In this document: positions 1-64,000 of the stretch, one piece after another
Position numbering within the stretch: position 1 is the first letter of the stretch
Layout: every line of letters begins with the position of its first letter
From: Janthinobacterium sp. PC23-8
GTDB taxonomy: Bacteria > Pseudomonadota > Gammaproteobacteria > Burkholderiales > Burkholderiaceae_D
Reading direction: 5' to 3'
Assembly (NCBI RefSeq): GCF_002250505.1
Contig: NZ_NJGY01000001.1
Location: 1 to 64,000 of the forward strand
DNA length: 64,000 bases
Program-made: the position numbers and the translations under genes
The notes under the pieces: generated by a model
Seen by the model: the letters and a program-made list of their open reading frames with translations, nothing else
Told to the model about the DNA's origin: nothing
Database searches by the model: none

Positions 1-1724
1 ACGCCGACCAAGCCCAGGTTGCGCACCGCACCAGTGGCGCCGATATTGCCGAACAGGCCCACGGGGGCGGTGTCGGTGCGGGCGATGGTCAGGCCATGCA
101 GCTCATGGCCCAGGCCATCGAAGGCGCCGGCAAACGGCGCGCCATCGCTGCCGATCGGCATAAAGCCGCTGTTGGCATTCCAGCCGCTGGTGGCGCTGAG
201 GTCGAGATTGCTGCCCAGGGCATAGCTGCCGCCCAGGCCCAGGCCCTGCAGGTCGGTGCCGGTGCTGCTGCCAGGCGCGCCCAGGCTGTTGATCACCGTG
301 TACACGGTCGCCACGCCGTCGCTGCCCTGTTTGGTGCTGAAGTTCTGGCCCGACGGCAGGTCGACTTCGGCCTTGACGTTGTAGGTAGCGGTATTGTTCG
401 CCGCTACTGCGCTCTGGCCATATTCCAGCGCCAGGCTGGCCGTGCCGGCGCCGCGCAGCGCGCGGTTGATATTGATGCTGTTGTGGGCCGTGAGCGTAAG
501 CGTGTTGGCGTTCCACGCGATATTGTCGTTGACATTGATGTCGCCGGCTCCTGCGCCCGTGGCCAGGGTCTGGATGGTGACATTGTTGCTCTTGAGCGCA
601 TTGGTATAGAACGCGCCGGTCTGGTCGCCGTCGGTGGCGGCAATCGTGAAGTCGGTCGGATCGATCAGCCAGGTGCCGGTCAGGCCCTTGCTCGATGCCG
701 TCGTAACCTTCAATGTGTCATCGAGCTTTACATGCGCGGCCGAGGTGTCGATAAAGCCGCCATTGCCGCCGTCGGGCGCGCTGGCGTCCAGGGTGCCGGC
801 CGCGTTCACCGTACCGCTTTGCATGTCGCCCAGCAGTTTGATGGTACCGCCGCGCGTGTCTATCGTGTGCGCCTCGATCACGCCGGTGTTGTTGACCACG
901 GTTTTGAGCAGCTTGCCGGCGGCCTGCGCCGTCATCACCACGCTGCCGCCATTGGCCCGGATCAGGCCGCCATTTTGCACCAGCGCGCCCACCGCGCCGC
1001 GGTCCACCGCCACGTTCAGCAAGCCGTCGCCAGCCACATCGAGCGTGATCGCCTGGCCGGCGGCCAGCGCCACCGAACCGAGCCGCGCCTGGATCGTGCC
1101 TTCATTCGACACCTGCGCGCCCAGCAAGGCTACAAAACCGCCCGGCGCGCTGAGCGCGCCCTGGTTCAGCACTTTGCCCGCGCCATTGCCGGCAAATTTG
1201 TAGTTGCCCGACATAAAGTCGGCGTTGTTGATATCGAGCGTGGAGGCCACCAGGCCGGCCGTATTGACCGACGCGCCCTGGCCGAACAGCACGCCGTTCG
1301 GGTTGACGATAAACACCTTGCCGTTGGCCGACAGCTTACCCAAAATCGTGGTGCCGTCATTGCCCAGCACCCGGTTCAGGGCCACCGCATTGCTGTTGGG
1401 CTGCACGAACTGCACCGACTCGCCCTTGTTGATATTGAAGTTGGCCCAGTTGATGACCGCGTTCTGGCTGCCCTGGTGGATCACCGTCGAACCGGGCGCA
1501 CCGCTAATGTTTGCCTGGCCCGCCACCACCGTGCCGCCCGTCGGTCCGGCCAGCGCCAGGCTGCCGTAGCCGAGCATCAGCGCCGCCGCCATGCTGGTCA
1601 GCGCAAAATGCGCGCCGCCGCTACTCCCGGGCATGGAGCGCTTGCCGGCCGATTTGACGTTTTCGGAAACGGCGGCATAGGCGCCCGTGGCCTGGTTCCA
1701 GATGGAGCGGTAGATGCGGTTCAT
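1..1724 (-). CDS. Filamentous hemagglutinin-like adhesin, 5' part (TpsA exoprotein), truncated by window edge
   Basis: Secreted adhesin of two-partner secretion, exported by a TpsB partner not in the window. About 574 codons are visible and the frame is open to base 1. The N-terminus MNRIYRSIWNQATGAY is an ESPR (extended signal peptide region), followed by a hydrophobic signal segment ending near ALAG (about residues 38-60). Then comes the hemagglutination-activity/TPS domain with NPNGVLFG and NWANFNI motifs (about 60-200). Further in are the WLIDPTDF segment typical of large FHA proteins and a GLUG-like repeat (GAFDGLGHELHGL) near the visible end. The start is the only ATG giving the ESPR. 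No clear Shine-Dalgarno sequence is seen, and an AT-rich inverted repeat lies about 100 bp upstream. The size and the true C-terminus cannot be judged. Confidence 0.88.
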   Translation of the reverse strand, partial: MNRIYRSIWNQATGAYAAVSENVKSAGKRSMPGSSGGAHFALTSMAAALMLGYGSLALAGPTGGTVVAGQANISGAPGSTVIHQGSQNAVINWANFNINKGESVQFVQPNSNAVALNRVLGNDGTTILGKLSANGKVFIVNPNGVLFGQGASVNTAGLVASTLDINNADFMSGNYKFAGNGAGKVLNQGALSAPGGFVALLGAQVSNEGTIQARLGSVALAAGQAITLDVAGDGLLNVAVDRGAVGALVQNGGLIRANGGSVVMTAQAAGKLLKTVVNNTGVIEAHTIDTRGGTIKLLGDMQSGTVNAAGTLDASAPDGGNGGFIDTSAAHVKLDDTLKVTTASSKGLTGTWLIDPTDFTIAATDGDQTGAFYTNALKSNNVTIQTLATGAGAGDINVNDNIAWNANTLTLTAHNSININRALRGAGTASLALEYGQSAVAANNTATYNVKAEVDLPSGQNFSTKQGSDGVATVYTVINSLGAPGSSTGTDLQGLGLGGSYALGSNLDLSATSGWNANSGFMPIGSDGAPFAGAFDGLGHELHGLTIARTDTAPVGLFGNIGATGAVRNLGLVG

Positions 1725-1812
1725 GGGATTTTCAAGGAGTTACCGCAGTCTGCTACGGCCATCTTTCGCCAGGATAGCGAAAATTTCTTGCAATGATATC
1801 ATTTCCCATTGC

Positions 1813-1839
1813 CAATATTTTATCTTGGATAAAATATTG
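1813..1839. promoter_or_regulatory. Perfect 11-bp AT-rich inverted repeat upstream of the adhesin gene
   Basis: CAATATTTTAT, a 5-nt spacer (CTTGG), then ATAAAATATTG. It sits about 90 bp upstream of the adhesin ATG, in the 240-bp gap between that gene and the relA 3' end. There is no T-tract next to it, so it is not an obvious intrinsic terminator. An operator or part of the adhesin promoter is the likelier reading. Function is inferred from position only. Confidence 0.35.
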
Positions 1840-1964
1840 ATAAAATTAACATCGATGCTTCATGGAAAGAAGGGACGTCCCCTGCCGGCGCAGGACGCAT
1901 CATGAGGAGCAGGGAGACAACAAGAAAGCCAGGCGGCAAGCAGCCGCCCGCACAGGAACAACTG

Positions 1965-4220
1965 TCAGCTGCGCCGCGCTTCGAGCACGCCGCTGACATC
2001 CTTGATCACATTCAAGGCCTTGAGCAACTGCGCCGTCGAGCTGATCTCGGCCGTAAAGGTCATGCGGGCCTGGCCCTTGGCGCTTTGGGTGTTGACGCCG
2101 ATGACGTTGATTTTTTCACGCGAGAAAATCTCGGAGATATCGCGCAGCAGGCCCTGGCGGTCGCCGGCGAGGATGAAGATGTCGACCGGGTAGACCGTAT
2201 CTTGCCCGCCGGTGCTGCCCCACTCGGTAAAAATCACGCGCTCGGGCGCCTTCGCGCGCATTTCCTCGAAGTTCTTGCAGGTGGCGCGGTGGATCGAGAC
2301 GCCCTTGCCGCGCGTCACAAAACCGACGATGCTGTCCGGCGGCGCCGGTTTGCAGCATTTGGCCAGCACCGTCATCAGGCCTTCCGTGCCAACCACCAGC
2401 ACGCCGGACTTGGCGCCCTGCTCCACGCTGGAGGCGCGGCTTTTGCCGACCAGCACCGCGTCCTCCGGCTCCACCACTTCGCCCGTGTCGTGCAGCGCCT
2501 GCTCGACATGGCGCAGGCTGAATTCATCCTTGCCGACCGCCAGAAACAATTCATCGACCTTGCCAAAGCCCAGCTTTTGCGCCAGCGCTTCGAGGTTGAC
2601 GGCCGTCTTGCCTTCGCGCTGCAACGATTTTTCCACCAGCGCGCGGCCGTGGCCCAGGGTTTCCTGGATATCGATCGCATGGAACCAGGCGCGGATTTTC
2701 GAGCGCGTGCGGGTGCTGACGGCGTAGCCGGCGCCGAGCCAGTCGCGCGACGGCCCGGCCGTGCCCGGCGCGCCCTTGGCGGTAATGATTTCGCAGGTCT
2801 GGCCGTTTTTCAACTGGGTGTTCAGGGGCACCATCACGCCGTCGACCTTGGCGCCACGGCAACGGTGTCCCACGTCGCTGTGCAGGTGGTAGGCAAAGTC
2901 GACCGGCGTGGCGCCGACCGGCAATTCCAGCACGCGCGCCTGCGGCGTCATGACGAAAATACGGTCATCCAGGGTGGCGGACTTGAGCTTTTCCACCCAT
3001 TCGCGCTGGATCTCTTCCTGGCCGACAACGGCGTCGGCCACCTCGGTTTTCCAGGCCAGCAACTGGCGCAGCCAGGCGATCTTTTCGTCGTATTTTTGGC
3101 CTGCAAAGTTCGAGCCGCCCTCTTCCTTGTAGCGCCAGTGCGCGGCCACGCCGTATTCGGCAAAGCTGTGCATTTCATTGGTGCGGATTTGCACTTCCAG
3201 CGGCCGGCTGTCGTCGGCCATCACCACCGTGTGCAGCGACTGGTAGCCATTGGGTTTCGGACGCGAAATATAATCGTCGAATTCCTTGGGGATCGGGGTC
3301 CAGATATTGTGCACCACGCCCAGCACCGTATAACAGGTCTTGACGTCGGCGACGATCACGCGAAACGCGCGCACATCGTACAGTGCCGTGAAATCGAGTT
3401 CCTTGCCGCGCATCTTGTTCCAGATGCTGTAGATATGTTTCGGGCGGCCGAACACTTCGGCCTCGATGCCGGCCGCAGCCAGCTCTGTCTGCAGGCGCAA
3501 AATGGCCGAGGAGACAAAGCCCTCGCGCATCATGCGTTTCTCTTCCAGCATCTTGGCGATGCGTTTATAGGCTTCCGGCTCGATGAAACGGAACGACAGG
3601 TCTTCCAGTTCCCACTTCAGCTGCCAGATGCCGAGCCGGTTGGCCAGCGGCGCGTACAGGTCCAGTGTTTCCCGGCCGTATTCGCGCGTCATGTCGTTGA
3701 ACAGCTTGATCTCGGCAAAGTAGCGCAAGGTGGTCACGCACGACGCCAGGCGCACCAGCACCACGCGCATGTCCGAGGCCATGGCCAGCAGCATCTTGCG
3801 CAGGGTTTCCACTTGCGCCACGGCCTGCTGGGCCGCGTTCTTGCCGCGGCCGCCGGCGCCGCCCGCATACGAGCTCTGGTTCAGCGCGCGCAAGCGGATC
3901 AGCTGGCGCACGCCGGTGGCCAGGTCGCACACCTGCTTGCCGAAACGCGGCTCGATATCGGCCGCCGTATCGGGCTCCAACAGGGTCAGCTCGAACATCA
4001 GGCCGGCGATGCGGGTTTCCGCATCGCTGCGCAAGAAAGCCAGGGTGGTGGCCACGCCGATGGCAAAATCAAGCGCGGGGCGGCCGACAAAGGTCTGCTT
4101 GTCGCCGTAGGCCTCGGTGGCGTAGGCGAGCGCATCGAGCACGCGCGCGCTGTCCGGCGCACTCAGGCCCTCGACCAGTTGTTCCGAGGTGGCGCTATTG
4201 GGGGCCGAAGTGGAAACCAT
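1965..4220 (-). CDS. relA: RelA-type (p)ppGpp synthetase
   Basis: Stringent-response enzyme transferring pyrophosphate from ATP to GTP/GDP on stalled ribosomes. About 751 aa from the chosen ATG. The order is a degenerate hydrolase domain (no HD pair in the FELTLLEPD region, so probably hydrolase-dead like RelA rather than SpoT), a synthetase domain with the RPKPNGYQSLHT motif, a TGS domain (VFVMTPQARVLELPVGATPVDFA), a helical/zinc-finger-like region with a Cys-Cys pair (AKCCKPAPPD), and a C-terminal ACT domain. The ATG at 4220 is preferred over one at 4259 because AAGG lies 5 nt before it and the longer form would overlap the RidA gene by 32 bp. It sits 7 bp after that gene, so the two are probably cotranscribed. 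Confidence 0.93.
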   Translation of the reverse strand: MVSTSAPNSATSEQLVEGLSAPDSARVLDALAYATEAYGDKQTFVGRPALDFAIGVATTLAFLRSDAETRIAGLMFELTLLEPDTAADIEPRFGKQVCDLATGVRQLIRLRALNQSSYAGGAGGRGKNAAQQAVAQVETLRKMLLAMASDMRVVLVRLASCVTTLRYFAEIKLFNDMTREYGRETLDLYAPLANRLGIWQLKWELEDLSFRFIEPEAYKRIAKMLEEKRMMREGFVSSAILRLQTELAAAGIEAEVFGRPKHIYSIWNKMRGKELDFTALYDVRAFRVIVADVKTCYTVLGVVHNIWTPIPKEFDDYISRPKPNGYQSLHTVVMADDSRPLEVQIRTNEMHSFAEYGVAAHWRYKEEGGSNFAGQKYDEKIAWLRQLLAWKTEVADAVVGQEEIQREWVEKLKSATLDDRIFVMTPQARVLELPVGATPVDFAYHLHSDVGHRCRGAKVDGVMVPLNTQLKNGQTCEIITAKGAPGTAGPSRDWLGAGYAVSTRTRSKIRAWFHAIDIQETLGHGRALVEKSLQREGKTAVNLEALAQKLGFGKVDELFLAVGKDEFSLRHVEQALHDTGEVVEPEDAVLVGKSRASSVEQGAKSGVLVVGTEGLMTVLAKCCKPAPPDSIVGFVTRGKGVSIHRATCKNFEEMRAKAPERVIFTEWGSTGGQDTVYPVDIFILAGDRQGLLRDISEIFSREKINVIGVNTQSAKGQARMTFTAEISSTAQLLKALNVIKDVSGVLEARRS

Positions 4221-4227
4221 GGTGGCC

Positions 4228-4578
4228 TTAACGTTCCGCAGCGATGATGACGATTTCAACCAGGCATGCCGGATTGGCCAGTTTCGCTTCGACGGTGGCG
4301 CGCGGCGGCGTGTGGCCAGCGGCGACCCAGTCGTCCCACACCTCGTTCATGCCGGCAAAATGCTGCATGTCGGCGATATAGATCTGGCACGACAGGATGC
4401 AGGTCTTGTCGCTGCCCGCTTCCGCCAGGAGGCGGTCGATGTGGCCCAGCACTTCGCGCGTCTGGCCATTGATATCCTGGGTGGTGTCTTCGGCGATCTG
4501 GCCGGCCAGGTAGATGGTGCCGTTATGGATGGCGACTTCGGACAGGCGTTTGCCTACGTGCAAGCGGGTAATTTCCAT
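4228..4578 (-). CDS. RidA/YjgF-family protein
   Basis: 116 aa, the full length for the YjgF/YER057c/UK114 family, whose RidA members deaminate reactive enamine/imine intermediates of PLP enzymes. The PPRATVEAKL segment (about residues 90-99) carries the family Arg, and EIVIIAAER matches the usual C-terminal strand. This is a diverged subgroup, so the RidA activity itself is not certain. Seven bp separate it from relA downstream, and a 45-bp gap separates it from the hydrolase upstream, suggesting one minus-strand transcription unit. Confidence 0.85.
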   Translation of the reverse strand: MEITRLHVGKRLSEVAIHNGTIYLAGQIAEDTTQDINGQTREVLGHIDRLLAEAGSDKTCILSCQIYIADMQHFAGMNEVWDDWVAAGHTPPRATVEAKLANPACLVEIVIIAAER

Positions 4579-4623
4579 GCTATTTCTTTCGTTTGTTTCA
4601 AAATCGGTAAAACGCAGCCGCAG

Positions 4624-5505
4624 CTACTTGTTCAACAAAAACTGGCGCACGATGGCGATCTGCTCGTCATGGATAAAGGTGGGCGCGTGGCCGACGCCGG
4701 CAATTTCCACCAGTTGCGCCTTCGGGCCGCGCTGCAGCATGGCTTGCGCCGTGGCGTGCGACAGCAAGTCCGAGTCGGCGCCGCGCACCAGCAGGGTCGG
4801 GCAGCGCACGGCGTCGTAGGCGGCCCACAGCATGGCTTCGTCGCGCGCGGCCGATTCCGGCGTGGCCGAGCGGAACGGCAGCGCCAGCCCCATGTCGTAA
4901 TGGCGGCGCCAGCAGCCATCGGCATCCTGGCGCAGCACGTCCTGCGCCAGCTTGTGCCATTCAAGCTCGGTGTGCGGGCCGAAACTGGCCGACACGTCGC
5001 GCACAAACTGCGCACCCTGTTCAAACGTGTCGAAGCGCAGGTCCTGGCCGATATAGTCGCCGATGCGCCGCAAGGCCTCGGGCGCCAGCGTGGGGCCGAT
5101 ATCGTTGAGGATCAGCTTGCTGACCGGGCTGTGCGGCAAGGACGCCAGGCCCAGGCCGATCAAGCCGCCCATCGAGGTGCCGAACCAGTCCACCGTCTGG
5201 CGCTCGCCATTGGCCAGCACGCGCGCCAGCAGGGTCACCATGTCGCTCACGTATTGCGGCACGCGGTAGAACTCGGGGTTGGCCAGCCAGCCGGAACGGC
5301 CGCGCCCGACCACGTCGGGGCAGATCACGCGGTAGTCGCTGGCCATGGCTTGCGCCAGGCTGTCGAAATCGTCGCCCACGCGCGTGACGCCATGGGCGCA
5401 CACCAGCACATCGGGATTGTCGGGCGCGCCCCATTCTTTATAGGACATGCTGTGCAGGCCGGCCGGCGAAATGCACTGGACGGTGTGGATACGGGCTTCG
5501 ATCAT
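4624..5505 (-). CDS. Alpha/beta-fold hydrolase
   Basis: 293 aa from the ATG at 5505. The catalytic triad is visible: nucleophile Ser111 in GTSMGG, an acid in RGADSDLL (Asp244 or 246) and His273 in GVGHAP. The oxyanion HG motif is in AHGVTRVG, about residues 38-45. This is the MhpC/haloperoxidase-like branch that cleaves esters or C-C bonds; the substrate is unknown. An upstream in-frame ATG at 5526 adds only seven residues and has no better ribosome site, so the exact start is uncertain. It lies upstream of the RidA-relA pair and is divergent from dctA across a 280-bp gap. Confidence 0.85.
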   Translation of the reverse strand: MIEARIHTVQCISPAGLHSMSYKEWGAPDNPDVLVCAHGVTRVGDDFDSLAQAMASDYRVICPDVVGRGRSGWLANPEFYRVPQYVSDMVTLLARVLANGERQTVDWFGTSMGGLIGLGLASLPHSPVSKLILNDIGPTLAPEALRRIGDYIGQDLRFDTFEQGAQFVRDVSASFGPHTELEWHKLAQDVLRQDADGCWRRHYDMGLALPFRSATPESAARDEAMLWAAYDAVRCPTLLVRGADSDLLSHATAQAMLQRGPKAQLVEIAGVGHAPTFIHDEQIAIVRQFLLNK

Positions 5506-5785
5506 GCGAGTTCCAGGTGGTGTCATCGATGGAAAAACAGCGGCGCGCCGTGCCCCCTGACGGGTGCTGCGCGCAAGCCTCTGGCGAAGTGTAGCGCAGC
5601 GCGGGCAATGCTCCAAGCGCACGGCTGAATTGGTCCGCCTTTGCTGCGGCGCAGCATGCCCACCATCGATTTCCCATTGTCTGATACCCGATATACAAAA
5701 TGTGCATATCTGCGGTTATCCACAATTGAGCGGGCGAACCAATACGCGGATGATCGCATCCATCAACCCGCAAGAGGAGACTTCC

Positions 5786-7087
5786 GTGAAAAAACCATTC
5801 TACAAAATCCTGTATGTACAGGTGCTGTTCGCCATCGTGGCCGGCGTGCTGCTGGGGGTGTTCTATCCATCGAACGCCGTCGACATGAAGCCGCTCGGCG
5901 ACGGCTTCATCAAACTGATCAAGATGATCATCGCCCCGGTGATTTTCTGTACCGTGGTGTCCGGCATCGCCGGCATGCAGGACGTCAAGAAAATCGGCCG
6001 CGTCGGCGGCAAGGCCCTGCTCTACTTCGAAGTCGTTTCCACCTTCGCGCTGGCGATCGGCTTGCTGGTGGCTAATATCCTGAAACCGGGCGCCGGCTTC
6101 AACGCCGATCCGGCCCACCTGGACGCCAAGTCGATCGCGCAATACACGCACGCCGAAGGCCTGACGACCACCGACTTCCTGATGAACATCATCCCGAAGA
6201 CCTTCGTCGATGCGTTCGCCAAGGGCGACATCCTGCAAGTGCTGCTGATCGCCATCCTGTTCGGCTTCTCGCTGTCGCTGCTGGGCGAGCGTGGCCGTCC
6301 GGTCACCAAGCTGATCGACGAACTGTCGCACGCCATCTTCGGCATGGTCAACATCATCATGAAAGTCGCTCCGGTCGGCGCCTTCGGCGCGATGGCCTTT
6401 ACCATCGGTAAATACGGCCTGGCTTCGCTGATCCCGCTGGCCAAACTGATGGGCTCGTTCTACCTGACCTGCTTCCTGTTCGTGTTCGTGGTGCTGGGCC
6501 TGATCGCCCGCTATACCGGCTTCTCGATCGGCCGCTTCCTGCTGTACATCAAGGAAGAACTGCTGATCGTGCTCGGCACCAGCTCGTCGGAATCGGCCCT
6601 GCCGGCCCTGATGAAAAAACTCGAACGCCTGGGTTGCTCCAAGCCGGTCGTTGGCCTGGTGGTGCCTACCGGTTACTCGTTCAACCTGGACGGCACCAAT
6701 ATCTACATGACCATGGCCGCCCTGTTCGTGGCGCAAGCGACCAACACGGAACTGACCATCTGGCAGGAGCTGACCATCCTGGGCGTGGCGATGCTGACCT
6801 CGAAAGGCGCTTCCGGCATTACCGGCGCCGGCTTCATCACCCTGGCCGCCACCCTGGCCGTGGTGCCGACAATCCCGGTGGCCGGCATGGCGCTGATCCT
6901 GGGCATCGACCGCTTCATGAGCGAATGCCGCGCGCTGACCAACTTCGTCGGCAACGGCGTAGCCACCATCGTCGTGTCGAAATGGGAAAAAGAGCTGGAT
7001 ATGGACAAGCTGCACAGCGAGCTGGCCCATCCGACCAGCCCCGCCGATGATGCTTACATCGCACCCGCAGTCAGTATCGTGAAGTAA
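5786..7087 (+). CDS. dctA: C4-dicarboxylate:cation symporter DctA
   Basis: Inner-membrane proton-coupled importer of succinate, fumarate and malate (DAACS/SLC1 family). 433 aa, close to the 428 aa of E. coli DctA, with about eight membrane segments and two hairpins. The serine-rich hairpin [10 protein letters not shown] lies near residue 264, NLDGTNIYM near 299, and the HP2 motif [10 protein letters not shown] near 340. The GTG start is chosen because AGAGGAGA ends 5 nt before it and the protein then begins [10 protein letters not shown] as in the family; a longer open frame upstream is non-coding in character. It is followed directly by a strong terminator. Confidence 0.95.
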
Positions 7088-7101
7088 GCTTTCACTAGGC
7101 C

Positions 7102-7137
7102 AAAAAAACCCCGCAGAGCGATCTGCGGGGTTTTTTT
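7102..7137. terminator. Bidirectional intrinsic terminator between dctA and the TonB receptor gene
   Basis: Nine-bp GC-rich stem (CCCCGCAGA / TCTGCGGGG) with loop GCGA, flanked by A7 on the left and T7 on the right. It can therefore terminate dctA on the plus strand and the convergent receptor gene on the minus strand. Confidence 0.93.
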
Positions 7138-7169
7138 ATGGGCGTCATCCATGTCACCCATTTTTAACG

Positions 7170-9515
7170 TTAGAAACGGCTGCTCAGCTGCACATACACC
7201 GTGCGCGGCTGGGCCACGTATTTGCCCAGGTTGTTGTCGTCGAAGGAGCGCGTGAAATAGCGGCGGTCGAACAGGTTTTTCACGCCCAGGCTCAAACGCA
7301 ACGCGGCCGGCAGGCTGGCAATATCGACGCTGCCGCGCGCAGCCCATACGCCGTAGCCGGGAATGCGGCCATTGTTGCCGGCAGCATTTTCCGCCACGGT
7401 GTTGGCGCTGTCGGCGTACTGCCCGCCTTCGAACAGGCCATCGACGCTGGCACGCCATTTGCCGCCCTTCCAGGCCAGGCCGGCCGTGCCTTTGTGGCGC
7501 GGCGAAAACGGCACCTGCTTGCCGAAGTTCGGGCCATCTTCCTTGATGGCCGCGTCGACCAGCGCATAGCTGGCGTAGACATCAAGCCCGTTACCCAATT
7601 CATACTGCACGCTGCTTTCCAGGCCGCGATGGCGCGTCTTGCCGCGTGCGTAGACGCTGTTGTTTTGCTGGTTGCTTTCGTACTGGTTGCTGAAACGAAT
7701 CAGGAACAGATTGGCATCGAGGCGCCAAGGGCCTTGCTGGTAGCGCGTGCCCACTTCCCATGAGCGGGCTTTTTCCGGTTCGGCGCCGCCGCTGACGACG
7801 GCATTGGCCATTTTGCTGTACTGCACCGTGCCAAACGAGCTGTCGCCGCTGGCATACAGATTCCACGCATCGCTGACGTGATAGATGGCGCTCAGGGCCG
7901 GCAGCAGCACATTGTAGTTGCCGCCGTCGCGCTTGCCGGTGAGATTGTTGTCCTGGTACGAGCGGATGCGCTCGTTGCGCAGACCGGGCGTGACGGTCCA
8001 GCTGCCGACATCGATGCGGTCGTCGATAAACAGCGCGTGGGCGCGTGTTGAGCCCGAGGTATCGCGGTCGATCGGGCTGCTTTCGGTTGGCAGCATGGCG
8101 CCGCTCTTGAGGCGCCAGTAGCGCAGCTCATGGCTGGACTCGTCGACAAAGCGGTGGCCGACGCCGATTTCATGGCGCACCTGCCCTGCCCGGAATGCCT
8201 GCGAGTAGCGCGTTTCCACCCCGCGCACTGTGTAGTTGCGCGGCGACAGGGTCAGGTTGCGGCCCTGGTCCAGGTAGCCGCTGCGCAAGGTGTCGGTATA
8301 AAACGCCTGCATGGTGAACTGGCGCTGGCGGTCGGGCTTGTATTCGTAGGCGAGGCTGGCCAGGTTGCGCCGGCCCCAGAAATTGTCATGGGGCCGCGTC
8401 GACTGATACGGGTCGCGCGCAAAGGCGGCGCTGGTCAGGCCGCCCGGCATGTCGGCTTCGCCGTCATAGCGCTGCAGCATGGCCGACACGCTGCTGGCGC
8501 CATCGATGCGGTAGCGCCCTTTGAGGATCAGGTCGTCGATCGTCGTCTCGCTGCGTTCGCGCCAGTCGCTGCCGCGCACGCCGCTGTACAGGACGGCGCC
8601 GCCCAGGCCGTTGTCCAAGGTGCCGCCCAGCATCAGGCTGGTGTGCGTCCTGATGCTGTCGCTGGACGAGGACGGGCTTTGTTCGGCCTGCACGCTGGCC
8701 TCGGCCGAGGCCTTGTCAGGGATCGCACGCGTGACGAAGTTGACGATGCCGCCCACGTTTTGCGGACCATAGCGCACGGCGCCGCCGCCGCGCACCACGT
8801 CGACCGCATCCATATTGCCCATGGAAATCGGGGCGAACGACAATTGCGGCTGGCCATACGGCGCGAACGGCACCGGGACGCCGTCCATCAGCACGGTCGA
8901 ACGGGCCGCCAGGCGCGGGTTCAGGCCGCGCACGCCGAAGTTCAGGGCCATGTCGTGGCTGCCCGTGCCATTGTTGGCAGGCGCCGACACGCCAGGGATG
9001 CGATTGAGCACGTCACGCGCATCGGTCGCGCCCAGGCGCACCATCTCGTCGCGCCCCACCACATCGCGCGCGCCGCCATGTTCAAAGCTCGAGTGCGCAT
9101 CGGGGTGGGCCAGCCAGTTGCCGACCACGGTAATGACCGCCATGGCCTGCTCACGCGTTGCCGCCGCCTGTACCCGCAGCACATAGCTGCCCGGCGCGCG
9201 CAACACCGCTTCCAGGCCGCTGCCGGCCAGCAGCAACTGCAAGCCCTGTGCCGGCGTATGGCTGCCCGCCAGGGCGGGCGCATGCTTGCCATCGGTCAGA
9301 CGGGCGTCGGCCGACAGCGCGATGCCGGCTTCGCTGGCGAAACGACTCAGCGCCGTGCTGAGCAGCCCGGCCGGCAAGTCGTACTGGCGAACCTGGCCGG
9401 CATCGGCGGCCTGCAAGGAAGCCGGTGCTTGCACGGCAAGGGCCGGCAGCGCCAGCAGGGCAAGATGGATAGCCAGGGCCAGCTGGTAACGGCGTGGGGC
9501 GGTAGAGGATGACAT
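7170..9515 (-). CDS. TonB-dependent siderophore receptor with STN signalling domain (FecA-like)
   Basis: Outer-membrane ferric-siderophore receptor, 781 aa. The signal peptide is at 1-28. The secretin/TonB N-terminal (STN) domain at about 43-115 (YDLPAGLLSTALSRFASEAG) marks a transducer receptor that talks to a FecR-type regulator. A plug domain (about 150-275) and a 22-strand beta-barrel ending in Phe follow. AAAGGA lies about 4 nt before the ATG. It is the last gene of a sigma factor-FecR-receptor unit, 81 bp after the fecR-like gene. By analogy with FecA, substrate binding sends a signal to release the ECF sigma. The ligand cannot be read from sequence; ferric citrate or a hydroxamate are both possible. 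Confidence 0.92.
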   Translation of the reverse strand: MSSSTAPRRYQLALAIHLALLALPALAVQAPASLQAADAGQVRQYDLPAGLLSTALSRFASEAGIALSADARLTDGKHAPALAGSHTPAQGLQLLLAGSGLEAVLRAPGSYVLRVQAAATREQAMAVITVVGNWLAHPDAHSSFEHGGARDVVGRDEMVRLGATDARDVLNRIPGVSAPANNGTGSHDMALNFGVRGLNPRLAARSTVLMDGVPVPFAPYGQPQLSFAPISMGNMDAVDVVRGGGAVRYGPQNVGGIVNFVTRAIPDKASAEASVQAEQSPSSSSDSIRTHTSLMLGGTLDNGLGGAVLYSGVRGSDWRERSETTIDDLILKGRYRIDGASSVSAMLQRYDGEADMPGGLTSAAFARDPYQSTRPHDNFWGRRNLASLAYEYKPDRQRQFTMQAFYTDTLRSGYLDQGRNLTLSPRNYTVRGVETRYSQAFRAGQVRHEIGVGHRFVDESSHELRYWRLKSGAMLPTESSPIDRDTSGSTRAHALFIDDRIDVGSWTVTPGLRNERIRSYQDNNLTGKRDGGNYNVLLPALSAIYHVSDAWNLYASGDSSFGTVQYSKMANAVVSGGAEPEKARSWEVGTRYQQGPWRLDANLFLIRFSNQYESNQQNNSVYARGKTRHRGLESSVQYELGNGLDVYASYALVDAAIKEDGPNFGKQVPFSPRHKGTAGLAWKGGKWRASVDGLFEGGQYADSANTVAENAAGNNGRIPGYGVWAARGSVDIASLPAALRLSLGVKNLFDRRYFTRSFDDNNLGKYVAQPRTVYVQLSSRF

Positions 9516-9596
9516 GGAGTCCTTTCAGTTGAAATTCAGCGTTCTCTTGTTTGCCAATCGAGCGCTGAAAAGCGGAACTCCGTTTGAGAAATATTT

Positions 9597-10574
9597 TTAC
9601 GGCACGCCGTCGCGCGGCGCAATCGTCACCCACCATGGCATGCTGCGCCGCACGCGCACCGGCAAGCTCGCTTCAAGCATGGCCAGGATGGCGTCCTGGT
9701 CGTCAAGCGGATAAGCGCCCACCAGGCGCAAGTTCGCCACCTGCGGATCGCAGCCCAGGTAGCCGTACCGGTAGCGCGACAATTCCTGCACGAAGTCCGC
9801 CAGGCGCATATTGTCGGCCAGCAGCATGCGCCGCGTCCAGGCTGGCGCCGCCTGGCCGCTTGGCGTCAGAGCGGCCACCCGCCCGGGACCAAATTGCGCG
9901 CCCTGCCCGGCCGGCACCACCACCGGCGGGCCGTGGCGCGGCGTGATTTCCACCGCGCCCTGCTGCACCCGCAGCAAGGTAAGCGCTGCATCTTGCCGCA
10001 CCTCGAAGCGCGTGCCCAGTGCGCGCAGGCTGCCCTGCGCCGTGCAGACCAGCAGCGGGCGCTGCGGGTATACGGTGTCAGCAGCGGTGCTGAGCGCGAT
10101 GCGACCCTGGCGCAGCACGATGCGCCGCGCGCGGGCGCCATAATCGATATCGACCAGGCTGTCCGTATCGAGTTGCAACTGGCCGCCATCGGGCAGGCGC
10201 AGCCGGCGTAGCTGGCCGACGCCGCTGGCGTGGCTGCCGGCCTCGGCCAATACGTCATCGGGCCGCACATCATCGCGCCACCATAGCGCCAGGCCACCGA
10301 CAGCGGCCACCAGCATGGCGGCAACGGCGCGCCGGCCATGCGCAGGTCTGGTGGCCAGCGCGGCGCGCGCAGGCGCCTGCGGCAGGTCGCGAAACTGGCC
10401 GCTGATCGCCTGCACCTGGCGCCAGGTGTCGGCGTGCAGGGGATCGGCCTGCAGCCAGCGCTGCCACTTGGCACGCTCGGCCTCGCCAGCTTCGCCTGAT
10501 TCGAGCAAGGCAAACCAGGCAGCCGCCTGTTGCAGGACGATATAGCGTTCGCGCGCGACGGTGCTGGCGTGCAT
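9597..10574 (-). CDS. fecR: FecR-family transmembrane anti-sigma regulator
   Basis: 325 aa inner-membrane sensor that relays the receptor STN signal to the ECF sigma. The cytoplasmic N-terminal DUF4880-type segment (AAAWFALLESGEAGEAERAK, about 14-33) is followed by one transmembrane helix (about 85-105, MLVAAVGGLALWW). The periplasmic FecR domain (about 125-225) and a C-terminal STN-like fold (about 265-325) complete it. The ATG at 10574 is one base after the sigma gene stop, with AGGAC about 8 nt before it. The frame stays open further upstream inside the sigma gene, but that stretch has no FecR features. Confidence 0.9.
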   Translation of the reverse strand: MHASTVARERYIVLQQAAAWFALLESGEAGEAERAKWQRWLQADPLHADTWRQVQAISGQFRDLPQAPARAALATRPAHGRRAVAAMLVAAVGGLALWWRDDVRPDDVLAEAGSHASGVGQLRRLRLPDGGQLQLDTDSLVDIDYGARARRIVLRQGRIALSTAADTVYPQRPLLVCTAQGSLRALGTRFEVRQDAALTLLRVQQGAVEITPRHGPPVVVPAGQGAQFGPGRVAALTPSGQAAPAWTRRMLLADNMRLADFVQELSRYRYGYLGCDPQVANLRLVGAYPLDDQDAILAMLEASLPVRVRRSMPWWVTIAPRDGVP

Positions 10575-10575
10575 C

Positions 10576-11106
10576 TCAATCGTCCTGCTGCAGGCACAGG
10601 CAATGCAACATGACTTGCGCCATGTATTTGCGCACCATGCGTTCGGAGACGCCCAGCTCAAAGGCGATCTCGGCATAACCGCTGCCGTCGAGCTGATGCA
10701 TGAGAAAGGCGAGCCGCGCCTTGTGCGGCAGGCGCGCCAGCATGGCATCGAGACGGTGCAAGGTCTCCAGCACCAGCAAGCGCTCTTCCGGCGACGGCGC
10801 CAGTGCCTCGGGCATGGCGGCCAGCGCCTCCAGCCAGGCGCGTTCGAGATCGCAGCGGCGCCAGTAATTGACGGCCAGGCCGTGCGCGATGGTGCGCAGG
10901 TAGGCGCGCGGTTGCAGCAGCGTCACGCCGGCGCGGGTGGCCAGCACGCGCAAAAAAGTGTCCTGAGCCAGGTCGGCCGCCAGGTGGCTGGAACCGAGCT
11001 TGAGCCGCAGCCACGACAGCAGCCAGCCATGATGCTCGCCATACAGCCGGCCCACGGCGTGGCCATGCTGCACATCAGGGTCGGTGAAAGGCTTGCTCGC
11101 AGGCAT
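10576..11106 (-). CDS. fecI: FecI-type ECF RNA polymerase sigma factor
   Basis: 176 aa ECF sigma-70 factor of the iron-starvation class, which directs transcription of the receptor gene downstream. Region 2 spans about 20-85 (LAADLAQDTFLRVLA). Region 4 with its helix-turn-helix spans about 115-170 (YAEIAFELGVSERMVRKYM). The start at 11106 (MPASKPFTDPD) is chosen because the open frame upstream runs through a Fur-box-like palindrome. It heads the operon fecI-fecR-receptor. Confidence 0.92.
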   Translation of the reverse strand: MPASKPFTDPDVQHGHAVGRLYGEHHGWLLSWLRLKLGSSHLAADLAQDTFLRVLATRAGVTLLQPRAYLRTIAHGLAVNYWRRCDLERAWLEALAAMPEALAPSPEERLLVLETLHRLDAMLARLPHKARLAFLMHQLDGSGYAEIAFELGVSERMVRKYMAQVMLHCLCLQQDD

Positions 11107-11136
11107 GAGAGAAGACTGCCTGAAGGTCAGTCGATA

Positions 11137-11159
11137 ATAATGAGAAGTATTCTCATTAT
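11137..11159. promoter_or_regulatory. Fur-box-like palindrome in front of fecI
   Basis: Perfect inverted repeat ATAATGAGAA-gta-TTCTCATTAT, ending about 30 bp upstream of the fecI ATG. It fits the 7-1-7 Fur inverted-repeat pattern (TGANAATnATTNTCA-like core, AT-rich flanks). Iron-responsive repression of the sigma-FecR-receptor unit by Fur is inferred from position and family precedent. Confidence 0.75.
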
Positions 11160-11194
11160 CAGGCAAATACCGTCTGGCCGCAAGCCAGCGCCGC

Positions 11195-11228
11195 AAAAAA
11201 AACAAACGGCGGACATCGCTGTCCGCCG
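11195..11228 (-). terminator. Intrinsic terminator of scoAB
   Basis: On the minus strand, a 9-bp stem (CGGCGGACA / TGTCCGCCG) with loop GCGA is followed by TTTGTTTTTTTT. It lies between the scoB stop and the Fur box, and so insulates fecI from the CoA-transferase operon. Confidence 0.85.
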
Positions 11229-11252
11229 CTATTGATCAAGTACTGCCAGCAA

Positions 11253-11903
11253 TTACACTGCGGACACGTCCAGTTCCGCACCCGTGGCCGCCTGGATCTG
11301 TTCCTTGCTCACGCCCGGCGCCAGTTCGACCAGTTTCAGGCCGTTTTCCGTCACATCGATCACGCCAAGATCGCTGATGATGACGTCGACCACGCCCACG
11401 CCCGTCAGCGGCAGGTCGCACTGTTTCAGCAGCTTGTGCGAGGTGCTGCCGTCCTTGGCAGTGGCCACGTGCTCCATCAGCACCACCACGCGCTTGACGC
11501 CGGCCACCAGATCCATGGCGCCGCCCATGCCCTTGACCATCTTGCCTGGAATCATCCAATTCGCCAGGTCGCCTTTTTCCGACACCTGCATGGCGCCCAG
11601 GATGGCCAGGTTGATCTTGCCGCCGCGGATCATGCCGAAGGAATCGGCCGAACTGAAGTAGGCCGCACCCGGCAAGGCGGTGACGGTCTGCTTGCCTGCG
11701 TTGATCAGGTCGGCATCGACTTCGGTATCAAGCGGGAACGGGCCGATGCCCAGCAAGCCGTTTTCCGACTGCAGGAACACTTCGATATTGTCCGGCACAT
11801 AATTGGCCACCAGGGTCGGCAAGCCGATGCCCAGGTTCACATAAAAACCATCCTGCAATTCTTTCGCGGCACGCGCCGCCATTTCATCACGAGTCCAAGC
11901 CAT
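11253..11903 (-). CDS. scoB: 3-oxoacid CoA-transferase subunit B
   Basis: 216 aa beta subunit of succinyl-CoA:acetoacetate-type CoA transferase (EC 2.8.3.5 family), which moves CoA between succinyl-CoA and a 3-oxoacid. The catalytic Glu is visible as Glu47 in SENGLLG, and the GMGGAMDLV glycine motif lies near residue 124. It follows scoA with a 20-bp gap, and a terminator lies just downstream. Substrate preference (acetoacetate versus 3-oxoadipate) cannot be settled; no aromatic-degradation genes are adjacent. Confidence 0.92.
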
Positions 11904-11923
11904 GTCTATCTCCGATATCTTTT

Positions 11924-12625
11924 TTATGCTGCGCTGCGCACGGTGCGCTGCTCGATGCGTTTTTCCGGCGTGGCGTTGACCACGATGCGGTGCACGAAAA
12001 TGCTCGGCGTATGCACGTGGTCCGGGTCGATTTCGCCCACTTCGACCAGCTTTTCCACTTCAACGATGGTGATTTTGCCGGCCATGGCCACGTTCGGATT
12101 GAAGTTGCGCGCCGTCTTGCGGTACACCAGGTTGCCGGCGCGGTCGGCCATGTAGGCCTTGACCAGCGACACATCGGCCACCAGGCTGCGTTCCATCACA
12201 TATTGTTCGCCGTCGAATTCACGCAATTCCTTGCCGTCGGCGACGATGGTGCCCACGCCGGTCCTGGTAAAGAAGGCGGGAATGCCGGCGCCGCCGGCGC
12301 GCAATTTTTCCGCCAGGGTGCCCTGCGGCGTGAATTCCAGTTCCAGCTCGCCGGCCAGGTACTGGCGCGCGAATTCCTTGTTTTCACCCACGTAGGAGGC
12401 GATCATCTTCTTGATCTGGCGCGTGGTGAGCAACTGGCCCAGGCCGAAGCCGTCCACGCCGGCATTGTTGGAAATGGCGGTCAGGCCGGTCACGCCCGAA
12501 TCGCGCAAGGCGCCAATCAGGGCTTCGGGGATGCCGCACAGGCCGAAGCCGCCGACGGCGATGGTCTGGCCGTCCTGGACGATGCCTGCCAACGCTGCGG
12601 CGGCGTCAGGATAAACTTTATTCAT
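11924..12625 (-). CDS. scoA: 3-oxoacid CoA-transferase subunit A
   Basis: 233 aa alpha subunit pairing with the following scoB product. It has the family [13 protein letters not shown] motif (about 24-36) and the [12 protein letters not shown] CoA-binding segment (about 51-62). The ATG at 12625 gives the standard N-terminus [12 protein letters not shown]; the open frame extends another 60 codons upstream without family similarity. It is divergent from the PAS-LuxR regulator, with about 170 bp between them. Confidence 0.92.
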
Positions 12626-12794
12626 GGGTGTCCCTCTGGTGTGTTGAACTTTATTGTGAAATTCTTTGCGGCATCTTGGCATGGATCGCCGACGCCTGCA
12701 GCAAGTGAGCATAAAATACGCCCGTCGAAAGTACAATACCGTAGAACTACCGGCGCCGTGCCGCGGTTCGCCCTGTGAGAGTGATCCCCATCCG

Positions 12795-13361
12795 ATGAAT
12801 GCCACGACAGCGATCGACTATGAAAGCATCTTCCTGCACGCGCCGGTCGGCATGTGCATGTCGGAGCACCGCATCATGCGTAGCTGCAACGAAGCGCTGG
12901 CAGCCATGTTCGGCTACACGCGCGCGCAGCTCGACGGCCAGTCCTTCGAAGTACTGTATCCCACCCACGATGAATTCCTGCGCACCGGTGAGCGCATCAT
13001 CCCCATCATGAACGCCAAAGGGCGCTATTCGGACGAGCGCATCATGCGCCGCGGGAATGGCGAATTGTTCTGGTGCCATGTGACGGGCCACGCCATGCTG
13101 CCGGGCCAGCCATTGGGCGCCGGTATCTGGACGTTCGAGGATGTCAGCGAACAACGCCCGGTAACGGCGCAACTGACGCCGCGCGAACGCGAAATCGCCG
13201 CGCTGCTGGTGGAGGGCAAGACCAGCAAGCTGATCGCGCGCCAGATCGACCTCAGTCCGCGCACGGTGGAAATGCACCGCGCCAAGCTGATGCGCAAGTT
13301 TGCCGCGTCAACGTCGTCGGAGCTGGTGCACAAGCTAGTGGGCTTGCAATTGCCGCGCTAA
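12795..13361 (+). CDS. PAS-LuxR transcriptional regulator
   Basis: 188 aa cytoplasmic regulator. The PAS domain spans about 9-120 (FGYTRAQLDGQSFEVLYPT, then a PAC-like segment FWCHVTGHAML). The LuxR/GerE helix-turn-helix spans about 125-185 (LTPREREIAALLVEGKTSK, RTVEMHRAKLMRKF). There is no receiver domain, so it senses directly through the PAS fold; the ligand is unknown. It is divergent from scoAB and could control that operon, but nothing in the sequence proves this. The in-frame extension upstream of 12795 lacks domain similarity. Confidence 0.87.
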   Translation: MNATTAIDYESIFLHAPVGMCMSEHRIMRSCNEALAAMFGYTRAQLDGQSFEVLYPTHDEFLRTGERIIPIMNAKGRYSDERIMRRGNGELFWCHVTGHAMLPGQPLGAGIWTFEDVSEQRPVTAQLTPREREIAALLVEGKTSKLIARQIDLSPRTVEMHRAKLMRKFAASTSSELVHKLVGLQLPR

Positions 13362-13674
13362 CAATCCGCCCCGATGGAACACCGCCATCTGAACAGGTCC
13401 GAGGTCAGGTCGAGCCGCCTCGATTCGGCAATTGCGAGGGCAGTATTTGTTTACCTAAAGAATGGGAAGATCCAAGGTATGAATTTGCTTGGCAGAAGTA
13501 ACTGCGTGTTCACCCGGATGTTCCAACAACCAGCGCATGGTATAGCTCCTGTTCGTTCAAAATTCAAAACGACGTAAGGCTGTACAATGGATCAGACCTT
13601 CTGCCTCGTTATGCATTGCTCCACATCACCATTCAGAATAATAACAAATCAGCTTAATGCAACTTCATATGGTT
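13362..13674. other. Intergenic stretch, AT-richer than its surroundings
   Basis: 313 bp between the LuxR regulator and the dioxygenase-like gene. I see no complete gene, terminator or repeat. A short open stretch around 13420-13501 (reading CEGSICLPKEWEDPRYEFAW before a stop) could be a gene remnant, but it is too short to assign. Confidence 0.5.
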
Positions 13675-14481
13675 TTAGCGCGCCAGGAGCGTATTCAGCT
13701 CTTTTTCATACTTGATGATCTTCAAAACTCTGGAATTTGAAAAGTAACGAATACAATTCAGTGGCGAATAAAAAAAATCGGTTTGCCAAGTACCGCTCAG
13801 CAACTCCTTGCCAGTCGGATCATTGGCCGGCTGCATTATCATGTCCGCCAAAATACGATTAACGCCATTCTTGTTCGGCCCTGACTCATGCCATAGGGAA
13901 CTGTTCATGACAACAAAATCACCTGGGTGTAATGCCGGCGTGACTTTTGGCCAGACCATATCAAAACTGCTCGGATCGATTTCTCCAGCATCGCCCAAAA
14001 ATCCCATTTTATGCGATCCCGCATGAAAACTTAATCCACCATTATCTTCATTGACAATACTGAGAGGTACAAACACACTGCATTTATTCAGGCTACCCAA
14101 GTGATAACAGGAATCCTGGTGCAGAAATACTTTATCGAGGCTATACGCATCTTTGATGACGAAACGGTGATTATATAATGCCACATGTTCGCCAAAAACA
14201 TGCTTCAATGTCTCCGCAAAAATCGGCTCGCGGTACATGGTCGCCAGGGTGCCGGGCAATTTCTCGGTCAACGCCACCGGATTGGCACGATTGACACTAC
14301 GGCCATTTTTCAACTGATTGGTATAAAAATCATTCCACTCCATCTGCCAACGCTGCACGACAGCCTCGGGAATCGCATCGCGCATGACGAAAAATCCGAC
14401 CTCTTTAAACACATCCGGGTCAAAAATTTTTCCTGATGCCAGACTAACAGCGCGTTCGACCGCAGCGGAAGTAGTTTTCAT
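13675..14481 (-). CDS. Phytanoyl-CoA dioxygenase (PhyH)-family Fe(II)/2-oxoglutarate oxygenase
   Basis: 268 aa from the ATG at 14481. The facial triad is complete: His121 and Asp123 (LHQDSCYH) and His198 (SSLWHESGPN). Arg209 (NRILAD) is placed to bind 2-oxoglutarate. The PhyH family hydroxylates small molecules, including siderophore, toxin and lipid precursors, so the substrate cannot be told. The start at 14481 (MKTTSAAVERA) has GAGA a few bases upstream; an ATG 60 bp further up has none. The gene and its flanks are clearly AT-richer than their neighbours, with more A/T third positions, which suggests acquisition by transfer. It has no obvious operon partner. Confidence 0.85.
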   Translation of the reverse strand: MKTTSAAVERAVSLASGKIFDPDVFKEVGFFVMRDAIPEAVVQRWQMEWNDFYTNQLKNGRSVNRANPVALTEKLPGTLATMYREPIFAETLKHVFGEHVALYNHRFVIKDAYSLDKVFLHQDSCYHLGSLNKCSVFVPLSIVNEDNGGLSFHAGSHKMGFLGDAGEIDPSSFDMVWPKVTPALHPGDFVVMNSSLWHESGPNKNGVNRILADMIMQPANDPTGKELLSGTWQTDFFYSPLNCIRYFSNSRVLKIIKYEKELNTLLAR

Positions 14482-14681
14482 TTCATTCTCAATAAATCTG
14501 ATGTCAAAATTAATCCGATCACTTTCAAGCTGCCAGATCATGAATTAATATATAAAAACACTATTTCAATATTGAAATATTAAAATAAACTCAAGTCAGA
14601 GCGATGATCCAGCAGTCGCAGGAAATCGAAAGCACCCATCATAGCCGTCAGGCAGTGTTAAAGCAATGCTCCAGGTCAATG

Positions 14682-15458
14682 TCAAAAGCCGGTCATACCT
14701 CCATCGGCTGAAATGATGGCGCCATTGATAAAGTGCGAATCCTCGCCAGCAAGCAATAACAGCAATCCATCGAGGTCTTCCGGCTTGCCCGGGCGCTTGT
14801 TGGGCAGCATTTCGATCAGCTTCTTGCCCTGCTCGGTGGCAAAATAGTCTTCATTGATTTCGGTCGAAATATAGCCTGGGCAGATGGCGTTGGTATTGAT
14901 GCCGTACTTGCCCCACTCCACCGCCATGGCGCGCGTCATGTGCACCATGCCGGCCTTGCTCATGCAATAGACGCCGATCTGCGGCAACACCTGCAAGCCG
15001 GCCATGGAGGCGATATTGATGATGCGGTGCTGTTTTTTCGGATCGCCCTTGGCGCGCGCGATCATGCGCTTGGCCGTTTGCTGGGCCACGAAGAACGAGC
15101 CGCGCAAATTGGTGTCCATCACGAAGGCGTAATCCTCGGGCGTGACGTCGACCAGGCGCTGGGTGGTTGACACGCCGGAATTGTTGACCAGGATATCGAT
15201 CGGTCCGGCTTCCGTTTCCGCATGGGCGATGGCCGACTTGATGCTGGCAAAGTCGGTCACGTCGAGCGACACCACGTGGGCGGCGCCGCCATCGGCTTCG
15301 ATCTCGGCACGCAACTCCTTGAGCCGCTCGGTGCGGCGCGAGGCCAGCACGACCTGGGCGCCGGCCTGCGCCAGCACTTTCGCAAAGCGCGCGCCAAGGC
15401 CGCTGGACGCGCCTGTAATCAGGGCGATCTTGCCCTCGAAATTGACTTCTATGCCCAC
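14682..15458 (-). CDS. SDR-family oxidoreductase
   Basis: 258 aa classical short-chain dehydrogenase. The cofactor motif TGASSGLG is at 15-22, NNSG (for NNAG) at 92-95, and the catalytic Ser151, Tyr164 and Lys168 (YCMSK) are present. It resembles 3-oxoacyl-ACP reductase/3-hydroxyacyl-CoA dehydrogenase SDRs that act in beta-oxidation-like or PHB metabolism. The start is GTG, with AGGAG six bases before it. It is divergent from the ETF-QO gene across 250 bp. No further pathway context. Confidence 0.88.
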   Translation of the reverse strand: MGIEVNFEGKIALITGASSGLGARFAKVLAQAGAQVVLASRRTERLKELRAEIEADGGAAHVVSLDVTDFASIKSAIAHAETEAGPIDILVNNSGVSTTQRLVDVTPEDYAFVMDTNLRGSFFVAQQTAKRMIARAKGDPKKQHRIINIASMAGLQVLPQIGVYCMSKAGMVHMTRAMAVEWGKYGINTNAICPGYISTEINEDYFATEQGKKLIEMLPNKRPGKPEDLDGLLLLLAGEDSHFINGAIISADGGMTGF

Positions 15459-15708
15459 GAGCTACTCCTATTCTGTTTTGAACAACACTTTGCCTCTAGT
15501 ATTGGCAACCGGACAACTTCCTGCCCGCCACGGCTGGGATAAAGTAAACGCCATCATTACACAAAATGCCCGGAATTAGATTGCGGCGTGGGGCAATGTC
15601 CCGCAAAATGGCGCCAAAGTTGCAATCCGCGCCAAAAACAAGCACACTCGTGCTTAAATTCCCCTGCGCTTCCCGATTCACAAAATTCAGTAACCATAAA
15701 ACGAGACC

Positions 15709-17385
15709 ATGACACAGCCAAATAACTTAATTGAACAGTACGGACCGCGCGAGACCATGGAGTACGACGTGGTGATCGTCGGCGGTGGCCCGGCCGGCCT
15801 GGCTAGCGCCATCCGCCTGAAACAGCTGGCTGCCGAAAAAGGCCAGGAAGTGTCGGTCTGCGTGCTGGAAAAAGGCGGCGAACTGGGCGCCCATATCCTG
15901 TCGGGCGCCATCATGGACCCAAAAGCGTTGACCGAACTGATCCCGAACTGGAAGGAACTGGGCGCGCCGCTGAACACCGCAGTGACGGAAGACCGCATCC
16001 TGTTCCTGACCGAAACCAAAGCCTATAAAACGCCGAATTTCGCCGTGCCGGCCTGCTTTGAAAACCATGGTAACTACATCGTCTCGCTGGGCAATGTGGT
16101 GCGCTGGATGGGCCAGCAGGCGGAAAACCTGGGCGTGGACATCTTCCCGGGCTTTCCGGCCGCAGAAATCCTGTACAACGACGACGGCGCCGTGAAGGGC
16201 GTGGCCACCGGCAACATGGGTGTCAAGCGCGACGGCGAACCGGGTCCGGACTTCCAGCTGGGCATGGAATTGCACGCCAAATACACGCTGTTCGCCGAAG
16301 GCGCGCGCGGCCACCTGGGCAAGCAGTTGATGGCAAAATACGACCTGAACGCGGGCAAGGACCCGCAATCGTACGGCATCGGCATCAAGGAGCTGTGGGA
16401 AATCGACCAGGCCCAACATCAACCCGGCCTGGTGATCCACTCGACCGGCTGGCCGCTGGACGCCAAAACCTATGGCGGCTCCTTCCTGTACCACCTGGAA
16501 AACAACCAGGTGATGGTCGGCTACGTGGTGGGCCTGGCCTATGAAAACCCGTATCTGTCGCCGTACGAGGAGTTCCAGCGCTACAAGACCCATCCGGAAA
16601 TCCGCAAATTCTTCGAAGGCGGCAAGCGCATCTCGTACGGCGCGCGCGCGATCACGGCCGGCGGCCTGCAATGTTTGCCGAAACTGGTATTTGCCGGCGG
16701 CGCGCTGATCGGCTGCGATGCGGGCTTTTTGAACATGAGCCGCATCAAGGGCAGCCACGCGGCCATCAAGAGCGGCATGCTGGCGGCCGAAGCGGCGTTC
16801 GGCGCGCTGGGCGAACAGCGCCAGCACGACGAACTGGCCAGCTATCCCGTTGCTTTCGAACAATCGTGGCTGCATGAAGAGCTGCATGTGGCGCGCAATG
16901 TCAAGCCATGGCTGTCGAAAGGCCTGTACCTGGGCAGCCTGATGACGGGTATCGATCAGATACTCTTGCGCGGCAAGGCGCCGTGGACCCTGCACCACAC
17001 GCATGGCGATCACGAATGCCTGAAGCCGGCGGCGCAATCGAAAAAAATCGTCTATCCGAAGCCGGACGGCAAACTCACTTTCGACAAGATGTCGTCGGTG
17101 TTCATCTCGAACACCAACCACGCCGAAGACCAGCCTATCCACCTGACGTTAAAAAATGCCAGCGTGCCGGTCGATGTCAACCTGGCCACCTATGCCGGTC
17201 CGGAAGCGCGTTACTGTCCGGCCGGCGTCTATGAGTTCGTAAAAAACGACGATGGCGCCGAACGCTTGCAGATCAATGCGCAGAACTGCGTGCACTGCAA
17301 AACCTGCGATATCAAGGACCCGACGCAAAATATCGTGTGGGTCACGCCGGAAGGCGGCGGCGGGCCGAATTATCCGAATATGTAA
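15709..17385 (+). CDS. Electron transfer flavoprotein:ubiquinone oxidoreductase
   Basis: 558 aa inner-membrane enzyme (EC 1.5.5.1) passing electrons from ETF, reduced by acyl-CoA and amine dehydrogenases, to ubiquinone. The FAD Rossmann motif GGGPAG is at 25-30. The ubiquinone/FAD core is central. The C-terminal 4Fe-4S site has Cys503, Cys527, Cys530 and Cys533 (CPAGVYEF then CVHCKTC), which is complete. The length matches the family. It is a single gene ending at a strong terminator 31 bp downstream. Confidence 0.96.
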   Translation: MTQPNNLIEQYGPRETMEYDVVIVGGGPAGLASAIRLKQLAAEKGQEVSVCVLEKGGELGAHILSGAIMDPKALTELIPNWKELGAPLNTAVTEDRILFLTETKAYKTPNFAVPACFENHGNYIVSLGNVVRWMGQQAENLGVDIFPGFPAAEILYNDDGAVKGVATGNMGVKRDGEPGPDFQLGMELHAKYTLFAEGARGHLGKQLMAKYDLNAGKDPQSYGIGIKELWEIDQAQHQPGLVIHSTGWPLDAKTYGGSFLYHLENNQVMVGYVVGLAYENPYLSPYEEFQRYKTHPEIRKFFEGGKRISYGARAITAGGLQCLPKLVFAGGALIGCDAGFLNMSRIKGSHAAIKSGMLAAEAAFGALGEQRQHDELASYPVAFEQSWLHEELHVARNVKPWLSKGLYLGSLMTGIDQILLRGKAPWTLHHTHGDHECLKPAAQSKKIVYPKPDGKLTFDKMSSVFISNTNHAEDQPIHLTLKNASVPVDVNLATYAGPEARYCPAGVYEFVKNDDGAERLQINAQNCVHCKTCDIKDPTQNIVWVTPEGGGGPNYPNM

Positions 17386-17415
17386 ATGGCTGATTGCAGG
17401 CAAGCTGCAAGGTAG

Positions 17416-17454
17416 AATGGCGTGGACATCGCAAGATGTCCACGCCATTTTTTT
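17416..17454 (+). terminator. Intrinsic terminator of the ETF-QO gene
   Basis: A perfect 15-bp stem (AATGGCGTGGACATC / GATGTCCACGCCATT) with a GCAA tetraloop runs into a T-tract. It separates the ETF-QO gene from the glycosylation operon; that operon's promoter must lie in the roughly 85 bp after it. Confidence 0.95.
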
Positions 17455-17538
17455 CAAAGTGAAGTTTATGAAGAAGATATTTCTCTAAAGCACTGCCAGC
17501 CCTTACAATTGAGGGTGGCACTCACTCTTATTTCTTCC

Positions 17539-20208
17539 ATGCACGCTACCGATTCCGCAGCACCGCCGCCCAGTGACGGGCAGCAGCCCACTCAACAGGA
17601 GATCGATCATATCGTTGTCCTGCATGAGAGCGGCGAGCATGGGGAAATGGAACAGGCGACACGCGCCCTGCTCGAGCTCTACCCTGCTTCGGCGCTGCTC
17701 TGGAGCGTGCTGGCCATGGCCTTGCAGCTGCAGGGCAAGGATGGCTTGGCGGCCCTGCAAAAAACGGTGGAACTGGCGCCCGGCGACGCCGAAACCCATC
17801 TGCACCTGGGCAATGCCCATATGGATGGCGGCCAGCCCGACCTGGCCATGCCGTGTTTCATGCGCGCCTTGGAACTGGCGCCCGCCTTTGCCGAGGCCCT
17901 GAGCCGCCTGGGCGATGCGCTGCAGGCGCAAGGACACCTGAAGGAAGCGGCCGAATGCTACCGTGGCGCGCTCGAGCTCGATCCTGCGCTGGCCATTGCC
18001 CATGCGGGCAAGGGCGACATTTTACAGGCGCAGCAACAATTCCAGGCGGCCGAAGCGAGCTACCGCCAGGCTTTGGCGCTGGCGCCCGCGACCGCCGATC
18101 TGCATCGCAAGCTGGGCGATGTGCAAGTGGCGCTGAACCGGCCGGAGCCAGCCATGCAAAGCTATGCGGCGGCGCTGCAGGGCGACCCTGCCAACGCCAT
18201 GGCGCATGGCGGTCTGGGCAATGTGCTGTTCAGGCTGGACCGCAACGCGCAAGCTGCCGCCAGCTACCGCGCCGCCACCGCGCTGCCGGCGGCCATTGCC
18301 GCCCACTTCCACGGCCTGGGACGCAGCCTGCATGCGCTGGGCGAGACGGCCGAGGCGGAAAGCGCCTACCGCCAGGCGATCGCGCTCGACGCCACCGTCG
18401 CCGCGCCGATGCTGCATTATGCCGATCTGCTGCGCGAAACCCGGCGCAAGGAACCGGCGATCGCCATCTACCAGGCGGCGCTGTTGCTCGAACCGCACAA
18501 TATCGACGCCTTGAACAACCTCGGCATGGCGCTGCAGGAAGACGGCCAGCTGGAACAGGCGCTGGCTTCTTTCCGGCAAGTGGCTGTACTGGCGCCGAAC
18601 AATCCCATCACCCATAGCAATATCGCCGCCGTCCTGAACACCATGGGGCAACAGGACGCCGCGCTGGACAGCTGCAGGCGCGCCGTAAAGCTGGGGCCTA
18701 AATCCACCGCCGCGCATGTCAACCTGGGCACCTGCCTGATGGAGATGGGACGCCTCAGCGAGGCTGTCAGCAGCTTTGAAACCGTGGCCAAGCTCGATCC
18801 GCATCACCGCCGGGCGCACATTAATATCAGCGCCGCACTGACCCGTCTGGGCCGCATCGACAAGGCCATCGCGCATGCCCGCCAGGCACTGAAGATCAAT
18901 CCGGACTGGGACGAACTGCACAGCAACCTGTTGTTCTATCTTACGCATAGCCAGGATATCGACGTCGCCGCCCTGCTTGCGGAACACCTGAAGTATGCCG
19001 AGCATTTCGAGGCGCCGCTGCGCGCTGCGTGGCCGCAGCATGCCAACGTGCGCGACCCCGAGCGCCGCCTGCGCATCGGCTTTGTGTCCGCCGACCTGTA
19101 CAATCATGCAGTAGCGCATTTCATTACGCCTATTCTGGAGCACCTGGCTCTGTCGCCGCGCCTGGAAATCGTGATTTACGCCAACAGCTTCCACGATGAC
19201 CACGTCAGCCGGCATCTGCACGGTCTTGCCCATATATGGCGCCAGGTCGAAAAACTGACCCATGCGGAACTGGCGCAACTGGTCACCAGCGACGCCATCG
19301 ACATCCTGATCGACCTGTCGGGCCACACCGGCTTCAACCGCCTGCCAGCGTTTGCGCGCAAACCGGCGCCGCTGCAGCTGAGCTGGATCGGTTATCCAGG
19401 TACCACCGGTTTGCAGGCAATGGATTATTTTCTGACAGATCGACACCTTTCGCCACCGGGTACGCTTGATGCGCAATTCACCGAGAAGCTGCTGCGCCTG
19501 CCGGCGACCGCACCGTTCCTGCCCTCGCCCGACGCGCCTGATATCGGCCCAGCGCCAGCGCTTGCCAATGGCTACATGACTTTTGGCAGCTTCAACCGGG
19601 CAGGCAAACTGAACCGTAGTGTGATCGCCCGCTGGGCCAAATTGCTGCGCCTGGTGCCGAGTGCAAGAATGCTGGTCGCTGCCATGCCCAACAAGCAGAC
19701 CAGCGACATGCTGCGTTCCTGGTTCCATCAAGAAGGCATCGCCTCGACGCGCCTGACATTTTACGGCTACACCAATACCCGCGACTACCTGGGGCTGCAT
19801 CACCAGGTCGACATTTGCCTCGACACCTCGCCCTACACCAGTGGCACCACCGGTTTTCACGCGCTGTGGATGGGCGTGCCCACGCTCACGCTGCGCGGAC
19901 GAACCTTGCCGGGCCACGTGACGTCCGCCATCCTGTCGGCGACCGGCCTCGATGAATTCATTGCGCTAGACGAAGCGGACTTCCTGGCAAAAGGCCAGCG
20001 CTTCGCCAGCAACATCGACAGCTTCAGCGCTCTCAGGCCTGCGATGCGCGACCGCATGAACAACGCGGCGACCGGACAGCCTGCAGTGATCGCGCAAGGA
20101 CTTGAACTTGCCCTGCGCAGCATCTGGCGGCGCTGGTGTGCGGGCCTGCCTGCGATCTCGTTCGACGTCGGCGACACGGTCATCGCCGAACCAGCGGCCG
20201 GAGACTGA
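17539..20208 (+). CDS. TPR-containing O-linked GlcNAc transferase-like glycosyltransferase (GT41)
   Basis: 889 aa soluble glycosyltransferase of the OGT/SPINDLY family. Roughly a dozen TPR units occupy residues 20-480 (WSVLAMALQLQGKDGLAAL, LEPHNIDALNNLGMALQ). The GT41 catalytic region follows (about 510-880), with LRIGFVSADLY, DILIDLSGHTG, SWIGYPGTTGLQAMDY, TFGSFNR and DTSPYTSGTTGFHALW. Bacterial relatives glycosylate Ser/Thr of surface proteins, notably flagellin, in the cytoplasm before export. The start at 17539 is chosen because the open frame upstream runs through the preceding terminator; the ribosome site is weak, so the start is uncertain. It is the first gene of a tight ten-gene operon that ends near flagellin. 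Confidence 0.9.
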   Translation: MHATDSAAPPPSDGQQPTQQEIDHIVVLHESGEHGEMEQATRALLELYPASALLWSVLAMALQLQGKDGLAALQKTVELAPGDAETHLHLGNAHMDGGQPDLAMPCFMRALELAPAFAEALSRLGDALQAQGHLKEAAECYRGALELDPALAIAHAGKGDILQAQQQFQAAEASYRQALALAPATADLHRKLGDVQVALNRPEPAMQSYAAALQGDPANAMAHGGLGNVLFRLDRNAQAAASYRAATALPAAIAAHFHGLGRSLHALGETAEAESAYRQAIALDATVAAPMLHYADLLRETRRKEPAIAIYQAALLLEPHNIDALNNLGMALQEDGQLEQALASFRQVAVLAPNNPITHSNIAAVLNTMGQQDAALDSCRRAVKLGPKSTAAHVNLGTCLMEMGRLSEAVSSFETVAKLDPHHRRAHINISAALTRLGRIDKAIAHARQALKINPDWDELHSNLLFYLTHSQDIDVAALLAEHLKYAEHFEAPLRAAWPQHANVRDPERRLRIGFVSADLYNHAVAHFITPILEHLALSPRLEIVIYANSFHDDHVSRHLHGLAHIWRQVEKLTHAELAQLVTSDAIDILIDLSGHTGFNRLPAFARKPAPLQLSWIGYPGTTGLQAMDYFLTDRHLSPPGTLDAQFTEKLLRLPATAPFLPSPDAPDIGPAPALANGYMTFGSFNRAGKLNRSVIARWAKLLRLVPSARMLVAAMPNKQTSDMLRSWFHQEGIASTRLTFYGYTNTRDYLGLHHQVDICLDTSPYTSGTTGFHALWMGVPTLTLRGRTLPGHVTSAILSATGLDEFIALDEADFLAKGQRFASNIDSFSALRPAMRDRMNNAATGQPAVIAQGLELALRSIWRRWCAGLPAISFDVGDTVIAEPAAGD

Positions 20209-20211
20209 CAG

Positions 20212-21234
20212 ATGGCCATGTCACAAGCCCGCATCGCCGCCATTGCCTATCACTTGCCTGAAGCAACGCTGGACAACGACGCTCTGGCGCAGATATTCCC
20301 CGACTGGCCGGCACAAAAGATTGCCGACAAGACCGGTATCGTGCGGCGCCATATTGCGGCAAGCGATGAAACCGCCGGCGACCTGGCCTTCCATGCTGCC
20401 AACGCGCTGTTCGAGACACACGACATCGACCGCCATGCAGTCGATTTCATCATCCTGTGCACGCAGGCCCCCGACTATCTGTTGCCCACCACCGCCTGCC
20501 TGTTGCAAGCGCGCCTGGCGCTGCCGACCTCGTGCGGCGCGCTCGATATCAATCTTGGCTGCTCGGGCTATGTGTATGGACTGGCGCTGGCCAAGGGCCT
20601 GATCGAAGCAGGTATCCGCAGGCAGGTATTATTATTAACGGCTGACACGTATTCCAAGCTGATCAACCCCCTTGACCGCAGCGTGCGCACGCTGTTTGGC
20701 GATGGCGCCTCGGCCACGCTGGTCGCGGCCGCCGACGGACCAGCGGCGCTCGGCCCCTTTGTACTGGGCACAGACGGCGCCGGCGCCGCCAATCTGATGG
20801 TGCCCGCCGGCGGCATGCGCATGCCGCACAGCGCCGCCAGCGCGGTGGAAAAGGAAGACGCCGCCGGCAATGTGCGCAGCCAGGACCAGCTGTTCATGGA
20901 TGGCGCCGAAATCATGCAGTTCACCCTGTCTTCGGTGCCGCGCGTGATGCGCGAACTGCTCGATGAGGCCGGCAAGACGCTCGATGACATCGACCATGTG
21001 ATCTTGCATCAGGCAAACCAGTTCATGCTGGAAGCCTTGCGCAAGAAAATGAAGATTCCTGCCGAAAAATTCATCATCGAACTCGATACCGTCGGCAATA
21101 CGGTGTCGTCTACCATCCCGATCGCCATTGCCAGGGCCCGCGCGAGCGGTCGCATCCGCTCTGGCGATACCGCCCTGCTGCTCGGCTTTGGCGTCGGTTA
21201 TTCGTGGGCCGGCACCCTGGCCACCTTGCCTTGA
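20212..21234 (+). CDS. 3-oxoacyl-ACP synthase III-like (KASIII) condensing enzyme, copy 1
   Basis: 340 aa thiolase-fold enzyme that condenses an acyl-CoA starter with malonyl-ACP. The Cys-His-Asn triad is complete: Cys117 (LGCSGYVYG), His266 (LHQANQFM) and Asn296 (GNTVSS). Its neighbours are a dedicated ACP, a second KASIII and a reductase inside a sugar-modification operon. The likely job is therefore to make a short 3-oxoacyl chain (for example acetoacetyl-ACP) destined for an N-acyl group on an amino-sugar rather than for membrane lipids. It starts 3 bp after the glycosyltransferase, with GGAG about 8 nt before the ATG. An alternative ATG lies two codons in. Confidence 0.9.
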   Translation: MAMSQARIAAIAYHLPEATLDNDALAQIFPDWPAQKIADKTGIVRRHIAASDETAGDLAFHAANALFETHDIDRHAVDFIILCTQAPDYLLPTTACLLQARLALPTSCGALDINLGCSGYVYGLALAKGLIEAGIRRQVLLLTADTYSKLINPLDRSVRTLFGDGASATLVAAADGPAALGPFVLGTDGAGAANLMVPAGGMRMPHSAASAVEKEDAAGNVRSQDQLFMDGAEIMQFTLSSVPRVMRELLDEAGKTLDDIDHVILHQANQFMLEALRKKMKIPAEKFIIELDTVGNTVSSTIPIAIARARASGRIRSGDTALLLGFGVGYSWAGTLATLP

Positions 21235-21264
21235 TCCATCATTACCTCTTTTTTAGGACGAACA

Positions 21265-21489
21265 ATGCACGCATTATTTAATGGACTGGCAGAAATACTG
21301 GAAATCGATGCCGTCGACATCACGCCGGAACTCAAGCTCGCTGATTACGCATGGGATTCGCTGGCCATCATTTCCGTCATCGCGCTGGTGGACGAACTGT
21401 ACGATCAGATGCTCAATGGTCAAGCCTTGTCGCAGTGCGTCACGGTGGCCGATATTACGGCAATGATCAACACCGGCGCCAAGCAATAA
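21265..21489 (+). CDS. Acyl carrier protein
   Basis: 74 aa acidic helical protein carrying the phosphopantetheine attachment Ser32 in the WDSLA motif (DSL of ACPs). It differs enough from housekeeping AcpP to be a pathway-dedicated carrier. It is placed between two KASIII genes, with AGGAC before the ATG and only 2 bp to the next start. It presumably holds the growing acyl chain that is later handed to the acyltransferase of this operon. Confidence 0.9.
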   Translation: MHALFNGLAEILEIDAVDITPELKLADYAWDSLAIISVIALVDELYDQMLNGQALSQCVTVADITAMINTGAKQ

Positions 21490-21491
21490 TC

Positions 21492-22556
21492 ATGGCCAGC
21501 GTCAGGACGGCATCAGGCTTGCCCTTTACCATCGCCAACCTGGCCATGCGTGGCCTGGTGTGCGCCGTGCCGCAGGAAGAGGTGACGAACGCCAGCCTGC
21601 AAGCCACTTTCGGCGCCGAAGGCGTCGCCGACGTGGCGCGCATGATCGGGGTAGAGGCACGCCGGCGCGCCGCACCCGGACAAACCACCGCCGACCTGTG
21701 CCAGGCAGCGGCGCAGACGCTGTTGGCCGGCCTGGGCTGGGAACGCGACAGCGTCGATGCGCTGATCTTCATTTCCCAAACAGCCGACTACGCCTTGCCG
21801 GCGACGGCCTGCGCCCTGCACGGGCGCCTGCAACTGCCCTCGTCCTGCGCCGCGTTCGACGTCAACCTCGGCTGTTCCGGCTATGTCTATGGCTTGTGGC
21901 TGGCCGGGAAAATGCTCGATGGCCTGGCCATACAGCGGGTGCTGCTGCTCGTGGGCGACACCATCAGCAAGACCGTCGATCCGCAGGACCGCGCCACCGC
22001 GCTGCTGTTCGGCGACGCCGGTTCGGCGACGGCGCTGGAGTTTGACCCGCTGGCGGCGCCGGCTCACTTCCTGCTCGGCACGGACGGCCAAGGCGAACGC
22101 CACCTGATGATACCGGCCAGCGCCCACCGCGCCTATCAGGACGATGATGCACGCCTGGCCGGGCGCGATCCGGCCCGCCTGTACATGGATGGCGGAGAAA
22201 TCTTCAATTTCACGCTAACGCATATTCCGCCGCTGGTCAACGATCTGCTGACGCTGGCAGGCCAGCCACGCGACAGGATCGACGCTTTCCTGTTTCACCA
22301 GGCAAATACTTTCATGCTGAAACACATCATCAAGAAAGCCAAAATACCGCCTGAAAAAGCGCCAATGAACATGGCGCGTTTCGGCAATACGTCCAGCGCC
22401 TCGATTCCGCTGCTGGTCTGCGATCAGTTGCCGCAACTGACAAGTGCCGCCATGACGGTGGCCATGTTCGGTTTCGGTGTCGGCTATTCCTGGGCCGCAG
22501 CCTTGATGGAACTGCCGCCACTGGCAGTAAACCAGCTGATTGAAGTATCACCATAG
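21492..22556 (+). CDS. 3-oxoacyl-ACP synthase III-like (KASIII) condensing enzyme, copy 2
   Basis: 354 aa, paralogous to the KASIII two genes upstream (shared LGCSGYVYG, FGVGYSWA and HQAN segments) but clearly diverged. The triad is intact: Cys128, His269 (FHQANTFM) and Asn299 (GNTSSAS). The start at 21492, 2 bp after the ACP stop, gives MASVRTASGL; the frame is open further upstream only as an out-of-frame overlap with the ACP gene. Because both copies keep all catalytic residues, they may perform successive condensations, use different starters, or act as a heterodimer. The sequence alone does not tell. Confidence 0.88.
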   Translation: MASVRTASGLPFTIANLAMRGLVCAVPQEEVTNASLQATFGAEGVADVARMIGVEARRRAAPGQTTADLCQAAAQTLLAGLGWERDSVDALIFISQTADYALPATACALHGRLQLPSSCAAFDVNLGCSGYVYGLWLAGKMLDGLAIQRVLLLVGDTISKTVDPQDRATALLFGDAGSATALEFDPLAAPAHFLLGTDGQGERHLMIPASAHRAYQDDDARLAGRDPARLYMDGGEIFNFTLTHIPPLVNDLLTLAGQPRDRIDAFLFHQANTFMLKHIIKKAKIPPEKAPMNMARFGNTSSASIPLLVCDQLPQLTSAAMTVAMFGFGVGYSWAAALMELPPLAVNQLIEVSP

Positions 22557-22569
22557 AGAAACGGTCATC

Positions 22570-23331
22570 ATGATTTTCCATCCTTCCCTCCTGGTCGGCC
22601 AGCGCATCGTTGTTACTGGCGCCTCATCGGGCATCGGCCGCGCGACCGCCATCGTGCTCGCCAATCACGGTGCACAGCTGGTCATTACCGGCCGCGACCC
22701 GCAGCGCCTCGCCGCGACACTATCCGAACTTGCCGGCGAAGGCCATCTGGCGCGCGAACTCGATCTCGATGGCAGTGACGCCATCGCGGAATTTCTGAAA
22801 GAAATCACCACCGGCCAGCAACCCCTGTCCGGCTTGTTTCATGCCGCTGGCGTCGAACTGCTGCGTCCCATGAAATTATCGAAGGCGCAGCAAACCGCGC
22901 AGGTTTTTTCGTCAAGCATCCATAGCGCACTGGCCCTGGCACGCGGTTGCGCCTTGCGTGGCGTCATGCAAGACGGCGCGGCCTTGCTGTTCATGTCCTC
23001 CGTCGCGGCACAACGGGGCCAGGCAGGCATGGCCGTCTATGCCGCAGCCAAGGCCGCCATCGACGGCATGGTGCGCGCGCTGGCGGTGGAACTGGCGCCG
23101 CGCGGCCTGCGCGTCAACAGCATTGCCGCTGGCGCCGTACAAACGGAAATGCATGAGCGCCTGCTGCAGGGGCTGCCCGAAACGGCGGTGCAGGCCTACG
23201 CCGAGCGCCACCCTCTCGGGCTGGGCAAGCCGGAAGACATCGCCCAGGTGGTCGCCTTCCTGCTATCGGACGCGGGGCGCTGGGTCAGCGGCGCCACCTG
23301 GGCGGTCGATGGCGGGTATCTGGCGCGTTAG
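22570..23331 (+). CDS. SDR-family 3-oxoacyl-ACP reductase-like enzyme
   Basis: 253 aa. TGASSGIG is at 16-23, the catalytic Ser144, Tyr157 and Lys161 (YAAAK) are present, and a GGY-type C-terminus is typical of FabG-like SDRs. In this operon the natural substrate is the 3-oxoacyl-ACP made by the KASIII enzymes, giving a 3-hydroxyacyl-ACP. That fits known flagellin sugars carrying 3-hydroxybutyryl groups in Pseudomonas. It sits 13 bp after the second KASIII. A role as a sugar ketoreductase cannot be excluded. Confidence 0.88.
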   Translation: MIFHPSLLVGQRIVVTGASSGIGRATAIVLANHGAQLVITGRDPQRLAATLSELAGEGHLARELDLDGSDAIAEFLKEITTGQQPLSGLFHAAGVELLRPMKLSKAQQTAQVFSSSIHSALALARGCALRGVMQDGAALLFMSSVAAQRGQAGMAVYAAAKAAIDGMVRALAVELAPRGLRVNSIAAGAVQTEMHERLLQGLPETAVQAYAERHPLGLGKPEDIAQVVAFLLSDAGRWVSGATWAVDGGYLAR

Positions 23332-23346
23332 CGCGTGAAGGACACT

Positions 23347-23979
23347 ATGCGAAACATTATTATTGTTGGGGCCGGGCGTTTTGGCCGCGAAATTTGCTGC
23401 TGGCTCGAACAGATGCTCGATCCGGCCACCATCCGCATCAAGGGCTTTCTGGACGACACGCGCGCGGTGGCGCCATGCCTGAATGACGAGTACCAGTATC
23501 CTTTGCTGGGAGCCATCGACGCCTATGCCCCGGGTGCCGGAGATGCTTTCGTCATTGCAATTGCGGAACCGGCCGACAAATTACGCATCGCGGCAGCCTT
23601 GCAAGCGAAGGGCGCCGTATTTTTCACGCTGATCCACCCCAGCGCCGTGCTGGCGCGCACGACAACCGTGGGCCAGGGCAACATCATTTGTCCGTTCGCC
23701 ATGCTGTCAGCCGACAGCGTGACAGGCGATTTTGTCACCATCAACAGCTATTCCGGCATCGGCCATGACGCCGTGATCGGCGATGGCACCACGCTCAGTT
23801 CACACGTCGACATTACCGGCGGCGTGATCGTCGAGGCCGGCGTTTTCTTCGGTTCCGGCGCGGTGGTGCTGCCGCAACTGCGCATCGGCAGCGGTGCCAG
23901 GATCGGCGCCGGGGCAATCGTCATGCGTCCGGTGGATGCGGGCAGTACCGTGTATGCCATGCCGGCCAAAAAATTATGA
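23347..23979 (+). CDS. NeuD/PglD-like hexapeptide-repeat sugar N/O-acyltransferase
   Basis: 210 aa. The N-terminal PglD-type nucleotide-sugar binding fold (IIIVGAGRFGREI, about 3-15) is followed by left-handed beta-helix hexapeptide repeats (about 95-200, including GDFVTINSYSGIGHD and a final MPAKKL tail). Relatives acylate the amino group of UDP- or dTDP-amino-sugars. It is the candidate for moving the 3-hydroxyacyl chain from the operon's ACP to the sugar amine. The ATG at 23347 is preferred over a GTG 12 bp upstream because AAGGA lies 4 nt before it. Its stop overlaps the next start (ATGA). Confidence 0.87.
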   Translation: MRNIIIVGAGRFGREICCWLEQMLDPATIRIKGFLDDTRAVAPCLNDEYQYPLLGAIDAYAPGAGDAFVIAIAEPADKLRIAAALQAKGAVFFTLIHPSAVLARTTTVGQGNIICPFAMLSADSVTGDFVTINSYSGIGHDAVIGDGTTLSSHVDITGGVIVEAGVFFGSGAVVLPQLRIGSGARIGAGAIVMRPVDAGSTVYAMPAKKL

Positions 23980-25010
23980 CGACATATCCCCTTTCGGCGC
24001 CGCAGCTGCGCAATACATTCTGGCATTTATTGTGCCATCGCAGCGAATTGCCGCAGCCCGGCGATTTTCTGAAACTTGACTGGCTCGATCAGGAAGTGGT
24101 GATCTTCAACGACGACGGCGAACTGGTGGTGTTTGACAACCTGTGCCCCCATCGCGGCACGCGTTTTTTCACCGACAACACCGGCAACGGGGCCATCGCC
24201 TGCCCCTATCATGGCTGGTCCTACCGCGCCGGTTCCCTGCATATTCCATGCAGGGAGCAATACGCGGCAGACGATCTGCGCAACGCGCGCCTCAATACGC
24301 TGCAGACCGACTGGTGCGCCGACTTTCTGTTTGCCTCGATATGTCCGGCGATGCCGCTCGACGCGCAACTGGGCGACACCTTCAACCTGCTCGGCGCCCT
24401 GTCTTTCAATATCGACGGTCTGGCCGACGTCAATGCCTATACGTTTGAGTGCGACTGGCGTATCGCACTGGAAAACGCACTGGAACCCTTGCACGTGCCG
24501 TTCATCCATCCGGACAGCCTGGGACAATTGAATCTGGGCGACGGCGTCAATGATTTCACCGCGTGGACCTCGGTATGGCAGGCACCGCTTGGCAACATTG
24601 CCATGGAAAAAAAGCTCAAAGGCATCAAGCGCCTGTTTCAGCTCGAGGGGCAATACCCGGGCTATCAAAGCATCTACCTGTTTCCATTCACAATGTTATC
24701 GTCGACGTTTGGCTATTCCTATTCTCTGCAGCATTTCTTCCCTGCAGAGTCGGCCAATCGCACCCATTTTTCCAGCCGTCTGTTGCCTGGCGTAACTAAA
24801 AATGCCGCCGCCAGCACTGCGCTGGCCGAATTTTTTCGCTCCACTGCGGCCATGAACCGCCAGGTATTTCATGAAGATCATCAGATCTGCCAACGCATCG
24901 TGCATGGGGCGGCAGACAACGAACGGTTCGGCATTTTATCTGTCCGGGAAGAAAAAATTGCGCATTTCCGGCGCTGCCTCAAGCTGGCCGGCACGCTGCA
25001 ACAGCCATGA
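23976..25010 (+). CDS. Rieske [2Fe-2S] non-heme iron oxygenase
   Basis: 344 aa oxygenase alpha subunit. The Rieske cluster ligands are Cys57, His59 (CPHRG), Cys76 and His79 (CPYHGW). The mononuclear iron ligands are His173 and His178 (PLHVPFIH), with Asp301 (HEDHQIC) as the third, so the active site is complete. No ferredoxin or reductase gene is nearby, so electrons must come from elsewhere. It overlaps the acyltransferase by 4 bp, placing it firmly in the sugar operon. A hydroxylation or desaturation of the sugar or its acyl chain is inferred. Confidence 0.88.
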   Translation: MTTYPLSAPQLRNTFWHLLCHRSELPQPGDFLKLDWLDQEVVIFNDDGELVVFDNLCPHRGTRFFTDNTGNGAIACPYHGWSYRAGSLHIPCREQYAADDLRNARLNTLQTDWCADFLFASICPAMPLDAQLGDTFNLLGALSFNIDGLADVNAYTFECDWRIALENALEPLHVPFIHPDSLGQLNLGDGVNDFTAWTSVWQAPLGNIAMEKKLKGIKRLFQLEGQYPGYQSIYLFPFTMLSSTFGYSYSLQHFFPAESANRTHFSSRLLPGVTKNAAASTALAEFFRSTAAMNRQVFHEDHQICQRIVHGAADNERFGILSVREEKIAHFRRCLKLAGTLQQP

Positions 25011-25093
25011 ATTACCCTCTTGTCCTCGCCATGAACGGGCCACTCGACTGGCGTCATCAGAACTGCCCCCACATTGCCGATAGCGACCTATGA
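25007..25093 (+). CDS. Possible 28-aa microprotein, coupled at both ends
   Basis: A 28-codon ORF beginning MNYPLVLAMNGPL and ending PHIADSDL. Its ATG overlaps the Rieske stop as ATGA, and its TGA overlaps the aminotransferase ATG as ATGA, so it exactly fills the 79-bp gap. No similarity is recognised. It may be a true small protein or only a leader that couples translation of the aminotransferase to the upstream genes. A second in-frame ATG lies eight codons in. Confidence 0.45.
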   Translation: MNYPLVLAMNGPLDWRHQNCPHIADSDL

Positions 25094-26211
25094 AACCTGA
25101 AGCCGACAACAAGCCCCTCTATGTCACGCAGCCGGCCATGCCGCCGCTGCGAGACTTTTTGCCTTATCTCGAGCAGATCTGGGACAACAAGATCCTGACC
25201 AATTGCGGTCCCTACCACCAGCAGCTCGAGCAGGCGCTGGCGCAGTACCTGGGCGTCAAATATATCTCCCTGTTTGCCAACGGCACGCTGGCACTGATGA
25301 CGGCCCTGCAGTCGATGCGCATCTCCGGCGAAGTCATCACCACGCCTTACTCCTTCGTGGCCACCGCGCATGCCATGCTGTGGAACGGCATCAAGCCGGT
25401 TTTCGTCGATATCGAACCCGGTGGCTTCAACATCGATCCCCGAAAAATCGAGGCGGCGATCACACCGCAAACGACGGCCATCATGCCTGTGCACTGCTAT
25501 GGTCATCCCTGCGATGTCGGGCGGATTGAAGAAATTGCCAGCAATTATGGCTTGAAAGTAATCTATGATGCGGCGCACGCTTTTGGCGTGCAATCTGGCG
25601 GCAGCAGCGTGCTGCTGCAGGGCGATTTGTCCGTGCTCAGCTTTCATGCCACCAAGGTGTTCAACACCTTCGAGGGCGGCGCTATTGTTTCTCCCGACGC
25701 AAAGACCAAGCGCCATATCGATCACCTGAAAAATTTCGGCATTGTCGACGAAGTCACTGTCGTCGCTCCTGGCATCAATGGAAAGATGAACGAGATCAGT
25801 GCGGCGTTCGGCTTGCTGCAGTTAAAGAATATTGATATGGCCTTGCAACAACGCGCCGAGATCGATCACAAGTATCGCGCCGGCCTGCGCGGCATCGATG
25901 GCATTCACTGCCCCAAGCCACCGGCAAGCGCGGTACACAACCATTCATACTTCCCCATCCTGGTGCAAGCGGGCTATCGCCTGAGCCGCGACGGGCTGTT
26001 CCAGAAGTTGCGCGATGCCGACATCTATGCACGGCGTTATTTTTACCCTCTCATCAGCGAGTTTCCCATGTATCGCGGCATGCCCTCCGCAGCCACGGCC
26101 AATTTGCCTGCGGCAACGCTGGTATCGGCGCAAGTCATCTGCCTGCCCATGCACCCGGAACTGACCGATGCGCATGTCGAAAAGATCGTACAGATCATCC
26201 GTACAGCGTAG
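25090..26211 (+). CDS. DegT/DnrJ/EryC1/StrS-family sugar aminotransferase (VioA-like)
   Basis: 373 aa PLP enzyme. The internal-aldimine Lys189 is in SFHATKVFNTFEGGA, and the PLP-ring Asp160 is in DAAHAFG. Family members transaminate 3- or 4-keto-6-deoxy nucleotide sugars. The FHATK...EGGA style is that of VioA/QdtB-type enzymes that make dTDP-4-amino-4,6-dideoxyglucose or 3-amino relatives. It supplies the amine that the NeuD-like enzyme would acylate. No sugar nucleotidyltransferase or 4,6-dehydratase is in the operon, so the keto-sugar must come from rml-type genes elsewhere. Confidence 0.92.
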   Translation: MKPEADNKPLYVTQPAMPPLRDFLPYLEQIWDNKILTNCGPYHQQLEQALAQYLGVKYISLFANGTLALMTALQSMRISGEVITTPYSFVATAHAMLWNGIKPVFVDIEPGGFNIDPRKIEAAITPQTTAIMPVHCYGHPCDVGRIEEIASNYGLKVIYDAAHAFGVQSGGSSVLLQGDLSVLSFHATKVFNTFEGGAIVSPDAKTKRHIDHLKNFGIVDEVTVVAPGINGKMNEISAAFGLLQLKNIDMALQQRAEIDHKYRAGLRGIDGIHCPKPPASAVHNHSYFPILVQAGYRLSRDGLFQKLRDADIYARRYFYPLISEFPMYRGMPSAATANLPAATLVSAQVICLPMHPELTDAHVEKIVQIIRTA

Positions 26212-26252
26212 CCCGGACGGCGCCCGAGACTGACCTACCCATTTTAAAGAAT

Positions 26253-27362
26253 ATGCAAAATTCCATGAATAATTCCTCCAGCAATGCCAAGCCTGTTCTG
26301 ATTTTTCCGGCAGGCATGCCGCGTTCCCTGGAATATCTGGAGCGCTGTCTTCGTACCGGCCAGGATGTGATAGGTTCGTCTTCGCTTGCCTATGACGTGG
26401 CAAAATCGCGCTATCCGGACTGGGCACATCTGCCCTACATTACCGATCCCGCCTTCAGTGACGCGCTCGTCACGCTGATCAATCAATACAAGGTCGGCGC
26501 GATCTACACGCCCAATGTGGTGGCGTGGTCCTATCTCAATCGCATGTTGCCGGTGATCGCGCCAGACGTGCCTCTCGTCAATGCATCGCCCATATCGGAA
26601 GAAGTGAGCGGCTACAAGGCGGCCACCAGACGCGGTCTGCAGATGCTGGAAAAACCGCTGTCACTGGCATCGAGCGTGAAACAGCTGCCTTGCGCTTCCG
26701 AACTGGAACTGAGCACGTTGTTCAGGCACGCCACCATCATTCCGGGCATGTGCGATGATGAAAAGATAGGCGCACTGTGTGAAATCGCCCGACATAGCGT
26801 GGCCGGTGATATCGTCGAAATTGGCAGCGCCTATGGCAAGTCGGCCTTTGTGTTGGCACGACTGGCACAGCTGCACCATACAGGCCCCCTCCTGTGCGTA
26901 GACCCATGGCAAAGCGAGTTTACCGTGCAGCACGATGCTGCCGGCCTGCTTGACAGCCTGGTCAACGAATTTGACAATGACGAAATCTTGCGCGTCTTTG
27001 AAATGAGCTTGCTTCCCTATAGCAACGGCAAGATCAATTATCTGCGCCTGCCATCGACCGAGGCCGTACGGCATTACGCCACCGAACGCGACGTCACAAC
27101 CTCTGCCTTCGGCACCACCACCTATTGCGGTCAGATTGCCATACTGCATATCGACGGCAACCACAGCTATGAAGCGGCGCGCGCCGATGTCGACGCCTGG
27201 AGCGGCCATGTGTTGCCGGGCGGCTGGATCGTCATCGACGATTACGTCTGGCCTTATGGCGACGGTCCGCAGCGGGTGGGCGACGAATTCCTGAATGAAA
27301 ACAAACACCGTCTCAGCTGCGCATTCGTGATGGGTACCGCGCTGTTCCTGCAGTTGCACTGA
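26253..27362 (+). CDS. Class I SAM-dependent methyltransferase with extra N-terminal domain
   Basis: 369 aa. The C-terminal two-thirds is a Rossmann methyltransferase of the Methyltransf_24 style: SAM motif GDIVEIGSAYGKSA (about 179-192), then LLCVDPWQ, HIDGNHSYEAARADVDAW and GGWIVIDDY. The N-terminal 130 residues (VLIFPAGMPRSLEYLERC, then a YTPNV stretch) look like a nucleotide-binding pre-ATP-grasp domain, an unusual addition. Probable role: O-methylation of the flagellin sugar, as seen for 2-O-methyl viosamine in Pseudomonas. It lies 41 bp after the aminotransferase and 13 bp before the second glycosyltransferase. A second possible ATG is four codons in. Confidence 0.8.
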   Translation: MQNSMNNSSSNAKPVLIFPAGMPRSLEYLERCLRTGQDVIGSSSLAYDVAKSRYPDWAHLPYITDPAFSDALVTLINQYKVGAIYTPNVVAWSYLNRMLPVIAPDVPLVNASPISEEVSGYKAATRRGLQMLEKPLSLASSVKQLPCASELELSTLFRHATIIPGMCDDEKIGALCEIARHSVAGDIVEIGSAYGKSAFVLARLAQLHHTGPLLCVDPWQSEFTVQHDAAGLLDSLVNEFDNDEILRVFEMSLLPYSNGKINYLRLPSTEAVRHYATERDVTTSAFGTTTYCGQIAILHIDGNHSYEAARADVDAWSGHVLPGGWIVIDDYVWPYGDGPQRVGDEFLNENKHRLSCAFVMGTALFLQLH

Positions 27363-27375
27363 GGTCTGGACACAT

Positions 27376-30249
27376 ATGCCATCATCTACTCCACCATCGC
27401 CACGAAATGCGGTCCTGGCAAGTGCTGGCCGAGCCAACAGCAAGGCTGACAAGGTCATCGCGGCGGCCATCGATAATTATCGCAAGATGCAGTCGAGCTT
27501 GCCGCAAGACGCCGAAGTTCACTATACCATTGGTCATGCCTTGTCCCTGAGCGGCAAAACAGACGATGCGCAGGCGGCATTTCGTCTGGCGATCGAACTC
27601 AAGCCCAACCACCTCAACGCATTGAAAGACTATGCATCGCTGTTGCATGAGCGTGAACGGTATGAAGAAGCTGTTGTCCACTACCGTGCGGCGTCGCTGC
27701 TGGCGCCGGAAGACGCGGCGATTGCCTGCAGCCTGGGCGCGGCCTTGCAGGCGACGGGCGCACTGGACGAGGCTTTGATTGCCTATCGAACAGTGCTCGA
27801 CCTGATGCCGGACAGCGCTTCGGCCCACAACAATATCGGCTCGGTGCTGCAAAACCAGGGGCAGATCGAACTGGCACAGCAGAGTTTCATGCGCGCCCTG
27901 GAAATCGAACCGGATTTTGCCGATGCCCTGTGCAATATGGGCGTGTGCATGCTGGGAGTTGGTCGGCTTGACGAGTCGCTGGACTATACCAGGCGCGCCA
28001 TTGCGCGCCATCCCGCACATCTGCAGGCACGCACCAATCTCACTTCGATTCTTTTCAGGCAAGGCCGCAATGATGAGGTGATAAAGCAATGCCGCCTGGC
28101 GCTGGAAATCAATCCGGATTGGAAATTTATCCACAGCAATCTGCTGTTTTCACTTTCTCATAGTGAACAACTGGCTCCCGCAGCGGTGTTTTCCGAACAC
28201 CTGCGCTACGCGGAGCAATTCGAAGCACCGCAACGGGCAGCCTGGCCACGGCATGCGAACGTGCGCGACCCCGAGCGCCGCCTGCGTATCGGTTTCGTCT
28301 CCGCCGATCTGTACAGCCATGTCGTTTCCAGTTTCATCACGCCAGTATTCGACCATCTGCGCCATGCGCCGGGATTGGAACTGCTGGTATATGCCAACAG
28401 TCTGCATGACGATGAATCGAGCCGGCATTTGAAAACACTGGTCGATATCTGGCGGCAAGTGGAAAAAATGAATGATGAGCAACTCGCGCAGTTGATCAGC
28501 GACGACGGCATCGACATCCTGATCGACCTGTCCGGGCATACCGGCGGCAACCGGCTGACCACTTTTGCCGGCAAGCCCGCGCCGTTGCAGGCAAGCTGGA
28601 TCGGCTATCCCATGACGACCGGTCTACAAGCGATGGACTACTATATCAGTGACCGATATTTTTCACCGCCTGGCCTGCTGGACGCGCAATTTACGGAAAA
28701 GCTGCTGCGTCTGCCCGCAACCTCACCTTTCATGCCGCCTGCCGAAACCCCTGCGGTCAGTGCCGCGCCGGCACTGACCAATGGCCATATCACATTTGGC
28801 AGTTTCAACCGGCCCAGCAAACTGAGTCGGAAACTGATTGCCAGATGGGCGACATTGCTGCGCGCCTTGCCCGATGCGCGCATGGTCATGGCCGGCATGT
28901 CCGACGATGGCCTTGCCGACACCTTGCGCGCCTGGTTTGCAGAGGAAGCCATCGCCAGCGAACGGCTTGATTTTTATCGCCATACGCATACCGCCGCCTA
29001 CCTCAAGCTGCATGAGCAGGTCGATATCTGTCTTGACACCTCGCCTTATGCCGGCGGCACCACAACCCTGTATGCCTTGTGGATGGGCGTACCCACCCTG
29101 ACCATGACCGGCCCGACCCTGCCGTGCCGGGTTGGCGCCGCAATCATGTCGCAAACCGGGTTGCCTGAATTTATCGCCAGCGATGAAGCCGATTTTATTG
29201 AAAAGGGTGTACAGCTTGCCGGCAACCTGCCCCACCTTGCCGCCATTCGTATGCAAGCACGTGCGCGCATGAGCAATAGCGCCATGGGGCAGCCGGCGCT
29301 GATCGCCGCCGGCCTCGATCACGCGTTGCGCACCATCTGGCAGCGCTGGTGTGCCGGCTTGCCACCAACGTCGTTCGAGTCCGAACCTGAACAAAGTGCC
29401 CTGATCGAGCGCGCCCGCAGCCACAAGGCATTGCATGAGGTAAAGGTGGACGTCGCCTTGCCGCTGGCGCTCGAACATCACCAGGCCGGCCGACTTGAAG
29501 CGGCCGAAACACTGTACCTGGCGATTCTTCATGTGCAAGCCGACCACCCCATCGCCAATCACAACATGGGTTTGCTGGCAGGCCAGCTGGGCTATCACGA
29601 TGCGGCCCTGCCCTATCTGTACAAGGCCCTGCAGAGCGCCGGCGACGAGAGCGACTTTCATTATTCCTACGCCAATGGCTTGTTGCAGGCAGGCCAGCCG
29701 CAGCAGGCATTGGAAATTATCGACGCGGCGATGGCGCAGGGACACGACAGCGCTCAGGCACAGGCCTTGCAACACCGCGCGCGCCAGTTGCTGGCCGGCG
29801 ACGGCCCCAGCCAGGCGGAAGAAGAACAGCTGATTGCCCTGTTCGAAGCAGGGCGCCATGCGGTACTGGAAACTGCGGCGCAAGCGCTGGTCACGCGTTA
29901 TCCGGCATCCGGTTTTGCCTGGAGCGTATTAGGCACCGCGCTGCAGCTACAAGGCAAGGATGCCTTGCAAACGCTGCTGCAGGCGGTGGCACTGGCTCCC
30001 GGCGACGCCCAGGCGCTGAGCAATCTGGGCAATGAATGGCAGGCACACGACAAGCACCAGGAGGCAATTGCCTGCTATCAAAGGGCGCTGGAACGCGATC
30101 CGCAATTTGCTGCCGCGTATGGTAATCTTGCCCGGGCACAACATGCACTGGGCATGGTCGCAGATGCCGCCAGCAATTTCCGGCAGGCGCTGGCGCTGGC
30201 ACCGGATGACGCGCAACTGCTGAAAGACCTGGCAATTCTGCAAGCATGA
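27376..30249 (+). CDS. Second TPR/GT41 O-GlcNAc transferase-like glycosyltransferase, with C-terminal TPR extension
   Basis: 957 aa paralogue of the operon's first gene. N-terminal TPRs occupy about 45-250, and the GT41 catalytic region about 300-670 (LRIGFVSADLY, DILIDLSGHTGGNRL, SWIGYPMTTGLQAMDY, TFGSFNR, DTSPYAGGTTTLYALW). An extra TPR block fills about 676-957. The extension resembles the N-terminus of the first copy (ALQLQGKD, LAPGDAQAL), as if the 5' part of a further tandem copy had been fused on. It is probably the transferase that modifies flagellin, whose gene starts about 150 bp downstream. It is the last gene of the operon, and no terminator is visible after it. Confidence 0.9.
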   Translation: MPSSTPPSPRNAVLASAGRANSKADKVIAAAIDNYRKMQSSLPQDAEVHYTIGHALSLSGKTDDAQAAFRLAIELKPNHLNALKDYASLLHERERYEEAVVHYRAASLLAPEDAAIACSLGAALQATGALDEALIAYRTVLDLMPDSASAHNNIGSVLQNQGQIELAQQSFMRALEIEPDFADALCNMGVCMLGVGRLDESLDYTRRAIARHPAHLQARTNLTSILFRQGRNDEVIKQCRLALEINPDWKFIHSNLLFSLSHSEQLAPAAVFSEHLRYAEQFEAPQRAAWPRHANVRDPERRLRIGFVSADLYSHVVSSFITPVFDHLRHAPGLELLVYANSLHDDESSRHLKTLVDIWRQVEKMNDEQLAQLISDDGIDILIDLSGHTGGNRLTTFAGKPAPLQASWIGYPMTTGLQAMDYYISDRYFSPPGLLDAQFTEKLLRLPATSPFMPPAETPAVSAAPALTNGHITFGSFNRPSKLSRKLIARWATLLRALPDARMVMAGMSDDGLADTLRAWFAEEAIASERLDFYRHTHTAAYLKLHEQVDICLDTSPYAGGTTTLYALWMGVPTLTMTGPTLPCRVGAAIMSQTGLPEFIASDEADFIEKGVQLAGNLPHLAAIRMQARARMSNSAMGQPALIAAGLDHALRTIWQRWCAGLPPTSFESEPEQSALIERARSHKALHEVKVDVALPLALEHHQAGRLEAAETLYLAILHVQADHPIANHNMGLLAGQLGYHDAALPYLYKALQSAGDESDFHYSYANGLLQAGQPQQALEIIDAAMAQGHDSAQAQALQHRARQLLAGDGPSQAEEEQLIALFEAGRHAVLETAAQALVTRYPASGFAWSVLGTALQLQGKDALQTLLQAVALAPGDAQALSNLGNEWQAHDKHQEAIACYQRALERDPQFAAAYGNLARAQHALGMVADAASNFRQALALAPDDAQLLKDLAILQA

Positions 30250-30403
30250 GGTCGCACTGTATGGGCAACGGTTTGCCTCGCATGAATTTATTTTCAGAAA
30301 TTTCTCATAAGAATTTAATTTTCTCGAAGCAATGGTCGTCTTGTACTCATGAGAGCGCAAAAATGCTGCTCCACACCGCATTCAACCAACTGGAGTACTT
30401 TTC

Positions 30404-31570
30404 ATGCTGAGCCTTCACACCAACGCTGCCGCCCTGTCCGCACAATCGTCGATCTCGAAAACCCAACAGTCGCTGTCGACATCGATGACGCGTCTGTCCA
30501 CCGGCTACCGCATCAACTCGGCAATGGATGACGCTGCCGGCCTGCAAATCGCCACCCGCCTGAAAGCACAAACCAGCGGTATGGCCATGGCCATGCGCAA
30601 CACGCAGAACGCCACCTCGATGATCCAGACCGCCGACGGCGCGCTGGGCGAAAGCACGAACATCCTGGTGCGCATGAAAGACCTGGCCACGCAAGCGGCC
30701 GATGGTTCGTCGACCGTTGACGACCAAAAAGCCATGCAATCCGAATTCGACACACTGACCAACGAACTGAGCAACGTTCTGGGCAACACCTCGTTCGCTG
30801 GCGCCAAACTGATGTCCGTCGCAGCAACGGCAGCCCAAAAAACTGCGGCGCTGACCAAAGCTACCACTGATGGCCTGGCTGTCACCGATTCAACGCTCGG
30901 TACCACCTACCTGGCAACCTCGGCTGGCTCGGTGCTGGCCACTGCAGTGACCGCCAACGGCACAGGCGGCGCCAACGCCACTACCGCCGCTGCCGTGGTC
31001 ACTGCAACGACCGCCAAACTGACCGCCGATAAAAACGATCAAGTGGCAAAAGCCACCGCCGCCGCTTCCGCAGCGTACAGCACCGCCGCCAATGCCAGCG
31101 ACGCCACCAATGACGGCAAGTTCTCGGGCAACCTGCAATTCCAGATCGGCGCCTCGACCAAGGAAACGATGAGCTTTGACCTGTCGGCGCAGCTGGGCGC
31201 CATGCAGACTGCGCTGAAAGGCGCCACCGCCAATTTCAACACCTTCGGCGCCGCAGCGGGCACCGCAGGCACCGAACTGACCACGCCGGCAAATGCCTCG
31301 GCCGCCATCGACAAACTGCAGGCCGCGATCGACTCGGTCGGCACCACCCGCTCGTCGCTGGGTGCGGCAGCGAACCGCCTGGACAAAGTCTACAGCAACC
31401 TGTCGAACGTCAGCACCAACACCCAAGGCGCTTCGGGTCGTATCATGGACACCGACTTCGCGACCGAAAGCTCGAACATGACCGCTTCGCAAATGCTGCT
31501 GCAAGCTGGTACCGCAATGCTGAAACAAAGCAACAGCATGTCCTCGATGGTCATGTCGCTGCTGCAATAA
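30404..31570 (+). CDS. fliC: Flagellin (lateral-type filament protein)
   Basis: 388 aa filament subunit, exported unfolded through the flagellar apparatus. The conserved N-terminal D0/D1 region (about 1-140: LHTNAAALSAQ, SLSTSMTRLSTGYRINSA, DDAAGLQIATRL) and C-terminal D1/D0 region (about 300-388: TDFATESSNMTASQMLLQAG, ending MVMSLLQ) flank a short central part very rich in Ala/Thr/Ser. That part is a natural target for the adjacent O-glycosyltransferases. GGAG lies about 8 nt before the ATG. I could not find a convincing sigma-28 promoter in the 154-bp upstream gap. In lateral nomenclature this is LafA. Confidence 0.96.
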   Translation: MLSLHTNAAALSAQSSISKTQQSLSTSMTRLSTGYRINSAMDDAAGLQIATRLKAQTSGMAMAMRNTQNATSMIQTADGALGESTNILVRMKDLATQAADGSSTVDDQKAMQSEFDTLTNELSNVLGNTSFAGAKLMSVAATAAQKTAALTKATTDGLAVTDSTLGTTYLATSAGSVLATAVTANGTGGANATTAAAVVTATTAKLTADKNDQVAKATAAASAAYSTAANASDATNDGKFSGNLQFQIGASTKETMSFDLSAQLGAMQTALKGATANFNTFGAAAGTAGTELTTPANASAAIDKLQAAIDSVGTTRSSLGAAANRLDKVYSNLSNVSTNTQGASGRIMDTDFATESSNMTASQMLLQAGTAMLKQSNSMSSMVMSLLQ

Positions 31571-31610
31571 TAGTAATATTCTTCTGACCTTGCGCAGGTC
31601 AGGCGCACCA

Positions 31611-31642
31611 GAGCCAACTGCGCAAGCAGTTGGCTTTTTTTT
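31611..31642 (+). terminator. Intrinsic terminator of flagellin
   Basis: A nine-bp stem (GCCAACTGC / GCAGTTGGC) with a GCAA loop is followed by T8. It lies about 43 bp after the flagellin stop and only about 24 bp before the next ATG, so read-through could supply some transcription of that gene. Confidence 0.9.
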
Positions 31643-31665
31643 CATCCCAGGCGGGAAGAGCAGCA

Positions 31666-32736
31666 ATGGCCATAGACAGAGTATCCGCAGGCAACCCCCT
31701 GCCCCTGATTACGCAGCGTCTCGACGTCAGCCCGGCCACGCCGCTGACGCCGGGCGTGGTGCTGCCGCTGGTGCCGGTCGGCTCCTTCATGGCGCCGGCG
31801 CCCGACGCCGGCACGCTGCCGGCGCAGCTGGCGCAAGCGCAAGACGCCCTGGCGGCCCTGGTCAAGCCGCATGCCGGCGAGCCGGGCCTGGGCGCCACCG
31901 CGCGCGACAGCAGCGCGATGCAGCTCAATCAATTATTTTTTACGCGCCAGCTGGTGTGGCAGCCGCCCGATGCGGCGCAGCTGGCCGCCTCGTGGCGCGT
32001 GATGGTGAAAACCTACGGCGAGCAATATGCGGCGCTGCAGGAGCACGCGCGCGGCCAGCACCTGCCCGGCAACCTGTTCATGGCCGAGCAGCAGCCGGTG
32101 ACGCGACCATCGCTGCCGCTCGATACAGAGGCCTGGCGCTTTGCCGTCTACGGCTGGGGCGGCCAGCGCCTGCTGCTGCGCGTGCTGCCCGGCGGCGACG
32201 GCGACGACGCGCCGCGCAAGCGCCACGGCAAGGTGGCGCTGCGCATCGAATTGCTGATCGACGATGTCGGACGGGTGGTGATCCAGATGGAACCGGCCCA
32301 GGATGGCGTGCTGCTGGAACTGGCCGCCGATGACGAGCTGGCCCTGGCGCATCTGCGCCGCGTGCTGCCCGAGATCGCCGCTTGCGTGCGCCAGGCCGGC
32401 CTGCGCCTGCTGCGCTGCCGCCTGAACCGCGCGCTGCATGGCCAGAGCGTGCATGGCGGCTACCCGATGCAGGCGGCGGCCAGCGCGCTGTCGCTGCCGG
32501 TATTCCAGGCGATGGCCGAAGTGGCCCTGTTGCTGACACGGCCGCCCGCAGAAGCGGCGCAGGATCCGGCCGGCCATGAGGCGCCAGCGCCGTCGGCGCC
32601 GGAAGAGCCGGTGTTTGTATCGAAGGAAGTGGCGGCGCCCAAGGACTACTGGGGCGACGCCACGGTCGAGGAAATCGTGTTGCCGGCCGATCAGCTGGCC
32701 ATCGAACTGCTCACCCCCATCGACGAGCACAACTGA
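31666..32736 (+). CDS. Uncharacterised protein with a FliK C-terminal (Flg_hook)-like segment
   Basis: 356 aa, Ala/Pro-rich at the N-terminus. I do not recognise it as a named protein. Residues about 190-265 (KVALRIELLIDDVGRVVIQM, then LRRVLPEIAACVRQAGLRLL) have the pattern of the FliK hook-length-control C-terminal domain: paired strands, a helix, then a GL-x-L strand. A role in export-substrate switching or as a FliK paralogue is therefore possible but rests on pattern only. The ATG at 31666 follows GGGAAGAG; a TTG frame start upstream lies inside the terminator and is rejected. It is convergent with flhA, the two stop codons being one base apart. Confidence 0.7.
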   Translation: MAIDRVSAGNPLPLITQRLDVSPATPLTPGVVLPLVPVGSFMAPAPDAGTLPAQLAQAQDALAALVKPHAGEPGLGATARDSSAMQLNQLFFTRQLVWQPPDAAQLAASWRVMVKTYGEQYAALQEHARGQHLPGNLFMAEQQPVTRPSLPLDTEAWRFAVYGWGGQRLLLRVLPGGDGDDAPRKRHGKVALRIELLIDDVGRVVIQMEPAQDGVLLELAADDELALAHLRRVLPEIAACVRQAGLRLLRCRLNRALHGQSVHGGYPMQAAASALSLPVFQAMAEVALLLTRPPAEAAQDPAGHEAPAPSAPEEPVFVSKEVAAPKDYWGDATVEEIVLPADQLAIELLTPIDEHN

Positions 32737-32737
32737 A

Positions 32738-34824
<2,087 letters not shown>

Positions 34825-34828
<4 letters not shown>

Positions 34829-35964
34829 GGCGGTACGACCTCGCTCAGATGAGATGGCACGGCCATCTCGGTGGGTAACACGGGCTGGGCAGTGCGCTGC
34901 CCGGACCGGAATGCTTTCAGTTGCAGGATGTAGTTCAGCACCTGCGACACGGCCTGGTACAGTTGCACAGGAATCTGCTGCTGCACCTGGCTGGTGTTGT
35001 AAATGGCGCGCGCCAGCGGCGGCAGTTCCAACGTCTCGATATTGTGTTCGCGCGCCACCTGGCGAATATACAGCGCCATTTCGTCGACCCCCTTGGCCAC
35101 CACGAAGGGCGCCTCGGCGCGGTCCTGGTCATACTTGAGCGCGACGGCATAGTGTTCGGGATTGACGATCACCACGTCGGCGTCGGGCACGGTCTTGCGC
35201 ACGCTGCGCCGGCCCAGCTGCTGCTGCAACTGGCGGATGCGCTGGCGCACTTCGGGCCGCCCTTCGCTGCTCTTGTGCTCCTCCTTGACGTCCTGCTTGC
35301 TCATGCGCTGATTTTTGGCAAAGAAGAAGGCCTGCGCCGGCACGTCGATGATGGCGAACAGGATAAACACCGAAATGAGCGCCATCAGGCCGTCGAGCAT
35401 CAGCGCCGAGCCGTCCAGCATGGCCTGCTGCAAGGGCCGGTGCTGCAGGTCCACGTAGTGCGCCAGGCTGGAACGGCTGACATGCACCAGCACCATGCCC
35501 AGCACCACCGCCTTGGCGATCGAGATGCCGAATTCAAAGCCATGCTTCGGCGTGATCAGGCGTCCGAGGTTCTTGGCCGGACTCAGGCGTTCCATCTTCG
35601 GCGCCCAGTTCTTGGTGCTGATGACCCAGCCGCCGGGAATCAGGGAACCGAGCACGACAAAGAACGGCACGCAAAACAGCGGCAGGATCATCTTGATCAA
35701 CAGGCCTACCGAGGTCGTAAACGCGCTCGACATGGCATTGTCGAGCGCACCCGTGCTGTCGAGTGGCATAAAGGACATGGCGAACAGCTGGCGGAACGAC
35801 TCAAGATAGCTGGGCAACAGATACACGAACAGCTTCATGCTGATCAGGATGCCGAGCGCGGTCGACAGGTCGCGCGAGCGCACCACCTGGCCTTCCTGGC
35901 GCGATTTCTTCAGCTTTTGCTGTGACGCCTTTTCGGTTTTGTCGCCCGAGCTATTGTCAGCCAT
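34825..35964 (-). CDS. flhB: Flagellar export switch protein FlhB
   Basis: 379 aa. Four membrane helices (about 30-210) are followed by the cytoplasmic autocleavage domain. The cleavage site, normally Asn-Pro-Thr-His, reads Asn268-Pro269-Glu270-His271 here (VNPEHYAVAL). The protein changes export specificity from rod/hook to filament substrates after cleavage between Asn and Pro, prompted by FliK. The Thr-to-Glu change leaves the scissile pair intact. It overlaps the fliR end by 8 bp and the flhA start by 4 bp. Confidence 0.96.
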
Positions 35965-36754
35965 GGGCTACCCGCATCTGTTCGGCGATCATGTCGAGCA
36001 CCCGGTTGGTCATGGCGATATAGTGTTCGGGAATGAATTTGACGATCTGCACCAGCATCAGCAGGCCAAACACGGTGATCATCGAAAAGCCAAGCGAGAA
36101 CAGGTTCAGCGATGGCGCCACGCGGTTCAGGAAACCGAAGCCCAGCTGCACCACCATGGTGGAAAACACGATCGGCAGGGCCAGCAGCATGGCGGCGGCA
36201 AAAATCCATGCGACGTTATAAGCCACCGTCTGCAGCAGCAGCGGACCGTAGCCCTGCCCGACCGGCCAGGCCTTGAAGCTGGCGCCGATCACGCCGGCCA
36301 GCACCAGGTGGCCGTCGACGGTAAAAAACACGATCATGCACAGAATCGTGAGCAGGCCCGAGATCACGTCCGACGAAGTGCCGTTGAGCGGATCGTTCAT
36401 GACGGCCATCGAAAAGCCCACCTGGCTCGACACGAGAAAGCCGAGCACCGACATGACCGACATGGCAAAGTGAAACGCCAGCCCCAGCACGAAGCCGATG
36501 ATGGCCTGCTCCAGGGTGGCCACCATCGCGTGCAGCGACAGCGGATCGATGGTGAGCAGTTCGCGCGAGGCGCCGGACGCCTGCATCACCGGCAGCATCA
36601 GGATCGCCAGGATCAGCGCCAGCAGGACGCGCACCGTGACCGGCACCGTGGCGTCGCCGATCACGGGCGAGGCGCTGAGCATGGCCAGGATGCGGCAGAA
36701 CGGCCACCATACGGCCAGCAGGAACGGCAGCACCTGGTTGAAAATCTCGTTCAT
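35957..36754 (-). CDS. fliR: Flagellar export gate protein FliR
   Basis: 265 aa membrane protein with about six hydrophobic segments and the GEQVGFSM-like motif seen here as VSSQVGFSMAVMNDP. It is part of the FliP5Q4R1 core of the export gate in the inner membrane. Length and order (after fliQ, before flhB) match the family. It starts 12 bp after the fliQ stop. Confidence 0.95.
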   Translation of the reverse strand: MNEIFNQVLPFLLAVWWPFCRILAMLSASPVIGDATVPVTVRVLLALILAILMLPVMQASGASRELLTIDPLSLHAMVATLEQAIIGFVLGLAFHFAMSVMSVLGFLVSSQVGFSMAVMNDPLNGTSSDVISGLLTILCMIVFFTVDGHLVLAGVIGASFKAWPVGQGYGPLLLQTVAYNVAWIFAAAMLLALPIVFSTMVVQLGFGFLNRVAPSLNLFSLGFSMITVFGLLMLVQIVKFIPEHYIAMTNRVLDMIAEQMRVAHG

Positions 36755-36766
36755 GCACGCGTCCCG

Positions 36767-37039
36767 CTAGCCGACCAGGGTGGCGGCGCGCTGAAAAATC
36801 GACACGCAATAATCCATCAGGTAACCCGACATCCAGCGCCCGGCCAGTATCAGCGCCAGCAAGGTCACCAGCAGGCGCGGCAAAAAGCTCAGCGTCTGTT
36901 CGTTGATCTGCGTGGCGGCCTGCACCAGCGCCACCACCAGGCCCATCAGCAAACCGGGCACGACCAGCACCACCACCAGCAGCATGACGATGTGCAGCGC
37001 TTCGATGACGAGGTCGACGGCAACTTCCGGCGTCAGCAT
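36767..37039 (-). CDS. fliQ: Flagellar export gate protein FliQ
   Basis: 90 aa, two transmembrane hairpin helices (about 14-40 and 52-75, with GLVVALVQAATQINEQTLSF between). This is the small multi-copy subunit of the FliPQR gate. Its ATG directly abuts the fliP stop, so the two are translationally coupled. Confidence 0.96.
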   Translation of the reverse strand: MLTPEVAVDLVIEALHIVMLLVVVLVVPGLLMGLVVALVQAATQINEQTLSFLPRLLVTLLALILAGRWMSGYLMDYCVSIFQRAATLVG

Positions 37040-37810
37040 TTAATACGCCTGTATGCTGGTGACCAGCGTATTGACGGTCAGGGTCCAGCCATCGACCAGC
37101 ACGAACAGCAGCAGCTTGAACGGCAGCGAGATGACCAGCGGCGAGAGCATCATCATGCCCATCGCCATCAGCACGGACGCCACCACCAGGTCGATGATCA
37201 GGAACGGTATGAACAGCATGCAGCCGATCTGGAACGCCGTCTTCAGTTCCGACAGCACGAAGGCGGCCAGCTTGACGGTAAAACTGTGATCCTGCGGGCG
37301 CATGGTGGACGGCTCGCCGGCCAGGTGGGCGATCTGCGCCAGCGCCGCCTTGCTCGTCTGCGCCAGCATGAAGCGCGTGACCGGCACTTCGGCGGTTTTC
37401 AGGGCCTGCTGCAGGCCGATCTGGTCGCGGTCATACGGCACGAATGCTTCCTTCCACACCTGCTCGCCGATCGGACGCATCACCAGCAAGGTCAGAATCA
37501 GCGCGATGCCGGTGACGATACGGTTGGGCAAACCCTGCTGCAGGCCCAGGGCCTGGCGCAGCAAGGACAGCACGATCACGAAACGGGTAAAGCTGGTCAT
37601 CATCATGACCATCACGGGCAGCAAGCCCAGCAAGGTCATGATGACCAGGATCTGCATCTTGACCGACAGGTCGGTCTTTGCGCCCGGCACCACGCCGGCC
37701 AGCAGGTCCTGCGCGCCGGCGCTGGCGCACGCCAGCATCAGCAGCGGCGCGAGCAAGGCCGCAGCCAGCGCACCACGGTGGCCGCGCCAGCCGGTTACCG
37801 CCTGCTTCAT
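37040..37810 (-). CDS. fliP: Flagellar export gate protein FliP
   Basis: 256 aa. A signal peptide (about 1-33) is followed by four membrane helices, with the family segments MTSFTRFVIVLSLLRQALGLQ (in part), FLIIDLVVASVLMAMGMMM and LPFKLLLFVLVDGW. FliP is the five-copy core of the export gate. The gene overlaps the fliN end by 4 bp. No fliO lies between fliN and fliP, unlike many primary flagellar operons. Confidence 0.97.
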   Translation of the reverse strand: MKQAVTGWRGHRGALAAALLAPLLMLACASAGAQDLLAGVVPGAKTDLSVKMQILVIMTLLGLLPVMVMMMTSFTRFVIVLSLLRQALGLQQGLPNRIVTGIALILTLLVMRPIGEQVWKEAFVPYDRDQIGLQQALKTAEVPVTRFMLAQTSKAALAQIAHLAGEPSTMRPQDHSFTVKLAAFVLSELKTAFQIGCMLFIPFLIIDLVVASVLMAMGMMMLSPLVISLPFKLLLFVLVDGWTLTVNTLVTSIQAY

Positions 37811-38193
37811 GCCGTCATCAGGTCGAGATTGAGGCCATCGAGATCGATTACCTTCAGGCCGTAGTTTTCGCCGGCCACCACCACTTCGGCGCGGCCGATC
37901 GGCGTGCCATTGACCTTGATGACCAGCGGTTCGCCGGCCAGCATGTCGAGTTCGATCACGCTCTCCGGGCCGATCGCCATCAGCTCTTCAAGCGAGATGC
38001 GGGCCGAGCCCACTTCCAGGGTCAGGGTCACGGGTATCTTGCGCATCATCTGCGGGATGTCGCGCCGCGTGCGCGTGCTGGCGACATCGCTGACCTCGTT
38101 GACATCGCCCTGGTCGATGATCATCTCGTCGCCCAGGTCTTCCAGCAAGGTTTCGCTCTGGTTGGTATCGGTCATATTCATATTATTCGACAT
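37807..38193 (-). CDS. fliN: Flagellar C-ring (switch) protein FliN
   Basis: 128 aa. The C-terminal SpoA/CheC-like domain (about 50-120: IPVTLTLEVGSARISLEEL, VNGTPIGRAEVVVAGENYGL) that builds the lower C-ring is preceded by an acidic linker. An ATG at 38193 is chosen (MSNNMNMTDT); the TTG two codons further up is less likely, and two more ATGs within ten codons are also possible. It overlaps the fliM stop by a few bases and fliP by 4 bp. Confidence 0.93.
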   Translation of the reverse strand: MSNNMNMTDTNQSETLLEDLGDEMIIDQGDVNEVSDVASTRTRRDIPQMMRKIPVTLTLEVGSARISLEELMAIGPESVIELDMLAGEPLVIKVNGTPIGRAEVVVAGENYGLKVIDLDGLNLDLMTA

Positions 38194-39055
38194 CTTCAAA
38201 TGAGGTTAAACAGAGCTTGCCCTTGTGTTCGGACACGGCGGCCGTAAACAGGCGCGAATCGTCGAGCATGACATCGGTTCGGCTGAGGCTGACCGGGATC
38301 ACATCGCCCACCCGCAGGTCGAACAGGGCGCCCAGTTGCACCTGTTTGCTGACCAGGCGACCTTCCAGCGTCACTTGCAAACGCGAAGCGAGTGGCCGCA
38401 CGCTGCGCAGCGCCTTTTTCGCCTGCGCCCGTTCGGGCAGCAGGCCGCGCAGCACATCGGCCATCAATGGCTTGTCGAGCGAAAACCAGATTTGTCCGGA
38501 CAGCCCCGCTTCGACATCACTGACGCTGACGCTGACGATCCAGCTGGAGCGCGCCGGCCGCACGCCAGGCTGCAGCACCAGCGCCGCTTCCGGATCGATG
38601 CTGCTCGATTTGCCGACCGCCAGCAAGTTCTTGTGGATGCGCGAAAACAGGCTGGCGATCAATTGTTGTCCCAGCACCACAGACAAGCGTTCTTCGGTGG
38701 CCGTCACGCGCACCAGCGCCGGGTCGACCGGCACGCTTTTCGCGCCGGCGCTGCCATAGCGGTAGTTCAGCACCTGCAGCAAGATCTTGCGGTCCAGCGA
38801 AAAGCCGGCCTGGCCTGCCGGCGAGGCAAAGGCAAGCCAGCGGTTTTGATTGTCTTCGTTGTCCACGCGCGACAGACTGACGTCGTCGATCTGGAAATTT
38901 CCCCAATAGCGGCGGCTCATCGGCAGGCGCAATCCGCTTGTCAGGTCGTCGCGCAACTGGGCGCCAAAGACGTGCAACAAGTGGACAGGACGCCCAAGCA
39001 GACAGGAATCGAGGACTTGATGGCGCAAAGTTTGATCTGTCTTGGTAGTTATCAT
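38183..39055 (-). CDS. fliM: Divergent flagellar switch protein FliM (lateral type)
   Basis: 290 aa from the chosen ATG. The CheC-like middle domain (about 45-200) is weakly conserved. The C-terminal SpoA surface-presentation domain (about 215-285: LASRLQVTLEGRLVSKQVQL, LRVGDVIPVSL) is clear. The usual N-terminal CheY-binding motif (EIDALL) is not present, even if the frame is extended upstream to 39217. FliM forms the C-ring wall and sets the rotation direction. Identity rests on the SpoA domain and on the position before fliN. There is no clear ribosome site, so the start is uncertain. First gene of the minus-strand unit. Confidence 0.85.
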   Translation of the reverse strand: MITTKTDQTLRHQVLDSCLLGRPVHLLHVFGAQLRDDLTSGLRLPMSRRYWGNFQIDDVSLSRVDNEDNQNRWLAFASPAGQAGFSLDRKILLQVLNYRYGSAGAKSVPVDPALVRVTATEERLSVVLGQQLIASLFSRIHKNLLAVGKSSSIDPEAALVLQPGVRPARSSWIVSVSVSDVEAGLSGQIWFSLDKPLMADVLRGLLPERAQAKKALRSVRPLASRLQVTLEGRLVSKQVQLGALFDLRVGDVIPVSLSRTDVMLDDSRLFTAAVSEHKGKLCLTSFEDVE

Positions 39056-39643
39056 GTGGGTCAAGTCGGTGTTGCGATGGCAGAACAAATTATACGGGAT
39101 CGCCTGAACTTGCATATGACCAATATGCCGCGGACAGGCCATTTGATTTGGCCGTCGCCGGCAAAATCGGCACAAAAAAGCCACAACTTGCAATGACGCT
39201 GCAGAGTGCGCCGGCAATCCAGCACGCCCTTCGCATTATCCTGGCTCTCCCCGGTGCTGGAGAATACAGTAAATTACCGCATATTGCCACGAGTCAATAT
39301 TATCAGGGACAATCCGTCCTTTACTTTATAGTTGCTGCGAGGTAAGCTTGCGACCATAAAATATCGCTTTGCAGCAGGCCATTCCACTTTCCTGATTTCA
39401 GTTTTGCTGATGGTTGATTTGATTAGAGATTGACGTCGCAAGAAACTTTTATCGCTTGAATATTATTGCCATGGCCATGCAGACATATTGCATACGACAG
39501 TGAGGGTTTGCTTGAAACTCGTTCTCGCATTTGGCGTGGCGTGGCAACTGATAAAACTGATGGGTTCGGCGACATCGGACCGGGCAAGATGGCAACACCA
39601 GTAATTCTGTTTGATTCCGCACCGCATTTGAAAAGAGGACAAG
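39056..39643. other. Gene-free divergent promoter region between fliM and fliE
   Basis: 588 bp with no convincing coding sequence on either strand; open stretches of about 60 codons lack ribosome sites and protein-like composition. It is AT-richer than the flanks and must hold the divergent promoters of fliMNPQRflhBA and fliEFGHIJ. I searched by eye for -24/-12 (GG-N10-GC) elements and found only off-spacing look-alikes. In Vibrio, Aeromonas and E. coli Flag-2 clusters a lafK regulator gene often sits here; it does not in this window. Confidence 0.7.
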
Positions 39644-39982
39644 ATGAGCAATGAACTCGCAGGTTTTATCAAGGCCGACCTGGCGGCATTAAGCAACGAT
39701 GCGCGCGCGCTGGGCACCAGCATCGCGCCGGCCGCCAGCTTTGGCGCGCAGGAACCATCGGGCTTTTCGTTTGCGCAAAGCATGCAGGACGCCTTCGGCA
39801 AGGTCAACACCGAGGACCGCGCGGCGGCGCAGAAGATGAGCGACGTCGACAGCGGCAAGAGCGACGATCTGGTCGGCGCCATGCTGGCCAGCCAGGAAGC
39901 GAGCCTGTCCTTTTCCATGTTGATGCAAGTGCGCAACAAGGTCATGGGCGCCGTCGACGAACTGATCAAATTGCCACTGTAG
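39644..39982 (+). CDS. fliE: Flagellar MS-ring/rod adaptor FliE
   Basis: 112 aa. The conserved FliE C-terminal half (about 40-112: GFSFAQSMQDAFGKVN, ASLSFSMLMQVRNKVMGAVDEL) is present, including the typical ISFQ/RNK-like helix. FliE is a periplasmic rod subunit linking the MS ring to the rod and is among the first proteins exported. AAGAGGAC lies 5-10 nt before the ATG. First gene of the fliEFGHIJ unit, 85 bp before fliF. Confidence 0.93.
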   Translation: MSNELAGFIKADLAALSNDARALGTSIAPAASFGAQEPSGFSFAQSMQDAFGKVNTEDRAAAQKMSDVDSGKSDDLVGAMLASQEASLSFSMLMQVRNKVMGAVDELIKLPL

Positions 39983-40067
39983 TTAGTCCATACTTACTGT
40001 CACTCTTGCACTACGCTTACCCTCACGCCCAGCCTCCACGCGAAAGTCATTCCAAGTGATTACCCCC

Positions 40068-41804
40068 ATGAAGTCCGCCTTTGCGCGCTGGCGCGCTGGC
40101 GCCCAGCCCGCCATTCCGCCCGCCCTGCTGAAAAATCTCGTCCCCATCGTTGTGCTGGCCATCGGCATCACCGCCATGGTGATGATGTATTTCTGGCGCG
40201 ACCAGGCCAATTACAAGCCGGTGTTCGGCGCGCGCGAAAAAGTGGCCGTCACCGACATGATGGCCACCCTGGACGCCGAACACATCCCCTACCGCCTGCA
40301 CCCGGACAGCGGCCAGGTACTGGTGCTCGACGCCATGCTGGGCAAGGTGCGCATGCTGCTGGCCTCGAAAGGCGTGACGGCGCAGTTGCCGGCCGGCCTG
40401 GAACTGATGGACAAGAACGATCCGCTGGGCGTGTCGCAATTCGTGCAGGACGTGCGCTTTCGCCGCGGCCTGGAAGGCGAGCTGGCGCAAAGTATCATGA
40501 CCATGGATGCGATCGCATCGGCACGCGTGCACCTGTCGATCGCCAAGTCCACCTCGTTTGTCGCCAGCGATGGCGACAAATCGTCGGCCTCGATCGTGGT
40601 GGCCGTGAAACCGGGCCGTACCCTGGCGCCGGAACAGATCGCCGCCGTGATCAACATGGTGGCCGGCAGCGTGGCCAGCCTGGCGCCAACACGCGTGAGC
40701 CTGGTCGACCAGAGCGGCAACCTGCTGTCCTCGCATATCGACCTGGCCGACGGCTTCGATGCCTCGGCGGCCGGCAATGAGGGCGCCAAACGCTATCAGG
40801 ATGAGATCCGCCGCAATATCACAGGCTTGCTGGGCCCGGTTCTCGGCGAAGACAATTTCAAGCTCAGCGTGACGGCTGCGGTCGACAATGACCGGGTCGA
40901 GGAAACGCTGGAAAAATACGGCGAAGCGCCAAAAGTGACCAGCGAAGCGATGCGCGAAGAGCAGGAACGCAACCGCAACGTGGCCGGCATTCCGGGCAGC
41001 CTGTCGAACCGCCCGCCGGCCGCCGCCGTGCCCGGCCCGACGGGCGCTGCAGCCGGTGCCGACGGCGCACCGAAACCCGAAGACGGCACCGCCCGCAAGA
41101 ACGCCACCACGCGCCAGTATGCGTATGACCGCAGCATCACGCAGATCAAGCGCAGCCGTGGCCGCCTGGAAAAACTCAGCGTGGCCGTGGTGCTCAACAG
41201 CGCCGCCGCACCCGACGCCAAGACCGGCTGGAGGCCGGCCGAACTGGCCAATATCGAAAAAATGCTGCGCAGCGGCCTGGGCATCAACGCCCAGCGCGGT
41301 GACAGCCTGAGCCTGACCGCCCTGCCCTTCCCTGCCAGACAGCCAGTGGCGCAGTGGTGGGAAGAGCGCGATACGGTGGTCGACTTCAGCAGCTGGCTGC
41401 TGTATGCCCTGGGCGCCGTGCTCGGCTACTTCCTGGTGCTGCGTCCGCTGATGCGCCTGCTGACCACCCGCCTGGCGCCGCCGGAACTGAAAACACTCGA
41501 TCCGGCCATGGCCCTGGCCGGCAACGGCGTGGCCGCTGGCGCCACCGGCGCGAGCGGCGCTGCGGCGGCCATCCCGGCGCTCGGCGCTGCGGCGGGCGCA
41601 CCAAAGCTCGAAGGCGTGGCGAGCGCCACCGGCGGCGAGATGCCAGTGGTGCCGCTGCTGGAGAACTACAACCTGCCACCGCCTGGTTCGGCGGTCGACG
41701 TGATGGTCGACCATTTGAAAGTACTGGCCGAAAAAGAACCGGAACGTGTCGCCGAAGTCGTCAAACAATGGATGCAGAAAAATGGCCGAATTCAACAACA
41801 ATAA
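40068..41804 (+). CDS. fliF: Flagellar MS-ring protein FliF
   Basis: 578 aa. An N-terminal membrane helix (about 25-45) is followed by YscJ/FliF ring-building motifs (about 50-225: SAVSQF-like LGVSQFVQDVRFRRGLEGEL, RVHLSIAKSTSFV), the FliF C-terminal periplasmic region, a second membrane helix (about 445-465) and a cytoplasmic tail that binds FliG. It has a Gly/Ala-rich linker before the tail. ATG at 40068 is chosen; a GTG four codons upstream is also possible. The end overlaps fliG by 23 bp. Confidence 0.96.
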   Translation: MKSAFARWRAGAQPAIPPALLKNLVPIVVLAIGITAMVMMYFWRDQANYKPVFGAREKVAVTDMMATLDAEHIPYRLHPDSGQVLVLDAMLGKVRMLLASKGVTAQLPAGLELMDKNDPLGVSQFVQDVRFRRGLEGELAQSIMTMDAIASARVHLSIAKSTSFVASDGDKSSASIVVAVKPGRTLAPEQIAAVINMVAGSVASLAPTRVSLVDQSGNLLSSHIDLADGFDASAAGNEGAKRYQDEIRRNITGLLGPVLGEDNFKLSVTAAVDNDRVEETLEKYGEAPKVTSEAMREEQERNRNVAGIPGSLSNRPPAAAVPGPTGAAAGADGAPKPEDGTARKNATTRQYAYDRSITQIKRSRGRLEKLSVAVVLNSAAAPDAKTGWRPAELANIEKMLRSGLGINAQRGDSLSLTALPFPARQPVAQWWEERDTVVDFSSWLLYALGAVLGYFLVLRPLMRLLTTRLAPPELKTLDPAMALAGNGVAAGATGASGAAAAIPALGAAAGAPKLEGVASATGGEMPVVPLLENYNLPPPGSAVDVMVDHLKVLAEKEPERVAEVVKQWMQKNGRIQQQ

Positions 41805-42822
41805 TCTCCCTGACGAGCAGGACGACGAGAACGCCAGCCTGACGCCGGTGGAGCAGGCAGCCATCGTGTTGCTGAGCATAGGCGAAGAACAGGCTGCGGC
41901 GGTGCTGCGCTGCCTGTCGCGCGAAGAACTGCTGGAAGTGACGCAGGTGATGTCACGCATGAGCGGCATCAAGGTCGAAGCGGTCAAGACCGCCATGCAG
42001 ACTTTTTTTGACGACTACCGCCAGCAAAGCGGCGTGCATGGCGCCTCGCGCAGTTACCTCAAGCGTTCGCTCGACATGGCGCTGGGCAGCGATATCGCCA
42101 ACAGTGTGCTGAACAATATTTATGGCGATGCGATCCGGCCGAAAATGGCGCGCCTGCAATGGGCTTCGCCAAAGTGGCTGGCCGAATACATCGTCAACGA
42201 ACACGTGCAGATGCAGGCCGTGTTCCTGGCCTTCCTGCCGCCGGCGCTGGCCGGCCAGATCCTCGAAGCGCTGCCGGTCGAAGGGCGCGACCTGGTGCTG
42301 CTGAACCTGGCGCGCCTGGACGAAATCGACCGCGATCTGCTGGTCGAGCTCGATGAACTGGTGGGTCGCTGCCTGGGCGCGCTCGACACGCAAAGCACCA
42401 GCGTGGAAGGCATACGCCAGGCCGCCGAGATTCTCAACCGCATGCCGGGCAACCGCGCCGCGCTGGTCGAACTGCTGCGCGCCCACGATCCGGCGGTGGT
42501 GTCGGAGATCGAGCTGAGCATGTACGATTTCCTGATCCTGTCCACGCAAAGCGATGTCACCCTCACGCGCATCCTGGAAGACGTGCCGATGGAACAGTGG
42601 GCCATCGCCCTCAAGGGCGCCGAACCGGCGATCCGCGATGCGGTGCTCAAAACCATGCCGCGCCGCCAGGCGCAAAGCTTCGAGGACATGATGCGCCGCT
42701 CCGGCCCGGTGCCGATGTCGCGCATCGAACAGACGCGCCAGGAGATCATGGCCACCGTCAAGGGGCTGGCCGACGCCGGCGAAATCGAAGTGCAGCTGTT
42801 TGCCGAGGCGGTGATCGAATGA
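41782..42822 (+). CDS. fliG: Flagellar motor switch protein FliG
   Basis: 346 aa C-ring rotor protein that meets the stator. It has FliG_N (about 20-125), middle domain (about 135-230, with WASPKWLAEYIVNEHVQMQA in place of EHPQ) and C-terminal torque domain (about 235-346). Compared from memory with the E. coli torque residues, Lys278, Arg295 and Asp302 are kept (K264, R281, D288), but the equivalents of D289 and R297 are Met303 and Pro311. The ATG at 41782 lies inside the end of fliF; it is followed by fliH with an ATGA overlap. Confidence 0.95.
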   Translation: MAEFNNNNLPDEQDDENASLTPVEQAAIVLLSIGEEQAAAVLRCLSREELLEVTQVMSRMSGIKVEAVKTAMQTFFDDYRQQSGVHGASRSYLKRSLDMALGSDIANSVLNNIYGDAIRPKMARLQWASPKWLAEYIVNEHVQMQAVFLAFLPPALAGQILEALPVEGRDLVLLNLARLDEIDRDLLVELDELVGRCLGALDTQSTSVEGIRQAAEILNRMPGNRAALVELLRAHDPAVVSEIELSMYDFLILSTQSDVTLTRILEDVPMEQWAIALKGAEPAIRDAVLKTMPRRQAQSFEDMMRRSGPVPMSRIEQTRQEIMATVKGLADAGEIEVQLFAEAVIE

Positions 42823-43508
42823 AACCTTTCCGCACCTACCGTTTCCCGCCGCTGTCGCAATTCATCGCCGCCGGCCAGCGCGCCAGCTCCGACGACACCG
42901 ACGGCCAGTGGCAGGCGTCCGTTTCGGAAGGCTTCGAGCAGGGCCAGCGCGACGGCTATGAAGTGGGCCTGGTGCGCGGCCAGCAGGACGGCTATGATTC
43001 CGGCCGCAACGACGGCGTGGTCCAGGGCCGCGAAGAAGGCCGCAATGAAACCCTGGTCGCGCTCGACAAGCTGGCGCGCCCGGTCGACGCGATTTTGCGC
43101 GACCTGAAGAAAGTGCGCGCCGACTACCGCGCCGCCCAGCGCAAGGAAGTGGTCGACCTGGTGGCCAAGGTGGCGCGCCAGGTGATCCGCGCCGAACTGG
43201 CGCTGCAGCCGGTGCAATTGCTGGCGCTGGTCGACGAAACGCTGGCCTCGATGCCGCCGACGCGCGAGGAAATCGACGTCTATCTGAACCCCGAAGAATT
43301 GAAGCGCATCAGCGAACTCGATCCGAAGCGCGCCAAGCGCTGGAACCTGATCGCCGACGCCAGGCTCGACGCCGGCGAATGCCGCATCAAGGCCGGCGAC
43401 AATGAAGTCGACGCCGGCTGCCATCAGCGCCTGGCCGCCTGCATGGACCAGGTCAGCAGCCACCTGGCGCTGGCCGCCGAACACGCCGACCAGGGCGCGC
43501 CTGCATGA
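42819..43508 (+). CDS. fliH: Flagellar export ATPase regulator FliH
   Basis: 229 aa. The Gln/Gly-rich GxxxG repeat region (about 35-85: GFEQGQRDGYEVGLVRGQQD) and the coiled C-terminal domain (about 100-215) are typical of FliH/YscL, which tethers and restrains the FliI ATPase as part of its peripheral stalk. The ATG at 42819 overlaps the fliG stop (ATGA), and the end overlaps the fliI start in the same way. Confidence 0.93.
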   Translation: MKPFRTYRFPPLSQFIAAGQRASSDDTDGQWQASVSEGFEQGQRDGYEVGLVRGQQDGYDSGRNDGVVQGREEGRNETLVALDKLARPVDAILRDLKKVRADYRAAQRKEVVDLVAKVARQVIRAELALQPVQLLALVDETLASMPPTREEIDVYLNPEELKRISELDPKRAKRWNLIADARLDAGECRIKAGDNEVDAGCHQRLAACMDQVSSHLALAAEHADQGAPA

Positions 43509-44815
43509 TAGCCGACACGCTGCGCAGTTTCGAGATGGGCGACATTCCGGTGGCCACGCCCACCGGCCGTCTGGTGGGCGCTTCCGGCCTGCTGCTCGAA
43601 AGCGCCGGCTGCAAGCTGCACACGGGACAACGCTGCCAGATCGAAACTGTCAGCGGCGAATGGCTCGACGCGCAAGTGGTCGGCTTTCGCGAAAAAGTCT
43701 CCTATCTGATGCCGTTCAAGAAGGCCGCTGGCCTGACTACCGGCGCGCGCGTGCTGCCGCTGCCCGACAAGGCCAGCCTGCAGATCGGGCCGTCCTGGCT
43801 GGGCCGCATGATCAATGGCCTGGGCGAGCCGATCGATGACCTGGGCCGCCTTGGCGGCGAGCATATCCTCGACGTCTCGCCACCGAAGATCAATCCCCTG
43901 AAAAAGCAACCGGTGATCGAGCCGCTCGACGTCGGCGTGCGCGCCATCAACAGCATGCTGACCCTGGGCAAGGGGCAGCGCGTGGGGCTGATGGCCGGCT
44001 CGGGCGTCGGCAAGAGCGTACTGCTGGGCCTGATCACGCGCCAGACCGTGGCCGACGTGGTGGTGGTCGGACTGATCGGCGAACGCGGCCGCGAGGTGCG
44101 CGAATTCGTCGAAAAGTCGCTCGGCGAGGAAGGCTTGAAAAAAGCCGTGCTGGTGATCGCGCCGGCCGACGAATCGCCGCTGATGCGCATCATGGCCACC
44201 GAACTGTGCCATTCGATCGCCGCCCATTTCCGCGACCAGGGCCAGCATGTGCTGCTGCTGGTCGACTCGCTCACGCGCTACGCGATGGCGCTGCGCGAAG
44301 TGGCGCTGGCGCTGGGCGAGCCGCCGGCTACCCGCGGCTACCCGCCATCGGTGTTTTCGAACCTGCCGCAACTGGTCGAAAGCGCCGGCAACGGCGCGCA
44401 CCAGGACGGCAGCATGAGCGCCATCTACACCGTGCTGGCCGAAGGCGACGACCAGCAGGACCCGGTGGTCGACACGGCGCGCGCGATTCTCGACGGCCAT
44501 ATCGTGCTCACGCGCGAACTGGCCGAACGGGGCCACTACCCGGCCATCGACGTGGCCGCCTCGATCAGCCGCTGCATGGCGCAAGTGATCGCACCGGCCC
44601 ACATGCAGGCGGCGCGCAGCCTGAAGGCGGCCATGGCGCGCCATGCGCGCGTGCGCGACCTGATCCCGCTGGGCGCCTATGTGCCCGGCGCCGACCCGAT
44701 CACCGACCGCGCGGTGCAACTGCATCCGCAGATCGAAGCATTTTTGTGCCAGGGCACCAAGGAAGAAGCACCGATGGGGCCTTGCATTACCCAACTTGAA
44801 CAGATCATGTCATAG
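43505..44815 (+). CDS. fliI: Flagellar export ATPase FliI
   Basis: 436 aa F1-beta-like ATPase that unfolds and delivers export substrates. Walker A AGSGVGKS is at 164-171, Walker B HVLLLVDSLTRYA near 250, and the catalytic Glu in GERGREVREFVEKSLG is near 195. The full domain set is present. It overlaps fliH by 4 bp (ATGA) and is followed 8 bp later by fliJ. Confidence 0.97.
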   Translation: MIADTLRSFEMGDIPVATPTGRLVGASGLLLESAGCKLHTGQRCQIETVSGEWLDAQVVGFREKVSYLMPFKKAAGLTTGARVLPLPDKASLQIGPSWLGRMINGLGEPIDDLGRLGGEHILDVSPPKINPLKKQPVIEPLDVGVRAINSMLTLGKGQRVGLMAGSGVGKSVLLGLITRQTVADVVVVGLIGERGREVREFVEKSLGEEGLKKAVLVIAPADESPLMRIMATELCHSIAAHFRDQGQHVLLLVDSLTRYAMALREVALALGEPPATRGYPPSVFSNLPQLVESAGNGAHQDGSMSAIYTVLAEGDDQQDPVVDTARAILDGHIVLTRELAERGHYPAIDVAASISRCMAQVIAPAHMQAARSLKAAMARHARVRDLIPLGAYVPGADPITDRAVQLHPQIEAFLCQGTKEEAPMGPCITQLEQIMS

Positions 44816-44823
44816 GCGCCCTG

Positions 44824-45261
44824 ATGAGCAACTCGCACACCATCCGCAACCTGACCACCCTGGTCGGCCTGCGCAGCACCGAAGTGGAACGCCTGCAAAC
44901 CGAAATGGCGGCGCAGACGGCCGTGCGCGACCGTTACCAGAAAAACCTGGAACGCCTGACCAGCCTGTACACCGACAGCGGCCCCAGTGGCGCGCTGCAC
45001 CTGGCGCTGTCGGTCAATTGCGGCAATTTCAAACAGTCGGTGATGGAGGTGGCGCAGCAGCACCGTACCGACCTGCATCTGCACGAGGCCAATATGGCGG
45101 TATCGCAGCGCGCCCTCAATGCGGCCTGGGCCAAGCGCGAAGTGCTCGATCAGGTGTTGACGCAAAAGCAGCGCACCGTTGCAACTGAACAACAGCGGAT
45201 CGATGCCAAGCGACAGGATGAACTGGCGACGCAATTCTGGTTCCGCGGGCAGGTAAAATGA
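44824..45261 (+). CDS. fliJ: Flagellar export protein FliJ
   Basis: 145 aa, almost entirely helical and coiled-coil-like, rich in Gln/Arg/Glu. It fits FliJ, the central stalk of the FliI ring that escorts export chaperones to FlhA. Sequence conservation in this family is low, so the call rests on length, character and position directly after fliI. Confidence 0.85.
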   Translation: MSNSHTIRNLTTLVGLRSTEVERLQTEMAAQTAVRDRYQKNLERLTSLYTDSGPSGALHLALSVNCGNFKQSVMEVAQQHRTDLHLHEANMAVSQRALNAAWAKREVLDQVLTQKQRTVATEQQRIDAKRQDELATQFWFRGQVK

Positions 45262-45349
45262 TGTTTTGCAGAAATAATTTCAGAAACGCCGAAATTTGGT
45301 CGCCTTGTCATTACGTATATCCTGCATGCTAATTATTTAGGAGTCTGAC

Positions 45350-46762
45350 ATGGCCCTCACCACCACCGCTTCCAACACCTACGATCCGACCGCTTCGGCA
45401 CAGGCGCTGACCGACAAATACACGGCCAGCCTGCAGGCGCGCATCACGGCGCAAACCAAGGCGGCAACAGCCACCTCGGCCGGCCTGACGAGCATGAAGA
45501 TGGCGCTGACCACCTTCACCTCCAGTCTGCTGGCGCTGACCGGCAGCAAGACCATCGCCGCGCAGAGCGCCACCTTCAGCAATACCACGTTCGGCAGCGC
45601 CACCGCCAGCGCAACGGCTGCCGGCGGCACGTATTCGCTGTTCGTGGAAAAGGTGGCCACCAGCAACCAGATTTCACTCGGCGCCATCGGCGGCAGTGCG
45701 GTGCCGGCCAGCGGCGACGGCAACCTGAAGATCAAGCTGGCCAACAACAGCGATTTCACGGTGGACCTGAGCAAGGCCAACACGGACGCCGACCCGACCT
45801 TGTCGGCCAAGGAAATCGCCGCAGCCATCAATGCCGAACCGAAGAATAATTCGCGCGTGACAGCCTCGGTGATCACCATCGGCGGCATCGCCCAGCTGGT
45901 GCTGACGTCGAACGTCAGTGGCGAAGAAGGCGCCCTGTCGCTCGACACCAGCGCGATGGCCGATGGCGCCCTGAAAACCAGTCTGGCGGCGGCGCCCAAT
46001 CAAGTGGTGCAGGCCCAGGACGCCGTCGTCTGGGTTGGCGGCAAACCGGCGGACCCCAACGATACGAGCAACCGCGTCAAGCAGTCGTCGAATACCTTCA
46101 GCAATATCGACGGCGTGAAAATGACCTTTACCAAGGCACAGGCCAGCGGCGACGCGCCCATCACCCTGACGGTGGCGCTCGACTCGTCGGCAACGGCGAC
46201 CAACGCACAAAGCTTTGTCACGGCCTACAACAAGCTCAAGAGCGTGCTCGACGGCCTGACCGACCCGGGCGATCCGGCCTCGGGCAAGGCGGCCGGCACC
46301 TTTGCCACCGACAGCGGCGTGCGCGTGTTGCGCGACCAGATGGTGCGTGCCTTGCGTGAAACGGCCACCGGCGCACTGGCCACCTTTGGCATCACGGCGC
46401 AGCGCAACGGCAGCCTGGCTCTGGACACCGCCAAGCTCGATGCGGCGGTGAAAGCCAATCCTACCGGTCTCGACAAAGCCATAGGCAACAATTCGGGCGG
46501 TGCACCAAGCGGCATCGCCGGCAAGCTCGACAAATTTGTCGATACGTGGACCTCGACCAATGGCCAGCTGGCGCAGCGCGAAACCTCGGTCGCCAAGCTG
46601 CAAAAAACACTCGACGAGCGCCAGGCCAAGTTCGAAACCGACTACACCACCATGTACAACCGCTACAAGGCACAGTTTACGAAATTGCAGGACCTGCAAG
46701 CGCGCATGTCGCAAACGACCGGCATATTCGATGCCCTGTTTGGCAACGACAAGTCCAAATAA
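45350..46762 (+). CDS. fliD: Flagellar filament cap protein FliD
   Basis: 470 aa filament-tip cap that folds arriving flagellin. The N-terminal FliD_N (about 15-115: TSAGLTSMKMALTTFTSSLLAL) and C-terminal FliD_C (about 225-445) domains end in coiled coil (QKTLDERQAKFETDYTTMYNRYKAQF in part, then MSQTTGIFDALFG). An AGGAG ribosome site lies 7 nt before the ATG. An 88-bp AT-rich gap after fliJ suggests its own promoter for the fliDSTKL-fliA-motAB block (lafB to lafU in lateral naming). Confidence 0.95.
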   Translation: MALTTTASNTYDPTASAQALTDKYTASLQARITAQTKAATATSAGLTSMKMALTTFTSSLLALTGSKTIAAQSATFSNTTFGSATASATAAGGTYSLFVEKVATSNQISLGAIGGSAVPASGDGNLKIKLANNSDFTVDLSKANTDADPTLSAKEIAAAINAEPKNNSRVTASVITIGGIAQLVLTSNVSGEEGALSLDTSAMADGALKTSLAAAPNQVVQAQDAVVWVGGKPADPNDTSNRVKQSSNTFSNIDGVKMTFTKAQASGDAPITLTVALDSSATATNAQSFVTAYNKLKSVLDGLTDPGDPASGKAAGTFATDSGVRVLRDQMVRALRETATGALATFGITAQRNGSLALDTAKLDAAVKANPTGLDKAIGNNSGGAPSGIAGKLDKFVDTWTSTNGQLAQRETSVAKLQKTLDERQAKFETDYTTMYNRYKAQFTKLQDLQARMSQTTGIFDALFGNDKSK

Positions 46763-46807
46763 AGGCTGGCGCCCGTTGCCAGTCTCAGCATTTTAAAGTG
46801 AAAGAAA

Positions 46808-47197
46808 ATGATGAACCACGATGCCTACAGTGATTACCATGCCGTCAACCTGGATGCGCAGACCTCGCGCGCCACGCCAGTCGAGCTGGTATTGCTGCTC
46901 ACCGACGGCTTGCTGGAGGAACTGGCGCGCGCGCGTGGACATATCGTCGGCAAGCGCTACGAACAAAAGGCAATCAGCCTGAACAAATGCACGGAAATCA
47001 TCAACGGCTTGTCGAGTTCGCTCGATTTCGAACAGGGTGGCGAAGTCGTGGTCAACCTTGGCCGTCTGTATGAATATTGCACCGGCCGCCTGTACCTGGC
47101 CGGTGTCAACCTGGACCCGGCGCTGATCGACGAAGTGACCACCTTGCTGGGCACCATCAAGCAAGGCTGGCTGGGCGTCCAGGCCAAGCATGGATAA
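46808..47197 (+). CDS. fliS: Flagellin export chaperone FliS
   Basis: 129 aa four-helix protein with the FliS signature ATPVELVLLLTDGLLEELARA near 20-40. It binds the flagellin C-terminus to stop premature polymerisation and carries it to FlhA. The gene lies between fliD and a fliT-like gene, overlapping the latter by 8 bp. Two adjacent ATGs are possible at the start. Confidence 0.94.
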   Translation: MMNHDAYSDYHAVNLDAQTSRATPVELVLLLTDGLLEELARARGHIVGKRYEQKAISLNKCTEIINGLSSSLDFEQGGEVVVNLGRLYEYCTGRLYLAGVNLDPALIDEVTTLLGTIKQGWLGVQAKHG

Positions 47198-47507
47198 CAG
47201 TGCCGTGCTGCTGCAGTTGGCGCGCGAGCTGCAGGCCGCCGCCGGCAAGCACGATTGGGACACGCTCGATGTGCTGGAGCGCCGTCTGGCGCGCCAGCTC
47301 GCTGTGCTGTCCGCACAGGGTGGCCTGGACGCGAACGAACAGGAGGCGCTGCGCACGCTGCGCGCGGCGCATGCGCGCGCGTTTCAATTGTGCTCCGATG
47401 AAAAGCACAGGCTCGGTCTGCAACTGGGCGATCTCCATTCCAGGCAGGAGGGCTGGGTCGCCTACGCGCTGGAAGGCGCCATGTATCAAGATGGGAATCA
47501 AGCATGA
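47190..47507 (+). CDS. fliT: FliT-like flagellar chaperone
   Basis: 105 aa helical protein. Sequence conservation is poor, but length, the helical pattern (LQLARELQAAAGKHDWDTLD, VLERRLARQL) and location between fliS and fliK match FliT/LafD, the FliD export chaperone. It overlaps fliS by 8 bp and fliK by 4 bp (ATGA). Confidence 0.75.
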   Translation: MDNSAVLLQLARELQAAAGKHDWDTLDVLERRLARQLAVLSAQGGLDANEQEALRTLRAAHARAFQLCSDEKHRLGLQLGDLHSRQEGWVAYALEGAMYQDGNQA

Positions 47508-49690
47508 ATATCAACTTCAATTTCAAGGCGACGACTTTTAATGCTGCCGACTTGTTTGGCGCGACGACTGCGGTGAGCGCCGCCGGCACGCCCTTGATCG
47601 GCAGTACTGTTGGCGCTGGCGCCGCTGTGGACACGGCGCAAGTTGCCGTGCCGCCCGCGCTGCCCGGCGTCGCGCCCCCCCCTGCCAGGGGGCTGTTTGC
47701 CGACGCCATGGGCGTCGCCGTGCAGGCCAGCGAACCGGTCGCCAGCACTGCGCCGAAGTCGGACGAGACCGACCAGCCAGACCAGCCGCCAGCCGATGGC
47801 GTGCCAGCGGTTGCGCCGCAAACACCGTTGCCATCGATGGCGGCGCCATGGCTGCCAGCGCCGGCGATGACGACGCCGCCAACGCCACCAGCGCAGCGCG
47901 ACGGCACAGGCGGCAACGCGCTGGCGGCAACGCGCGCCGCCAGCGTTCCAGCCGGCTCGGCTACCGCACCGGTCACGACGACCTTGATCAACAGCGAAAC
48001 TGCAGCCGCACCGGTTGCCGCGACGATGGCCGGCAGCGCGCCTGTTGCCGCCACTGCGTTCAGTGCCGCCGCTGCTGCCGCGACGACACCTGCTACCACA
48101 TGGACGCCTGCCGCTGCGCCTGTTACCGCATGGCCTGCTTCAGCAGCACCTGTGGCTGCATCGTTTCCTTCAGCATCACCTGTTGCTGCATTGCCTGCGT
48201 CAGCAGTGCCTGCTGCGGCAGCGCCTGTTGCGGCAGTGCCGGCTTCAGCAGCGCCTGTTGCCGCAGCACCTGTTGCTGCATTGCCCGCTTCAGCAGCCCC
48301 TGTTGCCGCAGCACCTGTTGTTGCATTGCCCGCTTCAGCAGCGCCTGTTGCCACAACGCCTGTTGCTGCATTGCCTGCGTCAGCAGTACCTGCTGCGGCA
48401 GCGCCGGTTGCGGCAGTGTCTGCCATCACCTCCCCCGTCACGCCGGCGCCAAGCACCAATGCCCCCCCTGCGCCGCGCGTCGCCATGGCGGGTGCCCCCG
48501 ACGACCTGACGGCGCCTGCCACCGTGCGACTGACCGTGCGGCCAGCAACCATGCAGTTCAATGCGCAACTGGGAGCCCTGGTACCGATTCCTCAACCGGG
48601 CGAGCCACTGACGGCAGCGATGCCCGCACCAGCGGCCGCCACGAATACCGTGGCGCCGGCGCTTGCCGCAGCATTCATTCCGACCATCGGCATGCCGGCT
48701 GCGGTTGCCGCCTACGCGCCCGGCGTCAAGCCAGCGGCGAACGTTCCCGGCGATACCGGCACAGTCGCAGTGACCAGCGCGCCAGCAACACCGGCCATGG
48801 CGCCGGTGACGCCGGGCATGGCCGCCGCGATGCCGGCCATGGCGCCCGTGCTGCCCGGTGCAGCACCCGCCCGGGCTGCCACACCCGACGGCAAGGCGAC
48901 GACCTCCGAACCGGCCACCACCACCACCACCGTGACAGGCCTGCCTGTTGCCGCCGTGGCGCCAGGCGTTCCTGCCACCCCTGCGGCGGCGAGCGACAGC
49001 GCCGTGGATGTGCGGCCGGCCGTTCGCCAGCAAGCCGGGTTGCCCGACGCGCCAGGCACGCCGCTCAAGTCCACCACCCCGGGCGCACCCGTCACGATTG
49101 CCGGCAATGTCGGCGGCCTGGACGCGGAACGCAACGGCGCCGCCAGCAACCCGGCGGCAGCGCCCGCCGCCAACCTGGGCCTGACAGCGGCGGCCACGGC
49201 CGGCACGCTGCCGGCGCAGGGCGGCGATATCATCAAACTCAACGGTACAGCCCAGCAATGGCAGGAACCGCTGCGCGAAGCGCTGGGCGAGCGCCTGCAA
49301 ACGCAGATCAGCCGCAACAGCGAATACGCGGTAATCCGCCTCGATCCGCCGATGCTGGGCCGTATCGACATTGCCATCCGCCACACAGCCGGCAGCTTGC
49401 AAGTGAACCTGTCCGCCTCGAACACGGAAGTGTTGCGCCAGTTACAGAGCATTGGCGAGAACATGCGCAATGACCTGGCCCAGCGCCAGTACACCGAGGT
49501 GGCTGTCACCATCAGCGCCACGCCGCGCAGCCCGGCCGCACAAGCGTTTGCCGAGGGCGACGCCCGTGGCCAGCGTCAGCCGGCACGCCAGCAGGATGAC
49601 GCCGAGCCTGGACGCGCGCTGTCTGACGACACGCCGGCCGGCACGCCATATGGCACCACCTTTGCCATGCATGAGCGGGAATACAACTGA
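47504..49690 (+). CDS. fliK: Flagellar hook-length control protein FliK, repeat-expanded
   Basis: 728 aa, far longer than the 375-405 aa of enteric FliK. FliK is exported as a molecular ruler during hook growth and then triggers the FlhB switch. The C-terminal Flg_hook domain (about 580-690: WQEPLREALGERLQTQIS, LDPPMLGRIDIAIRHTAG, VTISATPR) is well conserved. The N-terminal two-thirds is low-complexity Ala/Pro/Thr/Val sequence including near-identical repeats. It overlaps fliT by 4 bp and fliL by 1 bp (TGATG). Confidence 0.93.
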   Translation: MNINFNFKATTFNAADLFGATTAVSAAGTPLIGSTVGAGAAVDTAQVAVPPALPGVAPPPARGLFADAMGVAVQASEPVASTAPKSDETDQPDQPPADGVPAVAPQTPLPSMAAPWLPAPAMTTPPTPPAQRDGTGGNALAATRAASVPAGSATAPVTTTLINSETAAAPVAATMAGSAPVAATAFSAAAAAATTPATTWTPAAAPVTAWPASAAPVAASFPSASPVAALPASAVPAAAAPVAAVPASAAPVAAAPVAALPASAAPVAAAPVVALPASAAPVATTPVAALPASAVPAAAAPVAAVSAITSPVTPAPSTNAPPAPRVAMAGAPDDLTAPATVRLTVRPATMQFNAQLGALVPIPQPGEPLTAAMPAPAAATNTVAPALAAAFIPTIGMPAAVAAYAPGVKPAANVPGDTGTVAVTSAPATPAMAPVTPGMAAAMPAMAPVLPGAAPARAATPDGKATTSEPATTTTTVTGLPVAAVAPGVPATPAAASDSAVDVRPAVRQQAGLPDAPGTPLKSTTPGAPVTIAGNVGGLDAERNGAASNPAAAPAANLGLTAAATAGTLPAQGGDIIKLNGTAQQWQEPLREALGERLQTQISRNSEYAVIRLDPPMLGRIDIAIRHTAGSLQVNLSASNTEVLRQLQSIGENMRNDLAQRQYTEVAVTISATPRSPAAQAFAEGDARGQRQPARQQDDAEPGRALSDDTPAGTPYGTTFAMHEREYN
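48120..48425 (+). repeat. Tandem repeats of about 45 bp inside fliK
   Basis: In-frame repeats encoding variants of a 15-residue PVAALPASAAPVAAA unit. Segments 48181-48240 and 48361-48420 differ at only about three bases, and 48269-48313 and 48314-48358 are near-identical 45-mers. This is a minisatellite-like array that can gain or lose whole units without a frameshift, lengthening or shortening the FliK ruler. Confidence 0.85.
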
Positions 49691-50166
49691 TGAATACCAA
49701 AGTAAAACTGATCGGCGGCTTCCTGCTGGTGGCCCTGCTGGCCGCCGGTGCGGCAGGCGGCGCCATGTGGTACCTGGCCAAACCGGTTGCCGGCCACGCC
49801 GAAGTGGCCGACGCCAAAGCGCCGCCGCCGCCGGCAACGGGCAAGAAGGCGCGCAAATTCGTCACGCTCGACAAGGTCATCGTGATGCTGCGCCACGGCC
49901 CCGGTGAAACCGATACCCATTACCTGTCGGCCGACCTGGTGATCTCCACCACGGAAGAAAATGAAAAGACGGCGAAAGCGCATTTGCCGCTGATGCGCTC
50001 GATCGCCGTCAGCACCCTGTCCAGTTTTTCGACGGACAAGGCGCAAGCGATGACGGTGGAGCAATATGCCGCGGAGATCAACAAGGCTTTCAATCTCAGC
50101 TATGAGCGCGAGCAGATGGAAAAACCGTTCAGCGAAGTCATGGTAGGCAAGCTGATCATTGAATAA
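49690..50166 (+). CDS. fliL: Flagellar basal-body protein FliL
   Basis: 158 aa. One N-terminal membrane helix (about 8-28) is followed by a periplasmic stomatin-like domain (about 55-158: HYLSADLVISTTEENEKTAK, VMVGKLIIE). FliL rings surround the stator and stabilise it under load; in lateral systems it is LafF. Its ATG overlaps the fliK TGA by one base. Confidence 0.93.
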   Translation: MNTKVKLIGGFLLVALLAAGAAGGAMWYLAKPVAGHAEVADAKAPPPPATGKKARKFVTLDKVIVMLRHGPGETDTHYLSADLVISTTEENEKTAKAHLPLMRSIAVSTLSSFSTDKAQAMTVEQYAAEINKAFNLSYEREQMEKPFSEVMVGKLIIE

Positions 50167-50193
50167 GCCGACACCAGCAGGCCAGTTTCACTG

Positions 50194-50943
50194 ATGGGAG
50201 ATACCGTGGCCTATGCGGAGCAATATCAGGAAGCTTACGGCGCCAGCGAATATGCCGCCGCCGGCGCGACCGCGCTCGGCGTGGCGGAAGAACAGCGTCA
50301 CCTGGTCGCGTATGCGCCGTTGGTCAAGCGCATCGTGCGCCAGCTCAATTCGCAGGTGTCGGGCGCCATCGACCGCGACGACATGGAGCAGATTGGCCTG
50401 ATGGGCCTGCTCGAAGCGCTGCGCCGCTACGGCGTGCCGGATCAGTCCTTTGGCAGCTACGCCAGCCTGCGCATCCGCGGCGCCATACTCGACGAGCTGC
50501 GGCGCCAGGACTGGCGCCCGCGCGCAGTGCGCCAGGAAAGCCACCGCCTGCGCGACAGCGTGCGCGCGCTGACCCGGCGCCTGGGCCGTGAACCGCAGGA
50601 AGCGGAAATCATGGCGGCGCTAAAGCTGACGCCGGAAGCGTACCAGCAATACCAGTTGGCGGAAAACGCCGAACTGATCGCCAGCTTCGACGATATTTTG
50701 CAGGAAAGCCTGGGCCAGGCTGACAGCGCACCGAGCCCGGAAGAGCAATTGATGGTGCGGCGCAGCCTGGAGCAGGCCTTGCGCGCGCTCGATGAACGCG
50801 AGCAGCGCGTGGTGCAGATGTATTACGAGTTCGAACTGAGCTACAAGGAAATCGCCGTCGTGCTGGACCTGAGCGACGCGCGGGTCTGCCAGTTGAACAA
50901 GATGGCCTTGGGGAAAATGAAAGCCATGCTGCAGGATAGGTAA
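50194..50943 (+). CDS. fliA: RNA polymerase sigma-28 factor for late flagellar genes (FliA/LafS)
   Basis: 249 aa sigma factor. Region 2 spans about 30-110 (YAPLVKRIVRQL, DRDDMEQIGLMGLLEALRRY, FGSYASLRIRGAILDELR), region 3 about 110-170 and region 4 about 185-245 (LSYKEIAVVLDLSDARVCQL). It directs transcription of the late genes (flagellin, stators and chaperones) and is held inactive by FlgM, encoded three genes downstream. A sigma gene next to motAB is the lafS-lafT-lafU arrangement. Confidence 0.96.
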   Translation: MGDTVAYAEQYQEAYGASEYAAAGATALGVAEEQRHLVAYAPLVKRIVRQLNSQVSGAIDRDDMEQIGLMGLLEALRRYGVPDQSFGSYASLRIRGAILDELRRQDWRPRAVRQESHRLRDSVRALTRRLGREPQEAEIMAALKLTPEAYQQYQLAENAELIASFDDILQESLGQADSAPSPEEQLMVRRSLEQALRALDEREQRVVQMYYEFELSYKEIAVVLDLSDARVCQLNKMALGKMKAMLQDR

Positions 50944-50994
50944 GAACAAGCTCCACCCATAAATTGATGCAGCACACGCAGAAAGGCAGTTGAC

Positions 50995-51909
50995 ATGGTA
51001 ATTATCGGTATCTTAATCGTGATGGGATGTGTATTCGGAGGCTTTGCCCTGATGGGCGGCACCGTCCATGCGATCTGGCAGCCGGTCGAGTTGATCATCA
51101 TTATCGGCGCCGCCGTCGGCGCTCTGGTACTGGGCAATCCCAAGCATGTGCTCGGCGAAATGCTGCACCAGATGCGCAAGGTCGTCACGCACAAGAAGCA
51201 AGGCTCGGAATTCCAGCGCCAGTTGCTGCTGTTGATGTATGAATTGCTGCAAACGGCAGCCGGCGGCCTCAAGGCGCTCGACGCGCACGTCGAAGCCCCG
51301 CGTGAAAGCCCCTTGTTCCAGCGCTATCCGCTGGTGCTGGAAGAGCCGAAATTGCTGGCTTTTATCGTCGATAACTTCCGCCTGATGGCGATGGGCAAGA
51401 TCAACGCACATGAACTCGAAGGCGTGCTGGAACAGGAACTCGAAGCGATCCACGATGAGTTGCTGCAGCCATCCAAATCCTTGCACAAGATCGCCGAAGC
51501 GATGCCCGGCTTCGGCATTCTGGCCGCCGTGCTCGGCATCGTGATGGCCATGAATTCGGTGGCCGATGGCGCCGACGCGGCCGAAATTTCGGAAAAAGTA
51601 GGCGCCGCCATGGTCGGCACCTTTATCGGCATCTTCTTTTGCTACGGCGTGCTCGATCCGATGTGCAACATGATGAAGCAGTTGGTCAGTGAAGAAGGCT
51701 CGACCATGGAATGCGTGAAAGTCGTGCTGGTGACCCACGTCGCGGGCAAGCCGCCGCTGCTGGCGATCGACTCGGGCCGGCGCCTGGTGCAACTCAATAT
51801 CAAGCCGAGCTTTGCCCAGCTGGAAAGCTGGATCAATGCGCTCGAGAGCGGCGGAGCAGAAGCTGAGCAGGGCCAAGGCCGGGGAGGCCGCCGTGCTAAA
51901 ACCGCATGA
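50995..51909 (+). CDS. motA: Flagellar stator protein MotA (LafT type)
   Basis: 304 aa inner-membrane ion-channel subunit with four membrane helices (about 4-22, 30-48, 170-190, 205-225). The cytoplasmic loop carries the charged residues that push FliG (Arg and Glu around 85-100: ESPLFQRYPLVLEEPKLLAF). The gene spans the usual length. Its 3' end overlaps the motB GTG start by 17 bp. Confidence 0.95.
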   Translation: MVIIGILIVMGCVFGGFALMGGTVHAIWQPVELIIIIGAAVGALVLGNPKHVLGEMLHQMRKVVTHKKQGSEFQRQLLLLMYELLQTAAGGLKALDAHVEAPRESPLFQRYPLVLEEPKLLAFIVDNFRLMAMGKINAHELEGVLEQELEAIHDELLQPSKSLHKIAEAMPGFGILAAVLGIVMAMNSVADGADAAEISEKVGAAMVGTFIGIFFCYGVLDPMCNMMKQLVSEEGSTMECVKVVLVTHVAGKPPLLAIDSGRRLVQLNIKPSFAQLESWINALESGGAEAEQGQGRGGRRAKTA

Positions 51910-52912
51910 GAAACATGATCAGGCCATCATCAAGCGCGCCGGACGCAAGCATGATGACGATGCTCACGGCGGCGCCTGGAAGGTGGCGTTCGCCGACTTC
52001 TGCCTGGCCTTGCTGTCGCTGTTCCTGGTGCTGTGGCTGATGGCCGCGCGCGAACAGCAGGCGATGAAGGAAATCATGATGGATGCGCTGGCGGGCAGCC
52101 GCCAGGGCGAAGGACAAGGCGTCATGCCGGAACAGAAAGGCGGACCGCGCGGCAGCCTGATCGACCGATTCCCGATGCCGCGTGACGGCATGGGCGACAC
52201 GCGCACCGAGGGCGCGCAACAGAAAGACGGCAAACCCGATCAGGCCAAGGCCAAGGCCGAGGCCGAGGCCAAGCCCAAGATGAGCTACCAGACGCCGGAA
52301 GACCTGCTGGCGCTGTCGCGCGCGCTCGACAAACTCAGCGACGAGGCCGGCTTGAAGAGCAACTTGCAATCGGTGGTGACGCCGCACGGCTTGCGCGTCA
52401 TGCTGCATGATACCGACAAGCAAGGCATGTTTGTGCGCGGCAGCGCCGTGCCCACCGACCGCTTCCGCAAGCTGCTGCGTGAAATGGGACCGGTCTTCGC
52501 ACAGATGGAAAACCAGATGCTGATTGTCGGCCATACCGATTCGCTGCAGTACGCCAACACCGGCTATGAAGGCTATTCCAACTGGACCCTGTCGGCCAAC
52601 CGTGCCATGTCGGCGCGTGCGCAACTGCTGTCGGGCAGCATGAACCCGGCAAGCGTGCTGCAGGTGGTGGGCATGGCCGACCGCGCGCCGCTGGACACGA
52701 AAAACGCCAGCGCCGGCATCAACCGCCGCATCGAACTGTTAATATTGACGCGCGGCCAGGCCGACAGCATCGCCTCCATGTTCGGCATGACCGGCCAGGG
52801 GCAGCAAGGCAAGGATATCGAAGTGGGCGCGCCCGATTCAGCAACACTGCAACGCTTGCGTGACAAGCTGGGCATGCCAGCGAAGAAAGAACGGGCCGAC
52901 AATGCAAATTAA
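51893..52912 (+). CDS. motB: Flagellar stator protein MotB (LafU type)
   Basis: 339 aa. One membrane helix (about 32-50) carries the ion-binding Asp35 (AFADFCLALLSLFLVLW). An acidic/basic linker with AKAKAEAEAK repeats and an OmpA-like peptidoglycan-anchoring domain (about 190-310: LIVGHTDSLQY, NWTLSANRAM, RRIELLI) follow. The GTG start is chosen because GGGGAGG lies 5 nt before it; longer frames run into motA sequence. Ion type (H+ or Na+) is not obvious. Confidence 0.95.
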   Translation: MLKPHEKHDQAIIKRAGRKHDDDAHGGAWKVAFADFCLALLSLFLVLWLMAAREQQAMKEIMMDALAGSRQGEGQGVMPEQKGGPRGSLIDRFPMPRDGMGDTRTEGAQQKDGKPDQAKAKAEAEAKPKMSYQTPEDLLALSRALDKLSDEAGLKSNLQSVVTPHGLRVMLHDTDKQGMFVRGSAVPTDRFRKLLREMGPVFAQMENQMLIVGHTDSLQYANTGYEGYSNWTLSANRAMSARAQLLSGSMNPASVLQVVGMADRAPLDTKNASAGINRRIELLILTRGQADSIASMFGMTGQGQQGKDIEVGAPDSATLQRLRDKLGMPAKKERADNAN

Positions 52913-52928
52913 AGGCAAGGGGCAACGC

Positions 52929-53219
52929 ATGAAAATCTCTTCTGCTAACACTGGCGCCGCCGTGCCCGGCACTGCCGTGGCGCCGACCGAAGCGGTCGCC
53001 GAGAACGCTGGCGCCGTGGCCGCCGGCGCTGGCTCGTCGGCGGGTGCCGAACTGCAATCGGCCGTGCTGCAGCCGGCCATCACGGCGCTGCGCGCCATGC
53101 CCGACATCGATCACGAACGGGTGGCCATGCTGCGCGACGCGCTGGCCAAGGGTGAACTGCCGTTCGACCCGTCGAAAATAGCCGGCCTGATCCAGCGCTT
53201 CCACGGCAGCGACGCATGA
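52929..53219 (+). CDS. flgM: Anti-sigma-28 factor FlgM
   Basis: 96 aa. The C-terminal FlgM helices (about 45-92: LQSAVLQPAITALRAMPDID, RVAMLRDALAKGELPFDPSKI) bind FliA until the hook is finished and FlgM is exported. AAGGGG lies 6 nt before the ATG; two codons of other upstream ATG forms are less likely. It lies directly after motB and overlaps flgN by 4 bp. Confidence 0.9.
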   Translation: MKISSANTGAAVPGTAVAPTEAVAENAGAVAAGAGSSAGAELQSAVLQPAITALRAMPDIDHERVAMLRDALAKGELPFDPSKIAGLIQRFHGSDA

Positions 53220-53656
53220 ACGCGCCACGCAAAGGCATCACGCGCCAGCAAGCCATGCAACGTGTGCTGCAAGGCATGGCCGATGACCGCCGGGGCTATA
53301 TTGAACTGCTGGCATTATTGGAAGAGCAATTCCAGGCAACCCTGCGCCACCAGACCGGCCACTTGCAGGTGTTGGCCGAACAGGTGGTCGCCGCCGTCGA
53401 TCTGCTTGATGGTCGCCGGCGCCAGCGCGTGAGCCTGGTCACCGCCCTGCTCGGCCCCAAGGCCGCGATGGCACAGCTGTTTGCCTCGCTGCCCGATGAC
53501 ACGCGCGCCGAGGCCAGCGCCCAGTGGGATGAACTGGAGCAGATGGTGCTCAAATGCAAGCGCCTGAACACCCGCAACAGTCAGCTGTTAACCGAACAAT
53601 ACACGACCATGCAGCGCGTGCTGCACGGCGAGGAACATACCTATGCGCCAGGCTGA
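53216..53656 (+). CDS. flgN: FlgN-family hook-associated-protein chaperone
   Basis: 146 aa helical protein with FlgN character (LALLEEQFQATLRHQTGHLQ, then an RNSQLLTEQYT-like C-terminus). FlgN delivers FlgK and FlgL for export. It overlaps flgM (ATGA) and the following glucosaminidase gene by 14 bp. Conservation is modest, so the call leans on context. Confidence 0.87.
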   Translation: MNAPRKGITRQQAMQRVLQGMADDRRGYIELLALLEEQFQATLRHQTGHLQVLAEQVVAAVDLLDGRRRQRVSLVTALLGPKAAMAQLFASLPDDTRAEASAQWDELEQMVLKCKRLNTRNSQLLTEQYTTMQRVLHGEEHTYAPG

Positions 53657-54404
53657 TTTTTTCGCAAGCAATGCCCGTGCCACGACCGCAACGAGCGCTG
53701 CCAGCCCGACGGCTGGCGTGCAAAGCAATATGCGCGCGACCGGCCCCACCGCCTCCACCGCCAGCTTCAGCAGCGTGTTCCAGCAGGTGCAGGGAGAAGT
53801 GGCGAGCTTTATCGAACATGGCGGCGGCAACGCCAGCATGCCGGGTACCGAAGGCCGGGCCTGGTCGGCCAACAGCGCGCCGGCCAATGTGCTGGGCGCG
53901 ATCGACCAGGGCGGCGAGCTGGGCGAAGTACAGCAGCAGTTTTTATCCTCGATCAAGCCATGGACCGAGGAAGCGGGCGCGCGCCTGGGCGTGGCACCGG
54001 AAATTGTAGCTGCCCATGCGGCGCTGGAATCGGGCTGGGGCCAGCGCCCGCTGCGCCAGGGCACGACCGACACCAATAATCTGTTCGGCATCAAGGCTGG
54101 CGCCAAATGGCAGGGCGAAGTGGCCCAGGCCTTGACCACCGAATATGTCGGCGACAGCGGCGCGGCGCTGAAGAAAACCGAGCGTTTCCGCAGCTATCCG
54201 GACCAGGCCAGCGCCTTTCGCGACTATACCCAGGTGCTGCTCGACAATCCGCGCTACCGCGCCGCCCTGAACGCCGGCAGCGACGCGCATGCCTTTGCGC
54301 AGGGGCTGGCGCGTGGCGGCTACGCCACCGATCCCCATTACGCGGCCAAGCTGGGCCAGCTGGCCACGCGACTGCAGCGCAGCGCCGCTGCGGCCGCAGA
54401 GTAA
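53643..54404 (+). CDS. Stand-alone FlgJ-type flagellar peptidoglycan hydrolase (glucosaminidase)
   Basis: 253 aa. The C-terminal 150 residues are the FlgJ muramidase/N-acetylglucosaminidase domain: ESGWGQRPLR with the catalytic Glu, then TNNLFGIKAGAKW, FRSYPDQASAFRDY and GYATDPHYAAKL. The first 95 residues are Ala/Ser-rich and have no signal peptide, so export probably uses the flagellar apparatus. The rod-capping half of FlgJ is encoded separately 7 kb downstream. It is convergent with flgA, 10 bp apart. Confidence 0.9.
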   Translation: MRQADFFASNARATTATSAASPTAGVQSNMRATGPTASTASFSSVFQQVQGEVASFIEHGGGNASMPGTEGRAWSANSAPANVLGAIDQGGELGEVQQQFLSSIKPWTEEAGARLGVAPEIVAAHAALESGWGQRPLRQGTTDTNNLFGIKAGAKWQGEVAQALTTEYVGDSGAALKKTERFRSYPDQASAFRDYTQVLLDNPRYRAALNAGSDAHAFAQGLARGGYATDPHYAAKLGQLATRLQRSAAAAAE

Positions 54405-54414
54405 AATTTGCGCC

Positions 54415-55164
54415 TCAGTTCGCCGGCTCCACCACGCCCTCGTCGATCACGCGCGCACGGATCACCGTGCCGCTGGAAGCGTTGCGCACGCGGATCACCT
54501 CGCCTTGCGCGCCCGGATCCATTGCCACGCCGTCCATGCTGACGCGTACCTGTTCTTTTTGCGCAACAATATTGACCGAGGCGCCGCGCTTGACCAGCAC
54601 CGGCGAAGCCAGTTGTCCTTGGCGCAACACTTCGCCGGCGCGCAGGCTGCGCCGGCTCGACAGCCCTGTCACGTCCGACAGGGTGGCGATGCTGTCGGGC
54701 ACCAGCGTCACGTCGCGCCGCGCCAGCTCCACGTCGCGCGCCTGCAACGGCGTGTTGGCCAACACCGGTACGCTGGTGACCGCCACCTTGGCCGTGACGG
54801 TGGCGCGCACCAGCATTTCATAGCGCCAGCCGTCGGCACCGGGACAGGCGGCGAGAAAGCGCATGCGCTGCAGCGAGCGGCTGTCCTGCGCCTCGACCGT
54901 CACCCGAACCGGGCAGGCGGGAATGACACGTGTGGTTTTTACAACAGCGACGTCGAACAGCGGTTCCAGCAGTCCTGCAGTGGCAGCCTGCCGCGCCAAC
55001 TGCTCGCGCGCCAGTTGCTCCACCCTTGAAAATATATTGTCGGCTGGCAATTCAGCTCGTCCTGCACTACTATAGAGGCTGGTCAGCAAAAAAAGGCCGG
55101 GGAGCAGCGTACGACATGCACGCGCCTTAGTGGATGTGGCGACATAATTAGTGAAATGAATCAT
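54415..55164 (-). CDS. flgA: Flagellar P-ring assembly chaperone FlgA
   Basis: 249 aa periplasmic protein with a signal peptide (about 15-37) and the SAF/FlgA domains (about 115-245: VPVLANTPLQARDVELARRD, LRAGEVLRQGQL, VSMDGVAMDPGAQGEVIRVR). It assists FlgI ring assembly. It is divergent from flgB across 150 bp and convergent with the glucosaminidase gene. A flgA upstream of flgB is the common arrangement. Confidence 0.94.
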   Translation of the reverse strand: MIHFTNYVATSTKARACRTLLPGLFLLTSLYSSAGRAELPADNIFSRVEQLAREQLARQAATAGLLEPLFDVAVVKTTRVIPACPVRVTVEAQDSRSLQRMRFLAACPGADGWRYEMLVRATVTAKVAVTSVPVLANTPLQARDVELARRDVTLVPDSIATLSDVTGLSSRRSLRAGEVLRQGQLASPVLVKRGASVNIVAQKEQVRVSMDGVAMDPGAQGEVIRVRNASSGTVIRARVIDEGVVEPAN

Positions 55165-55314
55165 TGCTACCTTTATTTACAAATCCTGATCAAAAATGGT
55201 GAAGCAGCATGACCTTAACATGCGTCAACATGACCAGGCAGGCATTTTACGCCCACCCTGCCTTTGACAGCCAGACCCGCGCCAGCACGAACGACTTCAA
55301 TACAAAGGATGACC

Positions 55315-55680
55315 ATGGGGATTAATTTCAAGGACGCAATCGGCGTGCACGCCGACGCGCTGGCCCTGCGCGCTGACCGCACGCGCGTACTGGCGGCCAA
55401 TATCGCCAACGAGAACACGCCAGGCTTCCAGGCCATGGACATGGATTTCGGCAGCGCCATGCAGCAGTTGCAGGACAATGCGGCGGGCATGCTGTCGACC
55501 GACGACGACGCCAGCTCCCTGTACCGCGTCCCCTACCAGCCCAGCCGCGACGGCAACACGGTCGAGATCGGCGTCGAGCAGGCGGCCTTTTCTCAAAACG
55601 CCAGCGACTTCCAGACCAGCCTCAGTTTCGTCAACATGAAACTGAAGGGACTGGCCAAGGCCATTTCCGGACAAGGATAA
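55315..55680 (+). CDS. flgB: Flagellar proximal rod protein FlgB
   Basis: 121 aa rod subunit with the N-terminal flagellar rod motif (LAANIANENTPGF, about 27-39). The ATG at 55315 is chosen because AAAGGA is 5 nt upstream of it; an ATG two codons earlier would have its ribosome site too close. First gene of the flgBCDEFGHIJKL operon. Confidence 0.95.
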   Translation: MGINFKDAIGVHADALALRADRTRVLAANIANENTPGFQAMDMDFGSAMQQLQDNAAGMLSTDDDASSLYRVPYQPSRDGNTVEIGVEQAAFSQNASDFQTSLSFVNMKLKGLAKAISGQG

Positions 55681-55685
55681 ACAGC

Positions 55686-56096
55686 ATGAGCTTCCAGGAT
55701 ATTTCGAAGATCGCCGGTTCGGCGATGGCGGCGCAGACCGTGCGCTTGAATACCATTGCCAGCAATCTGGCCAACGCCGAGTCGGTCGCCGGCTCCGAAG
55801 CCGAGACCTACCGCGCCCGCAAGCCGGTGTTCGCGGCCGTGATGGACGGCGCCGACGCGGCCGGTGGCCGGGTGCAGGTGCTCGACGTGGTGCAAAGCGA
55901 CGAGCCGCTGCGCAAGCTGTACGAACCGGGCCACCCGATGGCCGATGCGGACGGCATGGTGTTCTACCCCAACGTCAACCAGGTGGCCGAGATGACCGAC
56001 ATGATGTCGGCGTCGCGCGCCTTTGAAACCAATGTGGAAGTTCTGGGCCGTATCAAGTCGATGCAGCAGGCGCTCCTCAAATTAGGTGAAGTGTAA
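55686..56096 (+). CDS. flgC: Flagellar proximal rod protein FlgC
   Basis: 136 aa. The N-terminal rod motif (LNTIASNLANAES) and the C-terminal helix typical of rod and hook proteins (NVNQVAEMTDMMSASRAFET) are both present. It lies five bp after flgB and 2 bp before flgD. Confidence 0.96.
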   Translation: MSFQDISKIAGSAMAAQTVRLNTIASNLANAESVAGSEAETYRARKPVFAAVMDGADAAGGRVQVLDVVQSDEPLRKLYEPGHPMADADGMVFYPNVNQVAEMTDMMSASRAFETNVEVLGRIKSMQQALLKLGEV

Positions 56097-56098
56097 TC

Positions 56099-56752
56099 AT
56101 GCAAACATCCCTTTTCACGGGCAGCACCGGCAACACCAACAACACCGGCAACACGATCGCGTCGCAGAACAATGCCACGCAAGACATGTTTACCAAGTTG
56201 CTGGTGGCGCAGATCCGCAACCAGGACCCGCTGGCGCCTACCGATCCCAGCCAGTTCATCAACCAGTTGACGCAGCAGGCGCAGACCGAAGCGATGCAGA
56301 ACCTGTCGACCCTGACCAGCGCCAACGCCAGCGTGCTGCAAAGCATGCAGGTGCTGGCGCTCGGCGCGCAGGTAGGCTCGGAAGTGATGGTCAACACCAG
56401 CACGGTGCAGCTCGACAGCGCCAAGGTCAGCGGCAGCATCGCCCTGTCGTCGAACAGCAGCAAGACCACCTTGACCCTGAAAGACGCCGCCGACAAGGAA
56501 TACAAGATCGAGCTGGGCGCCAAGGCGGCCGGCAGCGCCGCCTTTACCATCAATCCGCAACAGCTGGGCTTGCCGGCAGGCACCTACACGATGGCCGTGA
56601 CCACCAGCAGCGGCGAGAAGCCGTCGGTCGATATCGCGGGCAAACTGAGCAGTGTTCGCCTGTCGTCCAGCGGCAGCATGATCCTCAATGTCGCCAACCT
56701 CGGTGAAGTCAGTCCGGGCGCGATCACCGGTTTCAATGGCAAGACCTCCTGA
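56099..56752 (+). CDS. flgD: Flagellar hook cap / scaffolding protein FlgD
   Basis: 217 aa. The N-terminal FlgD motif (MFTKLLVAQIRNQDPLAPTD, about 32-51) is followed by a cap domain and FlgD Ig-like fold (about 90-210). It caps the growing hook and sets its assembly. The N-terminus carries an Asn/Thr/Gly-rich stretch. The flgE start is 62 bp downstream. Confidence 0.95.
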   Translation: MQTSLFTGSTGNTNNTGNTIASQNNATQDMFTKLLVAQIRNQDPLAPTDPSQFINQLTQQAQTEAMQNLSTLTSANASVLQSMQVLALGAQVGSEVMVNTSTVQLDSAKVSGSIALSSNSSKTTLTLKDAADKEYKIELGAKAAGSAAFTINPQQLGLPAGTYTMAVTTSSGEKPSVDIAGKLSSVRLSSSGSMILNVANLGEVSPGAITGFNGKTS

Positions 56753-56814
56753 TCGGCCCGCAGCGCTTTTGCTTTTCACCCAATAATCCTGTCCTTCACT
56801 AAAGGAAGTTCACC

Positions 56815-58104
56815 ATGAGTTTCGACATCGCACTGTCCGGCATCCAGGCCATCAACGAGCAACTGACCGCCTCGAGTAACAATATCGCCAACGCCGGCAC
56901 CTATGGCTTTCGCAGCAGCCGCGCCAACTTTTCGTCGATGTACGCCGGCGACCGCGCCACGGGCGTGGAAATCGGCTCGACCACGCAAAGCATGAGCGTC
57001 AACGGCGGCGTGCTCAACACCGGCCGCACGCTCGACGCGGCCATCGACGGCCGCGGTTACTTTGTCAGCCGCTCTGCGCAAAACACCCTGAGCTACAGCC
57101 GCGTCGGCATTTTCAGCGCCGCCAGCAGCGGCTTCCTGACCGACTCGAACGGCAAGCTGGTGCAAGGCTATGCGCCGGCGCCCAAAGGCACGACCACCCT
57201 GGGCCCGATGGGCGACATGAAGATCCCGACCGGCCAGATTGCCGCGCAAGCGACCGAGAACCTGGCCTATGCCGCCAACCTGTCGGCCGAATGGAGCATC
57301 AAGGATGGCAGCAAGTTCGACAAGACCGATATCCAGACCTACAACAGCGCAAAAGTATCGGTGCTGTATGACTCGCTGGGCGCCAAGCACACCTTGAGCC
57401 AGTATTTCGTGAAAACCGGCCCGAGCACCTTGGACGTGCAATATACGCTCGACGACAAACCGGTGATGGAGCAGCCATTGGCGACGCCACCCAAGGTAAT
57501 GGTAAGCAAGCTGGTGTTTGGCCTTGACGGCCAACTGGCGACCGTCAACGGCGTCACGCCAAACAATGTACCGACGCTACCGGCCGTTGCAGGACCAGAC
57601 TGGAAACCGACGTTCAATCCGGTCAAGATGGGCGATCCGCTCACCGGCTCGGGCGCGGCACCGCTGGCGTTCAACCTCAATTACTCCGACACCACCCTGT
57701 CCTCGGGTGAAAACACCACCTCGACCAACAAACCCGATGGCTATGCCTCGGGCACCTACACCGGCGTGGAACTGGCCGCGGACGGCTCGATCATGGCGAA
57801 ATACACCAACGGCGAAACCAAGAACGTCGGCACTATCGCCCTGGCCAACTTCGCCGACGAAGGCGCATTGACCGCCGCCGACAACACCAGCTGGACCGCC
57901 TCGACCGCTTCCGGTGCGCCGCTGTACGAGCGTCCTGGCGTGGGCATGGCCGGCAAGCTGGCGACCAGTTCGCTGGAGCAGTCGAACGTCGACATCACCA
58001 CCGAACTGGTGGGCCTGATGACCTCGCAGCGCAACTACCAGGCCAACTCGAAAGTGCTGTCGACCGAAAACGCCATGCTGCAATCGCTGATGCAAGCGTT
58101 GTAA
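56815..58104 (+). CDS. flgE: Flagellar hook protein FlgE
   Basis: 429 aa hook subunit with N-terminal rod motif (ASSNNIANAGTYGFRSSRANF, about 21-40), a central variable hook domain and the C-terminal LEQSNVDITTELVGLMTSQR motif (about 388-407). AAGGAAG lies about 8 nt before the ATG. Length is typical. Confidence 0.97.
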   Translation: MSFDIALSGIQAINEQLTASSNNIANAGTYGFRSSRANFSSMYAGDRATGVEIGSTTQSMSVNGGVLNTGRTLDAAIDGRGYFVSRSAQNTLSYSRVGIFSAASSGFLTDSNGKLVQGYAPAPKGTTTLGPMGDMKIPTGQIAAQATENLAYAANLSAEWSIKDGSKFDKTDIQTYNSAKVSVLYDSLGAKHTLSQYFVKTGPSTLDVQYTLDDKPVMEQPLATPPKVMVSKLVFGLDGQLATVNGVTPNNVPTLPAVAGPDWKPTFNPVKMGDPLTGSGAAPLAFNLNYSDTTLSSGENTTSTNKPDGYASGTYTGVELAADGSIMAKYTNGETKNVGTIALANFADEGALTAADNTSWTASTASGAPLYERPGVGMAGKLATSSLEQSNVDITTELVGLMTSQRNYQANSKVLSTENAMLQSLMQAL

Positions 58105-58130
58105 TGACGGTCACGCAAAGGTAAACCACG

Positions 58131-58859
58131 ATGGATGCGCTGATTTACACCGCCATGAGCGGCGCCGACCGTGCCCTGAAGGCACAGCAGGTACACGCCA
58201 ACAACCTGGCCAATATCGAGACCGGCGGCTTTCGCGCCAATCTCGAAGTATCGACCGTGCAGTCGCTGCAGAAGGGCTATGGCTACGACGACCGCCACAT
58301 GGCGCAGACGCAGTCGAGCGCGATTTCCACGCGCAACGGCACCATCAAGGAAACCGGGCGCGATCTCGATGTGGCGATCGCCGGCAACGGCTACCTGGCG
58401 GTGCAGTGGCAAAACGGCGAGGCGTATACGCGTGCCGGCGCCATGGAGCTCGATGAAACGGGCGCACTGCTGCTGAACGGACGGCCGGTGCTGGGCGAAG
58501 GCGGTCCGATCACCTTGCCCGAGCACACCAGCCTGGCGATCGGCTCGGACGGCACGATTTCGATCCAGGTACCCGGCACAGCGCAGATGCAGGCGGTGGA
58601 CAAGCTCAAGCTGGTCAACGCCGAAACGGGCGAGCTGACCAAGAATGAGGCAGGGTTGATCGTCGCGCGCAGCGGCGAAGACCTGCAGGCCGACCCGGCA
58701 GTGCGCATCCGTGACCGCCATATCGAAGGCAGCAATGTGTCGGCGGTCGAGGAAATGGTCGCTACCATGAGCCTGAACCGCAGTTTCGAGATGCAGATGA
58801 AAGTATTCAAGGCCAGCGATTCGATGACCGAATCGGGCAACCGCCTGCTGGGCGCCTGA
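58131..58859 (+). CDS. flgF: Flagellar rod protein FlgF
   Basis: 242 aa proximal rod protein. It has the N-terminal MDALIYTAMSGADRALKAQQ and NNLANIETGGFRA motifs, and a C-terminal EGSNVSAVEEMVATMSLNR. It lies between flgE and flgG as usual, 32 bp before flgG. Confidence 0.96.
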   Translation: MDALIYTAMSGADRALKAQQVHANNLANIETGGFRANLEVSTVQSLQKGYGYDDRHMAQTQSSAISTRNGTIKETGRDLDVAIAGNGYLAVQWQNGEAYTRAGAMELDETGALLLNGRPVLGEGGPITLPEHTSLAIGSDGTISIQVPGTAQMQAVDKLKLVNAETGELTKNEAGLIVARSGEDLQADPAVRIRDRHIEGSNVSAVEEMVATMSLNRSFEMQMKVFKASDSMTESGNRLLGA

Positions 58860-58891
58860 GCCCGCACGCCAACCAATTCAAGGAGCAAGCT

Positions 58892-59680
58892 ATGAATCCA
58901 GCAATGTGGATCAGCAAGACCGGCGTGCAGGCGCAAGACGCGAAACTGCAAGCGATCGCCAACAACCTGGCCAACGTCAATACGGTCGGCTTCAAGCGCG
59001 ACCGCGTGGTATTCGAAGACCTGTTCTACCAGGTCGAGCAGCAGCCGGGCGCGCAGCGCGCCGACAATACGCTGTCGCCATCGGGCGTGCAGCTCGGTAA
59101 CGGCACGCACATGGTCGGCACGCAAAAGGTATTTACCACCGGCAGCCTGCAGACGACCAGCCGCGAATTCGACGTCGCCATCACCGGCAACGGTTTTTTG
59201 CAGGTGCTGCGCCCGAACGGCGAAGCGGCCTACACGCGCGCCGGCCAGCTCGGCATGAACGCCAACGGCGTGATGGTCAACGCCCAGGGCTTGCCGCTGG
59301 TGCCGCAGATCACCGTGCCCAACAACGCCAGCGCGATTACCATCGGTGAAAACGGCATGGTCTCGGCCACCGTCCCCGGCAACGTGGCGGCAACCCAACT
59401 GGGCCAGCTGACGCTGACCAACTTCGTCAATCCGACCGGTCTGCTGGCACTGGGCGAAAACCTGTTCCAGGAAACGGCGGCGAGCGGCGCGCCGATCGAA
59501 GGCAATCCGGGCACCGGTGCCCTGGGCAAGCTCAAGCAGTTCGCGCTGGAAGGCTCGAACGTGCAGGTGGTCGAGGAAATGGTCGACATGATCGCCGCCC
59601 AGCGCACCTATGAAATGAATACCAAGGTGCTGTCGGCGGCCGACAACATGCTGCAATACCTGGCGCAAGCGGCCCGTTGA
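58892..59680 (+). CDS. flgG: Flagellar distal rod protein FlgG
   Basis: 262 aa, the family length. It has IANNLANVNTVGFKRDR (about 26-42), GVQLGNGTHM and the C-terminal EGSNVQVVEEMVDMIAAQR. It is the major distal rod subunit passing through the P and L rings. Its stop overlaps the flgH ATG by one base (TGATG). Confidence 0.97.
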   Translation: MNPAMWISKTGVQAQDAKLQAIANNLANVNTVGFKRDRVVFEDLFYQVEQQPGAQRADNTLSPSGVQLGNGTHMVGTQKVFTTGSLQTTSREFDVAITGNGFLQVLRPNGEAAYTRAGQLGMNANGVMVNAQGLPLVPQITVPNNASAITIGENGMVSATVPGNVAATQLGQLTLTNFVNPTGLLALGENLFQETAASGAPIEGNPGTGALGKLKQFALEGSNVQVVEEMVDMIAAQRTYEMNTKVLSAADNMLQYLAQAAR

Positions 59681-60351
59681 TGAAAGCCGCACTGCAAGCA
59701 GGCGCGGCGCTGCTATTGGCCTTGCTGGCCGGCTGCGCCAGCGGCCCGGGCGCGCCGGTGGCGCCGACGTTTTCCGAAGAGCCGCTGGTGGCCCAGCGCA
59801 ACAACGGCCGTGGCGGCGTGTCCGGCGGCGTGTTCAACCCCGATGCCGGCCTGTCGCTGACCTCGGACAGCCGCGCCTTTCGCGTCGGCGACGTGGTCAC
59901 CGTGTCGCTGCAGGAAACCACCCAGGCCAGCAAGAAGGCCGGCACCTCGTTCAACAAGGGTTCGACGGTCGGCGTGAAGGCCGCCAATTTCCTTGGCAAG
60001 ACCTTCCCGACAACCGGCGTCGACCTGTCGGCCAACCGCAACTTTGGCGGCGACTCGACCAGCACGCAGCAAAACGCGCTGTCTGGCGCCATCACGGTGA
60101 TCGTGCAGGAAGTGCTGCCCAATGGACTGTTGCGGGTGCAGGGCGAAAAAACCCTGACGCTGAACCAGGGCGAGGAATTCGTGCGTCTGCGCGGCTACCT
60201 GCGCGCGGCCGACATCGATTCGAACAACCAGGTGTCGTCGCTGCGCATCGCCAATGCGCGGATCGCCTATTCCGGCCAGGGCACCCTGGCCGAAGCCAAT
60301 ACTCCCGGCTGGCTGACGCGCTTTTTCGTCGGTCCCTGGATGCCGTTTTAA
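59680..60351 (+). CDS. flgH: Flagellar L-ring lipoprotein FlgH
   Basis: 223 aa outer-membrane lipoprotein with signal peptide and lipobox LLAGC (lipidated Cys19). The FlgH domain has VGDVVTVSLQETTQASKKA and the RVQGEKTLTLNQGEEFVRL segment. ATG at 59680 is chosen over a TTG one codon upstream. It forms the L ring around the rod. Confidence 0.96.
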   Translation: MKAALQAGAALLLALLAGCASGPGAPVAPTFSEEPLVAQRNNGRGGVSGGVFNPDAGLSLTSDSRAFRVGDVVTVSLQETTQASKKAGTSFNKGSTVGVKAANFLGKTFPTTGVDLSANRNFGGDSTSTQQNALSGAITVIVQEVLPNGLLRVQGEKTLTLNQGEEFVRLRGYLRAADIDSNNQVSSLRIANARIAYSGQGTLAEANTPGWLTRFFVGPWMPF

Positions 60352-60360
60352 GGTGAGCTC

Positions 60361-61479
60361 ATGAGATTTCGTCCCGCCCTGCCCGCCGCCCTGCTGCTGG
60401 CCGCCTGCTGCACCCTGTCGCTGCCGCTGCCAGCTTTGGCCGCGCAGGTGCTGCGCAACCTGGTCAGCATCGAAGGCGTGCGCGACAACCCGCTGGTCGG
60501 CTACGGCCTGGTGGTCGGCCTGAACGGCAGCGGCGACACGACCCAGGTCAAATTTTCCAGCCAGTCGGTGGTCAACATGCTCAAGCAGTTTGGCGTGAAA
60601 CTGCCCGACGGCGCCGAATCGAAAAGCAAGAACGTCGCCACCGTGATGGTCAGTGCCGTGTTTCCACCAGGCTACCGCCGCGGCCAGGCCATCGATGTGA
60701 CGGTGTCGTCGCTGGGCGACGCCAAAAGCCTGCGCGGCGGCACCTTGCTGCTGACCGAACTGCGCGCGGCCGACAATGAAACCTATGCGCTGGCGCAAGG
60801 CAATGTGGTGGTAGGCGGGCTGAGCGCCGGCGGCAAGAGCGGCTCTTCGGTGACGGTCAACACCCCGACCTCGGGCCGCATACCGAACGGCGCCAATATC
60901 GAACGCGAGATTCTCAGCGACTTTTCCACCCGCCCGACCGTCACGCTCAATTTGCGCCATCCGCATTTCGAAACGGCCATCAATATAGTCGAGGCCGTCA
61001 ACCGCCGCTTTGGCGCCGTCGCCACCACCCGCGACGCCACCAGCGTGGAAGTGATTGCCCCGGAAAACCCGACCCAGCGCGTGGCCTTCATGGCCAAGCT
61101 CGAGGCGCTCAGCATCGATGTCGGCATCGACACGCCGAAGGTGGTCTTCAATTCGCGCACCGGCACGGTGGTGATCGCCGAAGGCCTGCGCGTGAAGGCG
61201 GCCGCCGTCACCCATGGCGCGCTGAAGGTAATCATTTCCGAAAGCTCGAACGTCAGCCAGCCGGCGCCGTTCGGCGCAGGCCAGACCAGCGTCACGCCGC
61301 AATCGAAAGTGTCGGTCGACCAGGGCAACGGCAAAATGTTCCAGTGGCCGGCGGGCGCCAAGCTGCAGTCGATTATCGACGTGGTCAACAGTCTGGGCGC
61401 CTCGCCGGACGATATCATGGCCATTCTGCAGGCGCTCGACCAGGCCGGCGCGATCGAAGGCGAACTGGTGGTGATCTGA
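60361..61479 (+). CDS. flgI: Flagellar P-ring protein FlgI
   Basis: 372 aa periplasmic ring protein with signal peptide (about 1-28). Conserved stretches include [38 protein letters not shown] and the C-terminal [20 protein letters not shown]. The end overlaps the flgJ ATG by one base. Full length. Confidence 0.97.
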
Positions 61480-61871
61480 TGAACTTTCCTATCGACAACA
61501 GCAACGGCGCCCTGCCCTCGGCGCTGGACGACAAGTCGGCCGGCGCCGTGACACCGGCAGACCCGCGCTATGCGGCCAAGGCCACCGAGGCGGCCGTCAA
61601 GTTCGAAGCGTTTTTCATCTCGCACATGCTGCGCCAGATGCGCTCCGGCACGCGCGAGATGGCGGGCGAAGACAGCGTCTACAAGGACCCGGTCAACAGC
61701 GACATGCTGGAACTGGCCGACAATCTGGTGGCCGACAAGATAGCCGGCCAGCGCGCCTTTGGCATCGCCGACGCGATTTTGCGCCAGTTGCTGCCCGCCG
61801 CCGCCGCCCCGGCCACGAAAATCGATGTCAAAGCGGACAAAGTTGCGGCAGGACTTAATAAGCCGGCCTGA
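61479..61871 (+). CDS. flgJ: Short FlgJ, rod-capping domain only
   Basis: 130 aa. Rod-binding domain (about 35-100: KATEAAVKFEAFFISHMLRQ, MLELADNLVADKIAGQRAFG) is present, but the C-terminal peptidoglycan hydrolase half of the classical 300-aa FlgJ is missing. That activity is encoded by the gene at 53643. ATG at 61479 overlaps the flgI stop (TGATG). flgK follows after 53 bp. Confidence 0.93.
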   Translation: MNFPIDNSNGALPSALDDKSAGAVTPADPRYAAKATEAAVKFEAFFISHMLRQMRSGTREMAGEDSVYKDPVNSDMLELADNLVADKIAGQRAFGIADAILRQLLPAAAAPATKIDVKADKVAAGLNKPA

Positions 61872-61924
61872 AACGTCGCCTTTAACACAGGTAGCGCTAG
61901 CGCCCCCTATCACGAAAGAATGCC

Positions 61925-63289
61925 ATGAGCATGATCAGCAATGCCCTGTCGGGCAGCATCGCCGCACAAGCCGCGCTTGGTGCGGCGAGCCAGAATATCG
62001 CCAACATGCAAACCCCGGGGTATACCCGCCAGGGCGTGTTGCTCAGTTCGCTTGCCTCTGGTGCTGGTGTGCGCTCGGCCGGCAACGGCGTGGAAGTGGG
62101 CGCGCTGATGCGTTTCAGCGACGCCTACAAAAGCCAGCAGATGTGGCGCACCGCGTCGGAGCAGGGTTTCCGCTCGCAGGCCCAGCCCTACCTGACCCAG
62201 CTCGAGCGCGTGATGGGCGATGAAAAGTCGAGCATCAGCAACGGCATCGACGGTTTTTTCACGGCCCTGAACGCGGCCGCCGTCGATCCTACCTCGACCC
62301 CGCTGCGCCAGCAGATCATCACCTCGGCCGACGCCATGGCGCAGCACTTCAACAGCATCAACAATGTGATGAACAACCAGGTGCTGTCGCTGCACCAGCA
62401 GCGTGCGGCGATGATGCCACAAGCCAATACCGCACTGCAGAACATCGCCTCGCTGAACCAGCGCATTTCCACCTCGAACGCGGCCGGCACCAACGTCTCG
62501 GCGCTGATCGACGCGCGCGACCAACTGGTCGATGGCCTGGCGGCGCAGATGGGCGTCGAAGTCAGTTCGCAGCCTGACGGCTCGCTCAATATTTCCCTGA
62601 AAAGCGGCCAGCCGCTGGTGATCGGCAATATGTCGGCCACGCTCGAAAGCAGCGAAAACGTGCTGGGCGCACAAGGCATCACCTTGAAATTTGCCAACTC
62701 GACCTTCAAGCTCGACAATATCGCCATCGGCGGCCAGATCGGTGGCCTCGGTGAATTCGAACAGAACACCTTGCAGCCACTGCTGAAGTCGCTGGGCGAT
62801 CTGGGCAAGAGCCTGACCGACAAGGTCAACCTGCAACTGAACCAGGGCCAGACCATGGCTGGCGCGCCAGGGCCGGATCTGTTCGAGTACAACGACGGCA
62901 TCATGTCGATCAAGAAGACATTCACGACGGCCGACCTGGCGCTGGCCAGCAGTGGCGGCGCCGCCGGCGACAGCAAGAACCTGCAGAAACTGATCGACAT
63001 CAAGAACCAGCCGGTCACGGTGACGTGGCTGGGGCAGGTCCTGATGAGCGACGCCGATACGCAACTGGTGGGCAAGCTGGGCATCGCCAGCCAGCAAAAC
63101 CAGGCCTTGCTGAAGACCGCCGATACGGTGCGCGGCCAGGCGGTCAACGACTGGAGCGCAACGAGTGCCGTCAACAAGGACGAGGAAGCGATGAACCTGG
63201 TCCAATTCCAGAATATGTACCAGGCGAACATGAAAGTCATTTCCGTCGCCAATACGTTATTTGACGCCACTTTGGCAATGATGGGTTAA
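61925..63289 (+). CDS. flgK: Hook-filament junction protein FlgK (HAP1)
   Basis: 454 aa. The N-terminal SNALSGSIAAQAALGAASQN and NIANMQTPGYTRQG motifs, a central variable region, and the C-terminal coiled D0 helix (NLVQFQNMYQANMKVISVAN, ending DATLAMMG) are complete. It is the first of two junction proteins between hook and filament. flgL follows 11 bp later. Confidence 0.96.
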   Translation: MSMISNALSGSIAAQAALGAASQNIANMQTPGYTRQGVLLSSLASGAGVRSAGNGVEVGALMRFSDAYKSQQMWRTASEQGFRSQAQPYLTQLERVMGDEKSSISNGIDGFFTALNAAAVDPTSTPLRQQIITSADAMAQHFNSINNVMNNQVLSLHQQRAAMMPQANTALQNIASLNQRISTSNAAGTNVSALIDARDQLVDGLAAQMGVEVSSQPDGSLNISLKSGQPLVIGNMSATLESSENVLGAQGITLKFANSTFKLDNIAIGGQIGGLGEFEQNTLQPLLKSLGDLGKSLTDKVNLQLNQGQTMAGAPGPDLFEYNDGIMSIKKTFTTADLALASSGGAAGDSKNLQKLIDIKNQPVTVTWLGQVLMSDADTQLVGKLGIASQQNQALLKTADTVRGQAVNDWSATSAVNKDEEAMNLVQFQNMYQANMKVISVANTLFDATLAMMG

Positions 63290-63300
63290 GGGGGCAGATC

Positions 63301-64000
63301 ATGCGTGTAGCGAGCAACCAGTATCAGTCGCTGATCAATGGATCGATCCAGCAAAACCGGGAACGCATCAATTACCTGACGCAGCAGATGTCGTCGGGCT
63401 TGCGCATCCAGCTGCCGTCGGACGATCCGATCGGCAATGTGCGCATTTCGCGCCTGACGCGCGAACAGGCGATGGTCACCCAGTACAAGGACAATATTTC
63501 CGCAGTGCAGACGCGCTTGCTGAAAAATGAAAATTACCTGTCGAGCATGGTCGGCGACATGGGCCAGGCGCGCGACCTGCTGGTCTGGGCCGCCGATGGC
63601 AGCAATGCGCCATCGGACCTGAAGGCGATGACCGAATCGCTGCGCGCCATGCGCGACAGCGTGCTGTACACCTCCAACCTGAAGGACCAGGAAGGCCGTT
63701 ACATGTTCTCCGGCACCGCCACCGACAAGCCGGCGATCACCTACGACGCCAGCGCGGCGGTCGGTTCACGCTACAGCTATACGGGCAATACCGAAACGCA
63801 AACGGTGGTGGTGGGCAATGGCATCACGCAGGCCGCCAACGTCGACGTGAAAAACCTGGAAAGCTGGCTCAACAAGATCGACCAGACCATCGATACCCTG
63901 AGCGCGCCCGGCCTCAATCCGACCGATCCGGCCGTGCGCGCGACGGTGACTGGCTCGCTCGATGGCACCGATGCGGGGATGGAGCTGTTGTCTGGTAAAA
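63301..64000 (+). CDS. flgL: Hook-filament junction protein FlgL (HAP3), 3' end beyond the window
   Basis: 233 codons visible, frame open to the last base. It has the flagellin-like N-terminus (MRVASNQYQSLINGSIQQN, ERINYLTQQMSSGLRIQLPS, DDPIGNVRISRLTREQ). The ATG at 63301 is 11 bp after flgK. The rest of the gene, its C-terminal helix, and anything after it are not seen. Confidence 0.95.
   Translation, partial: MRVASNQYQSLINGSIQQNRERINYLTQQMSSGLRIQLPSDDPIGNVRISRLTREQAMVTQYKDNISAVQTRLLKNENYLSSMVGDMGQARDLLVWAADGSNAPSDLKAMTESLRAMRDSVLYTSNLKDQEGRYMFSGTATDKPAITYDASAAVGSRYSYTGNTETQTVVVGNGITQAANVDVKNLESWLNKIDQTIDTLSAPGLNPTDPAVRATVTGSLDGTDAGMELLSGK

Follow-up and report, generated by a model that had tools for sequence, protein, structure and literature searches.

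A GT41 glycosyltransferase of Janthinobacterium carrying the head of another GT41 gene behind its catalytic domain

Why a GT41 glycosyltransferase should continue for 289 residues past its catalytic domain, and where those residues came from, are the questions raised by gene B of Janthinobacterium sp. PC23-8. The window, a stretch of 64,000 nucleotides (contig NZ_NJGY01000001.1, positions 1 to 64,000), belongs to a genome of 6.39 Mb in 12 contigs in which PF13844 matches two genes, A (17539..20208) and B (27376..30249), both on the forward strand, as are all features given below. Eight window proteins were scanned with profiles: A, B, a flagellin, an ACP-synthase-III-like protein, a Rieske oxygenase, a DegT-type aminotransferase, a methyltransferase and a PhyH protein. 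Genes A and B score 157 and 159.9 bits with PF13844 against a cut-off of 25, which places both in GT41. Gene A has its first ATG at 17539, in a frame open from 17422, and has the order H2-type head, TPR, GT. Gene B is a single ORF of 957 amino acids without interruption, and its PF13844 and TPR family matches, together with the architecture of its orthologues, give the order TPR, GT41, C-terminal head (H1-H2).

The TPR families match B within residues 26-250 (27451..28125), ahead of the catalytic domain, which is the usual but not obligatory place for such an array in GT41 enzymes. The catalytic domain (residues 253-668, 28132..29379) contains two stretches matched by PF13844 within residues 253-636, and its end was set by comparison with gene A. 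Its best solved structures are SPINDLY 7y4i (8.3e-74) and 8dtf (4.4e-73), and it aligns along SPINDLY, including the GHT motif and a common Lys in the FN...K stretch, both of which we take to be catalytic. B thus resembles the GT41 family (SPINDLY, OGT, XcOGT; PF13844) in its whole catalytic domain and preceding TPR array, but adds a TPR head, derived from another copy, behind the catalytic domain. In a full-length structure model helical repeats appear at both ends of B; the model was built from three sequences, with a mean pLDDT of 56.7 in the catalytic domain, and was used for the helical repeats alone. The tail (residues 669-957, 29380-30246) consists of a linker (29380..29424), beginning where A-type proteins and the X-type proteins described below stop or nearly stop, then H1 (residues 684-800, 29425..29775), H2 (29776..30210) and a last stretch (30211..30249) whose length and sequence differ among orthologues.

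The original prediction held that the tail carries the N-terminus of a further GT41 copy, and the comparison of A with B that it proposed bore this out at both levels. Residues 808-943 of B and 53-188 of A (17578..17985) form a gap-free alignment with 45% identity (3.1e-27, 105 bits), and the DNA is 75% identical across 91 bases (4e-12). The motifs ALQLQGKD and LAPGDA, predicted to match the N-terminal TPRs of A, are common to the two and in register. H1 has no match in the head of gene A. It corresponds to the N-terminus of X genes in other genomes, with 54-60% identity to 25 X proteins, so that the tail does begin with a segment typical of a transferase start; the predicted starting point of 29401 lies eight codons ahead of H1 as cut here. 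About 260 residues of the tail align with the X head (H1-H2) from the X start Met onward. This Met stands 46 residues ahead of an ANHN motif in all 25 X proteins, and the B genes of G038 and G029 have an ATG at the head start, 44 before ANHN, where the X protein of G019 has a second Met. We also considered whether the head might be made on its own from a start codon inside B; with no ATG, GTG or TTG at one place common to the seven B genes found (34 codons each), such a start is unlikely. A plasmid DNA search with gene B gave 19 records, all of 60-80% identity and none covering 80% of the gene.

Since TPR arrays are widespread and look much alike, the tail could in principle be an independent TPR extension that owes nothing to a further transferase. 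H2 of the tail, however, scores 110 bits against the A head, whereas other TPR segments of A and B of equal length score 31-69 bits (scores uncorrected for composition), which puts the similarity above the TPR background. The alignment moreover starts at the initial Met of X, and tail and X heads have motifs in common, among them ANHN.GLLA and GKDAL. An extension shared by B orthologues but independent in sequence would have spoken for such an origin; the extension is indeed common to the B orthologues found, yet in sequence it is related to the heads, and we regard general TPR resemblance as a hardly credible explanation.

The tail was searched in 40 genomes of the genus, and 32 stretches (20 kb each, one of 15.7 kb) together with the window gave 33 drawn genomes, chosen by their match to the tail; the remaining seven of the 40 matched weakly (best 1.7e-12) and were left undrawn. 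Three types of gene were found in the 33: X (H1-H2-TPR-GT; 25 genomes), A (H2-TPR-GT; eight) and B (TPR-GT-H1-H2; seven). X genes occupy the same locus in 25 of the 33 genomes. The layout of X, with an N-terminal head and an end soon after the catalytic domain, is not that of B, whose head is C-terminal and whose domain order is the X order rotated. Past the catalytic domain all seven B proteins continue for 270-352 residues, whereas the 33 proteins of types A and X stop after 0-16; in five B proteins the figure is 270-298, and in two it is 351-352, with further X-type TPR sequence remaining. B occurs without A in G025, and A together with X in G006. Genome G018 has an intact A, a long flagellin and a 252-residue remnant of B (L042 4252-5010) made up of parts of the catalytic domain and H2; B is therefore not indispensable in that genome, where A and the long flagellin remain. 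The G006 locus, with A and a full X, was considered as a direct ancestor of the fusion and rejected, as its X groups with that of G005; recombination between two locus types is the likelier origin. A DegT aminotransferase fragment lies behind the full X gene of G006 (L043 2062-2388), which suggests a recombinant locus. Five genomes (G005, G008, G013, G014 and G026) have an additional GT41 gene elsewhere, with an open frame of 684-709 amino acids.

GT41 genes have the head at the N-terminus in six genomes belonging to four other genera (G154, G258, G141, G076, G075 and G051; the count leaves out G112, which is cut by a contig end), and the domain order of B is therefore derived. A query spanning the junction (GT end plus H1) was applied to 392 genomes from the family and 399 from the order, and 15 stretches taken from its results, among the matches listed, were then scanned with purpose-made profiles. 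The original prediction invoked deletion between tandem copies and suggested looking for a three-copy arrangement in relatives, in which tandem copies were found. In G668 three copies follow one another, and a single TGA separates the first from the second within a common frame; G099 has serial copies, including a pair that shares a frame and is divided by one TAG; and in G375 two copies in the same frame are separated by a lone TAG, 20 codons ahead of the next Met, the tandem sitting between FixC and DegT-FliC as in Janthinobacterium. Ten ORFs with two GT domains were seen, among the matches listed, in nine genomes (G099, G234, G161, G559 with two, G604, G682, G693, G721 and G081), those of G559 C110 and G682 being cut by contig ends. 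Nine of these ORFs have an H1-like match between their GT domains, though at only 17-18 bits in G099, G604 and G682. The ORF of G234 reads TPR-GT-head-TPR-GT, and its GT duplication is recent, as the two GT domains are nearly identical. These ORFs resemble B in that a GT domain is followed in frame by the TPR or head of another copy, but they keep the second catalytic domain, which is absent from B. G444 has one GT domain with about 120 residues after it, and G341 and G323 have single X-type genes; another GT41 gene ending in a head was not seen in the 15 stretches, among the matches listed. The ORFs L097 4446-11987 (2513 aa) and L098 4087-11616 (2509 aa), from G693 and G721, contain two GT41 domains and, behind the second, a head-like match; the roughly 580 residues after it matched none of the GT41 profiles made here.

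Tandem copying and fusion of GT41 genes thus recur in the order, and relatives show the steps from a single X gene through an in-frame tandem and a two-GT fusion to the shortened fusion TPR-GT-H1-H2. B is a fusion of the two-GT type that lacks the second TPR-GT, that is, its shortened form.

The tails of the seven B genes form one clade (100/99; with outgroups 100/97 and 99/98). In the tree of H1 and H2 without outgroups they group with the X heads of G019, G034, G035 and G027 (97/94); with outgroups this grouping has 81/94 and also takes in the heads of G258 and G141, from other genera, and in another tree it is unresolved. The catalytic domains of A and B form one clade (100/99), whose nearest relative, not firmly, is the X of G002 (81/76). 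The seven B bodies are not monophyletic in that tree, A lying among them (B monophyly AU p = 0.036), and such bodies with tails that do form a clade call for gene conversion or some more involved history. The groups for these and the following topology tests were named after the trees had been seen. Since the nearest kin of tail and body differ over H1 and H2, a separate third gene would be the favoured, though not proven, donor of the head; the lost third transferase of the original prediction is accordingly a preferred candidate and not an established one. The head might instead be B's own, if a duplicate of B once stood behind B and the N-terminal head was afterwards lost, which amounts to a circular permutation. 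Such a course requires two copies only and would account for B being without the N-terminal head that A and X have. It also agrees with the short H2-only tree, where the A and B heads come together without support (47/15) and no other placement was rejected (p 0.235-0.355). Over H1 and H2, however, the tails join the X heads of the four genomes named above, and constraining them with the X of G002 was rejected (AU p = 0.029), as was constraining the catalytic domain of B with the X of those four genomes (p = 6.8e-5). We therefore consider permutation unlikely, if deserving of some weight.

Whether the tail is more than debris was approached through dN/dS by the Nei-Gojobori method. For the least saturated pair, G000 and G009, the values for the N-terminal TPR, GT, H1 and H2 were 0.26, 0.13, 0.17 and 0.20; in all other pairs dS was at least 0.67 for these domains, and saturated in some, and the corresponding values were 0.15, 0.10, 0.10 and 0.21 for G000 and G033, 0.13, 0.10, 0.07 and 0.19 for G000 and G023, and 0.31, 0.22, 0.18 and 0.24 for G025 and G038. 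Across seven pairs H1 ranged from 0.04 to 0.18, and H2 from 0.08 to 0.24 in six, its dS being saturated in the seventh (G038-G029). H1 changes at much the same low rate as the catalytic domain, and H2 at up to about twice that rate. The tails retain 64-70 of the 86 residues that are invariant in X heads (74-81%), against a 39-43% match to the consensus at variable sites. These values indicate that the H1-H2 tail is maintained by purifying selection. The catalytic domains of B in the seven species are down to 60% identical to that of the window, and the fusion, meaning read-through together with loss of the 3' part of the next gene, predates the split of these B genes. An idle head that has simply not decayed yet would fit the sequence past H2, which erodes and varies freely with differing end points (dN/dS 0.24-1.86 where defined, from 11-30 codons), as well as the weaker constraint on H2 than on the catalytic domain and the loss of most of B in G018. 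It is difficult to reconcile with the low ratios of H1 and H2 over seven species and with the retention of most residues invariant in X heads, and a passive leftover seems to us improbable. Deletion between tandem copies remains a sound reading of the junction in light of the tandems and two-GT fusions of relatives, but the picture of recent debris is unsupported, since the tail is present in all seven B genes, forms one clade and is under purifying selection.

Our preferred explanation, which we hold to be probable, is that B took over, in a single fusion, the head of a GT41 gene standing in tandem next to it, and that selection has preserved this tail, most likely because it serves as an extra TPR module for substrate docking. 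B would have read through into the neighbouring gene, beginning at that gene's start codon, and the neighbour's own TPR-GT part would have been lost, leaving its H1-H2 as the C-terminal 260 or so residues of B. The fused head would have been retained by selection since this single acquisition, and may work as an extra docking module, probably for flagellin, placed behind the catalytic domain instead of ahead of it.

A comparable division of labour is known from Caulobacter crescentus. Its FlmG is a flagellin O-glycosyltransferase of 596 residues with an N-terminal TPR domain, and this TPR part binds flagellins while the GT part alone fails (PMC7591256). In layout and setting FlmG and B are alike, both being modular TPR glycosyltransferases, and gene B too lies beside flagellin and sugar genes; they differ in that the TPR of FlmG is N-terminal, whereas B carries both an N-terminal TPR array and a C-terminal head. 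A genome-level profile search found PF13844 matches in Caulobacter vibrioides. By analogy the X head may dock a flagellin substrate, B may modify flagellin, and the head may still dock substrate from the C-terminus of B. A more speculative extension, to which we give little credence at present, is that the head is a portable flagellin-docking module, that B has two docking arrays around one active site, that in B-bearing strains the fusion accompanied the replacement of several short flagellins by a single long, Ala/Thr-rich one, and that tandem copying, stop loss and truncation recurrently re-aim GT41 enzymes. Substrate choice by TPR-bearing glycosyltransferases is poorly understood, and here a head has been relocated from the front of one enzyme to the back of another and kept, a case in which the dependence of docking on head position could be tested directly; it also indicates that tandem copying at one locus generates new GT41 domain orders. 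A literature search of titles and abstract openings found, among the matches listed, no GT41 tandem fusion and no head behind a catalytic domain, a weak absence.

The flagellin gene of the window (30404..31570; PF00669, PF00700) begins 154 bases behind B and encodes the long form, of 388 amino acids, whose central 162 residues include 45 Ala, 31 Thr and 11 Ser. One complete flagellin ORF of 380-391 amino acids was found in each of the window, the other six B genomes and G018, although the L038 stretch ends just behind its flagellin and a further copy is possible there. X genes share head, catalytic family and locus with B but have the head N-terminal and mostly stand with short flagellins: at least one complete flagellin ORF was present in 17 of the 25 X loci, 16 of which have copies of 283-295 amino acids only, one to five per locus, while one, L064 of G015, departs from this pattern with ORFs of 460, 255 and 292; in the eight remaining X loci the stretch contained no complete flagellin ORF. 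Five outgroup loci (L076, L079, L089, L101 and L102) have flagellins of 283-285. As the flagellin of G006, which has A and X, is 291, the long form accompanies B and not A. Because the genes adjoin, this association is equally explained by plain linkage. In the FixC tree the A+B genomes fall in at least two places (three changes, two of them forced by supported branches), a pattern consistent with an A+B locus that may be moving between strains.

Genes for a DegT-type aminotransferase and a methyltransferase precede B. Between A and B (20212-27362) lie ACP-synthase-III-like, Rieske, DegT aminotransferase and methyltransferase genes, a set that varies among strains, and by eye we would add a presumed second synthase, an SDR and a NeuD-like acyltransferase. 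The labels FixC, SDR, NeuD, FlxA, FlhA, FlhB and FliR are our own presumptive assignments from reading the ORFs. The genes between A and B perhaps make an acylated amino sugar.
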